Positions 1-64,000 of a DNA stretch of 64,000 bases are shown here, in pieces. Location of the stretch: the NCBI GenBank assembly GCA_938050045.1, contig CALLJS010000014.1:1-64000 (forward strand), in the 5' to 3' direction. How positions within the stretch are numbered: position 1 is the stretch's first letter; each line of letters opens with the position of its first letter. Below the pieces are notes generated by a model, which was not told the DNA's origin, did not search any database, and saw nothing but the letters and a program-made list of their open reading frames with translations. The DNA is from an uncultured Sphingomonadaceae bacterium (GTDB lineage Bacteria > Pseudomonadota > Alphaproteobacteria > Sphingomonadales > Sphingomonadaceae). A program made the translations under genes and the position numbers.

Positions 1-2
1 GA

Positions 3-884
3 AGCGGCCTGCTCCAAGCGATTGCAGCTTATATTATCTGGGGCTTCATGCCCCTGTTTTTCAAACAATTGGTTGATATTAACCCGCTTGTGGTGGTGGC
101 GCACCGCACAATATGGGCTGTGATATTGCTGCTCATTGTGCTGCTCATTGTTAAGCGATTACCCGAATATAAGGTCATTTTTAGCACGCCAAAATTATTA
201 AAGGCTTTGATATTGTCATCATTGCTCATTGCAATTAATTGGCTGGTATATATTTGGTCGGTCCAAAATGATCATATATTAGCAGCCAGCCTCGGCTATT
301 ATCTCAACCCTTTGCTCAATGTGGTGCTGGGTTTTTTCATCCTAAAAGAGCGGCTCAATCGCTGGCAGATATTGGCGGTATTATTGGCACTGGCGGGCGT
401 ATTGGTGTTGGCCACAGGTTCGCTGGGTACATTATGGATTAGCCTCATATTAGCGGGATCATTTGGATGTTATGGATTGGTGCGCAAAGTAACGCCCATT
501 GGTTCAATCCCTGGACTAGCGGCAGAAACAACCATGCTGATGCCGATTGGGATATGTTTTTTAATCTACACGCAATTTATCGGCGGATTTAATGGCATGG
601 GATATTCAACAAAAACTGATATTTTCTTGGTTTTAGGGGGAGCAATGACAGCGATACCCTTATTATTCTTTGCCGCTGCGGCTAAAAAGTTAAGCTATAC
701 GACCTTGGGCTTTATTCAATATATTGGCCCTAGCATCCAATTGCTGCTGGCAATATTTTTATACAAAGAACCGCTCACCCTTCCCTATGCGATTTGCTTC
801 GCTCTGATCTGGATTGCGCTCGCGGTTTATTCTATCAATGGCTATATATTGAACAAGCCTCAGGCAAAAGAAGGTAAAATATAA
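3..884 (+). CDS. rarD: EamA-family transporter RarD (5' end outside window)
   Basis: Frame stays open upstream of the track ATG (SGLLQAIAAYIIWGFMPLFFKQL), typical RarD N-terminus; multiple TM segments. Confidence 0.85.
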   Translation, partial: SGLLQAIAAYIIWGFMPLFFKQLVDINPLVVVAHRTIWAVILLLIVLLIVKRLPEYKVIFSTPKLLKALILSSLLIAINWLVYIWSVQNDHILAASLGYYLNPLLNVVLGFFILKERLNRWQILAVLLALAGVLVLATGSLGTLWISLILAGSFGCYGLVRKVTPIGSIPGLAAETTMLMPIGICFLIYTQFIGGFNGMGYSTKTDIFLVLGGAMTAIPLLFFAAAAKKLSYTTLGFIQYIGPSIQLLLAIFLYKEPLTLPYAICFALIWIALAVYSINGYILNKPQAKEGKI

Positions 885-926
885 ATCTTTATGGCAATTT
901 GAACCAATCATCGCCATATTGAAACG

Positions 927-1685
927 ATGCAAAATACAGTTTTTACCCACCGCACCCTCATTCGCATTTCTGCCCTCGAAGCAAGCGAAGATGCGCGTAT
1001 TTTTTTACAAGGGCTCGTCACCCAAGATATGAATAAGGTTCAGCAGGATTCTCCGCAATGGGGAGCATTATTATCTCCGCAGGGCAAATGTTTGTTTGAT
1101 TTTATATTATGGGCCGATATAGGCAAATTTGGCGATGATATATTAATCGATTGCCAGCGCGATATTGCTGGAGATTTGATTAAAAGACTGATGCTCTATC
1201 GTCTGCGCCGCAAGCTTAGCATCGAACGCGAAGAGTTATTATGCGTGCATTGGGCGCTTGATGCTGCGGATAAGCCCAAAGACCCGCGCCTGGATACGCT
1301 TGGGCATCGCTGGCTTGCTCGCTTTGTTGAGGGCGATGATGGCATTGACGATATATTTAAAAACCATCGACTATCGCTCGGTGTGTGCGAAGGTACGGGC
1401 GAATTGGGCAGCGATAAAATCCTCTGGCTGGAATGTAATGCGATAGAATTGAACGGCGTATCCTTTGATAAGGGCTGCTATATCGGCCAAGAAAATAGCG
1501 CGCGGATGCATTATCGTAACAAGATTAACCGCCGTATTGTCTGTGTTCCGATTGAAAACGCTAATATAAAACGGCAAATCACTATAGCCGATAATCTATC
1601 CATCGAACATCGCCGGATTGATGATTTAGAAGGGGTTGGCCTTCCCAACTGGCTGGCCAAAGCATTGGAAACCACTAAAGCATGA
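927..1685 (+). CDS. ygfZ: Folate-binding YgfZ/GcvT-like protein
   Basis: Signature KGCYIGQENSARMHYRNKINRR. Confidence 0.85.
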   Translation: MQNTVFTHRTLIRISALEASEDARIFLQGLVTQDMNKVQQDSPQWGALLSPQGKCLFDFILWADIGKFGDDILIDCQRDIAGDLIKRLMLYRLRRKLSIEREELLCVHWALDAADKPKDPRLDTLGHRWLARFVEGDDGIDDIFKNHRLSLGVCEGTGELGSDKILWLECNAIELNGVSFDKGCYIGQENSARMHYRNKINRRIVCVPIENANIKRQITIADNLSIEHRRIDDLEGVGLPNWLAKALETTKA

Positions 1686-2257
1686 GCATAGTGGGTGCAG
1701 ATGGCAAAATACGCTGTTTTGGTGGTCAGGCGGGCAAAGAGTTTTACGGCGACTATCATGATGATGAATGGGGCGTGCCTGTTCATGATGATAGGCATTT
1801 GTTTGAAATGCTGATCTTAGAAGGCGCGCAAGCGGGCCTAAGCTGGGAGACGGTTTTGCGCAAACGCAATGGTTATCGCGCGGCTTTTCATGGTTTCGAT
1901 GTAGAGAAATGCGCGCAAATGAGCGATGCGGAATGCGAAGCCTTCAAAGATAATCCCGCCATCATTCGCAACGCATTAAAAATCTATTCGGTGCGCAAAA
2001 ATGCAAAGGCCTTCCGTGAAATCCAGCAAGAATTTGGCAGTTTCGAGTGCTGGCTCTGGGCTCATATAGATGGCAAACCTATCATTTTGCGGCCTAAATG
2101 CTTTGATGATCTCACCATCACATCGCCCCTTAGCGATATTATTGCCAAAGCGCTCAAAAAACGTGGGATGAGCTTTGTCGGTAGCACCATCATCTATGCC
2201 TATATGCAAGCCATTGGCATGGTGAACGAACATATTGCCGATTGCTGGAAGGCCTAA
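1682..2257 (+). CDS. tag: DNA-3-methyladenine glycosylase I
   Basis: YHDDEWGVPVHDDRHLFEMLILEGAQAGLSWETVLRKR is typical of Tag; overlaps ygfZ by 4 nt. Confidence 0.92.
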   Translation: MSIVGADGKIRCFGGQAGKEFYGDYHDDEWGVPVHDDRHLFEMLILEGAQAGLSWETVLRKRNGYRAAFHGFDVEKCAQMSDAECEAFKDNPAIIRNALKIYSVRKNAKAFREIQQEFGSFECWLWAHIDGKPIILRPKCFDDLTITSPLSDIIAKALKKRGMSFVGSTIIYAYMQAIGMVNEHIADCWKA

Positions 2258-2269
2258 AAGGATAGAGAC

Positions 2270-2890
2270 ATGAGCTGGATTAAAGTGATTAGCTATGACG
2301 AGAGCGAAGGTAAATTGCGCAAGCTCTATGATCGCGTCAAAGGCCCTAATGACAATGTCGATAATATCATGATGGCCCACAGCCTGCGCCCGCACAGCAT
2401 GGAGGGGCATATGGCGATTTATAAAAACCTGCTGCACCATAGCGGCAATGCTCTGCCCAAATATTTCCTCGAAATGCTCGGCACATGGGTTAGCATGCTC
2501 AACCAATGCGATTATTGCGTAGAGCATCATTTTGCGGGCATGAAACGTTTGATGGCCCAAACGGATGATGGCTCAGCAAAAGCCGATGCCATCTATAGCG
2601 CGCTAAAATTTAACGATCTCGCCCATGATATATTCACGCCCGCCGATCGCGCCGCGCTCCGCTATGCACGAACGCTCACTTTGCAACCCTCTGCCCTCAA
2701 TGAAAAATCAATCCAACTCATGCGCGATATAGGGTTAGATGATGGCGCAATATTAGAGATTAACCAAGTGTGCGCTTATTTTAGCTATGCTAACCGCACC
2801 GTGCTTGGCCTTGGCGTGAATACCGATGGCGATGTGCTAGGGCTATCCCCGAACAAGTGCGACAATCCCGATGATTGGGGTCATAGATGA
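2270..2890 (+). CDS. Carboxymuconolactone decarboxylase/AhpD-like peroxidase-related protein
   Basis: CxxC-containing NQCDYCVEHHFAGMKR; AhpD-like fold features. Confidence 0.75.
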   Translation: MSWIKVISYDESEGKLRKLYDRVKGPNDNVDNIMMAHSLRPHSMEGHMAIYKNLLHHSGNALPKYFLEMLGTWVSMLNQCDYCVEHHFAGMKRLMAQTDDGSAKADAIYSALKFNDLAHDIFTPADRAALRYARTLTLQPSALNEKSIQLMRDIGLDDGAILEINQVCAYFSYANRTVLGLGVNTDGDVLGLSPNKCDNPDDWGHR

Positions 2891-2891
2891 A

Positions 2892-4145
2892 TCACCCCAT
2901 AGCATCATAATCAATCGGTTGGTGATGGTCGATAAAGGCACTCGCCGCTGGCATTGGATATTTAAGGCCTGTGGCGCAGTTAAAGAATATCGCTTTATCT
3001 TGTGCATCTATCAAACCGCGCTCCAATGACAATTCCCAGGCCGCAACGGTGGCCGCGCCCTCAGGACAGAGCAATAATCCATCCGCAGCGGCAATCCGAT
3101 CGCGCACCTCGAAAATCACCTCATCATCCACCGCAATCGCAAAGCCCTTGGATTCTCGCACTGCATCAAGGATTAAAAAGTCACCAATGGCCGCTGGCAC
3201 TCTTATGCCTGCTGCGGCCGTATGCGCCTCTTTGATAGGTTTTGCATGGCGCTCGCCAGCCTGAAATGCATTGACTATTGGGGCGCATCCTGTGGCTTGC
3301 ACAGCAATCATTTTCGGGCGTTTTGATCCAATAAATCCGATTTTCTCTAACTCATCAAACGCCTTCCACATACCGATAAGCCCTGTGCCGCCGCCAGTGG
3401 GATAGAATATGACATCGGGCAATTCCCAATCCAATTGCTCGGCCAGTTCTAGCCCCATCGTCTTTTTACCTTCGATCCGGTAAGGTTCTTTTAAGGTCGA
3501 GAGATTGAACCAGCCTTTTGCTTCTTCACCATCGGCAACAATATGTCCGCAATCATTGATAAAGCCGTTTACCCGCCAAGTTTTCGCGCCTTGCAAAGCA
3601 ATCTCACGCACATTAACTTCGGGCGTATCATCGGGGCAAAAAACATAAGTCTCTATGCCTGCCGCACTGCAATAGGCCGCGAGAGCCGCCCCTGCATTGC
3701 CATTGGTGGGCATGGCGATACGTTTGATGCCTAATGCTTTGGCCATCGATACCGCCATCACCAATCCGCGTGCTTTGAACGAACCTGTGGGCAAGCGTCC
3801 TTCATCTTTTACCAGCAAACCGCCCGCATCTTTAACGCCATATTTTTTGGCAAGGCTCGGCAATGGGATCAGCGGTGTCGCAATCTCGCCAAGGCTAACG
3901 ATATTGGCCTCATCGCGTACGGGTAATAATTCGCGCCAACGCCATATATCCATTGGACGCGATGTCAAAATATCCTTGGTCAATGCCGATTTTACCCCGT
4001 GCAAATCATAACGTACGAGCAGAGGTTTCCCTGCTTTTGATAGACCCTGTATTGTATCGCATGGATAGCTATCGCCGTCATAACCACATTCTAAATGGGT
4101 GACAAAAGAGGGGCGTTTTTCGATTAAATTCAGATTATGGCGCAT
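2892..4145 (-). CDS. thrC: Threonine synthase-like PLP-dependent enzyme
   Basis: PTGSFKARG PLP-lysine motif, TNGNAGAALAAY, GGGTGLIGMWKAF. Confidence 0.8.
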   Translation of the reverse strand: MRHNLNLIEKRPSFVTHLECGYDGDSYPCDTIQGLSKAGKPLLVRYDLHGVKSALTKDILTSRPMDIWRWRELLPVRDEANIVSLGEIATPLIPLPSLAKKYGVKDAGGLLVKDEGRLPTGSFKARGLVMAVSMAKALGIKRIAMPTNGNAGAALAAYCSAAGIETYVFCPDDTPEVNVREIALQGAKTWRVNGFINDCGHIVADGEEAKGWFNLSTLKEPYRIEGKKTMGLELAEQLDWELPDVIFYPTGGGTGLIGMWKAFDELEKIGFIGSKRPKMIAVQATGCAPIVNAFQAGERHAKPIKEAHTAAAGIRVPAAIGDFLILDAVRESKGFAIAVDDEVIFEVRDRIAAADGLLLCPEGAATVAAWELSLERGLIDAQDKAIFFNCATGLKYPMPAASAFIDHHQPIDYDAMG

Positions 4146-4205
4146 TGCGGGCTTTCTTATAATTTGACGAGCAATATAGCCTCGCTCTTAAAATTAGTAA
4201 GGTAT

Positions 4206-4238
4206 AAAAAAGGGCGATGGAATTGCTCCCACCGCCCC
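4206..4238 (-). terminator. Rho-independent terminator of the TonB-dependent receptor gene
   Basis: Minus strand reads GGGCGGTGG-GAGCAATT-CCATCGCCC-TTTTTTA. Confidence 0.75.
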
Positions 4239-4261
4239 ATTAATTTCATATGTTTCTTTAA

Positions 4262-7200
4262 TTAGAAGCTGAACTTAACACCCATGAATATAGTACGTGC
4301 TGTATCATATATTGTTGGGAATGTGTTACCATTACCAAGCGGTGGGCCTGATGAAGTGCTTACAGGTGGTGTCTCGTCAAAAATGTTAAGAATACCTCCA
4401 CGGATAGCAATTTGGTCGGTTACTTGATAGAAACCAGCCAAGTCAAAATAGTCTATTGCTGGCAATTGATCATCAATATTTGGATTCGCAGCAACCGCAT
4501 CGTTTCTGCTTCCTGAGAAGTGGCGCCATGTCAAAGATAGGTCTAGATCAAAATTGCTATTCCAAGTCATTGTAGCACGATGACGATACACTGGATTAAC
4601 AGGTTGAACGCAACCATTGTTCACAAAACCTCTACAGTTGATGGCTTCACCGCCTGGAAATGGTACAAAATCATTGGTAGTCAAGAATGTTCCAGCATAA
4701 TCTAGGCTTAGTTCACCTACGCTGCCTATATCTTTGCTATAACTCGCCTGAACATCAATACCCGCAGTGCTTAGCGAAGCGATATTAATGTTGGTGGCTA
4801 AGAAACCAGTCCCCGGAACACCACCAGCAAGCGTGCCTGAACCAGGGGCACGTGTAATCAGATCACAGAATGCAGGATCGCCAGTTTCAAGACAATTATC
4901 CAATGCGACTTGTGCAGAGATACCTGCGCTAATGAAATCATCAACTGTAATATCGAAATAATCCACAGTAAGATTCAAGCCAGGGATGAATGAAGGCTCA
5001 AACACTACACCAAATGTGTAAGTATCAGAACTTTCTGGTGTTAGCCCAGGATTACCACCTGTAATTGATACAGTTTGGCCCGAAATAACATCTGGAACAT
5101 TACCAAATTGTGCTGCGCTCACACCTGTGTTTGCACATGCTGCCGCAGATGCGATCGGTGCATTAGAAGCACAAGGGTCAAATAATTGAACACCATTAGC
5201 ATTAACGCCAGCCGAGTTAAGATTAGGAAGACCTGTATCCTGACCTGTGAACAATTCGATTACGTTGGGTGCACGAACCGCGCGTTGGAATTGGCCACGG
5301 AAGCGAATGTCACTGATTGGCGCCCATGTTAGCTGTAATCCAAAAGCATTGGTTGAAAAGCCAGCTTCGACATTATTACCCGCAGCGTTATAATCAGAAT
5401 AACGATATTGGCCAGAAAAGGTTAATTCTTCTATGAATTGAACATTGCTAACCAATGGTATTTGGACTTCAGTGAATAGCTCATAGACATCCACTTCACC
5501 TGACACAGGTAAGTTTGCACCACCAACACCTGTGAAACCACCGCCTGGAACTTGGCTGATCTGATCTGGTAAAGAATCCAAGAGATCTTGGCGATATTCT
5601 GCACCCACAATCACAGCAATTCCATCGTCAGCGAATGGTGATTTAATTCCATAGCTATCTAGATTGGTTTGAAGGTTAGCACCCAAAACGGTTTGCTCGG
5701 TGCTGCCAGTTACAATACCAACGCCTTGAAGGAAGTCGGTTTGATCAGAGGTAATACTGGTGCTACCATCTGCATTACGTTGGAAAGGGTTGTAAGGAAC
5801 ACATCCATTTGATTGATCGACACAAACAATATTACCACTGGCATCTGTCGTAGCGAAAAATGATTGTTGAACATTTGCTCTGATAAAATCATTGGTAGAT
5901 ATTGAAACATTGTTTGTTTGAGAGAATTGGCCAAATGCTTCCCATTGCCATGCATCATCCAAGCCAAAGCTTCCGCGCAATCCACCAATAATGCGGAATG
6001 CATTATTTTCTAAGCGTGAATTACGTGGCCCGCCTTCAACATTACGGTGAGAAGCCGTAATACCGCTAACGGTAGTTCCATTGGCAATCGCATCTGCATC
6101 ACAGCCATATATATCTGTTAATTGAAGACCTGGAGTGTTCTGAATAAGAGGGTTGTCACAATTGATAGAGAATGCACCAAAGCCAAAACTAGCTGATTCG
6201 GCAATCTGAGCATCTGATGTATTATCAACATAGCTAATGTCCGCAAATGCTTCTATATTGTCAGAAATCTCATAGTGAGCTTTACCATAGAGCGAAATGC
6301 GCTCTGAAGGACGCTGGAAAAAATTACGTTGACCAAAGTTAAATGTTTGTGCTGGCCCACCAACAAACTCAACAATTGTACCATCTTCTTCTTGGAACGC
6401 TAAACCTCCAGGGCCTGCAAAGAGGCGGAAGTTGCCAGAACCAACGCATCCTGCACCGCCAAAGCTTGTGCCTGCGGAAGACTCACCAATTGTACAAGCA
6501 GAAAATACACGGTTATTTTGTGTAACTGCTTCGCGGCGTTCATAATTTGCATAAATAGTCACATTACCGCGACCATCAGCAGTATTAGCACCAAATATAC
6601 CTGTAATAGCATATTCTACGCCATCTGTAATAGCCCCAGGAATGGGTTGACTACCAGCGGCAAGCACTTGTTCAAAGAAATCATTGCCATTACCAGTTTG
6701 TTGAAAACCACCTTGAATATCAAGTTCAAAGCCTTCGAAATCTTTCTTAAGTATGAAGTTAGCGACACCGCCGATGGCATCTGAACCATAAACAGCAGAA
6801 GCACCGCCCGTTAATACATCGACACGCTCAATAAGTTGGGTCGGAATAAGATCAAGGTTAGCAGATGAAATATTTGCAGAACCATAAGGTAGACGGCGAC
6901 CGTCGATAAGGACGAGAGTACGAACAGAGCCAACGCCGCGAAGATTTAATGTCGATGTACCAGAAGACCCATTTGAAACTTCGCCTGCTTGACCAGCAAA
7001 AACTTGAGGAAGTTGGTTGACAAGATCTTCAACTCTTACGGCACCTTGCGCTTGGATATCCTCTTGAGACACGCTCAAAATTGGCTGTGCGCCTTGCAAA
7101 TTTGGGTTAGAGTTCAAACGCGAACCCGTAACAACAATAGCTTCGTCTTCAATATCTTCGGATAACTCGGTATCTTCGGGTGCTTCTTGCGCAAATGAGG

Positions 7201-7300
7201 GCGCAGAAATTAATGCAATACCAAGAATCGACGTAGCAACCCCCGTCCGCAAAGAGTTTGTAAATTTAGTAACTTTCATATTTGATCCCCTTAAAATCAA
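4262..7300 (-). CDS. TonB-dependent outer-membrane receptor
   Basis: Signal peptide, TonB box region EAIVVTGSR, plug domain (LNLRGVGSVRTLVLIDGRRLPYGS), C-terminal beta strand ending FMGVKFSF. Confidence 0.93.
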   Translation of the reverse strand: MILRGSNMKVTKFTNSLRTGVATSILGIALISAPSFAQEAPEDTELSEDIEDEAIVVTGSRLNSNPNLQGAQPILSVSQEDIQAQGAVRVEDLVNQLPQVFAGQAGEVSNGSSGTSTLNLRGVGSVRTLVLIDGRRLPYGSANISSANLDLIPTQLIERVDVLTGGASAVYGSDAIGGVANFILKKDFEGFELDIQGGFQQTGNGNDFFEQVLAAGSQPIPGAITDGVEYAITGIFGANTADGRGNVTIYANYERREAVTQNNRVFSACTIGESSAGTSFGGAGCVGSGNFRLFAGPGGLAFQEEDGTIVEFVGGPAQTFNFGQRNFFQRPSERISLYGKAHYEISDNIEAFADISYVDNTSDAQIAESASFGFGAFSINCDNPLIQNTPGLQLTDIYGCDADAIANGTTVSGITASHRNVEGGPRNSRLENNAFRIIGGLRGSFGLDDAWQWEAFGQFSQTNNVSISTNDFIRANVQQSFFATTDASGNIVCVDQSNGCVPYNPFQRNADGSTSITSDQTDFLQGVGIVTGSTEQTVLGANLQTNLDSYGIKSPFADDGIAVIVGAEYRQDLLDSLPDQISQVPGGGFTGVGGANLPVSGEVDVYELFTEVQIPLVSNVQFIEELTFSGQYRYSDYNAAGNNVEAGFSTNAFGLQLTWAPISDIRFRGQFQRAVRAPNVIELFTGQDTGLPNLNSAGVNANGVQLFDPCASNAPIASAAACANTGVSAAQFGNVPDVISGQTVSITGGNPGLTPESSDTYTFGVVFEPSFIPGLNLTVDYFDITVDDFISAGISAQVALDNCLETGDPAFCDLITRAPGSGTLAGGVPGTGFLATNINIASLSTAGIDVQASYSKDIGSVGELSLDYAGTFLTTNDFVPFPGGEAINCRGFVNNGCVQPVNPVYRHRATMTWNSNFDLDLSLTWRHFSGSRNDAVAANPNIDDQLPAIDYFDLAGFYQVTDQIAIRGGILNIFDETPPVSTSSGPPLGNGNTFPTIYDTARTIFMGVKFSF

Positions 7301-7553
7301 TCTAATAAATATGATTTTTATAATAACTGAGATTGGCTAATACACCCAAAATTTCCCAATATTCGTCTAGTGGCAAGAAAATATACTTTGTGCAATTTTT
7401 AGAACTCAAAATATTCATTTTATGGCAAACTGTGTTATAATTATTACACTGGCCTTTGCCAGCATTGACAAATAATATTTTAAGATAATAAATTATAAGC
7501 ATTAAGTTTTATAATGTTAAACAATAATTTCATGTGCATATTACCAATTCGCG

Positions 7554-7973
7554 CTATTTGCGCTTTAATATCTCTATATCGACCCGCGCTACACCGCGCT
7601 TTATCATCCCAATTTCACGCGCTGCTGCGCGCGATAAATCAATCACCCGCCCTCTAATCCAAGGTCCGCGATCATTAATACGCACTGTCACTTGGCGGCC
7701 ATTGCGGCGATTGATAACGCGCACTATCGTCCCAAACTTAAGCGTTTTATGCGCGGCGGTCATTTTGCTATTGCTAAATATTTCGCCATTGGCGGTACGC
7801 CTGCCATTGAACTTATTGGCATAAAAACTGGCAATACCGCTTTGAAAAATATTTGCATCTTGACTGATATGATAAGCGCGCGATGGATTGCTCAGCACCA
7901 TCATAGATAATGTCGTTATACCTATAATATATGCAAATTTCTTCATTTCACCCTCTCGATTCACGCAGAGCAT
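7554..7973 (-). CDS. rlpA: Septal ring lytic transglycosylase RlpA family protein
   Basis: [60 protein letters not shown]. Confidence 0.88.
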
Positions 7974-8109
7974 AGACCATCAAGCGCAAGAGTCCAAATT
8001 TGCTAAGCATAAGACATTATGATGATGTCAGGACAAACAGAATATAAACAGACAATAAATATATCAACACGACGTCAAAGCCATAATATCTAATGAAATT
8101 ATGACAATT

Positions 8110-8964
8110 TTAACCGTCCGATTTGCGGAATGGTTCGATTAATTGCTGCATATAGTCAATAGGAAAATCCGAACGTCCATCAATACCCAAATCTCCATCG
8201 CGTGGTTGCTTATTATTCAACATAAATGTACCCAATAAATGATCCCAAATCATTGTGAAAAGACCAAAGTTGACATTTCCTTCTGTTCGAGAAGCAAGAT
8301 GATGGTGCCTATGTCCAGGAGCAACGGCCCAAATAAAAATCAACGGACCTACACGCATGTCAACATTAGAGTGTTGCAGTAATAATTGCATCATTGTTGC
8401 AAAGCCTAATAAAACTCCAACTTCAAGCGGTAATCCCATTAGTAAAAGCGGTATAGTGCCAGCTATTAGCTCTACACTTTGATGCAAGGGATGTTTCATT
8501 AAACCATTGAAACCATACATTCTTTCTACACTATGATGAACCGCATGAAATCGCCATAATGATTCTACCTTATGGCTAATATAATGCGTCATCGTTATAC
8601 CAAAGTCTGCAATTAATATGCTCATAGCAAGTTGAACCACAAGCGGCCAACCATTCGGCCATATATCAAAACCATGAAATAATAGCGTTACAATCGGAAT
8701 AGCTGCAATCGATAGAGCATTGGATACTTCATTGACCAATGCATGTAATATATCTCTTTTCCTATCATTTTTTGGCTGATTCCATGTCGTTTCATAAGGT
8801 ATGAGCCATTCTGTTACGAAAGATGCCATAACAGCAATTAAGAGCAGAGCTATCAGCCAAACTTTATTTAGCTCTAGGTCAACAACACATATCGCTAAGC
8901 CAATAAATCCAATAAAAAATATAGGCGCATATAAATATTGTACGATAGTGCGAAATAATGACAT
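8110..8964 (-). CDS. Sterol desaturase/fatty acid hydroxylase family protein
   Basis: His-box pattern HYISH...HAVHHS...HRHHH with TM helices. Confidence 0.85.
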   Translation of the reverse strand: MSLFRTIVQYLYAPIFFIGFIGLAICVVDLELNKVWLIALLLIAVMASFVTEWLIPYETTWNQPKNDRKRDILHALVNEVSNALSIAAIPIVTLLFHGFDIWPNGWPLVVQLAMSILIADFGITMTHYISHKVESLWRFHAVHHSVERMYGFNGLMKHPLHQSVELIAGTIPLLLMGLPLEVGVLLGFATMMQLLLQHSNVDMRVGPLIFIWAVAPGHRHHHLASRTEGNVNFGLFTMIWDHLLGTFMLNNKQPRDGDLGIDGRSDFPIDYMQQLIEPFRKSDG

Positions 8965-9029
8965 AATCTCCTCCTTGATTAAGGAGCTAGAGATATTATT
9001 TGTATCAGTATTGAATATATCGACTATTT

Positions 9030-9758
9030 TTATCGTAAACTATTGATTGCAATAGTGGGTCTTATACCAAACATATTTTTCATAGTGCGATTAAAATGAG
9101 CTTGATCAGAAAACCCACCCATAATGGCGGCTTCTGCAAAACTATGACCGCTCATCAAGGCCTTGGCGGCACATTCTAATTTACGCCATAATAGCCAAGT
9201 CGAGAGCGGAACACCCAATTGCTCTCTTACCAATGTACGAAGCCGCGATGCTGATATATCAGCTTCATTAGCAGCTTGCGTGATTGAGAGAGTACCTGGA
9301 TTTCGTGCCAATTCATCCAATATATTTTTCAATCGTTTATCTATTTTATCTGTCATAATATCGGCATCACTATTCAATATATCAATAATGGATAACAGTG
9401 ATGTATCCGCAGAAAAAGGCAAAGCCGTCACTGGCACAACCGATATTCCATTCCCATTAATATATTGTAACAATGCACCCATAATATTTGATTGGGCTTC
9501 TATATATAATGAAATCAAAGGCTTTTCTGAGTAAATAATATGAGGGATAGTCGGAGGAATCAGAAGGCTGGCCCCGCAATATTCATTGCCATCCTTATCT
9601 AAGACTTTAGCTTTTGAGTTTCTTGCAACTATAAGTTGATAAGCGGCATGCTGATGAAGGTCATTATCATCAACAGGACCATAGTAAACAGCAAATAGAG
9701 ACCCAAACCGAAATTGACCATTCCAAAGCATTGCTAAAGGTAGCAAGCAATATAGCAT
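9030..9758 (-). CDS. AraC-family transcriptional regulator
   Basis: C-terminal double HTH: SASRLRTLVREQLGVPLSTWLLWRKLECAAKAL...AAIMGGFSDQAHFNRTMKNMFGIRP. Confidence 0.85.
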   Translation of the reverse strand: MLYCLLPLAMLWNGQFRFGSLFAVYYGPVDDNDLHQHAAYQLIVARNSKAKVLDKDGNEYCGASLLIPPTIPHIIYSEKPLISLYIEAQSNIMGALLQYINGNGISVVPVTALPFSADTSLLSIIDILNSDADIMTDKIDKRLKNILDELARNPGTLSITQAANEADISASRLRTLVREQLGVPLSTWLLWRKLECAAKALMSGHSFAEAAIMGGFSDQAHFNRTMKNMFGIRPTIAINSLR

Positions 9759-9834
9759 AGTAAAGAATTTTCTATGCCCAATGTTACTAATTAGGTTTAA
9801 GTGCTAATCAGAATCTTTATAATATCAATCATGC

Positions 9835-12483
<2,649 letters not shown>

Positions 12484-12602
12484 TTATCCACATATTTTTA
12501 TCATTTATAATCAATTACTTATCACTATTCTGGCGCGGAGTCTTTCATTATTAGATTATCTATGCCTTATTGCATGAAGAGACGAGATAAATTTGAGAAA
12601 AT

Positions 12603-14198
12603 ATGATACAAAATAATAATGATGTAGCCGCCATTGACACCGCCGCTGAATTGGAAAAAGAATTTGGCGATTATGATGCGCTTATCCGTGCGTGGGGCGC
12701 GCTACGGCCGCAGCATCCCGCTTTAATAGACGATATTATATCGCTTAATTGGCAGCAAGTCGATGCTCTTACCTCGCGCATAGCCGCAGCTTTACAGCGC
12801 GATGGACTGCGCAAAGGCCAAGCCGTTGCTATTTTGGGAAGTACGACCAATAATTATGCGCTCATTTATATCGCCGCGATACGCGCTGGCGGCTGCGCTG
12901 CCCCGCTGACGACCTCTGCAACCCCAAAACAATTAGGCGCTATGATGGCCGATAGCGGTGCTATGCATCTCTTTATCGATAATGCTAAATTGCTGGATTT
13001 AGAGGGACAAGAAATTGCGCCATCGCAGATCATCATGCTCGATGCAGCGCAAGGTAAAGCACAGGGTGAATATCCAGCTATGGACGATTGGATGGCAGCG
13101 CAAGGCACAATGCATGAACCGCCCAATGTCGGCCCAGATGATCCGCAAAATATAATCTATAGCAGCGGCACAACTGGCACACCCAAAGGCATTGTTCATT
13201 CGCGCCTCATGCGCTGGCGACAAACCGCTATTGGTGTGAAATCAGCTTATGGCGAACATAGCATCACCCTTTTATCAACGCCGCTTTATTCCAACACCAC
13301 TTTGGGATGTTTCAACCCCTCAATCGGTTATGGCGGCACGACCATATTAATGCGTAAATTTGATGTGAAAGGCTATTTGGATCTTGCTGAGAAACACCGC
13401 GTAACGCACACCATGCTTGTCCCAGTGCAATATAAACATATTATGGAATATGAGGGTTTCGAGGGTTATGACTTAAGCAGCTTTGCCCTTAAATATTGCA
13501 CCAGCGCGCCGTTTGCGGCGGCCTTGAAAGCCGATGTCGTCAAACGCTGGCCTGGCGCGTTAATCGAAATATATTCGATGACCGAAGGCGGGGTTGTTTG
13601 TCTGCTGCGCTGCAACCAATATCCCGATAAATTACATACCGTGGGACAGCCGCATATCGGCAGCGAGCTTATCACGATTGATGAAGACTTAAACCAATTG
13701 CCAGCGGGAGTGACGGGTGAATTGGTGGGCCGGTCGCCAACGATGATGAGCGGCTATCAAAATCAACCAGGCAAAACATCCGAAGCGACTTGGATCGATG
13801 AAAAGGGCCATCGCTGGCAACGCATGGGCGATATTGGCCGCATTGATGATGAGGGCTTTGTTGAGCTGATTGGCCGCAGCAAAGATATGATTATATCGGG
13901 CGGCTTTAATATCTATCCCAAAGACCTAGAGGAAATATTGCTGGCGCACCCCGCCGTTGATGAAGCGGGCGTTATCGGTGTGCCTTCTGATCGGTGGGGC
14001 GAGACGCCCGTTGGTTTCATTAGCACGATTGGCAACGCAGCCGCAGAATTGGATAGCATAATGGCGGATGTGAATGCGCAGCTTGGCAAAACACAGCGGC
14101 TATCGGAACTGTATCAGATTGACGAAATGCCCCGCAGCCATATTGGCAAATTGCTCAAAACCGATTTGCGCGCTATTTATGATGGGATGAAAGAGTAA
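12603..14198 (+). CDS. AMP-binding acyl-CoA synthetase family protein
   Basis: IIYSSGTTGTPKGIVHS, GDIGRIDDEGFVELIGRSKDMIISGGFNIYPKDLEEIL. Confidence 0.9.
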   Translation: MIQNNNDVAAIDTAAELEKEFGDYDALIRAWGALRPQHPALIDDIISLNWQQVDALTSRIAAALQRDGLRKGQAVAILGSTTNNYALIYIAAIRAGGCAAPLTTSATPKQLGAMMADSGAMHLFIDNAKLLDLEGQEIAPSQIIMLDAAQGKAQGEYPAMDDWMAAQGTMHEPPNVGPDDPQNIIYSSGTTGTPKGIVHSRLMRWRQTAIGVKSAYGEHSITLLSTPLYSNTTLGCFNPSIGYGGTTILMRKFDVKGYLDLAEKHRVTHTMLVPVQYKHIMEYEGFEGYDLSSFALKYCTSAPFAAALKADVVKRWPGALIEIYSMTEGGVVCLLRCNQYPDKLHTVGQPHIGSELITIDEDLNQLPAGVTGELVGRSPTMMSGYQNQPGKTSEATWIDEKGHRWQRMGDIGRIDDEGFVELIGRSKDMIISGGFNIYPKDLEEILLAHPAVDEAGVIGVPSDRWGETPVGFISTIGNAAAELDSIMADVNAQLGKTQRLSELYQIDEMPRSHIGKLLKTDLRAIYDGMKE

Positions 14199-14251
14199 TT
14201 TTCGTCAGCTCTTATTGATTGCGAGCGCTTTACTAAACCCATAATCGTCAC

Positions 14252-14277
14252 CCATAAACGCTATCCATAAACGCTAT
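14252..14277. repeat. Tandem 13-bp duplication (ccataaacgctat x2)
   Basis: Direct reading: 14252-14264 and 14265-14277 are identical. Confidence 0.85.
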
Positions 14278-14298
14278 CCCCTGAACTACAACCCAACT

Positions 14299-14365
14299 CG
14301 TCATGCTGAATTTATTTCAGCATCCATATTGTAGCAATAGACCCTGAAACAAGTTCAGGGTGACG
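14299..14365. repeat. REP/BIME-like double-hairpin element
   Basis: Hairpin TGCTGAA-tttat-TTCAGCA and hairpin CCCTGAA-acaag-TTCAGGG inside outer imperfect inverted repeat CGTCAtgCTGAA / TTCAGggTGACG. Confidence 0.8.
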
Positions 14366-15194
14366 AATTTTGTTTCAGAAATATCTGCTCTCTGTGATAT
14401 TTCATATATGCTTTTTGTTTTGATGATTGCATGGTAATTTGCATATTCTTATTTAGCTGAAAAACTTTTCTCTCTTCATCCGTAATAATATCAGAGATAA
14501 GGATTGAGCCATCATCCTGAAAACTTATATATGCTTTGTCGAATAGCAAATCATACTGAATTGCTAACAAAAGACCATTATCGCTATCAAGTCGTTCGGC
14601 ATCATTATCGCATTTGCTCCAAGGTTTAATGTGCGAAGCACGCAATAAATCTAATTTATCAACATACGATAATTGGCACTTAGAGTTATGAATTTTAGCA
14701 AGATCATCTCTGAATTTACCTTGCCCAAGGCGTACCTTAATGAGTGCCGATTTCTCGGTTTCCGTTATATTTTGGTTATAAATAGCTGCAATATCAGTAA
14801 CCGTTTCAACTTTACCTGTCAGAAAATCTAATAGCGTTTTGAGTGCATCATAATTATCAATGCCAAAGTCTAAACCATAAGTAGTGGAGTTTATACCATC
14901 ATTGATTTTATTTGGATATGATCGCATCGAAGAAACATGATAAAATTTATTATTTGCTTTGCCTCTTGAGATACCATTTATCGACAATATTTGTTCGATT
15001 CTATTCACAAGATCAGGGTGAATTACTAATGGTTGTTTCTTCACTGGTTTGCGTTCTTTAGTAACACGCTGTTTCACATATATGGTGATGTCGGATTTAA
15101 TATACTCTCTTGTCTTTTTTTCTTCTCCTCGACCCTCAGTCTTTACCCAACCTAGTTTGGGCAACATATCATCAAGATCATAGGAAGTGAGCAT
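14355..15194 (-). CDS. HNH (HNH_2-like) endonuclease
   Basis: CQLSYVDKLDLLRASHIKPWSKCDNDAERLDSDNGLLLAIQYDLLFDKAYISF; start set at MLTSYDLDD just after the coaD stop. Confidence 0.82.
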   Translation of the reverse strand: MLTSYDLDDMLPKLGWVKTEGRGEEKKTREYIKSDITIYVKQRVTKERKPVKKQPLVIHPDLVNRIEQILSINGISRGKANNKFYHVSSMRSYPNKINDGINSTTYGLDFGIDNYDALKTLLDFLTGKVETVTDIAAIYNQNITETEKSALIKVRLGQGKFRDDLAKIHNSKCQLSYVDKLDLLRASHIKPWSKCDNDAERLDSDNGLLLAIQYDLLFDKAYISFQDDGSILISDIITDEERKVFQLNKNMQITMQSSKQKAYMKYHREQIFLKQNSSP

Positions 15195-15198
15195 ATTA

Positions 15199-15675
15199 TC
15201 AAACCTTACCCAAAATATCATCCTGTACCGAGGCGCTGACAAATTTGCTTATGTCGCCGCCAAATTTGGCAATTTCTTTGACAAGGCTGGATGATATGGG
15301 TTGCAATGTAACATCGGACATTAGGAATAGCGTCTCGACATCGCTCGCCATTTGCGCATTCATACCCGTCATTTGATATTCATATTCAAAGTCGATGGAA
15401 GATCGCAAGCCGCGCACCAAGACAGATGCGCCTTGCTGACGCGCAAAATCCACCAGCAATGAACGAAAACCAACCACCTCTATATTCTCGCCAAAGCCAG
15501 ATACCTCACGCCGCACCATCGCAATACGCTCATCATCGGAAAACATCGGCGATTTACTGGCATTGGTGGTGACACCAATCACCAACCTATCCACCAATTT
15601 GCCCGCCCGCGCAATAATATCAACATGACCCAAAGTGATCGGATCAAAGGTTCCTGGATATACGCCTATTTTCAT
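15199..15675 (-). CDS. coaD: Phosphopantetheine adenylyltransferase
   Basis: MKIGVYPGTFDPITLGHVDIIARA, RGLRSSIDFEYEYQM. Confidence 0.95.
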   Translation of the reverse strand: MKIGVYPGTFDPITLGHVDIIARAGKLVDRLVIGVTTNASKSPMFSDDERIAMVRREVSGFGENIEVVGFRSLLVDFARQQGASVLVRGLRSSIDFEYEYQMTGMNAQMASDVETLFLMSDVTLQPISSSLVKEIAKFGGDISKFVSASVQDDILGKV

Positions 15676-16571
15676 CTATCCCTCTCCACAATATAGCGGG
15701 CTATGGCGCGCAATAAATCGGCTTCTTTGCCATAATGATTCAAATGCTCAATCGCTTGATCGACCAAAATCTGCGCTTGTTCTTTTGCGCGCTCAAGCCC
15801 CATCAACGATACAAAGGTTTCTTTGCCCGCAATCGCATCTTTTTGCAGGGCTTTTCCTGCTGTTTCAGCATCCCCCTCTACATCGATAATATCATCGGCG
15901 ATTTGAAAGGCCAATCCGATATTTTGGGCATAACCGCGCAAATGCACACGGCCATCTTCTTGCACATGGCCCAATATCGCACCCATTTCGACGCTAGCAT
16001 CTATTAGAGCCCCCGTTTTGAGATGTTGTAAGCGCGTGATGGTTGCCAAATCAAAGCTAGATTTTTCGGCTTCTAAATCCATCATCTGCCCGCCCGCCAT
16101 GCCATTAGGGCCGCTTGCTCTGGCGAGAGTCGCAACCAGCTCGTTGCGCACAAATGGATCAGGGTGCAGCGTAGGATCGGATAAAATTTCGAACGCCAAT
16201 GCCAGCAAAGCATCGCCCGCTAATACCGCTGTTGCTTCGTCAAATTTCAAATGAACGGTGGGCTTGCCTCGGCGCATGGCATCATCGTCCATACAGGGCA
16301 AATCATCATGAATTAGCGAATAAACATGAATAGCTTCTACGGCTAAACCAGCAGAGGTAGCCGCATTATGGCCCACGTTGAACATAGATGCCGTCGCGCT
16401 TAACAGCAATGGACGCAGCCGTTTGCCGCCGCCTATAGCGCTGTAGCGCATAGCGTCATATAATCGGTTGCGTGCATCGCCTTGGTTTTGTAATAAAGAA
16501 TCAAAACCAGAATCTATTTCGCTGGTTATTTGCGCAATAGCAGATTGCAAATCAATGGATTCGCTTGCCAT
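15672..16571 (-). CDS. ispA: Polyprenyl (farnesyl/geranylgeranyl) diphosphate synthase
   Basis: GGKRLRPLL, aspartate-rich motifs DDLPCMDDD and FQIADDIID. Confidence 0.92.
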   Translation of the reverse strand: MASESIDLQSAIAQITSEIDSGFDSLLQNQGDARNRLYDAMRYSAIGGGKRLRPLLLSATASMFNVGHNAATSAGLAVEAIHVYSLIHDDLPCMDDDAMRRGKPTVHLKFDEATAVLAGDALLALAFEILSDPTLHPDPFVRNELVATLARASGPNGMAGGQMMDLEAEKSSFDLATITRLQHLKTGALIDASVEMGAILGHVQEDGRVHLRGYAQNIGLAFQIADDIIDVEGDAETAGKALQKDAIAGKETFVSLMGLERAKEQAQILVDQAIEHLNHYGKEADLLRAIARYIVERDR

Positions 16572-16573
16572 TA

Positions 16574-16828
16574 TTATTCGCTATCAAATGCTTCGGTTGA
16601 TTGGGCATTCCCATCATGGCCAACGCTAATTTTTTCTATTTGCGCGCGCGCATCATCCAAACGCTTTTGACAATATTCACGCAGCTTATGGCCCTTTTGA
16701 TACAGCTCTATTGATTGCTCCAGAGGAACTTCGCCGCTTTCTAATTGGCGAACAATATTTTCTAAATGCCCCAAAGCATCTTCGAATGCTGGGCTGTCAT
16801 AACTATCTTGATTATCTGGCTTGTTCAT
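16574..16828 (-). CDS. xseB: Exodeoxyribonuclease VII small subunit
   Basis: FEDALGHLENIVRQLESGEVPLEQSIELYQKGHKLREYCQKRLDDA. Confidence 0.93.
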   Translation of the reverse strand: MNKPDNQDSYDSPAFEDALGHLENIVRQLESGEVPLEQSIELYQKGHKLREYCQKRLDDARAQIEKISVGHDGNAQSTEAFDSE

Positions 16829-16974
16829 CGTTTTACAATGCCCTTGCTAAGTCATTGGGTCAAGTATGGTTATGACGAATATTGTTCATAATATGAACTG
16901 GTAAATTCAACAAAAATATAAATATATTCAAATATTCGTTGCAAATCTCTGCACAGATTGCAATAGCGCCGCTT

Positions 16975-17358
16975 ATGAAAAAAACATCTTTTATTATCAC
17001 ATCAGTCTGCACGTTAGCGTTAGTGGCGTGTGGCCCCGGTCGAACCGAACAAGCGAAGCTAGATAAAGCCGCTGCTGAAGCTGAAAAAGCAGCAAAACCA
17101 GTGGCTAAACTTCCTCCGCCAATCACCAACAGCACTGTATATCGCTGTCGCGGTGGTAGTGTGCTTTATGTTGATTATTTCGGCGAAAACGAATCCGCTC
17201 AAGTGCGTATCGACGATAAAGTCTCTATTCCAGTTCGTTTAACATCTACAGAAGGCGGGCCCTTCGCATCAGAGGATGGTAGCATCACCCTCAAAGGAAG
17301 CGGCGATAAAATCACGGCAACATTGCCTGGCAAAGGCTCTCTTGCTTGTAATAGCTAA
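16975..17358 (+). CDS. Hypothetical lipoprotein (MliC-like C-terminus)
   Basis: Start moved to MKKTSFIITS; lipobox LVAC; C-terminal region YRCRGGSVLYVDYFGENESAQVRID resembles MliC. Confidence 0.6.
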   Translation: MKKTSFIITSVCTLALVACGPGRTEQAKLDKAAAEAEKAAKPVAKLPPPITNSTVYRCRGGSVLYVDYFGENESAQVRIDDKVSIPVRLTSTEGGPFASEDGSITLKGSGDKITATLPGKGSLACNS

Positions 17359-17387
17359 TAGTATAATTCTTTAGGACAGAATGAAAG

Positions 17388-17413
17388 AGGTCGGCTGCGT
17401 GCTGGCCTTTTTT
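17388..17413 (+). terminator. Rho-independent terminator
   Basis: AGGTCGGC-TGCGT-GCTGGCCT followed by a T run. Confidence 0.7.
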
Positions 17414-17503
17414 ATACCCATAATATTTTATACGCACGATAAAATAGATTGCATTCTAAAACTCACCCTATAGTCTAACCCTGAAATAAAAGGAGGCTAA
17501 GCA

Positions 17504-18160
17504 ATGTATATTGGTCATTTTGCGCCTGCATTCATTGCCGCAGCGCACCCAAAGGCTCCTAATTTAGGCCTGCTGATCATAGCATCGCAATTGATAGATT
17601 TTGGTTTTTTTGGATTAGCTCTTTTCGGCATTGAAAATTTTCGAATAACGCCAGGCATTACAACCATGAACCCGCTTGACCTCTATGATATGCCCTATAC
17701 GCATAGCTTAGTAGGCGCATTATTATGGGCTATAGCATTTGGCGCAATAGTCTATGCCTATAGCAAAGATTGGATAGCCGCTCTAATCGGTGCGGCGGTG
17801 GTCGAAACGCATTGGTATTTAGATTTAATCGTCCACACCAAAGATCTAACGCTTGCTGGCTCAGCACCAAAATTTGGCTTTGGCTTATGGAATTACCCAG
17901 CCATAGCAATGCCATTAGAATGTATCTTGATATGTGCTTCTGTCGCTTTTTATATCGCCAAAACGCATAAAAATATCGGCAGCAAATCACACGCTCTTTG
18001 CGCAATGATTGGACTATTATTGGCGTTCCAAGCTTTTGATTGGTTCGCGCCAAAACCAGAAAGCGCAGATGCAAGCTTTATGATTATGGCATTGCTCTCA
18101 TTCTCAATCGCAGCCGCTATCGGATGGTGGCTGGGTAATAGCCGCAAGGTGGTAAGATGA
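17504..18160 (+). CDS. Putative membrane protein, YdjM-like
   Basis: TM-rich; MPYTHSLVGALLWAI and AAVVETHWYLDLIVH motifs. Confidence 0.6.
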   Translation: MYIGHFAPAFIAAAHPKAPNLGLLIIASQLIDFGFFGLALFGIENFRITPGITTMNPLDLYDMPYTHSLVGALLWAIAFGAIVYAYSKDWIAALIGAAVVETHWYLDLIVHTKDLTLAGSAPKFGFGLWNYPAIAMPLECILICASVAFYIAKTHKNIGSKSHALCAMIGLLLAFQAFDWFAPKPESADASFMIMALLSFSIAAAIGWWLGNSRKVVR

Positions 18161-18161
18161 G

Positions 18162-18569
18162 ATGATACAAAAGATTGTCGCTTACATCATCGCGCTGATT
18201 ATTTTTACACTGCTAGAGGCTTTGTGGCTCTCGCAAGCGGCCTCTCATGTCTACGCATCCCTATCTCCCATCATGATCGAACAGCCCAATTTGCTGGCTG
18301 CTCTATTATTTTTCCTAGCCTATCCCATCGGCATTTTATATTTCATCATTTTTCCAAACTTAGGCAATAATATCAGAATTTTCAGAGATTCTGCTATGCT
18401 TGGTCTATTATGTTATGGCACCTATAGCCTAACCAATTTAGCGACATTGAAAGGTTGGAGCATAACCATAAGCCTGTTTGACATTGGTTGGGGAATGATT
18501 TTAACCGCCTTAACTGCAAGCGGCACAGCAATATTATATGGAAAAATATATCCGCCTGCCTCAAAATAA
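18162..18569 (+). CDS. DUF2177-like membrane protein
   Basis: Small TM protein with YGTYSLTNLATLKGW motif; directly follows 17504-18160. Confidence 0.65.
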   Translation: MIQKIVAYIIALIIFTLLEALWLSQAASHVYASLSPIMIEQPNLLAALLFFLAYPIGILYFIIFPNLGNNIRIFRDSAMLGLLCYGTYSLTNLATLKGWSITISLFDIGWGMILTALTASGTAILYGKIYPPASK

Positions 18570-18637
18570 CTGTGCATAAATATAGCCGCAACGAATAAGG
18601 ACTAGCCGCAAAACGCCCCAGACGCTAAAGCAAAAAT

Positions 18638-20845
18638 ATGTCTGATTCAACGCAAATACAAAACCCTAAAATCACCCCCGAAATTATTGCCGAACATGGC
18701 CTTGATGACGCAGAATATAAGCGTCTATTGGCGGCTATGGGCCGCGAACCCAATAGGGTGGAATTGGGGATATTCTCAGTGATGTGGTCCGAACATTGTT
18801 CCTATAAATCATCGCGTTTTCATTTGAAAAAACTCCCCACAACAGGCGAGCAAGTGATATGCGGCCCTGGCGAAAATGCGGGCGTCATTGATATTGGTGA
18901 TGGCCCAAATGGAACAAAGCTAGCCGCTATCTTCAAAATGGAATCGCATAATCATCCCAGCTATATCGAGCCATATCAAGGCGCGGCCACTGGTGTAGGC
19001 GGCATATTGCGCGATGTATTTACAATGGGTGCGCGCCCCGTTGCCAATCTGAACGCGCTGCGTTTTGGGCGTCCTGAACATCCGAAAATGAAGCATTTGG
19101 TCAAAGGCGTTGTCGCGGGTATCGGCGGTTATGGTAATTGTGTTGGCGTGCCGACGGTTGGCGGTGAGACCAATTTTGATGCCGCTTATGATGGCAATAT
19201 TTTGGTCAATGCCATGACAGTGGGCGTGGCCGATCAGGAAAAGATTTTCTATTCCGCCGCCAGCGGCGTGGGCAATAGCATCGTTTATGTTGGTTCAAAA
19301 ACGGGCCGCGATGGTATCCATGGCGCGACCATGGCATCGGCTGATTTTGGCGATGATATAGAGGAAAAACGCCCAACGGTTCAGGTGGGTGATCCCTTTA
19401 CTGAAAAATTGCTGATTGAGGCATGTTTAGAATTAATGGCGACCGATGCGATTGTCGCTATCCAAGATATGGGGGCGGCTGGCCTCACATCTTCGGCGGT
19501 TGAAATGGCCACCAATGGCAAGGTTGGAATATGCCTGAATATGGATGATGTGCCGCAACGCGAAGCGGGCATGACCCCTTATGAGATGATGCTATCAGAG
19601 AGCCAAGAGCGGATGCTCATGGTATTAAAACCGGGCCGCGAAGCCGAAGCCGAAGCCATCTTCAAAAAATGGGAATTGGACTTTGCCGTGATTGGCGAAG
19701 TGACCGATACCAAACATATGATATTGGAATGGCAAGGCGAAGTGGTGTGCGATATTCCGCTTGGCCCGCTGGCGGCTGATGCCCCCGAATATGACGAGAA
19801 TGATCGCCCTTATTTGTCAGAGGATGACTATAAAGCATGGGCCGATGTTAAGCCTTTGGGCGATATGCCATTATCCACCGATATTGGCGCAGATTTGCTC
19901 AAACTCATGGCATCGCCTGCGCTGGCCTCGCGGGCATGGATTTGGCAACAATATGACAGCCAAGTTGGCGGCGATACCGCCCAACGCAGCGGCGGCGATG
20001 CAGCCGTAGTGCGCGTGCATGGCACCAACAAAGCATTAGCGATGAGCACCGATTGCACTCCGCGCTATTGCTATGCCGATCCTTATGAAGGCGGCAAACA
20101 AGCGGTCGCAGAATCCTATCGTAATATTAGCGCGGTGGGTGCAAAGCCGCTTGCCATCACCAATTGTCTGAATTTTGGCAACCCACAACGCCCCGAAATT
20201 ATGGCGCAATTTACGGGCTGCTTAAAAGGCATGGGCGATGCGTGCCGCGCGCTCGATTATCCTATCGTATCGGGCAATGTCAGCCTCTATAATGAATCCA
20301 AAGCCACAGGCGGCGGCAGCGCGATTTTACCAACGCCTGCTATCGGCGGTGTTGGCTTGCTAGAAGACATTGATACAATGGCAACCATTGGATTTAAGAA
20401 TGAAGGTGATATGATTTGGCTAATCGGTGGTCATGGCGATCATATCGGCCAATCAATCTGGCTGCGTGAAATACATGGCATGGTAGCAGGCGATGCGCCA
20501 CATATCGCGCTAGACAAAGAACTTTCCAACGGAAATATGATCCGCCGTTTGATCGGTGAAGGCACAATCAATGCTGTGCATGACATTAGTGATGGTGGTT
20601 TATTGGTCGCTCTTACCGAAATGGCATTAGCAGGCGGTATAGGCTGTTCATTGGATGATGACCTAAACGCCATGCAAGCATTTGGCGAAGATCAAAGCCG
20701 CTATATTGTTACAACCCCATCTGGAACACATATCGAAGGTGCTAGAGCCATTGGTAAAGTTTCGGGTGATATGATTGCAGGTCAGTCAATTACTGAATTA
20801 AGAGCCGCACATGAGAGCTTTTTCAAAGATTGGATGGAAGATTAG
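18638..20845 (+). CDS. purL: Phosphoribosylformylglycinamidine synthase subunit PurL
   Basis: [49 protein letters not shown]. Confidence 0.96.
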
Positions 20846-20869
20846 CATCTTGTCTTTTCTCTGATATAA

Positions 20870-21220
<351 letters not shown>

Positions 21221-21257
21221 AAAACGCCATCTCTTTATCAATGATTAGGATCAAACC

Positions 21258-22043
21258 CTAAGCAATGGCCAAAATTTCATGCGGGTCAACGCCTGCGCTC
21301 TTATATATATCATGCGCCATATCATAGCTAAAGGGTTGCGTAATATTCAGCATTGCCCTTACTTCATCTAGCTGCATTGGCAGCAGGGCCGTAATATCTT
21401 GATAGCCAATATTAGCAGCAACTTTGCCGTTGCGCTGTGCTTCTCTTATGGCTTTGAACACTGGTGTTTTGGTTGGCGCACGGCGTTTTACCTCGATACC
21501 GCCTGCATAAGCGATAAACAAAAAGCCCAAGCTTATATTTTGGCTGTAGGTGAATGCCAATAAGCATTGTTCACCCAGAGGATCGCGCCCATAGCCCGTT
21601 AAAATATGGGCAATATCGTGCGTATCGCGCATGCGGTTATAAAACCATTCTATACGATCATCATAAGAGGGTATTTTGGACGAAAATTTCTCATTTTCTT
21701 CAACCAGCCCATGGGCGCTAATTTTTTCGCGCTCCATAAATTCGGCATAGGTGCGACCCAAGGAACCCGATGGCATTGCCAATAATGTGTCATGATCGTC
21801 CAAAATATCAGGAAGAAATTCGTCGCGTGCATAAAGCTGCTCACCCAATGGAGTTTTGAGAAATTTTAATGCTTTACTAATATAACGTCCATCGCGCAGA
21901 TTATTTATGATATGAAATACTTGTTCTGTATCTTCTTTGTCAGCAATTAATTTGCGAAAATGATGCAATGCCTTAAGCGGACGAATATTTACTCTTTTAC
22001 GGCCCGTGTGAATATAAGGAATGTTAGTCATATTAGTATCCAT
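21258..22043 (-). CDS. Coq4-family ubiquinone biosynthesis protein
   Basis: MRDTHDIAHILTGYGRDPLGEQCLLAFTYSQ (Coq4 HDxxH-type motif). Confidence 0.82.
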   Translation of the reverse strand: MDTNMTNIPYIHTGRKRVNIRPLKALHHFRKLIADKEDTEQVFHIINNLRDGRYISKALKFLKTPLGEQLYARDEFLPDILDDHDTLLAMPSGSLGRTYAEFMEREKISAHGLVEENEKFSSKIPSYDDRIEWFYNRMRDTHDIAHILTGYGRDPLGEQCLLAFTYSQNISLGFLFIAYAGGIEVKRRAPTKTPVFKAIREAQRNGKVAANIGYQDITALLPMQLDEVRAMLNITQPFSYDMAHDIYKSAGVDPHEILAIA

Positions 22044-22145
22044 GTGTAACGAATCATTCTTTAGTAATATTCTATTATATTTACTTACATTAATGTCAAT
22101 AAGCTTTGTGCTTTTAATTTAGGCTTATATCGTTAAAGTCATATC

Positions 22146-22820
22146 ATGAAAAAGCATGACACTCTTCCCTATACTGCTCTGCCTGAATATGATGATGCAG
22201 AGCGGATTGCGCGTTCCAAAGCATTTTATGAAGCGATTAAAACGCGCCGTTCCTGCCGTTATTTCAGCGATGCCCCTATAGCGCGCGCTGTGATTGAAAA
22301 TGCCATATTGGCTGCTGGGACTGCACCCAATGGGGCCAATCACCAACCTTGGCATTTCGCAGTGATAGAAAGTATGGACAAAAAAACAGCATTACGCGCT
22401 GCCGCCGAAGCCGAAGAGCGTGAATTTTATGAAGATAAGGCCAGCGAAGAATGGCTCGATGCGCTCGAACCGCTTGGAACCGATAGCGACAAACCATTTT
22501 TGGAGATTGCACCTTATCTCATTGTGGTTTTTGGGCAGCGCAAAGGCGGCCTGCGTTCAGGAGAAATGAAGCAAAATTATTATGTGAATGAAAGCATTGG
22601 TATTGCCTCGGGCATGCTCATCACCGCCCTGCATGATGCGGGACTCGCAACCTTAACGCATACGCCCAACCCTATGAAGTTTTTGAACAAGATTTGTGAT
22701 AGGCCCAGCACTGAAAAACCTATGATGGTCTTGGTGGTTGGCAAGCCTGCAAAAAATGCCACTATCCCCGTACATGCAACCTATAAAAAACCTTTGGATG
22801 AAATTTCCAGTTGGTTATGA
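22146..22820 (+). CDS. Nitroreductase family protein
   Basis: RRSCRYFSDAPI, AAGTAPNGANHQPWHFAVI. Confidence 0.88.
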   Translation: MKKHDTLPYTALPEYDDAERIARSKAFYEAIKTRRSCRYFSDAPIARAVIENAILAAGTAPNGANHQPWHFAVIESMDKKTALRAAAEAEEREFYEDKASEEWLDALEPLGTDSDKPFLEIAPYLIVVFGQRKGGLRSGEMKQNYYVNESIGIASGMLITALHDAGLATLTHTPNPMKFLNKICDRPSTEKPMMVLVVGKPAKNATIPVHATYKKPLDEISSWL

Positions 22821-22833
22821 AACACCATATTAT

Positions 22834-24078
22834 ATGACGGAAACCAACAATCAAAAGCAACGATATATTCATCTCGATGCGCTGCGTGGTTTTGCTGTCA
22901 TGGGTATAGTGACGATGAATATCATCGCTTTTGCCATGCCGCAAAATGCTTATTTGATGCCCAATTTATTTGGCCCTGCTCGTGCATCGGATGCGGCAGC
23001 GTGGATTGGTAATTTCATTTTCTTTGATGGTAAAATGCGCGGCCTATTTTCGCTATTATTTGGTGCCAGCATGATGCTGATAATCATGCGAGCAGAGGAT
23101 AAGGGGGACAGCAGTGCTAAAATACACTATAATCGTATGCTTTGGCTTATCTTATTTGGATTGCTGCATTTCACCTTTATTTGGTATGGCGATATATTAT
23201 TCCTCTATGGCGTAATGGGCTGCTTTACCTATTTTATGCACCATTTGGACGCGCAAAAATTGCTCAAATGGGGTTTGGGCATATTCATATCTTTCACGCT
23301 TTTACTCACGATTGCCTTGGGCGGATTATTATATCAAAAATATAGCGCAGAAAGTAGCGATGCGACTAGCGCAGAAATAGCTGATTATCAGCTTTTCAAA
23401 GATGAATTTAAGCCAGATGCGCAGGCTACAGTGGCTGAGTTAGATGCCTATGATAAGGATTATGCTGATATAGTGAGATTCCGAATCGCAGAGGAATGGA
23501 CTACACCGATATTCTCTATTTTCATTGGTATTACCGAAACTCTCCCTTTCATATTAATCGGCATGGCTTTGCTCAAAAATGGTTTTTTATTGGGCCAAAG
23601 TGATACTATTACCTATAAAAAAACAGTGATTTATGGGCTTGGCGGCGGGATCATACTCAATAGTTTGATTGCCTTTATAATCTTCAAAAATGGTTTTGAT
23701 ATTGCGATAATCTTTAATGCGATACAGGGCTGGAGCAACATCCCGCGCCTGATGATGACCATGGGCTATGCAGCGCTTATCATCCTCTTTATTTCTAAAA
23801 GCCCATTTAATAGATTGCTTCAACGAACAGCAGCCGCTGGCCGTATGGCATTTTCCAACTATATCGGCACGAGCATTGCGATGAGTTTTATATTCTATGG
23901 CTATGGTTTGGGATATTATAATGAGATTAGCAGAGCAGGGCTTTTCCCAATCATTCTCGGAACATGGGTCATCATGCTCTTATGGTCAAAACCATGGCTA
24001 GAGCATTTTCATTATGGCCCACTAGAGTGGCTTTGGCGTTCTTTAGCGCGCCGCGCGTTACAGGACTTTCGGCGTTAA
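22834..24078 (+). CDS. DUF418-family membrane protein
   Basis: LDALRGFAVMGIVTMNI N-terminus; C-terminal AAGRMAFSNYIGTSIAMSFIFYGYGLG; track start at 22738 overlaps nitroreductase and is unlikely. Confidence 0.82.
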   Translation: MTETNNQKQRYIHLDALRGFAVMGIVTMNIIAFAMPQNAYLMPNLFGPARASDAAAWIGNFIFFDGKMRGLFSLLFGASMMLIIMRAEDKGDSSAKIHYNRMLWLILFGLLHFTFIWYGDILFLYGVMGCFTYFMHHLDAQKLLKWGLGIFISFTLLLTIALGGLLYQKYSAESSDATSAEIADYQLFKDEFKPDAQATVAELDAYDKDYADIVRFRIAEEWTTPIFSIFIGITETLPFILIGMALLKNGFLLGQSDTITYKKTVIYGLGGGIILNSLIAFIIFKNGFDIAIIFNAIQGWSNIPRLMMTMGYAALIILFISKSPFNRLLQRTAAAGRMAFSNYIGTSIAMSFIFYGYGLGYYNEISRAGLFPIILGTWVIMLLWSKPWLEHFHYGPLEWLWRSLARRALQDFRR

Positions 24079-24103
24079 ACACAATAGGCGCAAAAGCCTA
24101 GCT

Positions 24104-24532
24104 CTAGCTATCATAAGTATAATTAGCAAAACCGCGATTACTATTCACGACACGGCGTTCAACCAATGGATTGGATTCTTTTTCAAGTGCTTCAAGCGTC
24201 GTTTCGAATAAAGGTCGCAATAATACTGCTTTTTCTAGTAGATCTTCGGGATCTTGTTGGATTTCAATATAGTGACGCGCCGTCATTTCAATCTCTTCTG
24301 CCAATTCCGCTAATTTCTCAGCTCCGAATTGCCAAGCTTCACCTTTCAGAGTGTGCGCTGGAATGACGAGTTTGCTCGAATCACGCACGCGCAATGCCTC
24401 TTCTATTTGTGCCAATGATTTTATACCATCTTCACGAAAATAACCCAAGATTCTGACAAAGCCAGGCCCCAGTAATTCGCGCGTATTGATATAGGTCTTC
24501 CAGTTAATAATTTCACTGTCGGTAAGGGTCAT
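24104..24532 (-). CDS. Hpt-domain histidine phosphotransfer protein
   Basis: IPAHTLKGEAWQFGAEKLAELAEEIE (HxLKG phosphoacceptor motif). Confidence 0.75.
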   Translation of the reverse strand: MTLTDSEIINWKTYINTRELLGPGFVRILGYFREDGIKSLAQIEEALRVRDSSKLVIPAHTLKGEAWQFGAEKLAELAEEIEMTARHYIEIQQDPEDLLEKAVLLRPLFETTLEALEKESNPLVERRVVNSNRGFANYTYDS

Positions 24533-24722
24533 ATCCCGTTTCTCCTTGCTGAATTACGACCAGAACAAGAAGTCACTATACAACGGATTAGTAAACGGAG
24601 TGTTTACGCTCTAAAATGAAAAAACCAAATTGGATTAAAAGATAATCATAGTATAAAAATATTGATACTCTCAATTTTACATATACGACTATGCCTTAAC
24701 TCTTGATATATAGTGCTATATA

Positions 24723-26099
24723 TTAATCATCTGCGTAAGGATTATTGGATGCACGCATGTTCATGCGCACTGGCACAGCCCCAAAATCTAAATCTCGGCG
24801 CAATCCATTAATTAAATAACGATTATAGCTTTCGGGCAATTTATCTACTCTGGTGCCAAAAACAGCAAAGGTAGGCGGCCGATTTCTAGCTTGGGTAATA
24901 TAGCGTAATTTTATGCGTTTCCCCCCAGGTGCAGGTGGCGGGTTTACCTGAATAGCCTGTTCGAACCACCGATTTAACTCACCAGTGGGTACGCGGCGGC
25001 TCCAGGCATCTCGCGCTTTGAAGGCGGCGTCTATTAACGAATCCAATCCTTTGCCCGTCATAGCAGAAACAGCGATCATCGGTACGCCCTTTAATTGCGC
25101 TAATCCCTCATCTAGGGCCGCTCTAATACCATGGAATAATGCGCTACCATCTTCGGCAATATCCCATTTATTGATAGCAATAATCAAGGCTCTGCCTTCT
25201 TGAATGCAATGATCCCCAATTTTCAAATCCTGCAATTCTAGGCCTTTTGTCGCATCAAGCATCAAAATTACCACTTCGGAAAAATCAATAGCGCGCCGTG
25301 CATCGGCAACCGATAATTTCTCTAACTTGTCTTTTACCCGCGCTTTTTTGCGCATCCCAGCAGTATCAATGATGCGGATTTCACGGTGTTTTAGCTCTGG
25401 GTCGCTTGAATCAGGATTATCCCACAACCAATCAATGGTAATACTATCGCGCGTAATACCTGCCTCTGGCCCTGTTATGAGTCGATTTTCACCGAGCATC
25501 TTATTTATCATGGTCGATTTGCCAGCATTGGGACGGCCGACAACGGCCAATTTTAGAGGTGCCGTCGGGGACTCCAAATCATATTCTTCTTCTTCGCCGT
25601 CCCATGCATCAATGATAGGCCGCAAAGCTTGATATAGATCGGCCATGCCTTCGCCATGCTCTGCGCTTATGGCAATAGGCTCATTAAATCCCAAGCTATA
25701 GGATTCCAATATAGTAGAATCGGCGCGGCTGCCCTCGGCTTTATTTATCACCAATTCAACGGGCACATTGCTAGCACGCAGCCAACGCGCAATCTCTTCA
25801 TCAAGCGGCGTTAACCCCGCGCGACCATCGATAATGAAGATAGCCGCAACAGAGCCATTCAAAGCCGCTTCGGTTTGCGACCGCATCCGACCGGGCAAGG
25901 TTTGCGGATCTTCATCCTCATAACCAGCGGTATCGACCGCAATGAATTTCAAGTCAAACAAAGACGCATCGCCTTCGCGCCTGTCGCGCGTAACGCCTGG
26001 TTGATCGTCAACCAATGCTAAACGTTTGCCAACCAATCGATTGAACAATGTTGATTTACCGACATTAGGTCTGCCAATTATGGCAATAGTGGGCTTCAT
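24723..26099 (-). CDS. der: Ribosome biogenesis GTPase Der (EngA)
   Basis: Two G domains: GRPNVGKSTLFNRL and GRPNAGKSTMINKM. Confidence 0.96.
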   Translation of the reverse strand: MKPTIAIIGRPNVGKSTLFNRLVGKRLALVDDQPGVTRDRREGDASLFDLKFIAVDTAGYEDEDPQTLPGRMRSQTEAALNGSVAAIFIIDGRAGLTPLDEEIARWLRASNVPVELVINKAEGSRADSTILESYSLGFNEPIAISAEHGEGMADLYQALRPIIDAWDGEEEEYDLESPTAPLKLAVVGRPNAGKSTMINKMLGENRLITGPEAGITRDSITIDWLWDNPDSSDPELKHREIRIIDTAGMRKKARVKDKLEKLSVADARRAIDFSEVVILMLDATKGLELQDLKIGDHCIQEGRALIIAINKWDIAEDGSALFHGIRAALDEGLAQLKGVPMIAVSAMTGKGLDSLIDAAFKARDAWSRRVPTGELNRWFEQAIQVNPPPAPGGKRIKLRYITQARNRPPTFAVFGTRVDKLPESYNRYLINGLRRDLDFGAVPVRMNMRASNNPYADD

Positions 26100-26141
26100 T
26101 ATGCCATAACTCCCTTAAATATAGGGTGCAAACCCCAATTA

Positions 26142-27485
26142 TTATTGAAAAGCGCTGATCGTGCCGCTGTCATCCAAAATATAAAGCATATTATTGGCAA
26201 CGATTGGCGCCACAGAAATGGGGGCCTTAACCTCTTGTATCTTAAATGCAACGCCTTCCGCAGGCTCTATCGACCAAATTTCACCCTCTGAATTGCTGGC
26301 TACCAGACGATTCCCCGCTAATATAGGGCCGCGCCAAGTGATTTCGCCTTTCTTTTTCTTTTCATTCGCAAATTCTGGTAATTGGGCAATCCAACGAATC
26401 TTTCCACTTGAGCGTGAGATGCAGAGCATCCTAGCATCATCGGTTAAAACAAAAACCCATTCACCCGCTACCACTGGGGTTGCGATACCGGCAATATTAA
26501 GCTCCCAAATACGGCGTCCTTGATCCAAATCATAAGCAGCCATGCGCCCGCCCTGGCCCAAGGCATAGACTTTACCGCGATCAATGACGGGAGATGCGTC
26601 AACATCAGACAATTCAGACACTGACAATGACATGCGCGTACGCGACAAGGTATCGCTCCAGAGGCTACGGCCATTTTCATACCGATAAGCCGATAATTCC
26701 CCCGAAGAATATCCAGCCACAACGGTTCCATCGGATGCGGCAGGCGATGCCACACCGAAAATACCAGATTCACCAATAGCACCCGCTTCATTCCATTCGG
26801 TTGCGCCCGTTCGGGCATTCAAAGCATATATTTGATTATCTTGTGTCATGACATAAAGATTGCCATTTGATAATGTCGGCGAACCGCGCAAAGGCCCAGC
26901 AGGCCTTGATTTCCATAGCATAGTACCATCAGCAATATTGAGAGCCACCACATCGCCAATTCCATTTGTAGCGTAAATATTGACGCCATCAGAGGAAACA
27001 CCGCCACCAAATAATGTCGATTTTTTCTCGACTGATTTGCTAAAATTAGCACTCCAAAGTCGCGCGCCATTTGTTGCATCAAAGGCTCTTACAACCGCAT
27101 CGGTACCGATAGCGAATAATTTTCCGTTTACAATAATCGGCGAGGACGCCAACCTTGCCCGAGAGGTTGACCCCAAAATTTGACTGCTCCAGTTTCGGCT
27201 TAACTCTGCCCCAAGCGCCACATGACCAGGAGCATTAGAAGCAGCACCGCTCGGCTGTTGCCAAGCATCATTAATCCGCGATGTTGGTATAATTACAGAT
27301 TGTCCAGATAAGGCGGGATCAGCTTCTGTATCTATGCGCGTGCCCAAAATATCGACGCGATTACCGATTGTTGGGGTGACTTTTGAATCGCTACTGCCGC
27401 CCAAAGCGCCGCATGCAGTCAGCATTGATAAAGCAGCTAAACTTAAGATATATTTAGAAGTTTTATGCACGAAAATATTCTCCAA
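26142..27485 (-). CDS. bamB: Outer membrane assembly lipoprotein BamB
   Basis: Lipobox LTAC, PQQ-type beta-propeller repeats, located next to der. Confidence 0.88.
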   Translation of the reverse strand: MENIFVHKTSKYILSLAALSMLTACGALGGSSDSKVTPTIGNRVDILGTRIDTEADPALSGQSVIIPTSRINDAWQQPSGAASNAPGHVALGAELSRNWSSQILGSTSRARLASSPIIVNGKLFAIGTDAVVRAFDATNGARLWSANFSKSVEKKSTLFGGGVSSDGVNIYATNGIGDVVALNIADGTMLWKSRPAGPLRGSPTLSNGNLYVMTQDNQIYALNARTGATEWNEAGAIGESGIFGVASPAASDGTVVAGYSSGELSAYRYENGRSLWSDTLSRTRMSLSVSELSDVDASPVIDRGKVYALGQGGRMAAYDLDQGRRIWELNIAGIATPVVAGEWVFVLTDDARMLCISRSSGKIRWIAQLPEFANEKKKKGEITWRGPILAGNRLVASNSEGEIWSIEPAEGVAFKIQEVKAPISVAPIVANNMLYILDDSGTISAFQ

Positions 27486-27533
27486 TTTTATAATATCGCG
27501 CTGCGCAACCTTTGCAGCAAACTCGATGATAAT

Positions 27534-28268
27534 TCATTCACTTGTTTTTTCTGCATCATCTTCGCTTTCGCTATTCTGAATAGCATCGATTCCCAATACA
27601 CCTGCCATTTGACGGGCACGGCCGCGCAGCGATTCTGGTAAATCTTCTTGGTCAGCAATTTGGGCAAAAATAGGCCCCGCTAAATCTTCTTTGTCCTGCC
27701 GCATATAGGATATGGCTGTCATTTCACCAGCACTTCCGAACCACGGATTACCTGGTATAGCCAAGGGTTTAAGTTGATCTATAATATGCTGCGGTTTCAC
27801 ATCATCAAATTGCGCCATTGTTTTTCTAATCAATGCAAAATCACGAAATGCGCTGGACAGTTCTTCATCTTTAATCACGTCATCATAATGTGCAATGGCC
27901 TTTTTCTTATCGCCTTTTTCAATCGCAATGTTGCCTTCTAAAATTTTTGATAGAGCACGATAGCCTGCTTGTTCTGCATCTTTGAAAGATTTGAGCTGCT
28001 CTAATGCCTCATCATTTTTACCCGCCTCTAATATATCTACAGCTTTGATAAAAGCTTCCCCTTGGTCGCCAATAGCTTGTGATTTTTGATTTTCAAAATA
28101 AGCCCAAGCACCTAATGTCCCAAATCCAACAATAAGCGCAATCGCTATCCAGCGGCCCCATTTGTTCCAAAATTGTTTAAGGTCACTATCGCGCACCGCA
28201 TCATCGACTTCGCGTAAAAATGCCTCATCGGCTAAATCTCTTGTATCTGTAGGGCTTTTAGCCACCGT
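27534..28268 (-). CDS. TPR_21/YfgM-like tetratricopeptide membrane protein
   Basis: Single N-terminal TM then TPR-like repeats; upstream of bamB; probable start MEVTVAKS. Confidence 0.75.
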   Translation of the reverse strand, partial: TVAKSPTDTRDLADEAFLREVDDAVRDSDLKQFWNKWGRWIAIALIVGFGTLGAWAYFENQKSQAIGDQGEAFIKAVDILEAGKNDEALEQLKSFKDAEQAGYRALSKILEGNIAIEKGDKKKAIAHYDDVIKDEELSSAFRDFALIRKTMAQFDDVKPQHIIDQLKPLAIPGNPWFGSAGEMTAISYMRQDKEDLAGPIFAQIADQEDLPESLRGRARQMAGVLGIDAIQNSESEDDAEKTSE

Positions 28269-28423
28269 TACCTCCATTAAAAATGCGCAAATTATCGCAC
28301 CATTCATCATCCATTAGCCGCGAGTGAGGCGACATACTAGCCCCCAATATCAAGCGACGCTGCACAATAGTATAAATTACAGGATAATCGCTATAAAAAA
28401 TAAATTTTATGCGTCAATCACTC

Positions 28424-29290
28424 TTATATTGATCCATATAATTGGTCTCGACTGGGAAATGTTCGGCTGCGGACTTCATCCGCATATTGACGCACAGATT
28501 TTTGAACAGTCTCTGACATGTTACCATACCGTTTCACAAATTTCGGCGTGCGATCGAACAGACCAAGCATATCCTCTGAAACTAAGACTTGCCCATCGCA
28601 CTGTGCAGAGGCACCAATACCAATAGTGGGACAGGCTACTTTCTGGGTAATCTCAATCGCAATAGGCTCTAACACGCCTTCGATAACAAGGCCAAAAGCC
28701 CCCGCTTCTGAGAGAGCAACCGCGTCTTCGACAATGACTTTGGCTTCTTCATCGCTCTTACCGCGCACACCATAGCCCCCCAATATATTGATAGCTTGGG
28801 GCGTTAAACCAACATGCGCCATCACTGGAATACCGCGTTTTGTTAGAAATTCCAATGTCGGTGCTAATATTTTACCACCCTCAATTTTAATCGCAGCCGC
28901 ACCAGTATGTTTGAGCAAATTAGAGGCATTTTCAAAGGCTTGTTCGGGCGATGCTTCATAGGAACCAAAAGGCATATCAACAATCACAGCGGCATGATAG
29001 CTTCCCCTAACCACTGCCGCACCATGGGCAATCATCATATCCATGGTCACAGCAACGGTATGCGGCAGCCCATAAATAACCTGCCCGAGCGAATCACCTA
29101 CCAAAAGCATATCGCATTCTGGATCGAGCAATTGGGCCATGCGTACCGTATAGGCGGTGAGCATGACCAAAGGTTCACCGCCTTTGCGTTGGCGAATTTT
29201 TGGTACTGTCAGCCTTTTCATCGGCTTTGGTGTTGGGTTCGCACGGCTGGTAGACGTATCGAATGTGAGCGTTTTTGACGTGGTGGACAT
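28424..29290 (-). CDS. panB: 3-methyl-2-oxobutanoate hydroxymethyltransferase
   Basis: LVGDSLGQVIYGLPHTVAVTMDMMIAHGAAVVRG, AHVGLTPQ. Confidence 0.95.
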   Translation of the reverse strand: MSTTSKTLTFDTSTSRANPTPKPMKRLTVPKIRQRKGGEPLVMLTAYTVRMAQLLDPECDMLLVGDSLGQVIYGLPHTVAVTMDMMIAHGAAVVRGSYHAAVIVDMPFGSYEASPEQAFENASNLLKHTGAAAIKIEGGKILAPTLEFLTKRGIPVMAHVGLTPQAINILGGYGVRGKSDEEAKVIVEDAVALSEAGAFGLVIEGVLEPIAIEITQKVACPTIGIGASAQCDGQVLVSEDMLGLFDRTPKFVKRYGNMSETVQKSVRQYADEVRSRTFPSRDQLYGSI

Positions 29291-29369
29291 AAAGAAACAT
29301 TAGCGACAAATGCTCTGCTTAAAAAGAGTATATTATAATGATTTTCATATTATAACTATATTATAATTG

Positions 29370-29420
29370 ACTCCATGTTAACAAAATCTAACATAACAGA
29401 TATATTTATTAACATGGAGT
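29370..29420 (+). promoter_or_regulatory. Perfect 12-bp inverted repeat overlapping the Shine-Dalgarno (putative operator or SD-sequestering hairpin)
   Basis: actccatgttaa (29370-29381) and ttaacatggagt (29409-29420) are exact reverse complements; GGAG of the right arm is 7 nt upstream of ATG at 29427. Confidence 0.6.
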
Positions 29421-29843
29421 ATGGAAATGTCATTTCGTGAAAAAATGCTGTGGGTCGCCTTTATCGCTATGATCGGCGGCTTTGGGTTTTATTTTCTCAC
29501 ATTATTAACCCCAATAGGCCAAAATGCGTCGCCCGATTATTATTTAGGGCTCTTATTCTTCATCATCGGCCTGACAATTGGCAGTATGTTGGTCGCCACA
29601 CTCATATTATTCATCCGCAATCGAAGCGAGGTGACGTTCAAAGAGGATGAGCGTGACCGTAACATCCACAAAGCCGCCACCCAAATCGCCTATTATCCTC
29701 TATTATTGGGCGTATGGGGCAGCGGTGCTTTATTTCATAATGGCGTTTCCACATCAATAATGCTCAACATTTTATTAGCAGTCTTAGTGGGTGCAGAATC
29801 TATTCGCTTGGGGTATCAAATCTTTCTCTATCGCCAGGCATAG
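29421..29843 (+). CDS. Small integral membrane protein paired with an XRE regulator
   Basis: Four hydrophobic segments; 3-nt gap to the downstream HTH gene. Confidence 0.7.
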   Translation: MEMSFREKMLWVAFIAMIGGFGFYFLTLLTPIGQNASPDYYLGLLFFIIGLTIGSMLVATLILFIRNRSEVTFKEDERDRNIHKAATQIAYYPLLLGVWGSGALFHNGVSTSIMLNILLAVLVGAESIRLGYQIFLYRQA

Positions 29844-29846
29844 CGT

Positions 29847-30059
29847 ATGAAAAAATTAGCTTTTAACAATAATATCAAAATTTTGCGCTTCATGAGCAAT
29901 GAGATGACTCAAGCTGATTTGGGCGAAAAAGTCGGCGTTACGCGCCAGACCATAGCCGCCATTGAACAGAGCAAATATTCGCCTTCATTAGAAGTTGCAT
30001 TTCGTATCGCCCACATATTTGGCAGGCCATTAGACGAAGTGTTCATTTGGAAAGATTAG
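29847..30059 (+). CDS. Short XRE-family HTH regulator
   Basis: MTQADLGEKVGVTRQTIAAIEQSKYSPSLEVAFRIAHIFGRPLDEVF. Confidence 0.9.
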   Translation: MKKLAFNNNIKILRFMSNEMTQADLGEKVGVTRQTIAAIEQSKYSPSLEVAFRIAHIFGRPLDEVFIWKD

Positions 30060-30124
30060 CGGAAAATAGCACCAATACTCTGACCCTAATGCATCTTTTG
30101 ACAATAAATTAGGCACCATGATAT

Positions 30125-30400
30125 TTGCTTGACTTCACCTGCAAGGGCCTATTCATTCTCGCCCTGATGTATCAAGAGGATACCAATGAGAGCCGTATGG
30201 GTATTATGGGTTCGCTGGCCCTAATCTTGTTCATTGATACAATGGGGCTTGGCTCTATCATTGGCCCTATTGCGATGACCTTTACCTTTGGTGTTTTTAC
30301 AAAAAATAGAGGCGATATTGCTGATTGTCCAAGCGCGCCATTTCTGCTCTGGGCCTTGTTGGCCATAATCGCCATCATATTATCTGCGCGTACAATGAAC
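30125..30400 (+). pseudogene. C-terminal remnant of a TetA-like MFS transporter
   Basis: RMGIMGSLALILFIDTMGLGSIIGPIAMTFTFGVFT...SAPFLLWALLAIIAIIL resembles the last TMs of TetA-type MFS; no N-terminal half upstream; in-frame stop at 30119. Confidence 0.4.
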
Positions 30401-30570
30401 CAATATCATCAAGGCAATAACTATCAAGCTAGCAAGTATCAAAACAATGAAAATACTGAAAACAATGAATGCTGGCCAATAGCTTGTAAAATATTATTAT
30501 ACTATGATAAGCGTGTCATAGTCAGAGTATATCTACAAGAATATCCAAAAAATAGTAGAGAGAGAATATC

Positions 30571-31629
30571 ATGCAAAATTTCATGTCTATTGCTTTATTG
30601 AGCGCAGCAATAATGGTTTTGGGCGCATGTGGTTCGGCAAATATCGCTGCACCAGTACCAAGCATTTTGCCACCACCAATTTCGAACCCAGCCACGAATG
30701 CACAAACCCCGATTGAGCGTTTTGGCGCATTATCCGTAACTGGCAATCGCATAACCGACAGCCAGGGGCGTCCTATTGCCCTCTCTGGGATGAGTCATTT
30801 TTGGTCCAATACAGGCTATGGCCAAGAAGGATTATATAATCCGCAAGTGGTTCAATATTTATCCGAAAACTGGAATGCATCTCTGTTTCGCGCTGCTATG
30901 GGAGCCGATGAGAAGGGCAGCTATCTTGATGAACCAGAAGCCAATCTAAAGCGCGCCCAAAATGTTGTAGATGCTGCCATTGAGATAGGGGCCTATGTCA
31001 TCCTTGATTTTCATTCTCATCATGCGCATGAATATCCCGAAAAAGCGGTCGATTTTTTCACCCAAATGGCTAAGAAATATGGCGATAAACCCAATGTCAT
31101 ATATGAAATTTACAACGAACCTCTGGATAGTGCTGATTGGGCTAGGGATGTTAAACCCTATTCGCAGAGACTCATATCTACTATTCGCGCAATTGATCCT
31201 GATAATTTGATTATTGTTGGCTCGCCCAGATGGTCACAAGATGTCGATATTGTCGCTAAAGATCCCATAGTTGGATATGATAATATCGCCTATACTATGC
31301 ATTTTTACGCGGGAACGCATGGGGATGAATTGCGCGCTAAAACCGAAATAGCCTTGCAAGCGGGTCTCGCTATCTTTGTAACCGAATGGGGTACGATTAA
31401 TGCCAATGGCGATGGTGATGTAGCCCATGAATCGGTTGAAAAATGGACCAAATTCATGGACAAACATTGTTTGTCAAATGCCAATTGGGCGGTTAGCAAT
31501 AAGGCCGAGGGTGCATCCATGTTTAAGCCAGATACATCGCAAAGCGGTCCATGGAGCGAGAGCGATTTAACCGAATCGGGCAAAGTCGTGAGAGAAATAG
31601 TCAGAAATGGGACGCGAATCTGCGAATGA
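30571..31629 (+). CDS. Secreted lipoprotein, glycoside hydrolase family 5 (cellulase-like)
   Basis: Lipobox LGAC; YVILDFHSHHAHEY, NVIYEIYNEPL (catalytic NE), IFVTEWGTINANGDG. Confidence 0.87.
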   Translation: MQNFMSIALLSAAIMVLGACGSANIAAPVPSILPPPISNPATNAQTPIERFGALSVTGNRITDSQGRPIALSGMSHFWSNTGYGQEGLYNPQVVQYLSENWNASLFRAAMGADEKGSYLDEPEANLKRAQNVVDAAIEIGAYVILDFHSHHAHEYPEKAVDFFTQMAKKYGDKPNVIYEIYNEPLDSADWARDVKPYSQRLISTIRAIDPDNLIIVGSPRWSQDVDIVAKDPIVGYDNIAYTMHFYAGTHGDELRAKTEIALQAGLAIFVTEWGTINANGDGDVAHESVEKWTKFMDKHCLSNANWAVSNKAEGASMFKPDTSQSGPWSESDLTESGKVVREIVRNGTRICE

Positions 31630-31642
31630 TAGAGCGTCTATA

Positions 31643-32737
31643 TTATTGCGCTTGATATTCTGTCAGAGCGGTAACAGCCAATTCGGGATGGTCAGTGAAA
31701 AACCCATCGACCCCAGCATCACGATATGCTCTAATTTCAGATTTCATATCGCCCAATTCGCTATGGTCTAACGATGATTTCAATCCTTCGGGCAAGAAGT
31801 AATTTTCGGCTCTAAATGACCATACATGCACCAATAATTCTATGGCTTTGGCATTTTTTATCAAATCAGTGAAACCGCTTAAACGTCCTAAAATATTTCT
31901 ATCGATGACATAGGATTTATGAACACCAACTCCATCTGCATATTTTGCAATACGCGATAATCCGGCAGGCGTTATCATATCAGTAAATAATAAATTAGGG
32001 CGGTCGGGGGGTGATCCATCTGGCCCAATGAGCTGGATCAACCTAATATCGGTTGCTTCAGCTAATTTCTCCAAAATGCCTATTTCGAATGATTGGATAA
32101 AAACGGCATCGCTGGAATCGCGATACCCAAAAATATTCAACTGTTTCAATAATATATCTTGTTGTGGCAAACCAATTGACTTGAAATAGCTGGGATGTTT
32201 TAGCTCGGGATAAATGCCTATCACCCGCCCAGTTCTTTGTTCCAATCGCTGAATAAGTTTTAACAATTCTTCAAAGGATAATATCTCAAATTCATTATCA
32301 TAATCTCTGTTACCAGAGCGCAATTCCGTCAAACTTTCTTTGGCCCGCAATGTTTTCAATTCATTATAAGTAAAATCTTCGGTGAACCAGCCCGTTACTT
32401 CTCTGCCATCAATAACTTTCGTCGTATAGCGCGATGCAAATTCTGGCTTTGTTGCAACATTGGTCGTGCTGCCAATCTCATTTTCATGGCGCACCATCAA
32501 TATGCCATCTTTGCTCACGACTATATCGGGTTCCAGATAATCAGCGCCTTGTTCAATCGCCAATCTATAGGCCGCTTCTGTATGCTCTGGTCGCTCTCCG
32601 CTTGCGCCTCTATGCCCGATAATGATTGGAATGGCTGTATCTGATGAAAAACCATCTGCATCATCGCTGCATCCAGTGGTTGACAAAGACAAAGCTATTA
32701 TCAAGCCTTTCAATAATATTGGTACAATACGGAGCAT
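31643..32737 (-). CDS. Glycerophosphodiester phosphodiesterase lipoprotein
   Basis: IIIGHRGASGERPEHTEAAYRLAIEQGADYLEPDIVVSKDGILMVRHE. Confidence 0.9.
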   Translation of the reverse strand: MLRIVPILLKGLIIALSLSTTGCSDDADGFSSDTAIPIIIGHRGASGERPEHTEAAYRLAIEQGADYLEPDIVVSKDGILMVRHENEIGSTTNVATKPEFASRYTTKVIDGREVTGWFTEDFTYNELKTLRAKESLTELRSGNRDYDNEFEILSFEELLKLIQRLEQRTGRVIGIYPELKHPSYFKSIGLPQQDILLKQLNIFGYRDSSDAVFIQSFEIGILEKLAEATDIRLIQLIGPDGSPPDRPNLLFTDMITPAGLSRIAKYADGVGVHKSYVIDRNILGRLSGFTDLIKNAKAIELLVHVWSFRAENYFLPEGLKSSLDHSELGDMKSEIRAYRDAGVDGFFTDHPELAVTALTEYQAQ

Positions 32738-32995
32738 TGATTAGTTCGCAGTGATCCGTTTAGAATAATATCGCAAAATAGAGCAAAGAGCCAAACCATT
32801 CGCTCTTATATTAATTGTAGCATCCATAATATTCACTCCACACGCGCCATTATAATATCATCATGGCGATTCTATTATAATCCTAGCAATAAGGCCTAAA
32901 GCTTCAAGATGAATCATCTTAAAGAGACATAACGATATTATATTTTACAAGAATTTATACTATAAATATAGTGAATAAATTAATTTGTGCAAATA

Positions 32996-33346
32996 TTAAT
33001 TTACTAATGCAGCTTCATATTCTGATGATTTGAAGCCCACTAACAAACCCATTTCTGTCTCTAATATCGGGCGTTTAATCATGCTGGGATACTCCATCAT
33101 CAACATGATAGCTTTGGATTCATCAATATTTTCACGGTTCGCGGCAGGGAGTTTTTTGAAAGTGGTCCCGCGCTTATTAAGAAGCGCTTCCCAGCCCAGT
33201 TGCGAAATCCATTCTTTGAGCATTTTACCATCAACGCCCGCTTTTTTATAATCATGGAAATCATAAATTATATCGCGTTGCTCCATCCATTTACGCGCTT
33301 TTTTGATGGTGTCACAATTTGAAATACCATATATTTTCGTAGCCAT
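32996..33346 (-). CDS. ArsC/Spx-family protein
   Basis: IYGISNCDTIKKARKWMEQRDIIYDFHDYKKAG; KRPILE. Confidence 0.88.
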   Translation of the reverse strand: MATKIYGISNCDTIKKARKWMEQRDIIYDFHDYKKAGVDGKMLKEWISQLGWEALLNKRGTTFKKLPAANRENIDESKAIMLMMEYPSMIKRPILETEMGLLVGFKSSEYEAALVN

Positions 33347-33676
33347 ATCGATGATCCCGTAAAAAACTATATCTATGATTGAGATGCTCTATCTGCAAAC
33401 AATCGCTATTGGTCAAGGGCTATCGACTTTCTAAATATTCTATTGAGGTGAATGGTGCAAAATAGCGTACATCATTTAGGCTATAACAAAACCGCGCCAG
33501 TGCAGCCATCTCAGCATTGGCAACGCCCTATCCGATACATTATTAGGCCGACATAAATTGGATCATAAGATTTTTGCGGGCTATTAATCATCGTCCCCAA
33601 AGCCCTTGGTGTCATTGCATATGATATAGGGTTGGCCTAATATAATGTCTCCATATATTCTCTAACTCTCTAAAAT

Positions 33677-34714
33677 TTAATATCCTCTAAGAGAATTTCT
33701 TTTTAATTTTAGGCTGGGTTTTTCAATCACATACCATGATAATATGGCAAATCCTATGGTCAGTATCATGGCATATATAAAGCCAAGCGCGCCCTCTATA
33801 CCAATGTATAGAAGATAATTAATGATAGGCATATGCGCAATATAAATGCCATATGAAAAATCATTTCTTTTCAAAATAGTATCTGAAAGATTTGGAAAGG
33901 TAAAAGCACATTTAATAACCAAAGCTAAAAGAGCAATATATGCAATAGGATTTATACCATTATCCCATCCCAAATTGCGGGTATAATAATATATGATTGC
34001 AAATAATGATAGAGTGATGAAAAATGGGACTTTCATCACATATGCTATAATTTGTTGATGCTTATAACATAGTGCGCCGAGGACAAACATATAGAGCCAA
34101 GGGATAAATGAGACTGTGAACAATTTTTCAATCATCGTTTCTGTTTCATTCAAATGCGTATTCAAAATATTGGCAAAGACAAAAATTAAAACCAATCCAT
34201 ATATTATATATCTGCTCCAATATTTGAATGCTAAGAAAATCAAGGGCGTCAACATATAAAATTGTATTTCAACAGAGATTGTCCAGAGGCTGCCATTCAA
34301 AACGCCAACACCATAACCCCTCAAAAAATCTGGGTTGTAAAATTGAAAAAAAGTAGATTGGGCCAAGAACCAAGAAACAAAATTTAGAGATTTTATATCT
34401 GTCGTTTGAAAATATCCGCTGTGCCAAACTGACAAGATTGACACAATCAAACATAGTAATAGCGCAGGATATAGGCGCAAAATTCGTTTGGTGAAAAAAT
34501 TTTGTATAGGTTTTGGGTTCGCGCTGGATTTATCATAGGATCCATAGATCAAAAACCCGCTAACAAAGAAAAATATGGGGACTCCAGGAAATAAAGAAAA
34601 AATTTGTAGAAAATCATTATCATATCCCAAATGCTTTGCGCCGTGCAATATTGCGACTTGCGATGCTGCAAACAGTCTAATCAAATCAAAATTATTGGTA
34701 ACACTAACGTTCAT
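33677..34714 (-). CDS. Acyltransferase 3 family membrane protein
   Basis: NNFDLIRLFAASQVAILHGAKHLG...NGSLWTISVEIQFYML. Confidence 0.88.
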   Translation of the reverse strand: MNVSVTNNFDLIRLFAASQVAILHGAKHLGYDNDFLQIFSLFPGVPIFFFVSGFLIYGSYDKSSANPKPIQNFFTKRILRLYPALLLCLIVSILSVWHSGYFQTTDIKSLNFVSWFLAQSTFFQFYNPDFLRGYGVGVLNGSLWTISVEIQFYMLTPLIFLAFKYWSRYIIYGLVLIFVFANILNTHLNETETMIEKLFTVSFIPWLYMFVLGALCYKHQQIIAYVMKVPFFITLSLFAIIYYYTRNLGWDNGINPIAYIALLALVIKCAFTFPNLSDTILKRNDFSYGIYIAHMPIINYLLYIGIEGALGFIYAMILTIGFAILSWYVIEKPSLKLKRNSLRGY

Positions 34715-34974
34715 TACCGCTCCTTACGCTAATTTATACATCCCTGAAAGCTGTAACTATGATACTATTACCATCTAATCGTATAATATCCAATAATATG
34801 CCTTAAACGGCCGATACTCAATCATTTTGAAGATATTCTAAGGCGCGGTAAGGCGCAAGCTTGCTCCCAAACTCTGATTTCCGCCCTATAATTTTTGGGC
34901 TAATAGCAAGATTTACAACCCTTATTCTAAACCCCATTCGCTCTTGCCTCTAACCATATTCACCCATAAATTAT

Positions 34975-35355
34975 TCATCCATCATATTGGATCACAATTT
35001 TTTGCGCTGCATCTGCCGCCAATTTTCTGGCTTGATTGCTATCGCCATTATCGCAGCGCGCTAGCGTCACACCCATACGGCGATACGGCCGCGAAACGGG
35101 TTTGCCAAAGATGCGAATATCCGCATGATCGCTCTTTGATATGCGCAAAGCGTCTGCCAGACGCGTATATGCAAAATCATCGGAATCCCTATCCGCCAAT
35201 ATCACAGCACTTGCCGATGCGCCTCGGCATTGGATAGGCGGAATAGGAAGGCCCAATATCGCGCGCGCATACAAATCAAATTCGCTTAAGTTTTAAGAGA
35301 TTAAAGTCACCATCCCTGTATCATGCGGGCGCGGCGAAAGTTCAGAAAATATAAT
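34975..35355 (-). pseudogene. purT: purT C-terminal remnant (formate-dependent GAR transformylase), 5'-truncated, with an internal stop
   Basis: Continuous minus frame [52 protein letters not shown]...RIFGKPVSRPYRRMGVTLA; stop TAA at 35293-35295 where PurT proteins have Gln. Confidence 0.85.
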
Positions 35356-35606
35356 CCTGTGCTGCGCTTGTTGAAGGAAATATTCCCAAAAAGAATTTCC
35401 ATTTGTTCCTTAAGGTTTGTTTCTTAAAGAATGCGAATGGAGGTTATGGGCCGCCAGACCGGCTCTTGAAAAATATGAAAAAATGGATAAAAATACTAGA
35501 ATAATACAATAAATCTCCTATGCTAACTCCTATAATTTATAGTTGTTTGGATATTCAACAATAAACAATATAGTAAAAATAGTTTTTATAGGAGTAAAAT
35601 TTAATC

Positions 35607-37931
35607 ATTAACAATCCACAAAGCCCCTCATTCTCTTTATACGCTGAGTACTTAGGGCCGATATTTAAGCTTGAGGAAACCCTATCAAAATACGGACAGA
35701 ATTTGATTTTTGCTCGTAATGGTGTTGGTAAATCTTTCCTCTCACGCGCGTTCTATTATCTTGATCTTCACAAACAGGGTAAGAAAATTGACGATGCAGC
35801 ATTTAATCTAGTCTCTGAAGAATCCCCCAATGCGCAAGCGAAACTGATATTCCGACACGGAAACGATGTGCTTGGTTCATTGGATTTGAACAAAATTACC
35901 ACGGCTGTATCGGCTGCGTGTAACGATACAATTTTTCATGTTTTTTCAGACGACTTTGTACAGACAGAGTTAAGGGTAAATAGGTTTAAGATAAATAGTG
36001 ACATCCCGAATGAAATTGCGGTCGATAGTGACAAAATTGATCTTAAAGATGCCCAAAAGGCAGTGAATAAGGCAGATAAGGCTCTTGAAACCAGCTTGAA
36101 ACAGCTTTCCGAACAGTTTACCAATAGCAAAGAGCAGAAACTCGTTCACCAAGCTAATGTAAATCGCAATTTACGAGAATTTCGCGATATTACATTTGAA
36201 AAGCTAGGTTCTAGTTTCCCAACCAAACCAGAAGCACCAGCCAAAACATTTCAAGATCATGTGACAGAATTGGATAAGCTCAAATCTGTGCCAACTGATC
36301 CAAATTGTCCAAATTCACTGAGTGAAATTGAATATGCAGCTCTTGAATTATCAATTCTCAAAGAGCAACTTGAGCTTGAAACTTCCCTGTCATCTGTAGC
36401 CGAGGAAGTAAAAGCAAAGATTGAAAAGGATACCGAATTTTACAGAGCTGGCATCAAGCATACTCATGAACGGCAAGACGAAGTGTGTCCATTTTGCGAG
36501 CAGGACGTTAGCGCTGCCGAGCCAAAGGCAGTAATTGAAGCTTATATTGCGTATTTCGACGACAATGAACAAAAGCACAAACAGGCCCTCAGTCAGTGTT
36601 ATAAGCGTATTACAGCATTTGCAGATACTATAGACAATTTCCGAAAAACCAGTAACTCACAGCGTAAACTCTTTGACGATCTCAAGGCGTATTTCCCATC
36701 AACAAAATCAGATATACTTTCTGATGTTGAACAGAACTGTCTTGCGATTGAGCAAGCCATTGAGTCACTTAAGTCCACCGTTGAGAAGAAAGCTGATAAT
36801 CTCGCTAATGCCATTTTATATGATATAGCGACGTTGGAGAGTTTAGTGGCCCAATTAAATGATATTATCATTGCCAATAATGTGCAAGTGACTGAGCTTA
36901 TCACAATTACTCAGAAAGTTGATGAAGAGAGAAAAACCCTACAGCGCGGTGCATGTCGCGTTTTCCTTGTCGAATTTGCCATAGAATATTGGGAGCAGCT
37001 TGAAGCTTTTGATTCCTATCAAATTGCAGCTCGGGAGAAAAAAACAGAATTGGCAGCGGCTGAGAAACGCCAACCATCGACGCAAGCTAAGAAGAGGGTC
37101 GCAGATACGTTCAAGCTTGTTTTGAGGCATTTTTTTGCCGAGAAATATACGTTTGACGAAGATGAGTTTGTTGTCAAACGGGATCACAAGACAATGTCGA
37201 GAGGCCCTGATCGGACCCTGAGCGATGGAGAAAAAACCGCACTGGCCTTTTGCTATTTCATCGCCTCAATCCATCGAAAGGTAGCAGCAAATGCGGATTA
37301 TAAAAGGCTATATTTGGTCTTTGATGACCCTGTCACATCAATGTCATTTGATTATGTCTTCGCTATTGCTCAGGTGTTGAAAGATTTGGGTATATCTAAT
37401 CAGGGCGACATAGAAATTAATGCCAAAAAAATAGCAAAAAACAAAATCGCAAGGCCAAAGCTCTTAATGCTGACACACAGCAGCTATTTTTTTAACATCG
37501 CTAAGAATAATAGGGTGGTGAAGTCTGAGGCCGCTTTCTCACTTTCAGTATCGCAGAATAAGCATCGGATACATTCTGCACACACATATGTGGCCCCGTT
37601 CAAAGACCAACTTAGAGACATTTATGAAATTGACAATGGTACAAAAGAGCCTGATCATCACACAGGCAATTCTATCAGGTCAGTACTAGAGGCAATCGGT
37701 AGGTTTTGTCAGCCAGATGAGTGCGACCAGTTTACAAACTTTCTTTCATTTCTCATTGCATCAGATGATATTCAAATAAAAGGCACTATGATAAATTCTA
37801 TGAGCCATGGAACATATGTTGAAGAAACGCCGACCAACGAAGATATCAAAATAGCTTGCCGTGAGACTCTGTTGGTTGTCAAAAAATATGCGAAGGGCCA
37901 GCTTGCGGTCATTGAGAAAGAAGTGCAATAA
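35607..37931 (+). CDS. RloC/PrrC-like AAA_13 ABC-ATPase with zinc-hook, putative anticodon nuclease (start codon uncertain)
   Basis: Walker A NGVGKS, zinc-hook-like CPFCEQ in coiled coil, LSDGEK signature, Walker B LVFDDP, MLTHSSYFF, RSVLE plus INSMSH; homology-like N-terminus runs upstream of the track TTG start (35703) to the TAA at 35595. Confidence 0.75.
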   Translation: MNNPQSPSFSLYAEYLGPIFKLEETLSKYGQNLIFARNGVGKSFLSRAFYYLDLHKQGKKIDDAAFNLVSEESPNAQAKLIFRHGNDVLGSLDLNKITTAVSAACNDTIFHVFSDDFVQTELRVNRFKINSDIPNEIAVDSDKIDLKDAQKAVNKADKALETSLKQLSEQFTNSKEQKLVHQANVNRNLREFRDITFEKLGSSFPTKPEAPAKTFQDHVTELDKLKSVPTDPNCPNSLSEIEYAALELSILKEQLELETSLSSVAEEVKAKIEKDTEFYRAGIKHTHERQDEVCPFCEQDVSAAEPKAVIEAYIAYFDDNEQKHKQALSQCYKRITAFADTIDNFRKTSNSQRKLFDDLKAYFPSTKSDILSDVEQNCLAIEQAIESLKSTVEKKADNLANAILYDIATLESLVAQLNDIIIANNVQVTELITITQKVDEERKTLQRGACRVFLVEFAIEYWEQLEAFDSYQIAAREKKTELAAAEKRQPSTQAKKRVADTFKLVLRHFFAEKYTFDEDEFVVKRDHKTMSRGPDRTLSDGEKTALAFCYFIASIHRKVAANADYKRLYLVFDDPVTSMSFDYVFAIAQVLKDLGISNQGDIEINAKKIAKNKIARPKLLMLTHSSYFFNIAKNNRVVKSEAAFSLSVSQNKHRIHSAHTYVAPFKDQLRDIYEIDNGTKEPDHHTGNSIRSVLEAIGRFCQPDECDQFTNFLSFLIASDDIQIKGTMINSMSHGTYVEETPTNEDIKIACRETLLVVKKYAKGQLAVIEKEVQ

Positions 37932-38076
37932 TTGGGTGACTGAGCTTTCACCCAGCCACCCACGCCTTAGATAAGGAGTGTCGTTTGGCTACCCTCTGCG
38001 CTCCAGTCTTAACTGAAGCCAGTCCACTCTGTTTGGGCCAAGTTGAAATGAGTAAAGCACAATCTCATTAAGCTGA

Positions 38077-38298
38077 CACGTCGATAATATCCGCATCGCA
38101 ACATTCTCCAGCTTCGCAGGCGCAGGCCTTGCCGTCGTCGGCTCGGTCTGGCGCGGACGGCAGGCCAAAAGACTCACCACTAATGAGGCATCCCGCTGGT
38201 CAAACACGCGCGACTTAATACGCGCTGGACTTTTTAATTCAAGTGGCATCTTTCTCGGCCGTACAGAAAAGAATTATCTGCGTCATGACGGGCCGGAG
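38077..38298 (+). pseudogene. VirD4/TraG conjugal coupling protein fragment (N-terminal part)
   Basis: Start-less frame: FAGAGLAVVGSVWRGRQAKRLTTNEASRWSNTRDLIRAGLFNSSGIFLGRTEKNYLRHDGPE, then family similarity ceases; Walker A region absent. Confidence 0.65.
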
Positions 38299-38460
38299 CG
38301 TGAGAATAATCCGTTCCGTTATGAACTGGCACTAGGTTTTGCTGCACAGAGGGGAGCGTTTAATTATGCGCAATTCATACAAAGTCAGGCCGCAGGCATT
38401 GACCCCGCCGTATATTTGCCCAGCGACCCTGATGTTAATACCCTAAATAAGGAAATACAG

Positions 38461-39185
38461 TCAATTCGAAATACGTTCACCAATATCCTTGTAAACTCTC
38501 CAAAGGCCCATCCGCTTAATTCTATATTCGACAAGCTCTGGCGAAGCTCTAGATATTTCGCCAATTTGTGACGCGGATTGTCCTTGTCGGACATAATCTT
38601 CAACTGACTCCGCCGGAAGCAGTGTTGTTGAAGCGAGGTAAAAGGCGTCATGCTCTTCGGAACTTTCATAAGTGCGTCCGTAAGCATTTCCAATCTTGGC
38701 TACTTTCGTAAGTTTGTGCCTTAGGAATATGTGCCAACAAGACTAGGGTCGACATTCTTAATCTCAGAGGGAACAAAAACCGCGACGCCCTCAATTTGCA
38801 GCCCTAGCGCGTTGAGTGGATCAACATTTGTTAGGTAGAGATCCTCGCGTAACGAAGAGGCCATATCTTCCATTTCTGGTTTAGACAAAGAGAGAGCAGG
38901 ACCTTCACCGCTATCAGAAACGGGAGTTGAATCGCTCGTTTCTGGGTTATTTTTCCAATATCCGTTTTTAAGTGATTGAACGATAGTCAATAAGCACTCA
39001 GTCGTTTTAGATCGGACATTCTTCGAGGCCCGAAAATGTACCAAAGCGACATTTTCCATTTTTAGGCCTGCATCAGCTCCGTCAGCGCCCAGCCAATTCA
39101 AAATCCTTATCAGCGAATTATTATCAGGCTCGCCGACACCCCTCTCGATTCTTGCGAGCGTTGAAAAGCTCTTACAGATTCGAAG
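38461..39185 (-). pseudogene. XRE-ImmA/IrrE-type regulator/protease remnant, 5'-truncated and frameshifted
   Basis: Minus frame FSTLARIERGVGEPDNNSLIRILNWLGA...DPLNALGLQIEGVAVFVPSEIKNVDPSL; other frame IFLRHKLTKVAKIGNAYGRTYESSEEHDAFYLASTTLLPAESVEDYVRQGQSASQIGEISRASPELVEYRIKRMGLW; no HExxH. Confidence 0.6.
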
Positions 39186-39338
39186 TCATGGGCCTTTGAC
39201 TAAAATGGGCCTCATTTTTGGAATGGAAGATTTATAAGTCATTAAAAATAAAAAATATTTTAATTTTCACGCTCTTGGCCCGCTCCAATTATCATAAATT
39301 GATAGCATGATGTGACGCTGCGATAGCCGCATGACCGT

Positions 39339-40934
39339 TCAGTCTTCTTTGTCAAATAAATCGCCTTGTAGGCTTTTCGCTTGATTGGGCGAATGCGAAT
39401 TATTGCGCCTAATTTTTATATCTTTAGTTTTTATGCCTTCAGTTTTTTTGGGCATTATCTTTTTGGTGCGCCGCCGCGAACCATGTAAATCTAAGACACT
39501 TTGACTGGCTTTCTTACCTTCAAAACTGCGCCTAATAGCAAATATTTGATCCTTCATTACTTTGGCACATGGCTTAAAATCTATGATAGGTGCGGGATAG
39601 TCCCCCAAGATAATATCTTCATAATTTTGAATTTCTGCGGGGCTAAAACCGGATAATTCATCAACCCATTGTTTGATAAAAACACAATCTGGGTCTTGGT
39701 CGATAATCTGTTTGGTGGGGTTATACACTCTGATCGTATTGATACCCACGATGCCAGCCTGCATTTGTAATTGAGCGATATGAATGCCTGGTTCATAATC
39801 AAGAAATATCTGCGCGAGATGCGGATGGATAGTTTTCCAGCTAAGATGCAAGCCAAAAATAGCAAAGCTAACCACCATCGCCCGCATCCGAAAATTAAGA
39901 AACCCAATCGCTTGCAAACATCGCATGCAAGCATCGATAATCGGAAAACCGGTGCGCCCATATTTCCATGCTTGTAATTTAGCGGCATCATCTTGATATA
40001 TAATATTTTCATACGCAGGATTGAGGCTTTGAAATTCCATCTCTGGCGCGGATTCTAGCCGCTGTATGAAATGATCGTGCCAATGTAATCGCGATGAAAA
40101 AGCCCTTAGACTGCGGCCCCATTGGCCCGATTGCGCATCATCTTCCGTTTTGCGCTTCATTTTTGCTTTTTGCGTTTCATGAAATATTTGGCGCAGGCTG
40201 ATAGTACCCCATGCAAGATGAACGCTGAGCCGTGAACCATGGGTGAACGCGCTATTGGGTGATGATATTCCGCCCGAATAACCTAGGCCACGCTGATCCA
40301 AAAAACTATGCAAGTCTTGATGGGCTGCGCTTTCGGATATAATTTGCATCTTATCCCATTGGATATGAGGATATACATGCATATCAAAAAAATCCTCAAC
40401 GCATGGAATAGGGTGATTAGCGCATATATTATTGAATTGGTCAGGAAATTTAATGTTTTTAGGGGCTAGCAGCGGATCACTCTCGAATAGACGTTGGCGA
40501 ATGATGGTCTGGCGTTTATCTCTATTTTTGAGGCCGCGAATTACACCATTTTGCGGAATTTCGTGCCATATAATATCGTTTGATTTGCACCATTTTGCTA
40601 CTGATTTATCGCGCTCAAAAGTCCAGCCTATGCCTGTTTCCGCGTGGCTGTAGAGGTTATCAAAATCATATTTTTCACGCAAAGAAGATAATATATCTAT
40701 TATATGGCCCGTCGAGACCAATATATCAGCCCCTATATTGCGCAAACATATTTGCATGCCAGACAATGCGCATTGCCACGCCCAGATGTGCATCGGCGAA
40801 ATATCAGGCTGCTTTATATAGTCAGGTTCAAAAACAAATAGAGGTAGAATCTGTTCATTTTCAGCGATAGCGCGATATAATGCCATATTATCATTCAGGC
40901 GAAAATCACGCTTAATCCAATATAATGCTCTCAT
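39339..40934 (-). CDS. Cryptochrome/deoxyribodipyrimidine photolyase family protein
   Basis: ALYWIKRDFRLNDNMALYRAI; RTGFPIIDACMRCLQAIGFLNFRMRAMVVSF FAD-binding region. Confidence 0.9.
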   Translation of the reverse strand: MRALYWIKRDFRLNDNMALYRAIAENEQILPLFVFEPDYIKQPDISPMHIWAWQCALSGMQICLRNIGADILVSTGHIIDILSSLREKYDFDNLYSHAETGIGWTFERDKSVAKWCKSNDIIWHEIPQNGVIRGLKNRDKRQTIIRQRLFESDPLLAPKNIKFPDQFNNICANHPIPCVEDFFDMHVYPHIQWDKMQIISESAAHQDLHSFLDQRGLGYSGGISSPNSAFTHGSRLSVHLAWGTISLRQIFHETQKAKMKRKTEDDAQSGQWGRSLRAFSSRLHWHDHFIQRLESAPEMEFQSLNPAYENIIYQDDAAKLQAWKYGRTGFPIIDACMRCLQAIGFLNFRMRAMVVSFAIFGLHLSWKTIHPHLAQIFLDYEPGIHIAQLQMQAGIVGINTIRVYNPTKQIIDQDPDCVFIKQWVDELSGFSPAEIQNYEDIILGDYPAPIIDFKPCAKVMKDQIFAIRRSFEGKKASQSVLDLHGSRRRTKKIMPKKTEGIKTKDIKIRRNNSHSPNQAKSLQGDLFDKED

Positions 40935-40950
40935 TTAGTGACCGAGAATA

Positions 40951-41421
40951 TTAACGGCCACCGCCGCCGCCAACACCAGGCGCACCCACTGTACCAATAT
41001 TGCCAAAAATATCTTGAAAGAAACTGCGATCGCGACCCAATGTTGGTGTTTTATCGCCATCAGGGTTTATTTTAACAATAGTTTCAACGCCGCTTTGCGC
41101 AACGCTTGTGACATTACCAACATCATCAAAGCTGATTTTCATTAGCAGTTGCGATTTAGCCTTGGGGCGTGAAAACGCCAATTGCTCTGTGTCGCGTGCG
41201 ATATAATACCATTGGTTTTTATCAAATTGGCTCGCAAATGTTGGGCGGCCAAGCGTGCTTTGCACAGATTCTTTATTATCAACGCCAACGGCCACTGTTT
41301 CTGTCAATACTGGATCGACGATATAACCTTGGTGCGTGCGCAAACGCGAACAGCCTGAAACTGCAACGACGCTGCCGATAAGCAACATATAACCAACTGT
41401 TTTTAAGCTAATGAAAGCCAT
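40951..41421 (-). CDS. bamE: Outer membrane assembly lipoprotein BamE
   Basis: SmpA/OmlA domain: GYIVDPVLTETVAVGVDNKESVQSTLGRPTFASQFDKNQWYYI; lipobox VSGC. Confidence 0.85.
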   Translation of the reverse strand: MAFISLKTVGYMLLIGSVVAVSGCSRLRTHQGYIVDPVLTETVAVGVDNKESVQSTLGRPTFASQFDKNQWYYIARDTEQLAFSRPKAKSQLLMKISFDDVGNVTSVAQSGVETIVKINPDGDKTPTLGRDRSFFQDIFGNIGTVGAPGVGGGGGR

Positions 41422-41566
41422 TAAGTCTCTCCGAAACCAATAAATCTATAAAAATATAAAGAGGCCATTGCATCCTTATCGTGTAAGATCAATATATAGT
41501 GTTAAATGAATATATACTGACCATGTCGCTAAAGCGCAATTCAAAAGACTGAAAGATAAAAATTCT

Positions 41567-42097
41567 ATGTCCCTATTCTCGCGCAAGTTTTTTTCAAACC
41601 TGTTTAACCCACCCCAACCCAAAAATGCCTTAATCCCGCTCTATCAAAAAGTGGTTGAACAAGGCCGAAACCCCTATTGGTATATAGACGGCGGTGTAAA
41701 AGACACCCAAGACGGGCGATTTGATATGATTATTGCCATTTTATCAATTATATTGCTGCGTTTGGAGAATGACACAGAAATGATGCAAAATTCGGTCTAT
41801 CTTACAGAGATATTTGTCGATGATATGGACGGTCAAATGCGCGAATTGGGCATGGGCGATGTCGTGGTTGGCAAACATGTTGGCAAGATGGTCGGTGCGT
41901 TGGGCGGACGGTTAGAGGCCTATAGAAACGCTTATAATGCGGGCGATTTGGATGATGCACTCATCCGCAATCTTTATCGTGACGAAGCCCCCAGCGATGA
42001 GCAATTATACAAGGTGCGAAATGGATTAATATCTATATATGAGCAAGTGCACGCTATGGAGTGTGCTCAAATAATAAATGCAGAAGTGGCGTGGTAA
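41567..42097 (+). CDS. Ubiquinol-cytochrome c chaperone family protein (CBP3-like)
   Basis: FVDDMDGQMRELGMGDVVVGKHVGKMVGALGGRLEAY. Confidence 0.85.
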   Translation: MSLFSRKFFSNLFNPPQPKNALIPLYQKVVEQGRNPYWYIDGGVKDTQDGRFDMIIAILSIILLRLENDTEMMQNSVYLTEIFVDDMDGQMRELGMGDVVVGKHVGKMVGALGGRLEAYRNAYNAGDLDDALIRNLYRDEAPSDEQLYKVRNGLISIYEQVHAMECAQIINAEVAW

Positions 42098-42693
42098 TGG
42101 CCAGCGAAACACCCCAAGAAAAAATCCTTATGCAAGCCCCGCAAGGCACGTCATTTGGGTCTGAATTTAGCTATATAATCACTCTTGCAGAATTAAAGCT
42201 CACTCAAAATATAATGGCTTTAGAAGCCAATGATAAACAATGTGCTGCGCTGGCTATTCGCTTTGATTTACCTGCTATCTATAGCCTTAAAGCCAATATT
42301 ATTATGGCGGATAATCCGATCCAAATGCGCGGCCAAATGAACGCCCAAATTGACCAAATATGCGTGGCTACGGGTGCAACTATTAAGAGCGTAATAGAAG
42401 AAGATATTATCATTAATTTTATGGAAAATACTACCGTTGATCCCAAGGATAGCGAAGTCCAATTAGAAGATGAAGATTGCGAAGTGATGTTCTATAATGG
42501 CCGCGAGATTGATATTGGAGAAGCCATTGCTCAGAGCCTTTATTTGGCGATTGACCCTTTCCCCCGTATCGACGATGCCGACGCAATATTGAAAAAATTA
42601 GGCGTCATTAGCGAAGAAGAAATGGCGGCAAAAATGGCGCAAGAAAAACAAGATAATAATCCATTCGCCACCCTATCAAAGCTAAAAAAATGA
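42097..42693 (+). CDS. DUF177/YceD-family protein
   Basis: DUF177-like acidic C-terminus after 1-nt overlap (TAATG) with the upstream gene. Confidence 0.75.
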   Translation: MASETPQEKILMQAPQGTSFGSEFSYIITLAELKLTQNIMALEANDKQCAALAIRFDLPAIYSLKANIIMADNPIQMRGQMNAQIDQICVATGATIKSVIEEDIIINFMENTTVDPKDSEVQLEDEDCEVMFYNGREIDIGEAIAQSLYLAIDPFPRIDDADAILKKLGVISEEEMAAKMAQEKQDNNPFATLSKLKK

Positions 42694-42723
42694 GGCCATC
42701 CTCTTACACCTTGAGCATAAAAT

Positions 42724-43326
42724 ATGTTTGATATAGCCCTGCAAAAATATCTTAAACCTGCGGTTCATAAAATAGGTGAAATATTAGTATCATTAGGAAT
42801 TAGTGCAAATATAATAACTATTACAGGCGCATTATTGGTGGCCCCTGCGGTCTTTGCTATCGGGCAGAAAATGTATATGCTTGGCCTATGTTTGATAGCG
42901 ATGAACCGTATTATTGATGGGCTGGATGGCGCAGTGGCACAGATTAATGGGCCGACACAATTTGGCGGATATCTGGATAGCCTTGCCGATTTCTTTTTTT
43001 ACGCAGCCATTCCGCTTGCCTTTGCATGGGCAAATCCTGAAAATGCAAAATGGGCGGCTCTATTGCTCGCAAGCTTCATGGTCACAGGGGTTAGCTTTTT
43101 GGCCTTTGCGGCCATTGCCAACGACCAGAAAACAGCCGATGAAGGGCGCGGCCATAAATCATTCCTCTACACTATCGGTTTGATGGAAGGCGCAGAAACC
43201 ATCGTCACCTTTGCGCTGATGTGCTTTTTTCCTGCCTATTTCGCATGGATTGCTATCGTAGCAAGCCTATTATGCGCTCTCACCATAGCGCAGCGGCTGA
43301 AAATGGCGGCTAATTTACTCGATTGA
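42724..43326 (+). CDS. CDP-alcohol phosphatidyltransferase family protein
   Basis: NRIIDGLDGAVAQINGPTQFGGYLDSLADF (DGxxAR-type ...GxxxD...D motif). Confidence 0.87.
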   Translation: MFDIALQKYLKPAVHKIGEILVSLGISANIITITGALLVAPAVFAIGQKMYMLGLCLIAMNRIIDGLDGAVAQINGPTQFGGYLDSLADFFFYAAIPLAFAWANPENAKWAALLLASFMVTGVSFLAFAAIANDQKTADEGRGHKSFLYTIGLMEGAETIVTFALMCFFPAYFAWIAIVASLLCALTIAQRLKMAANLLD

Positions 43327-43332
43327 GAATGT

Positions 43333-43365
43333 AAAAGGCAGCCCGAAAGCTGCCCTTTATATTTT
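43333..43365. terminator. Intrinsic terminator between convergent genes
   Basis: aaaaGGCAGC-CCGAAA-GCTGCCctttatattttt. Confidence 0.7.
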
Positions 43366-45509
43366 TAACCTAAACGCCACTTAAAGAATTTAGCGGCATA
43401 TTTTTGAAGCTTTTCTGGTTGGCGATCCAAACGATATTGGCCCGCTGCATATTTATTAGACTCGCTCCAAGTCGGATAACTATGCACCGTCGCCATAATC
43501 TTACCAAGGCCCATATTATGGCGCATGGCTAGCGTAAATTCGGTGATAATTTCACCCGCATGGCTGCCCGCTATCGTTGCACCCAAAATTTTATCCTTAC
43601 CTGGCACGGTAAGCACTTTCACAAAGCCTATTGTCTCGCTCTCTGCAATAGCGCGGTCGAGGTCGTCCAAATGATAAATGGTCACTTCATAAGCTATATC
43701 TTGCTCATTCGCTTCTGCCTCAGTCAAACCGACGCTAGCGACTTCGGGGTCGGTATAAGTCACGCGCGGTAATACTCTATAATCCGCCTTAAACTTGCGA
43801 GCAAAGCCAAAGAGCGCATTAACGGCAGCAAACCATGCTTCATGCGCTGCGCTGTGGGTGAGTTGGTAATGACCCGCCACATCGCCCGCTGCATAAATAT
43901 GCGGCATGCTGGTCGCCAAATATTCGTCAACCACAAGGCCGCGATCAACCTCTACGCCAATATTTTCGAGGCCAAATCCATCCAAACGTGCACGGCGGCC
44001 TACAGCAATGAGCAAATCATTATGGGCCAGTTTAACCTCACCTTCGGGGCCTTTAATCATCAATGCTTTTTTACCTTCGCCGCGTAATGCTTGATGTCCC
44101 ACCAACACATTGACGCCATCTTCTTCTAGGCTATTTTTAATGATTTGCGCTGCATCGGCATCTTCTTTACCGAGCAAACGATCGGCCATTTCAACCAAGG
44201 TCACTTGCGAACCTAGACGCTGAAAGCTTTGCGCTAATTCACAACCAATCGGCCCACCGCCCAATATGGTAAGTTTTTTAGGGGCCGCTTTACGTTGCGC
44301 CATAGCATCCCACACAGTGTCGCTGGTGAGATAGGCTGTATCTTCAATAGCAGGAAGCGGCGGAACAAATGGGGCCGCACCCGTAGCCAAAACAAATGCT
44401 TTACTGGTGAGGCGCTGAGTCCCGCCATCATTTTTGGCAATTTCAATCGTCCAAGGATCAATGAATTTTGCATAGCCTTTGACCACATCAACACCAAGCC
44501 CAGTATAACGTTCTACGCTGTCATGCGGTTCGATGGCTTTAATCACATCTTGAACGCGCTTAATGACGGCTGGGAAATTCACCTTCGCGGTTGTTTTCTC
44601 AATGCCATATTTATCGCTATGGTTGACGAAATTGGCTATCTTCGCGCTTTTAATTAGAGCTTTTGAAGGAACGCAGCCCGTATTCAGGCAATCGCCGCCC
44701 ATTTCATTTGCTTCTACCAATGTCACATTGGCCTTTACCGCCGCTGCGATATAAGAAGAGACCAATCCGCCAGCACCGCCGCCAATAGCGATTAAATTAC
44801 GGTCAAATTTCTTGGGTTTTTTATAGCCTTTATAGGCTTTGTTACGCTTAAGAATGCTGAGGAAGAATTTTGCAATCCAAGGGAATATAGCCAAAATGAC
44901 AAATGACAAAATCAAATTGGGCGTTAAAATAGCCGCCGTTGATTCAATCTTTGATAATTCGGTACCTGCATTCACATAAACAATAGTGCCAGCCAGCATC
45001 CCCAATTGACTGATGAAAAAATAGGTCAGCGTATTAATTTTGGTCAATCCCATAACCAAATTCACCGCAAAAAATGGAACAGCGGGTACTAAGCGCAATG
45101 TAAAAAGATAAAAAGCTCCATCTTTTTCTAACCCTTGGTTAATCCCTTTTAAGCGATCACCAAATTTATCTTGCACCCAATCGCGTAGCAAAAAGCGTGA
45201 GCTTAGAAACGCCAAAGTAGCCCCGATAGTGGATGCAAAACTAACAAGGATCGTGCCGACGATTACATCGAATAAAGCCCCTGCTAATATTGTCAGAAAT
45301 GCAGCTCCTGGAAAAGAAAGCGCGGTTGCAATAATATAGGCAAGAGCAAAGCCACCAATGAATAAAGCCGGCCTATCTGCATAAGCGGCTTGAAAACTTT
45401 CTTGCTGCGATTTCATATATTCGAGCGATAAATAACTTCCCAAGTCATAATAAAAAAATGCAGCAACAGCAGCTATGATAAGGGTGAGCAGGATAAATTT
45501 CTTTGACAT
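43365..45509 (-). CDS. TVP38/TMEM64-like membrane domain fused to FAD-dependent pyridine nucleotide-disulfide oxidoreductase
   Basis: N-terminal about 230 aa TM domain with FPGAAFLTILAGALFD; then GGDCLNTGCVPSKALIKSAK redox motif and dimerisation domain. Confidence 0.88.
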   Translation of the reverse strand: MSKKFILLTLIIAAVAAFFYYDLGSYLSLEYMKSQQESFQAAYADRPALFIGGFALAYIIATALSFPGAAFLTILAGALFDVIVGTILVSFASTIGATLAFLSSRFLLRDWVQDKFGDRLKGINQGLEKDGAFYLFTLRLVPAVPFFAVNLVMGLTKINTLTYFFISQLGMLAGTIVYVNAGTELSKIESTAAILTPNLILSFVILAIFPWIAKFFLSILKRNKAYKGYKKPKKFDRNLIAIGGGAGGLVSSYIAAAVKANVTLVEANEMGGDCLNTGCVPSKALIKSAKIANFVNHSDKYGIEKTTAKVNFPAVIKRVQDVIKAIEPHDSVERYTGLGVDVVKGYAKFIDPWTIEIAKNDGGTQRLTSKAFVLATGAAPFVPPLPAIEDTAYLTSDTVWDAMAQRKAAPKKLTILGGGPIGCELAQSFQRLGSQVTLVEMADRLLGKEDADAAQIIKNSLEEDGVNVLVGHQALRGEGKKALMIKGPEGEVKLAHNDLLIAVGRRARLDGFGLENIGVEVDRGLVVDEYLATSMPHIYAAGDVAGHYQLTHSAAHEAWFAAVNALFGFARKFKADYRVLPRVTYTDPEVASVGLTEAEANEQDIAYEVTIYHLDDLDRAIAESETIGFVKVLTVPGKDKILGATIAGSHAGEIITEFTLAMRHNMGLGKIMATVHSYPTWSESNKYAAGQYRLDRQPEKLQKYAAKFFKWRLG

Positions 45510-45647
45510 GGTTTATCTTTCGCAATTATTTATAAAATAGTTACGCTGATAACCACGCTATCAATAAATATTGAATTTTCTTATTTATTTGCCGCCCTAA
45601 TATCATTTTTATATCATGAAGTAGAAATTACCATATAAATGGTGCGA

Positions 45648-46178
45648 TCAAAATGGGACGTCATCGTCCAAATCATCATCAAAACCACCCCCTGAATTTC
45701 CGCCCGATGAACCGCTTGTTTGACCCCAACTGCCAGAGTGTCCGCTTTGGTTTCCACCCTGATTATATCCACCAGATTGGCCACCGCCTGAATTTCCGCC
45801 CCAGCTATCACCGCCGCCGCCAGATTTTGCGCCATCGAGCATGGTCATAACCGCGCGCGGCCCTGATAAAACAACCTCGGTTGCATAACGGTCATTGCCG
45901 CTATTATCCTGCCATTTGCGGGTTTCGATTTGCCCTTCTAAATAGACTTTACTCCCCTTGCGCAAGAATCGCTCAGCAACGCCAGCAAGGCCCTCGGATT
46001 TAATCACGACTTGATGCCATTGGGTTTTTTCTTTTTTCTCACCCGTTACACGGTCATTCCAGCTTTCCGATGTAGCAACTGCGAGATTGCAGATCTTACC
46101 GCCATTTTGAAATGATTTAACCTCTGGATCTTTACCCAAATTACCAATGATAATGACTTTATTGACGCTTCCCGCCAT
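45648..46178 (-). CDS. ssb: Single-stranded DNA-binding protein
   Basis: [35 protein letters not shown]; Gly-rich linker and acidic tip [10 protein letters not shown]. Confidence 0.96.
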
Positions 46179-46224
46179 GATATAACCCCTTATATTAATC
46201 CTATTTGGTCGCTAATTTATAATA

Positions 46225-48123
46225 TTATCCCAAACCAAATGCTACTGCGCTCCAATACGTAGCTGCCGCTGCTACATAAGCAAGTGCAAATAAATATGTC
46301 AGCATAAAAATTGGCCATTTCCAGCCGTTGGTCTCGCGCCGTGTCACCGCTATCGTCGAAATACATTGCGGAGCAAAAACAAACCATGCCAAAAATGCCA
46401 ATGCTGTAGCGAGAGACCATTTGCCCGCCAATCTCTCACCCAATTGCCAAGAAACCTGATCTTCATTATCGCCATCAATAGCATAAGCCGTGGCCAATGC
46501 CGCCACAGCCACTTCGCGGGCCGCCATAGCGGGGATTAGGGCTAATGCTATATCGCGGTTAAACCCTATCGGTTGCACCACAGGTTCAATCGTGCCCGCA
46601 ATGCGCCCTGCAATGCTATAATCCACCTGCGACACCCCTGCATAGGCGGGATCATTAATCGGCACTTTGGGATAGGTCAGCAAGAGCCATAGCACCACGG
46701 TCGCGGTGAAAATTATCGTGCCAGCGCGGCGCAAAAACACCCATGCTCTTTGCCACAGGCCGATCAAAATATCGCGCGAGCGCGGCCATTGATAGCGCGG
46801 CATTTCCATCAAAAACCCCGCGCTTGCTCCTTTTGTCACGCTGCGCCGCAGCAATAAAGCTGCTAACATCGCGCCCAATATGCCGGCAATATAAAGGCCA
46901 AATAATATCAAACCTTGCAATCCAACACCGCCGCCAACATTTTGCGGCGGAATGAATGCTCCGATTATCATGGTGTAAACGGGCAAACGCGCTGAACAGG
47001 TCATCAGCGGTGCGATCAATATCGTTGTAAGACGGTCTTTTTGGTCGGATATGCTGCGCGTTGCCATAATACCAGGGATCGCGCAGGCAAATGACGAAAG
47101 TAGCGGGATGAAGCTATGCCCCGAGAGACCAACCAAGCCCATCAGCCGATCCATCACAAAAGCGGCCCGCGTCATATAGCCCGTGGATTCGAGCAGCAAT
47201 ATGAAGAAAAATAGAATTAAAATTTGCGGCAGAAAGACCAACACTGATCCCACACCCGCGATAACCCCATTGACCAAAAATGATTTGATAAACCCATCAT
47301 CCATTGCGCCATTCACAAAGCCGCCAGCGGTCTCAAATACCGCTTCGATAAGATCCATAGGCGGCCCAGCCCAAGCATATACCGCTTGGAACATTAAAAA
47401 CATAATCGCCAATAATATTAATATACCGCCAACCGGGTGCAGCAATATTATATCCAGATTTCGCGTCCATTCGCGCGTCAAAGTCTCGCGCACAATAGAG
47501 CCATTCGCCAATTTATTGGCTTCGGCCTTATAGGCCTCTCTTGCCGAATCAGAAATAATAGCCTGCAGACCATCATCATCAACAGCTTCAACAGCATTTT
47601 GCGATGATTGTGAATTGAGCAGCGTTTTTTGACAGGCATTTTTGAGAGCATCGAGGCCGCGCCGCCGCACCGCAACCGTTTCTATTGCTGGCATGCCCAA
47701 TTGATCGATCAAATATTGCGACGATAATTCCAAACCATCGCGCTCTGCCAAATCTGACATATTGAGGATCAAAATCATCGGTCTATTGAGGGCTTTTATT
47801 TCTAGAGCAAAGCGCAGTCCGCTCTCCATATTGCTGGCATCCAGCACCACGGCCAATATATCGGGACGGGCCTGCCCCTCTTGACGCCCCAAAATCACAT
47901 CGCGGGTGACTTGTTCATCGAGGCTGGTCGAATCAAGGCTATAAGCACCTGGTAAATCAAGCAGATCAGCCTGTGTATCGCCCAGTATTATTTTGCCAGC
48001 CTTGCGCTCCACCGTGACACCAGGATAATTACCAATTTTTTGCCGAGCACCCGTTAAAACATTGAATAATGCGCTTTTACCAACATTGGGATTGCCGACC
48101 AATGCAATGATAGGATTATCCAT
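46225..48123 (-). CDS. feoB: Ferrous iron transporter B
   Basis: MDNPIIALVGNPNVGKSALFNVLTGARQKIGNYPGVTVERKAG; Gate motifs. Confidence 0.96.
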   Translation of the reverse strand: MDNPIIALVGNPNVGKSALFNVLTGARQKIGNYPGVTVERKAGKIILGDTQADLLDLPGAYSLDSTSLDEQVTRDVILGRQEGQARPDILAVVLDASNMESGLRFALEIKALNRPMILILNMSDLAERDGLELSSQYLIDQLGMPAIETVAVRRRGLDALKNACQKTLLNSQSSQNAVEAVDDDGLQAIISDSAREAYKAEANKLANGSIVRETLTREWTRNLDIILLHPVGGILILLAIMFLMFQAVYAWAGPPMDLIEAVFETAGGFVNGAMDDGFIKSFLVNGVIAGVGSVLVFLPQILILFFFILLLESTGYMTRAAFVMDRLMGLVGLSGHSFIPLLSSFACAIPGIMATRSISDQKDRLTTILIAPLMTCSARLPVYTMIIGAFIPPQNVGGGVGLQGLILFGLYIAGILGAMLAALLLRRSVTKGASAGFLMEMPRYQWPRSRDILIGLWQRAWVFLRRAGTIIFTATVVLWLLLTYPKVPINDPAYAGVSQVDYSIAGRIAGTIEPVVQPIGFNRDIALALIPAMAAREVAVAALATAYAIDGDNEDQVSWQLGERLAGKWSLATALAFLAWFVFAPQCISTIAVTRRETNGWKWPIFMLTYLFALAYVAAAATYWSAVAFGLG

Positions 48124-48388
48124 GGCTAACATTATCCTCATCATTTTCTAACATAGCTTCTATGGCAATTGCAGCGGCCGTTTTTGAACGCATCGCAATG
48201 CTCATTCGCCCCACACGCACCGCAAGCGGGTCGCGCCAAAATAATATACCGCGATGCAGCGCCTCAATTATCGCACCAGATTCTATACCCAGCGCGCGCA
48301 AACGGCGGCCTTCATTATCCGAAATTTGCGTCCAATCGATGGAGGATATGCGCATTTTTTGGCGTAAGGGGAGTGTATCTAAATGCAT
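48116..48388 (-). CDS. feoA: FeoA domain protein
   Basis: EGRRLRALGIESGAIIEALHRGILFWRDPLAVRVGRMSIAMRSKTAAAI; immediately upstream of feoB. Confidence 0.85.
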   Translation of the reverse strand: MHLDTLPLRQKMRISSIDWTQISDNEGRRLRALGIESGAIIEALHRGILFWRDPLAVRVGRMSIAMRSKTAAAIAIEAMLENDEDNVSHG

Positions 48389-48398
48389 CTTGTCTATT

Positions 48399-48413
48399 TG
48401 CAACCGATTCGCA
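48399..48413. promoter_or_regulatory. Candidate Fur-type operator upstream of feoAB
   Basis: TGCAACCGATTCGCA, imperfect 7-1-7 palindrome directly upstream of the feoA ATG. Confidence 0.35.
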
Positions 48414-48460
48414 TTAACATCAAGGAAAGAATCGGCGCAAAAGCGACTATTGAAATATAT

Positions 48461-49171
48461 TTATTTTTCAGGATAGCGCAAACGGCCAATAAATCGCGAT
48501 AGGCTAGGTCTATTTTCTGTGCGCGATAAAAAATCAGCCTTGGCTTTTTCAAATTGCATCACATTATCAATCCGCCGATCAACAAAGGCCCGCGTATCAG
48601 CAAAATTTTCGCTATCGTCATTGATGAACCGCATCAAAATCGCTGTATATATGCTGCTTAATATCGCCCGTTTGGTATAATGATTATAATCAGTGGCCGT
48701 ATCGCCCGCCAATTTCCACATAATATCTGCGCTATTCCAACCTATTTTCATTCCAAGGCGTATATTCGCAGGAAGGGCCATTACAGATATAGCCCGCCGC
48801 TGCGCCTCTCTATGCGGTGCAGATATTTCTAGGCGTGCGATAAGCAAAGCGGTTATACGCTCGCGTATTTTCATGCTCTTCAGCGTTTCAGGGGGCAAAA
48901 GCCGCCGCATTTCATCATCAACAGAACTGATCCAGCTTTGCACCAATTGCATAGCAAGGCCGCCCTTCATATCAGAAGTTTCAAAAGCCAATTTGGCAAT
49001 ATCATACTCTACGCCTGCTTCATCGGCTGCCGATAATAAACAGGCCTCATTCCAGCCATCAAAAGCCGCATGTGCGGGCAATTTCGGCGCAAGAAAAGCG
49101 ATTATTTCATCCAATGTCATATCATCGGGTGATGGACTAATTTCTTGCAGCTCTTGTTTTGCTTGATTCAT
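48461..49171 (-). CDS. COQ9-family protein
   Basis: DGWNEACLLSAADEAGVEYDIAKLAFE and C-terminal TDYNHYTKRAILSSIYTAILMRFINDDSE. Confidence 0.87.
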   Translation of the reverse strand: MNQAKQELQEISPSPDDMTLDEIIAFLAPKLPAHAAFDGWNEACLLSAADEAGVEYDIAKLAFETSDMKGGLAMQLVQSWISSVDDEMRRLLPPETLKSMKIRERITALLIARLEISAPHREAQRRAISVMALPANIRLGMKIGWNSADIMWKLAGDTATDYNHYTKRAILSSIYTAILMRFINDDSENFADTRAFVDRRIDNVMQFEKAKADFLSRTENRPSLSRFIGRLRYPEK

Positions 49172-49253
49172 ATTCTTTAATTAGGCTATTTTGCTAAAAT
49201 ATCAAAATATAATCGCCAATATGCTGGCGTAACTATAAGTTAGAGCAGAGTTT

Positions 49254-50051
49254 ATGGATTTTATCACCAACAATATTGCGCTTATAATTCCAGCCACATT
49301 ATTTTCTATCTTGGCATTGGCAGAGGTTTTTTTTCCGCGCCGCCATAGAAATTTGCCGCGCAAATGGCGCTGGATTACGCATTTTATATTTTTGGGTACC
49401 AATAATATTATCGGTAAATTATTGGTATTTATCATCGTCATTCCTGCCGCCGCAAATTGGGCAGCAGACCAGCAATTTGGCCTATTCTATCTGATAAAGT
49501 TACCATGGTGGGTAGAGGCCGTAATGGCCGTAATAATATTGGATTTTGCGGTCTGGTTGCAGCACCTTATCATGCACCGCTATCCGCTATTATGGCGGCT
49601 GCACAGCGTCCATCATAGCGACCGCGATTTGGATGTGACATCAGCGTTGCGTTTTCATCCACTAGAACTCATCCTATCCACCCTCTATAAATCTGCATGG
49701 GTCGGGTTGCTTGGCGTACCGCTATTGGTTGCGCTATTTTTTGAAATTTGGCTCAATGCGTGCGCCATGTTCAACCATAGCAATATCAAATTACCCAATA
49801 AATTTGACCAAATAATGCGCCGCTTTATCGTCACACCCGATATGCATATTGTTCACCATACGACCAATATGGACGAACAAAATAGCAATTATGGTTTCGC
49901 GCTCAGCCTGTGGGATCATGTGTTTCAAAGTTATAATGACCAGCCAAGACAGGGGCATAATTCTTTGAGCATTGGACTGGTTGAGGCGCAAAATGAATCA
50001 CCCTCTAGGCCGATTTGGAGCCTATTACAGCCATTCCGTAGCGTTAATTAA
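49254..50051 (+). CDS. Sterol desaturase family protein
   Basis: HLIMHRYPLLWRLHSVHHSDRDLDVTSALRFHPLE...MHIVHHTTN. Confidence 0.9.
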   Translation: MDFITNNIALIIPATLFSILALAEVFFPRRHRNLPRKWRWITHFIFLGTNNIIGKLLVFIIVIPAAANWAADQQFGLFYLIKLPWWVEAVMAVIILDFAVWLQHLIMHRYPLLWRLHSVHHSDRDLDVTSALRFHPLELILSTLYKSAWVGLLGVPLLVALFFEIWLNACAMFNHSNIKLPNKFDQIMRRFIVTPDMHIVHHTTNMDEQNSNYGFALSLWDHVFQSYNDQPRQGHNSLSIGLVEAQNESPSRPIWSLLQPFRSVN

Positions 50052-50163
50052 CCGCAATAAGCCCTTCAATATATAAAGTTTTGATAATCTTGACCTGCGT
50101 CCTACTTTGGCGCACATTATGGGCAGTAATAGGGGCATTAATAAAGTCTGGGGAGAGAATATT

Positions 50164-52062
50164 ATGAAAAAATCTGCGCAATATATAGCAGTCGCTCTGG
50201 GAGTCTTAGCCATAGCAGGCTGCGGCAGCACAGACAAAGCCAAAGATTCAGGCCATGTTGAAAATAGCGAATATCCAGAACAAGTTTATTGGGGCGATAC
50301 TCATGTTCATACCGATAATAGCATTGATGCTTTTGGGTTTGGCAATAGATTAAACACAGAAGCCGCCATGCGTTTTGCCAAGGGTGAGCCTGTTACATCG
50401 ACCAAAGGCGTTGAAGCACAATTATCCCAGCCGCTTGATTTCATAGTGATTGCCGATCATGCTGCCGCGCTCGGCGCTACCAAAGCACTCTATAATGCGC
50501 CACGCATTGCGCTGTTGGGGAATGAATTTTTACTGCGTTGGTATGATATGATGCACGAGAGCGAAGCGGGCAGCTTGCGCGTTACGGCTGAGCTTATAGA
50601 TGGTGCAGCCAAGGGCACCTTACCCGATAGTTTTACCGACCAAGAATCCCAAGCAGAGCGGGTTGGTGAATTATGGGCCGAACATGGTAATATTATAGAG
50701 CGTTATAATGAGCCTGGTAAATTTACCGCCTTCATGGGGTTTGAATATACGCCAATGCCTAGTGGTGATAATCTGCACCGCGTGGTGATGTTTCGTGATA
50801 ATGCTGAAAAAGCTACGCAAGTCATTCCTTTTTCATCACAGCAATCTCTAGATGTCGAAGATTTATGGGCTTATATGAACGCTTATGAGAAAAAAACAGG
50901 CGGGCAAATGCTGTCTATCCCGCACAATAGCAATGTCTCCAATGGACAGATGTTTGCTATGAACAAATTTGATGGCAGCCCCATTGACGCAGCTTATGCC
51001 AAGACCCGCGCTTTACGCGAGCCTATTATCGAAGTCACACAAATAAAAGGCGATAGCGAGACGCATCCCTTTCTCTCGCCCAATGATGAATTTGCATCTT
51101 ATGGCGTTGCGGGCTGGGATAAATATAATTTGAGCGCGACTAAGCCTATGCCAGAATCAAGCTATGCGGGCAGCTATGCGCGTGAAGCATTGAAGCGCGG
51201 GTTATTATTAGAGAGCCAGACAGGTACTAACCCCTATAAATTTGGCGTAATCGGCTCCAGCGACACCCACACTTCTTTGGCCGATGTCCGCGAGAAGAAT
51301 TTCATTGGTAAACATACTGGTAACGAACCCAATGTAAAAGAACGCGCCTTAATGCCTCAAAATTTGGGGACGCGAGAAGGTCGTTTTGGGTGGCACTATC
51401 TGTCCAGTGGCTATGCAGGCGTTTGGGCGACCAGCAACACGCGCGAAGCGATATTTGACGCCATGATGCGCCGCGAAGTTTATGCCACCACGGGGCCGCG
51501 TATGCAGGTTCGCTTCTTTGGCGGGTTTGACTATAGCGCAGATGATATCAGCAATTTAGTCCCCAATGGTTATGCCAAAGGCGTCCCCATGGGCGGCGAC
51601 ATAAAGGCGCGCGATGGCAAGGCCCGCATTGGCAAGGCACCAACATTTTTAATATCAGCATTGATGGACCCAGAAAGTGCCAATCTGGATCGTGTTCAAA
51701 TCGTCAAAGGCTGGATTGATAGCAATGGCCAGACCAATGAAAAAATCTATAATATAGTGTGGGGCGGTGACAGAAAAATCGGCAGCGATGGAAAGCTCCC
51801 CGCCGTCGGCAATACTGTTGATTTAACCAAAGGCACATGGCGCAATGATATAGGGGCAGCCGAACTTTTGGCATTTTGGCAAGACCCCGATTTTGCAGCC
51901 GATCAAAATGCATTTTATTATGCGCGGGTTTTGGAAATCCCAACACCCACTTGGCCCGTTTATGATAGCATTAAATATGGATTTACTTTGGGGGATGACG
52001 TGATAAAAATCCAACAAGAACGCGCTTACACCTCTCCTATTTGGTATAATGCCAAAGGCTAA
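50164..52062 (+). CDS. DUF3604 lipoprotein (PHP-like putative metalloenzyme)
   Basis: Lipobox IAGC; YWGDTHVHTDNSIDAFGFGNRLN, LDFIVIADHAAALG, GVIGSSDTHTSL. Confidence 0.87.
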   Translation: MKKSAQYIAVALGVLAIAGCGSTDKAKDSGHVENSEYPEQVYWGDTHVHTDNSIDAFGFGNRLNTEAAMRFAKGEPVTSTKGVEAQLSQPLDFIVIADHAAALGATKALYNAPRIALLGNEFLLRWYDMMHESEAGSLRVTAELIDGAAKGTLPDSFTDQESQAERVGELWAEHGNIIERYNEPGKFTAFMGFEYTPMPSGDNLHRVVMFRDNAEKATQVIPFSSQQSLDVEDLWAYMNAYEKKTGGQMLSIPHNSNVSNGQMFAMNKFDGSPIDAAYAKTRALREPIIEVTQIKGDSETHPFLSPNDEFASYGVAGWDKYNLSATKPMPESSYAGSYAREALKRGLLLESQTGTNPYKFGVIGSSDTHTSLADVREKNFIGKHTGNEPNVKERALMPQNLGTREGRFGWHYLSSGYAGVWATSNTREAIFDAMMRREVYATTGPRMQVRFFGGFDYSADDISNLVPNGYAKGVPMGGDIKARDGKARIGKAPTFLISALMDPESANLDRVQIVKGWIDSNGQTNEKIYNIVWGGDRKIGSDGKLPAVGNTVDLTKGTWRNDIGAAELLAFWQDPDFAADQNAFYYARVLEIPTPTWPVYDSIKYGFTLGDDVIKIQQERAYTSPIWYNAKG

Positions 52063-52098
52063 AGCCGTCTATAATCAATTCATAAGGACGTTCAGTCA

Positions 52099-52908
52099 GT
52101 GCATAAATTGCTAAAAGAACCTTTGGTCCATTTTTTGGCTGGGGCGGTGCTAATCTTTGCTTATTTTTGGTTATCTGGGGCGAGCCGCGATCCATCTAGC
52201 TATGCAATAAATATTACAGCCAGCGATATTGATCGTATTGCCGCCGATGCTATGCGCACATCAAAGCGATTACCCACCCACGACGAAATATCCGCATTAA
52301 TCGATCAAAATATACGCGAAGAAATTTTATATCGAGAAGCCTTGCGGCTTGGTTTAGAGGATGGCGATGCTATTATAAAACGGCGATTGGCCAATAAAAT
52401 GCGCAGCCTCAACAATGCTGATATTGGCGAACCTAGCGACAGAGAATTAGAAGAATTTATCGCGCAAAATCCAAAACAATATCAAGACTCTTATCGCTAT
52501 GCATTTAACCAAATCTATATCGGCCGATCATCAACCAAACAACAGCAGCAAAAATGGCTCAATGGTCTGCGCCATGGGAATATAAAGCCTGATGATATAA
52601 GGGTCAGCCTGTCTCTCGACAGTCAGCAAAAATTGGCAGATGAGGCCGATATTAGGCGCAAATTTGGCAAAAATTTTATCGATTCTCTTCACCAATTAGA
52701 GACGCACCAATGGACAGGGCCCATTGAATCTGGATTTGGGCAACATTTTATTGCGATATATGAAAAGCAAGCCGTTGTTCATAAAATTGACGATATACGG
52801 CAACGCGTAACCAATGATTGGCGCGCCGCCCAAATAGAGCATAATGAAAAAATTGCCTTTGATGAACTAGCCAAACATTATGCCATAGAAATCGCACCCT
52901 TCAAATGA
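52099..52908 (+). CDS. Peptidyl-prolyl cis-trans isomerase (PpiC/parvulin-like), membrane anchored
   Basis: EIREEILYREALRLGLEDGDAIIKRRLANKM; N-terminal TM; C-terminal parvulin-like segment. Confidence 0.75.
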   Translation: MHKLLKEPLVHFLAGAVLIFAYFWLSGASRDPSSYAINITASDIDRIAADAMRTSKRLPTHDEISALIDQNIREEILYREALRLGLEDGDAIIKRRLANKMRSLNNADIGEPSDRELEEFIAQNPKQYQDSYRYAFNQIYIGRSSTKQQQQKWLNGLRHGNIKPDDIRVSLSLDSQQKLADEADIRRKFGKNFIDSLHQLETHQWTGPIESGFGQHFIAIYEKQAVVHKIDDIRQRVTNDWRAAQIEHNEKIAFDELAKHYAIEIAPFK

Positions 52909-53894
52909 CACGCCTCATTATCGCGCTATGGTTATTAATTATGGCAATACCGGCGCATGCTGATGAATTGCGGCCCGCCTATATCGAGCTCAATCAGAAA
53001 TCACAAAGCGGATGGGATATAGTCTGGAAAGCTTCGGCGCAATCGCCGCTAGCCGAAGGTCAAATCCACTTGCCCGAAAATTGCAAAATTAAAGGCGAGC
53101 CGCAAAAAAGATTTGACCAAAATAATATCATCACCCGTTTTTTTATGACGTGCGATGGTGATATTTTTAATCGGAGCATCGGCCTGAACGGCCTGCAATA
53201 TAGCAAGAGCGATGCCTTGGTGCGCATCTCTCATTTACACAGCAAAATTCAGATCATCCGTCTTACTCCCAATGCTTATAATGCCATTATTGAGCCAGAG
53301 CAACAAAGCATCATCACCAATGTTGCAAGCACATATATAATATTGGGCTTTGGGCATATTTTAGAAGGCTATGACCATTTATTATTCGTTTTAGCATTGG
53401 TTTTATTAATCCCATCGCTGCGCCTTATTGCCTGGACAGTGACCGCTTTTACGCTAGCGCATAGCATCACCCTTATTAGTACAACTTTGGGTTATTTATC
53501 TTTGCCATCGCAACCCGTTGAAACGGTTATTGCGCTCTCAATCCTATTTTTAGCGTTAGAGATTATAGCGGCAATCAAGGGAACGAGCGATCAACAGCGA
53601 CTATCGGAACGCTATCCTTGGCTCGTAGCTTTCTTATTTGGGCTATTGCACGGTTTTGGATTCGCAGGAGCACTCGCTGAAATCGGCCTGCCGCCAGACG
53701 ACATGCCGCTGGCATTATTATCCTTTAATTTGGGTGTAGAATTGGGACAATTGCTGATCGTTATAATCGCTTTGGCACTGCTGCGCTTCGTTGGTCATAT
53801 CAAACCCAAATTTACCATGCCAGTACGATTAATATTATCCTATACGATCGGTATCATCGCTACTTATTGGTTTATTGAGCGATTATTGGGATAA
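52905..53894 (+). CDS. HupE/UreJ-family membrane protein
   Basis: GFGHILEGYDHLLFVLALVLL...TAFTLAHSITLI...LLHGFGFAGALAEIGLP. Confidence 0.88.
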   Translation: MTRLIIALWLLIMAIPAHADELRPAYIELNQKSQSGWDIVWKASAQSPLAEGQIHLPENCKIKGEPQKRFDQNNIITRFFMTCDGDIFNRSIGLNGLQYSKSDALVRISHLHSKIQIIRLTPNAYNAIIEPEQQSIITNVASTYIILGFGHILEGYDHLLFVLALVLLIPSLRLIAWTVTAFTLAHSITLISTTLGYLSLPSQPVETVIALSILFLALEIIAAIKGTSDQQRLSERYPWLVAFLFGLLHGFGFAGALAEIGLPPDDMPLALLSFNLGVELGQLLIVIIALALLRFVGHIKPKFTMPVRLILSYTIGIIATYWFIERLLG

Positions 53895-54377
53895 TTATGC
53901 GCTGCTTTTGCGCATAATATCAGGATCAGCCGCTACCATAATGCGCCGCATAGCCTTAGCCGCCAGATTTTGCACTTCTAGCTTGCGCCGTGCAGGAGCC
54001 AAAGCGACTCGCTTAGCTGGCCTTATCATTTCAGCATCATAGCTATCGGCTACTATTAATCCGCATCGTTCTGGCATAAATAATATTTGTTCAAAAGGGC
54101 TAAGATCAAACCCAATAGGAACCGCCCAATAATATTGGTCGCAATGGTCCAAATATTCTTGCCATTTTCGATCACTCAGCAAATCAGAGCGCGCGCATTT
54201 AATCTCAACAATCACAACATCGCCCTTAGCTGTGACGCCCATTAAATCGGCTCTGCGATGCCCCTTTAAGGTTACTTCGCTTTGGATCATAATATCATGG
54301 CGATACAACATGCGGCTAACACCGCGCGCTACTGCTGCGCTTCCAATAACAGGATCAATATAGGAATTTGAGGTCAT
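53895..54377 (-). CDS. MmcB-family DNA repair protein
   Basis: RRADLMGVTAKGDVVIVEIKCARSDLLSDRKWQEYLDHCDQYYWAVP (nuclease-like EIK motif). Confidence 0.87.
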   Translation of the reverse strand: MTSNSYIDPVIGSAAVARGVSRMLYRHDIMIQSEVTLKGHRRADLMGVTAKGDVVIVEIKCARSDLLSDRKWQEYLDHCDQYYWAVPIGFDLSPFEQILFMPERCGLIVADSYDAEMIRPAKRVALAPARRKLEVQNLAAKAMRRIMVAADPDIMRKSSA

Positions 54378-54517
54378 AGCTGCCTTACCATCATCATTAG
54401 AATCAATATTTTTGATTCCATTTATTAGAACATAGTAAGAACAAAGAAAAGTATTTTATTGAGCGCAAAAAACCCCAAACCCGATAAAGGTTCAGGGTTA
54501 TTCAAGATAATATATTT

Positions 54518-55246
54518 TTAGCGATAAAAAATATGTTTGTCGACGCGGCCCACGCGCTTTAATTTCCAGCCTGGTGAAACATAGGTCGCATGAAAGAATA
54601 AAGCACCTTCAACCCTGCTTTCCCAGAGATCTTCCGTTGCTATTTTCGATATAGCAACAGCATTGCGCCATGTCTTGCGGCTCTTATATATTTTGGGCAT
54701 TTTTCCATTGCGTACGAATGAAAATTGTCTGCGTTGATAGACGACGCTACAGATAGTGTTGGGAAAGCGTCTCGAAGCAACGCGCTCTAAAACAACTTTA
54801 GCCACCGCTAATTGACCATCAAGCGATTCGCCTTTCGATTCAAAATAAATTGTCCCAGCAAGGCAGTGCATTTCTTTGGATAATGAACCGCTGGTATTTT
54901 GTTGGCTTACTAGCTCGCGCAAAGAGGATGCAACTCTATTTTTCTCGGCTTCTAAAGCTGCAGCTTTTTGATATTCTTCAAATTCCGCTGTGCCAACTTC
55001 TGGATTCACTTGGTCAGGGATTTCTTGCACAAAATCACCAGTCCCATCAACAAATTCTATAGTTTTATTTGCTGTTTCTGCGGATGTTTCATCTGGAGAT
55101 TCGCTAATCAAATTTGCATCAATAATGATGTCAGATGCATTAATAATATCGGGATCAGAATTTAGTGCAAACCCAGATTCACCATAAATTGTACCCACAG
55201 CAAGAATGGTAGCGGCTACGATCAGCGCTTTAGAAGATATTGTCAT
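54518..55246 (-). CDS. SleB-like cell wall hydrolase
   Basis: EMHCLAGTIYFESKGESLDGQLAVAKVVLERVASRRFPNTICSVVYQRRQFSF. Confidence 0.9.
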   Translation of the reverse strand: MTISSKALIVAATILAVGTIYGESGFALNSDPDIINASDIIIDANLISESPDETSAETANKTIEFVDGTGDFVQEIPDQVNPEVGTAEFEEYQKAAALEAEKNRVASSLRELVSQQNTSGSLSKEMHCLAGTIYFESKGESLDGQLAVAKVVLERVASRRFPNTICSVVYQRRQFSFVRNGKMPKIYKSRKTWRNAVAISKIATEDLWESRVEGALFFHATYVSPGWKLKRVGRVDKHIFYR

Positions 55247-55428
55247 GTATCAAACTATTTATGCGGCTATAATAAAGGCTAAGAATTAATCTATGAACGG
55301 ATATTATGTCCTAGATATAATCCTTGCTTATTAAATCCGACTTGCGTGTTTACCAAGACGATAATCTGTCTCTTATAGGGCAACCTTCGCTATCAATTTC
55401 CGCACATCTATGCGCTAGTGTAAAATTG

Positions 55429-55773
55429 TCAATCATTAAGAGCCAAAATTCGGATGAGGCGTTGTTCATCAGAGACGTTCAACTCAATTAACCATAAATC
55501 AGGGTCTCTTTGAACCAATTTAGCCATATAATTAGAAAAAAACTCTTTATTATCAATATCTTCTAATACTCTTTCCTCCCACTGCGATGGGCCATTAAAC
55601 ATAGGGGTTTTGGCATAGAATCGTTGGAATTCTCCCCTTATGAAGGCGTTAATAAATATCTCGCCCGATGTTACATCTCCTTTGCGAATCACCATCGCGC
55701 TATCGCCAAATTCATTGGCCGCCCGAATTAACGCGCTCACTTGAAATTCACTGGTAAGACGAGGCTCTATCAT
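55429..55773 (-). CDS. DUF1491-like protein
   Basis: EPRLTSEFQVSALIRAANEFGDSAMVIRKGDVTSGEIFI. Confidence 0.75.
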   Translation of the reverse strand: MIEPRLTSEFQVSALIRAANEFGDSAMVIRKGDVTSGEIFINAFIRGEFQRFYAKTPMFNGPSQWEERVLEDIDNKEFFSNYMAKLVQRDPDLWLIELNVSDEQRLIRILALND

Positions 55774-55897
55774 AATATGCCCAATAATTTAATGATATGA
55801 TGCGGTCGCCGCTCGATCATGCGCTCATAGCTTTATAAGGATCGTGAGGCTTAATGAACATGGAGCTTAATAGGATATTAATAGTGGTTACGGGGCT

Positions 55898-56365
55898 TTA
55901 GGCGGCGTTAAGCTCGCTATTCATCGATAATAATGCAAAAATCGAATCGGCATTGTCGGTACCGCGCAGTTGCGCACAGCTTTTTTCATCGCGCAATAAA
56001 CGCGACACTTCTGCCAGAGCATGGAGATGCGCAGCACCATTATTAACTGGCGAAATAAGGGCGAAGATAAGATCAACCGATTCATCATCGATGGCATTAT
56101 AATCTATGGCTTTGTTCAAAGATAAAAAAACACCCATAGGCCGCTCGATTCCTGATATTTTGCAATGCGGAATAGCAATGCCCCTACCAAAACCTGTGGA
56201 CCCCAGATTTTCGCGCTCTTGCATAGCGTCCAACACTTCGGCCGAGGCCAAACCATATATTTCAGAAGATAGGGATGCTATTTTTTCTAAAATATCATAT
56301 TTTTTTACGATATTTTGTTTGCAAGCAATAGCTTGACTGTCGATGTGGCAATTAACTTTCAACAT
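55898..56365 (-). CDS. ptsN: PTS IIA-Ntr (nitrogen regulatory IIA)
   Basis: GFGRGIAIPHCKISGIERPMGVFLSL (phospho-His region); adjacent to hpf. Confidence 0.9.
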   Translation of the reverse strand: MLKVNCHIDSQAIACKQNIVKKYDILEKIASLSSEIYGLASAEVLDAMQERENLGSTGFGRGIAIPHCKISGIERPMGVFLSLNKAIDYNAIDDESVDLIFALISPVNNGAAHLHALAEVSRLLRDEKSCAQLRGTDNADSIFALLSMNSELNAA

Positions 56366-56456
56366 ATATAACCTTCTAACCCCCAATAACACGTGAGGTG
56401 AACCAATATTCAGAATATAATATATTATCTGATAGATTATTCGTAATGGCCGAGTT

Positions 56457-57026
56457 CTAAGATGTGGGTTCCACCCATCCGATCGTGCCATCTTCGCGCC
56501 TGTAAACCATATTATGGCGTCCAGTTCCAGTGTTTTTGAAAAAAAGTGCATTTGTATTGCGCAAATCCATCATCATCACCGCATCTGAAACACTCGATTC
56601 TGGAATATCAATCTTTGTTTCGGCGATAATTACAGGCGCATCACCAGAATCTGGCGCATTATCTTCATCGGGTGCGCTAAAAATCGTATAGGCGGCTTCT
56701 TCTTCTTTTAGTGCATGCGCAGCTTGTGCATGATGATCGTGCAAACGGCGCATATAGCGGCGTAATTGTTTTTCTATCTTATCCGCAGCACCATCAAAAG
56801 ATTGATGCGCATCATTGGCATCAGCGCGCCCTTTTAGCACGACGCCTTGCATCACATGCGCGACAATATCACAGGAAAATTTATCATGCGGGGCCTTACC
56901 AAATGTAACATGCGCAGAAATTGCTCTAGAAAAATATTTATCTGCAATAGCGGCTAGCCTATCTTGAACATGGGTTTGCAATGCTTCGCCCGTTTCCATT
57001 TGATGTCCTGATACCCGTACGTCCAT
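56457..57026 (-). CDS. hpf: Ribosome hibernation promoting factor (long form)
   Basis: MDVRVSGHQMETGEALQTHVQDRL; C-terminal NTNALFFKNTGTGRHNMVYRREDGTIGWVEP. Confidence 0.92.
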   Translation of the reverse strand: MDVRVSGHQMETGEALQTHVQDRLAAIADKYFSRAISAHVTFGKAPHDKFSCDIVAHVMQGVVLKGRADANDAHQSFDGAADKIEKQLRRYMRRLHDHHAQAAHALKEEEAAYTIFSAPDEDNAPDSGDAPVIIAETKIDIPESSVSDAVMMMDLRNTNALFFKNTGTGRHNMVYRREDGTIGWVEPTS

Positions 57027-57103
57027 ATATATTCTCCTTTTGGTTGATATGGTGATAAACCTTGCTGAGGGTTAACGCATTAATTTGCGGCGATGATATA
57101 AGC

Positions 57104-57796
57104 CTAAGATTGCCAAACTGGATTCGCTATTGTCGCCATGAATTTTTCATGCTGCTCGCGTTCATCTGATGAAATTTCAAAATGCCGTATATCTCTTAAC
57201 GGTTTTGATTCATTTTTTTGAACATCGGCTTCTTTCTCTTCCTTTGCTTGAGCTTTGATTTCAGGAGTCAACCCCAGACCAATTTGGCGACCGCCGGTTA
57301 ATTCTATGTAAAGCTGCGCCAATAATTCTGCATCGAGCAATGCACCATGTTTGACTCTATGGCTTCTATCTATACCATAGCGCGAACAAAGCGCGTCCAA
57401 AGATAATTTAGCACCAGGATGAAGCTTTTTAGCCATAGCCAAAGTATCCACCATCCGATCCATAGAAATAGGGGGTAATTCACAGCGCATAAGCTCTGCG
57501 TTGAGAAAACCAAAATCGAACGATGCATTATGGGCTATCAAATTACTATCTTGAATAAATTCCAGCAATTCCGCTGCTTTTTCAGAGAATAATGGTTTTT
57601 CCGATAAAAATTTTTCTGAGAGGCCATGCACCTGTTCAGCTTGGACGGGCATATTGCGCTGTGGGTTATAATAGCAATGATAGCTATTGCCCGTCGCTAC
57701 ACGATCAATCATTTCAATACAGCCCATTTCCACCATTCTATCGCCAGAATGCGGGTCAAATCCCGTGGTTTCTGTATCAAATATAATCTCTCTCAT
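57104..57796 (-). CDS. dnaQ: DNA polymerase III epsilon subunit
   Basis: REIIFDTETTGFDPHSGDRMVEMGCIE; LIAHNASFDFGFLNAEL; DALCSRYGIDRSHRVKHGALLDAELLAQLY. Confidence 0.95.
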   Translation of the reverse strand: MREIIFDTETTGFDPHSGDRMVEMGCIEMIDRVATGNSYHCYYNPQRNMPVQAEQVHGLSEKFLSEKPLFSEKAAELLEFIQDSNLIAHNASFDFGFLNAELMRCELPPISMDRMVDTLAMAKKLHPGAKLSLDALCSRYGIDRSHRVKHGALLDAELLAQLYIELTGGRQIGLGLTPEIKAQAKEEKEADVQKNESKPLRDIRHFEISSDEREQHEKFMATIANPVWQS

Positions 57797-57824
57797 AGTT
57801 TAATATATCGGCTTATATTTAGAA

Positions 57825-58445
57825 TTAAGCAAGGTTTTGGCGTAAATTTTTTATGATATTTTTAATCTGCATCCGCATATCATCCAATGGTTTGGCGCTG
57901 TCGATTATATAATCAGCTTTCTCTCTCTTTATCGCATCGGGTGTTTGGATGGATAAGATATGATCGAATTTTTCCGCGCTCATATTGGGACGTGAAAGCG
58001 CACGTTCGCGCTGAATCTCTGATGGTGCCGATACCACCACCACCTTATCAACATTTTTTTCGCCGCCCTTTTCAAACAAAAGCGGTATATCAAATATCAA
58101 TATATCATCCGCTTTATGTTCCGCCATAAAATCACTGCGCAGCTTAGCCACCATCGGATGCAATATCGATTCCAACCGTTTCAAATTATCTGGATTACCC
58201 AAGACATATTGCGATAATTTTTGCCGATCTACTCCGCTCTCATCGCAAGTCCCAGCAAAAGCAGACTCTATGGCATCGGCCGCCGCACCGTTGGGATAAT
58301 CGCCTTTTGGGCCTTGCAAGATATGGACGGCAGCATCCGCATCAAATATCGCTATCCCCGCATCTTGGAACATAGCAGCAGCCGTTGATTTTCCCATCGC
58401 AATAGAACCTGTGAGAGCAACAATGAGCGGTCTTTTTTCATTCAT
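57825..58445 (-). CDS. coaE: Dephospho-CoA kinase
   Basis: VALTGSIAMGKSTAAAMFQDAGIAIFDADAAVH. Confidence 0.95.
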   Translation of the reverse strand: MNEKRPLIVALTGSIAMGKSTAAAMFQDAGIAIFDADAAVHILQGPKGDYPNGAAADAIESAFAGTCDESGVDRQKLSQYVLGNPDNLKRLESILHPMVAKLRSDFMAEHKADDILIFDIPLLFEKGGEKNVDKVVVVSAPSEIQRERALSRPNMSAEKFDHILSIQTPDAIKREKADYIIDSAKPLDDMRMQIKNIIKNLRQNLA

Positions 58446-59251
58446 AAGACGCTCACCAATGCAGCGCGCAGCTCATCCTCGCAATCCGGCGGAGGCGGGG
58501 CCCCAAAAAATAGCTCAAAAGCAATGGCTGCCTGCCCGATTAGCATATCCAAACCATCAATCGCCAATAATTGGCGGGCTCTTGCTTGTTTCAATAGCTC
58601 GGTTTTTAATGGCGTATAGACAATATCATAGACAATCGCACCGTCGGGTAACGGCGTTAAATCAATCTCTAATGGCTCTTGACCAACCATCCCTAAAGGA
58701 CTGCTGTTCACTAATAAATCAGCGTCAGGTAGGGCTGCATCCATCGGCAATATCTCACCTTTAAGGCCAAATTGCGCAAGCAGACCCATGGCTTTTAATG
58801 CATTGCGCGCCAAAATAGTGACCTTACCAATAGCCGCTTTTGAGAGCGCAAAAAGAATTGCCCGCGCCGCGCCGCCCGCGCCAATGATAATTGCATGTTT
58901 ACCGTTCCAATCATCTGCTGCAATCGGAGCATAAAAACCACCCGCATCGGTGTTCGTACCTGTTAATTGAGTGTCTTGGCGAAATACAGTATTCATTGCG
59001 CCGATAGTAGATTTCAAACCCCCAGGATCGGCGACCAAATCCATCATCGCAATTTTGTGCGGTAAGGTGATATTACAGCCGAGCCAATCTGCATCTTTGG
59101 CACGTATTTTAATATAGTCTGCTAATTGTGCGGGCTTTACATGATGGCTGTTATAGTGCGCATCAATGCGCAGTTTTTTGAGCCAAAAATTATGAATGAT
59201 CGGGGATTTGCTGTGCGCAATAGGATCGCCTATCACTTCGGCATATTTCAT
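58442..59251 (-). CDS. aroE: Shikimate dehydrogenase
   Basis: AEVIGDPIAHSKSPIIHNFWL; IIGAGGAARAILFAL. Confidence 0.94.
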   Translation of the reverse strand: MKYAEVIGDPIAHSKSPIIHNFWLKKLRIDAHYNSHHVKPAQLADYIKIRAKDADWLGCNITLPHKIAMMDLVADPGGLKSTIGAMNTVFRQDTQLTGTNTDAGGFYAPIAADDWNGKHAIIIGAGGAARAILFALSKAAIGKVTILARNALKAMGLLAQFGLKGEILPMDAALPDADLLVNSSPLGMVGQEPLEIDLTPLPDGAIVYDIVYTPLKTELLKQARARQLLAIDGLDMLIGQAAIAFELFFGAPPPPDCEDELRAALVSVL

Positions 59252-59841
59252 GATTTTAATAACCCTCTTATCCGGCAATAATCCAATATTGCCAATAATG
59301 GCAGACCCATCACCGTAAATAAGCTGCCATCTATTTTACGAAAAAGCTGTGCGCCTTCATCCTCAATAGCATAACAACCCACATTATAACGCACCATATC
59401 CCAATGCTGAGCAATATAATCGCTTATAAATGCGTCGCTCAAAACCCGCATATCCATTTTTGCACTATCTATATGGCGCCACACAGCCTTTCCGCCTTCG
59501 CAAATTACCGCAGCACTAATAAGCCGATGTACCTTCCCCGACATTCGGCCTAATTGGGCAATAGCTTCTTCTGGACTTTGCGCCTTATCGAGCATTGTTC
59601 CATCATCAAGTGCCAATATTTGATCGCCGCCCAATACCAATATATCAGGGTTTTTCATCGATATTTTAAGGGCTTTTTGTTCGGCCAATGTATCGGCTAT
59701 CATCCGCGCATTAGCACCTTCTTGACGCATCGCACATTTAACGCTGTCTTCGTCAAACAAAGAAGGGTGAGCCATAACATCAACCCCAGCGCGTTTAAGC
59801 ATGGATAATCGGCTCTTGCTCTGAGAGGCAATTATCAACAT
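59248..59841 (-). CDS. maf: Maf-family nucleotide pyrophosphatase
   Basis: LIIASQSKSRLSMLKRAGV; VLGGDQIL; located between aroE and ppsR. Confidence 0.92.
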   Translation of the reverse strand: MLIIASQSKSRLSMLKRAGVDVMAHPSLFDEDSVKCAMRQEGANARMIADTLAEQKALKISMKNPDILVLGGDQILALDDGTMLDKAQSPEEAIAQLGRMSGKVHRLISAAVICEGGKAVWRHIDSAKMDMRVLSDAFISDYIAQHWDMVRYNVGCYAIEDEGAQLFRKIDGSLFTVMGLPLLAILDYCRIRGLLKS

Positions 59842-60666
59842 TTAAGTTTTGCTCTCCTGCCATTCTTGGTAAAATTTACCAATAGCAGCCGCGCTTTCCT
59901 CTATCGAACGGCGCGTTACATCTATGACAGGCCATCCATTATCGGCAAAAATCCGACGTGCATAAGCTATTTCTTCTTTCACCTTATCAACATCTACATA
60001 ATCTGTTTCGGGCGTTTGATTCAATGATAATAAGCGATTACGCCTTACTTGTACAAGCCTATCGACGCTCGTCACCAAACCAACCACCATCGGATTTTTT
60101 AGAGCATAGAGCGATTCAGGGGGTGGAGATTCGGGCACCAGAGGAATATTGGCGGTTTTATAGCCGCGATTGGCAAGATAGATGCTTGTCGGTGTTTTTG
60201 AAGTGCGCGATACACCCGCTAATACAATATCGGCCGCCTCCCAATTCTCCCAACCAATACCATCATCATGCGCAATGGTAAATTGAATGGCATCAACTCG
60301 GGCAAAATAGGCTTCATCCATTAAATGTTGACGGCCAGGGCGTGATTTTGCTTCTTGCCCAAGCATGTTAGATAATGCATCGCTCACAGCGTCTAGGGCC
60401 GCTATCGATGGAAGGCCAAGCGATCGGCATTTAAGTTCGAGTTTTTGTCTGATGTCACCATTAACCAGTGTGAATAAAACCAAACCAGGGTTATTGCTCA
60501 CATCCTCTAAGATACGCTCTAAATGCGTTTCAGAACGAACCATCGGCCAAAAATGTTTGACAATATTTTCAGCACCATCAAATTGTACCAAAGCGGCTTT
60601 GGCCAAATTTTCTAATGTTTCACCAGTAGAGTCAGATAAGAGATGAAGATGATATTTTTGGGTCAT
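59842..60666 (-). CDS. ppsR: Pyruvate,phosphate dikinase/PEP synthase regulatory protein (DUF299)
   Basis: YHLHLLSDSTGETLENLAKAALVQF; ADIVLAGVSRTSKTPTSIYLANRGYKTANIPLVPE. Confidence 0.94.
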   Translation of the reverse strand: MTQKYHLHLLSDSTGETLENLAKAALVQFDGAENIVKHFWPMVRSETHLERILEDVSNNPGLVLFTLVNGDIRQKLELKCRSLGLPSIAALDAVSDALSNMLGQEAKSRPGRQHLMDEAYFARVDAIQFTIAHDDGIGWENWEAADIVLAGVSRTSKTPTSIYLANRGYKTANIPLVPESPPPESLYALKNPMVVGLVTSVDRLVQVRRNRLLSLNQTPETDYVDVDKVKEEIAYARRIFADNGWPVIDVTRRSIEESAAAIGKFYQEWQESKT

Positions 60667-60965
60667 AGGACTCTTTTGTGCATTGCTTGGGGATAAATCA
60701 AGGAAAGATCGGGGGATAATATAATTGCACCCACTAACCATGACTCAATCCGATAACATCCCACAAAGCTTCAACAAGCGTAAATCATTATCAACATGGT
60801 GAGGATAATTGGGATAAAATAATAGAATCGCGTAAAATATGACAATTTAGCGAGTCAATATGTTGGCATTTTTGGTAAAAGTCGATATTTGGTTTTTTAT
60901 CAACGTCCCATCATCTAACATCATCTTTATACTATAATATATGTTATAATTATGCTTCTCGAAAT
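60667..60965. other. Putative chromosomal replication origin (oriC)
   Basis: Divergent ppsR/hemE intergenic region with DnaA-box-like 9-mers: 60688-60696 TGGGGATAA, 60788-60796 TTATCAACA, 60800-60808 TGAGGATAA (each 8/9 to TTATCCACA or complement); 60711-60719, 60809-60817, 60897-60905 (7/9); AT-rich stretch near hemE. Confidence 0.6.
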
Positions 60966-61997
60966 TTGAACTATCCTATGACCATGAAAAAATTGCTTAA
61001 TGTCTTAAATGGCAATCAAGAAAGCCCCTTACCGATATGGCTTATGCGTCAAGCGGGTCGTTATTTGCCTGAATATAGGGCGTTACGCTCTGAAAAGGGT
61101 GGTTTTTTAGAATTGGTGCATGATAGCGCAGCAGCGGCAGAGGTTACATTACAACCGATTAAACGTTTTGGCTTTGATGGTATAATCCTATTCTCTGATA
61201 TTTTGGTCATTCCCCACGCTATGGGACAAGATCTTTGGTTTGTGGCGGGCGAAGGCCCTCGGCTTGCGCCAAAGCTCTCAGAAGCGAAATTAGAGGATTT
61301 AACGCCAGACCATTCGCGCCTCGATGATATTTATGAAACGGTGCGTTTGGTAAAATCACAAATGCCCGAAAATGCGACCTTCATGGGCTTTGCAGGAAGT
61401 CCATGGACCATTGCAACCTATATGGTCAATGGCCAAGGCAGCAAAGACCAAAATGAAACGCGGCGCTATGCCTATAATGATCCAGAGAATTTTCAAAAAT
61501 TAATAGATTCTATCATCGATATTAGCGTTCAATATTTATGTGGACAGATAGAGGCTGGCGTTGATGCGTTGCAATTATTCGATAGCTGGGCTGGATCATT
61601 ATCACCTGCGCAATTTGATCAATGGGTGATTGCCTCTAATAAAAATATTATAGAGCGCATAAAAGCAAGGCATCCCAATATTCCGATTATTGGTTTCCCA
61701 AAAGGTGCTGGCGGAAAGCTGATTAAATATGCACAGCAAGTTGGTGCCGACGCAATTGGTATTGATGAGGCCGTTGATCCGCATTGGGCGCATGAAAATC
61801 TGCCCAAAGATATGCCCGTTCAAGGTAATTTAGATCCGCTCGCGCTGGTTATGGGTGGCAATGCTATGGAGAGCGCGGTGCAAAATATTAAAGATGCTTT
61901 TCAAACGCGCCCGCATATTTTCAATCTGGGTCATGGTATCGTCCCCGATACGCCTATTGCACATGTTGAAAAGCTGATTACATTGATACGGGATTAA
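60966..61997 (+). CDS. hemE: Uroporphyrinogen decarboxylase
   Basis: PIWLMRQAGRYLPEYRALR; FAGSPWTIATYMV; GHGIVPDTP. Confidence 0.96.
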   Translation: MNYPMTMKKLLNVLNGNQESPLPIWLMRQAGRYLPEYRALRSEKGGFLELVHDSAAAAEVTLQPIKRFGFDGIILFSDILVIPHAMGQDLWFVAGEGPRLAPKLSEAKLEDLTPDHSRLDDIYETVRLVKSQMPENATFMGFAGSPWTIATYMVNGQGSKDQNETRRYAYNDPENFQKLIDSIIDISVQYLCGQIEAGVDALQLFDSWAGSLSPAQFDQWVIASNKNIIERIKARHPNIPIIGFPKGAGGKLIKYAQQVGADAIGIDEAVDPHWAHENLPKDMPVQGNLDPLALVMGGNAMESAVQNIKDAFQTRPHIFNLGHGIVPDTPIAHVEKLITLIRD

Positions 61998-62015
61998 AAC
62001 AGAAATATAAAAATT

Positions 62016-62462
62016 ATGATTGAAATTTTATCTATGCTCTATCTTTGGTTAAAAACTGCTCATATCATCTTTGTTATATTTTGGATGGCAGGATTATTCA
62101 TGCTGCCGCGTTTTTTTATCTATCACCAAGAATGCGAAGTCGGCAGCGAAGAAGATGGCAAATGGATAGAGCGCGAGGCGCGTTTGCGCAAAATCATATT
62201 GACACCATCGCTTATCATTGTTTGGTTATTAGGGCTTGCTTTGGCCGCAACATTGGGGGCGACGGTCGCGGGTGGCTGGTTTGCTCTAAAAATATTGGCG
62301 GTATTGGGTTTGACCGCATATCATGGAATTATGGCGAGATATGCTAAAAAATTAGCGCGCGGTGAGCGGCCCTTTTCGGACAAAAAATTGCGCTTGCTCA
62401 ACGAAGTTCCAGGGGTAGCGGCTGCTATCATTGTAATTTTGGTGGTGGTGAAACCTTTTTAG
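62016..62462 (+). CDS. hemJ: HemJ/CopD-family protoporphyrinogen oxidase
   Basis: YLWLKTAHIIFVIFWMAGLFMLPRFFIYH; follows hemE. Confidence 0.85.
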   Translation: MIEILSMLYLWLKTAHIIFVIFWMAGLFMLPRFFIYHQECEVGSEEDGKWIEREARLRKIILTPSLIIVWLLGLALAATLGATVAGGWFALKILAVLGLTAYHGIMARYAKKLARGERPFSDKKLRLLNEVPGVAAAIIVILVVVKPF

Positions 62463-62614
62463 TGAGATTCCTATTTTTCATAGTTTGACATAAAAATCTC
62501 TACTCTCTATACGGCTATTCATATTCTCGTCCTGAGATGTTTTGCTTTACATAAAGCACTAATAAATTTTCAAAACTTATTATTTTGGCTTTTTACGCTA
62601 CAAATGGATTTAAT

Positions 62615-63871
62615 ATGCATTTACAAGACCTTAAGAATAAAAAACCCGCTGAATTAGTTGCTATGGCAGAAGAATTAGGCATCGAAGGTGCATCAACATT
62701 GCGTAAGCAAGATTTGATGTTTGCGATCCTCAAAGAAATGGCCGAGGATGGCGAACAAATCATGGGTCTTGGCACGATCGAAGTATTGCCCGATAGTTTT
62801 GGTTTTTTACGCTCGCCCGAATCCAACTATTTAGCGGGCCCCGATGATATTTATGTATCACCTAACATGGTGCGCCAATATGGTTTGCGCACAGGGGATA
62901 CGGTCGAAGGTGAAATTCGTGAGCCGCGCGATGGCGAACGTTATTTTGCGCTGACCAAATTATTGAAGATTAATTTTGATGAACCCAATGTGGTGCGTCA
63001 ACGGGTTAATTTTGATAATCTGACGCCGCTCTATCCCGATGAGAAATTGAATCTCGACACGCTCGATCCGACAATTAAAGACAAATCGGCACGAGTCATC
63101 GACATTATATCACCGCAGGGAAAAGGCCAGCGCGCGCTTATAGTGGCGCCGCCGCGCACGGGTAAAACGGTATTGCTGCAAAATATTGCCAAAGCGATTA
63201 CCGATAATCATCCTGAGGTTTATCTGCTCGTTCTTCTTATCGATGAACGCCCCGAAGAGGTGACAGATATGCAGCGCAGTGTGAAGGGTGAAGTGGTAAG
63301 CTCTACCTTTGACGAACCTGCAACGCGCCATGTTCAAGTCGCTGAAATGGTTATTGAAAAAGCAAAACGCCTTGTTGAACATAAACATGATGTGGTGATA
63401 TTGCTCGATAGTATTACTCGCCTTGGACGCGCTTATAATACGGTTGTTCCATCCTCGGGCAAGGTTTTAACGGGGGGTGTGGATGCGAATGCTTTGCAGC
63501 GTCCCAAACGCTTTTTTGGTGCAGCGCGTAATGTAGAAGAAGGCGGCTCGCTCTCTATCATCGCAACCGCGCTTATTGATACAGGAAGCCGTATGGACGA
63601 AGTTATCTTTGAGGAGTTCAAAGGCACGGGCAATAGTGAAATCGTACTGGATCGTAAGGTTGCAGATAAGCGTATCTTCCCAGCGCTTGATGTTGGTAAA
63701 TCGGGTACGCGCAAAGAAGAATTATTGGTCGAACAGCAAACATTGTCGAAAATGTGGGTGCTGCGCCGTATATTGATGCAAATGGGTACTATCGACGCGA
63801 TGGAATTTTTGCTTGATAAGATGAAAGATAGCAAAACCAACGAAGATTTCTTTGACAGTATGAACCAATAA
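62615..63871 (+). CDS. rho: Transcription termination factor Rho
   Basis: [63 protein letters not shown]. Confidence 0.97.
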
Positions 63872-63899
63872 GCATGAACCAGTAATTTGGGATTTTTAT

Positions 63900-64000
63900 A
63901 TGTTTGAGATTTTATCACAGGCTGCTGGTGGACTGGGTTCTCCCGCTGAAATGTGGGACGCTATAGTCTATGATTTTAGCAATTTAGGCGCACCTGGCGC
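63900..64000 (+). CDS. Hypothetical protein (truncated by window end)
   Basis: Open frame MFEILSQAAGGLGSPAEMWDAIVYDFSNLGAPG to the end of the window. Confidence 0.45.
   Translation, partial: MFEILSQAAGGLGSPAEMWDAIVYDFSNLGAPG

Follow-up and report, generated by a model that had tools for sequence, protein, structure and literature searches.

A probable RloC-family gene encoding a zinc-hook ABC-ATPase and a putative anticodon-nuclease domain in an uncultured Sphingomonadaceae bacterium

Both characterised branches of the anticodon nucleases, PrrC and RloC, cleave tRNA anticodons. The hallmarks of RloC, a family of stand-alone suicide enzymes in bacteria, are anticodon cleavage with excision of the wobble nucleotide and control by DNA breaks and zinc, and RloC is among the few known enzymes thought to connect the sensing of DNA breaks directly with the destruction of tRNA. 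In the sequence definition of Davidov and Kaufmann, RloC is a split, hook-bearing ABC-ATPase followed by an R-x3-E-x36-52-H motif in a protein of 658-897 aa (PMC2610378). The His of this motif often follows a Ser. The literature that we found characterises only two members, and the enzyme of Acinetobacter baylyi cuts tRNA-Glu and tRNA-Gln (studied RloCs: PMC2610378, PMC3874168). The nucleases of PrrC and RloC have been placed in the HEPN superfamily (PMC3710099), and a recent survey includes RloC as a defence system of a single gene that stops translation (PMC12322248).

A gene in a 64,000-nucleotide stretch of Sphingomonadaceae DNA (the window) was originally predicted to encode an RloC-type nuclease. 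Its reading frame runs uninterrupted through 774 codons, and a position check on the translation placed every motif named in the original prediction where it had been read. The gene and its ATPase and hook motifs are as follows.

35607..37931, + strand: predicted RloC-family gene, 774 codons plus stop (Pfam and PADLOC matches, alignment of relatives)
35712..35735, + strand: Walker A, ARNGVGKS (position check)
36486..36497, + strand: zinc-hook motif CPFC, between long helices (position check, structure model)
37218..37235, + strand: ABC signature, LSDGEK (position check)
37314..37331, + strand: Walker B, LVFDDP (position check)
37476..37478, + strand: switch histidine H624, invariant (alignment, position check)

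When the whole protein was compared with Pfam, it matched AAA_13 (E=5e-36), as the original prediction had anticipated. The top PADLOC model is PDLC04898 (E=1e-129, residues 9-772), and the PADLOC PrrC model also matches the C-terminal part (E=6e-14). PDLC04898 represents PDC-S06, a candidate single-gene defence family of AAA_13 type that the protein resembles over its full length; however, this is a broad candidate label covering several unlike clades. No NCBIfam model matched the protein, a PDB sequence search yielded no true relative, and a profile search of the PDB gave coiled-coil artefacts only.

Relatives were drawn from 31 genome loci, five plasmid records and one sphingomonad genome. 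A scan of genome contigs with the single protein found no relatives, and the 31 loci were recovered from genome contigs with a five-sequence alignment as the query. Viral contigs held no relatives, and phage records gave only two weak partial matches. Nearly all relatives come from alphaproteobacteria, with two from Bacteroidota, and the 23 proteins that were aligned share about 25-48% identity with the window protein. In a tree of 41 proteins, the window protein groups within an alphaproteobacterial clade distinct from other AAA_13 clades; the sister group of this clade is the two Bacteroidota proteins. The clade is widespread yet sparse, and often plasmid-borne: the gene occurs in 2 of 401 genomes of the order and 4 of 385 of the class, and relatives are found at various places in chromosomes or on plasmids that are conjugative or mobilisable. 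No experimental data on this clade were found in the literature.

The ATPase and hook motifs (Walker A, CPFC, signature and Walker B) are invariant or nearly so among the 23 aligned proteins. Residues G41, K42, C294, C297, S539, G541, D573, D574, H624, R691, E695 and H734 are identical in all of them. Conservation of the hook is more than a search artefact because 15 of the relatives, all of which carry CPFC, mismatch the hook search pattern and were retrieved by another pattern. The last three invariant residues belong to the putative nuclease domain.

37569..37928, + strand: C-terminal nuclease domain, all-helical, residues 655-774, homologous to the PrrC C-domain (profile alignment with PrrC, structure model)
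37677..37691, + strand: R691-x3-E695 of the anticodon-nuclease triad, R691 at 37677 and E695 at 37689 (alignments)
37806..37808, + strand: H734 of the triad, preceded by Ser (S733) (alignments)

The window protein reads R691-x3-E695-x38-H734, and the E-to-H spacing is x36 to x38 in relatives, inside the published range of 36-52. The bare motif is at chance level, since R-x3-E-x36-52-H occurs once in the protein and 0.99 times on average in shuffled copies, 58% of which have at least one. The case was therefore built on conservation and alignment. For comparison, four PrrC genes were taken from sphingomonad genomes, each directly adjoining hsdS and one also adjoining hsdM, with the hsd genes identified by reading translations. 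When the profile of the clade was aligned with that of the PrrCs (probability 96.6, E=6.8e-10), R691, E695 and H734 fell opposite the R, E and H of PrrC. The original prediction would have been undermined by a misalignment at these positions, and the residues instead correspond column for column. It is this correspondence, together with invariance in the 23 aligned proteins, that lifts the triad above chance. In a joint alignment of the 41 proteins, a single divergent sequence departs from the R/E and H columns; the long proteins all carry CxxC, which PrrC lacks. PrrC shares the AAA_13-type ATPase and the triad columns, but it is a hookless, hsd-linked protein of about 400 aa, whereas the window protein has 774 aa, carries CPFC and has no hsd gene in the window.

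These comparisons support an RloC-type reading, both by the AAA_13 match and because R, E and H occupy the columns that hold the anticodon-nuclease residues in hsdS-linked PrrC. At the level of sequence, the window protein displays every feature by which RloC was defined, including a length within the published range (PMC2610378), and assignment to the family is based on that motif definition and on the PrrC comparison. It resembles the RloCs of Geobacillus kaustophilus and A. baylyi in its coiled-coil-split ABC-ATPase, CxxC hook, R-x3-E...SH triad, size and solitary location (PMC2610378, PMC3874168), but it lies in a diverged alphaproteobacterial clade and has ATT in place of a start codon. 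We consider it very probable that the gene is a member of RloC, with a Rad50-like ABC-ATPase, a CPFC zinc hook and a fused PrrC-type (HEPN-superfamily) ribonuclease that, by analogy, would cut tRNA in response to DNA breaks. As such it is an alphaproteobacterial example of a known family and individually ordinary.

A full-length structure model (pLDDT 83.7) has an ATPase head, long helices flanking the hook and an all-helical C-terminus, with low confidence in the region of H734. The top PDB fold matches of the model are Rad50, SMC heads, Lamassu LmuB and retron/Septu PtuA, and neither PrrC nor RloC is among the fold matches listed. A separate model of the C-terminal domain is likewise all-helical; it has no significant PDB fold match, and several HEPN chains are among the sub-threshold matches. 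These data are compatible with a HEPN assignment of the nuclease domain. The Rad50/SMC-like head raises the alternative that the protein serves in DNA repair or maintenance as an ATPase of the SbcC/Rad50 type, without nuclease toxicity, in which the likeness to R/E/H is fortuitous. A motif expected about once by chance in a protein of such composition is in keeping with this explanation, as are the Mre11/Rad50-like pairs that adjoin some relatives. However, although Rad50 and SbcC share the head fold and zinc-hook coiled coil of the model, they lack a C-terminal ribonuclease domain (PMC2610378), their partner nuclease being Mre11/SbcD. Invariance of R, E and H, their alignment with PrrC, and the patchy, mobile distribution (4 of 385 genomes of the class) also argue against a repair role, which we regard as highly improbable.

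A different alternative keeps the nuclease but changes its substrate, such that the C-terminal domain of this AAA_13/Rad50-like ATPase would target mRNA, rRNA or another nucleic acid and not the tRNA anticodon. We judge this unlikely, as the triad aligns with that of PrrC and both characterised branches act on tRNA anticodons. The depth of the clade, the C-terminal model without a significant PDB match and the variety of RNAs cleaved by HEPN-type ribonucleases (PMC3710099) nevertheless speak for it.

By analogy with characterised RloCs, from which a DNA-break trigger, ATP coupling, zinc control and tRNA cleavage may be extrapolated, an RloC of this kind might act as follows. Two zinc hooks would most likely join via zinc, and the ATPase head would bind DNA ends such as the double-strand breaks that arise when a phage degrades host DNA. 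ATP hydrolysis by the DNA-bound head would release the C-terminal nuclease, and the freed nuclease would cut a host tRNA in its anticodon loop and stop translation. This arrest would end the infection but sacrifice the cell.

Whether this particular copy is expressed is doubtful because it lacks a standard start codon, and ATT at its first position is the sole real peculiarity of the gene.

35590..35594, + strand: AGGAG, likely ribosome-binding site, 12 nt upstream of ATT (read directly)
35607..35609, + strand: ATT, probable non-standard or lost start (closest relatives carry ATG there)

The in-frame sequence after the upstream stop reads AAT TTA ATC ATT, and there is no ATG, GTG or TTG between that stop and the TTG at 35703 (residue 33), so either ATT is used or the start has been lost. 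Initiation at TTG 35703 would delete the first strands of the ATPase head. In the closest relatives, ATG occupies exactly the place of ATT, and standard starts lie near the N-terminus in all the full-length relatives that were examined. ATT is a rare but accepted bacterial initiator (table 11); if used here, it presumably initiates at low efficiency, and it may also reflect a sequencing error. No close relative with the gene, by which the change to ATT could be timed, was found in the genus.

These observations bear on the possibility that the window copy is a start-lost or barely translated relic in which ATG became ATT and which survives passively amid mobile-element debris; this is compatible with the RloC identity of the protein but would mean that the copy does not work. 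The exact coincidence of ATT with the ATG of relatives, the long (12-nt) AGGAG spacing, the broken purT, traG and HTH/ImmA pieces nearby and the annotation of at least one relative as two overlapping genes all favour a relic. Against it, the 774 codons are uninterrupted, all catalytic residues are retained, and ATT is an acceptable, if rare, initiator. The low predicted expression of RloC genes, some of which have GUG or UUG starts (PMC2610378), also counts against it. We view decay as a serious possibility, though one towards which we do not lean. The split relative is a homologous gene of Roseobacter denitrificans plasmid pTB1 (locus L005, 8001-10326), and the overlap of its two annotated genes is frameshift-like.

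The gene lies in an inserted block bounded by broken and displaced sequences.

34975..35352, - strand: purT C-terminal remnant (the corresponding locus of the sister genome G072 has an intact purT of 394 aa)
35353..39278, no strand: inserted block of 3.9 kb, from the broken purT to a photolyase gene, non-syntenic in the sister species (synteny comparison)
38095..38298, + strand: traG fragment (conjugal transfer, virD4-like)
38464..39185, - strand: decayed remnants of an ImmA/IrrE-like peptidase and an XRE-type HTH protein (weak matches)

On the left, synteny extends as far as 35352, the counterpart in G072 being the region that holds the intact purT of 394 codons. The window copy of purT breaks off at 35352 with its C-terminal part alone left, and no second purT copy was found in the source genome. 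Synteny with G072 returns at 39279 with the photolyase gene, which in G072 is about 250 kb from purT; the inserted block thus marks a rearrangement point. Low gene frequency, plasmid settings of relatives and location in an inserted block fit with horizontally moved defence cargo.

As predicted originally, no hsdRMS genes surround the gene anywhere in the window, and a profile search of the source genome for N6_Mtase gave four matches, each partial and all outside the window. However, the accompanying hint that this 'orphan' status is novel proved wrong, because only 8 of 72 RloCs in the founding paper are linked to restriction-modification genes (PMC2610378) and A. baylyi RloC reacts to DNA breaks in restriction-modification-deficient cells (PMC3874168). 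A solitary location is the norm for the family.

Pairs of Mre11/SbcD-like and Rad50/SbcC-like genes, in three arrangements, adjoin the RloC-like gene at five of about 34 clade loci (L004, L005, L006, L008 and L009) and at none of eight other AAA_13 plasmid loci. Such a pair was considered as a defining partner and rejected. It is regarded as defence-island company and not as part of a fixed system because it is rare at the loci, occurs in other plasmid clusters without RloC, and is absent from the window; its Rad50-like part was not found in the source genome in a search run without a positive control. A bolder proposal, which we consider distinctly improbable, holds that the sequences form a deep RloC clade of alphaproteobacteria that has a tRNA target of its own, with at least one copy kept at very low expression by ATT as a safety catch and some members fed DNA ends by an adjacent Mre11/Rad50-like pair. 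The clade supplies diverged, mobile and often plasmid-borne alphaproteobacterial RloCs for probing tRNA targets and triggers.

Several further observations concern neighbouring genes. A reverse-transcriptase defence gene adjoins the RloC-like gene at three related loci (L011, 12758-14431; L023; L029), between traG and T4SS genes; that of L011, the only one scanned, matches PADLOC RT-Protease_XI. The traG-T4SS interval of related elements is probably a cargo hotspot. Elsewhere in the window, at 14355-15242 on the - strand, a lone gene that reads as an HNH-type endonuclease overlaps the end of coaD in housekeeping surroundings. The source genome also encodes a second PDC-S06 protein (locus L073, C17:208000-222000) of 874 aa, with a CVLC hook and a possible R-x3-E-x51-H motif, whose gene adjoins a large methyltransferase-like gene and an AbiEi/AbiEii pair in a small defence island.
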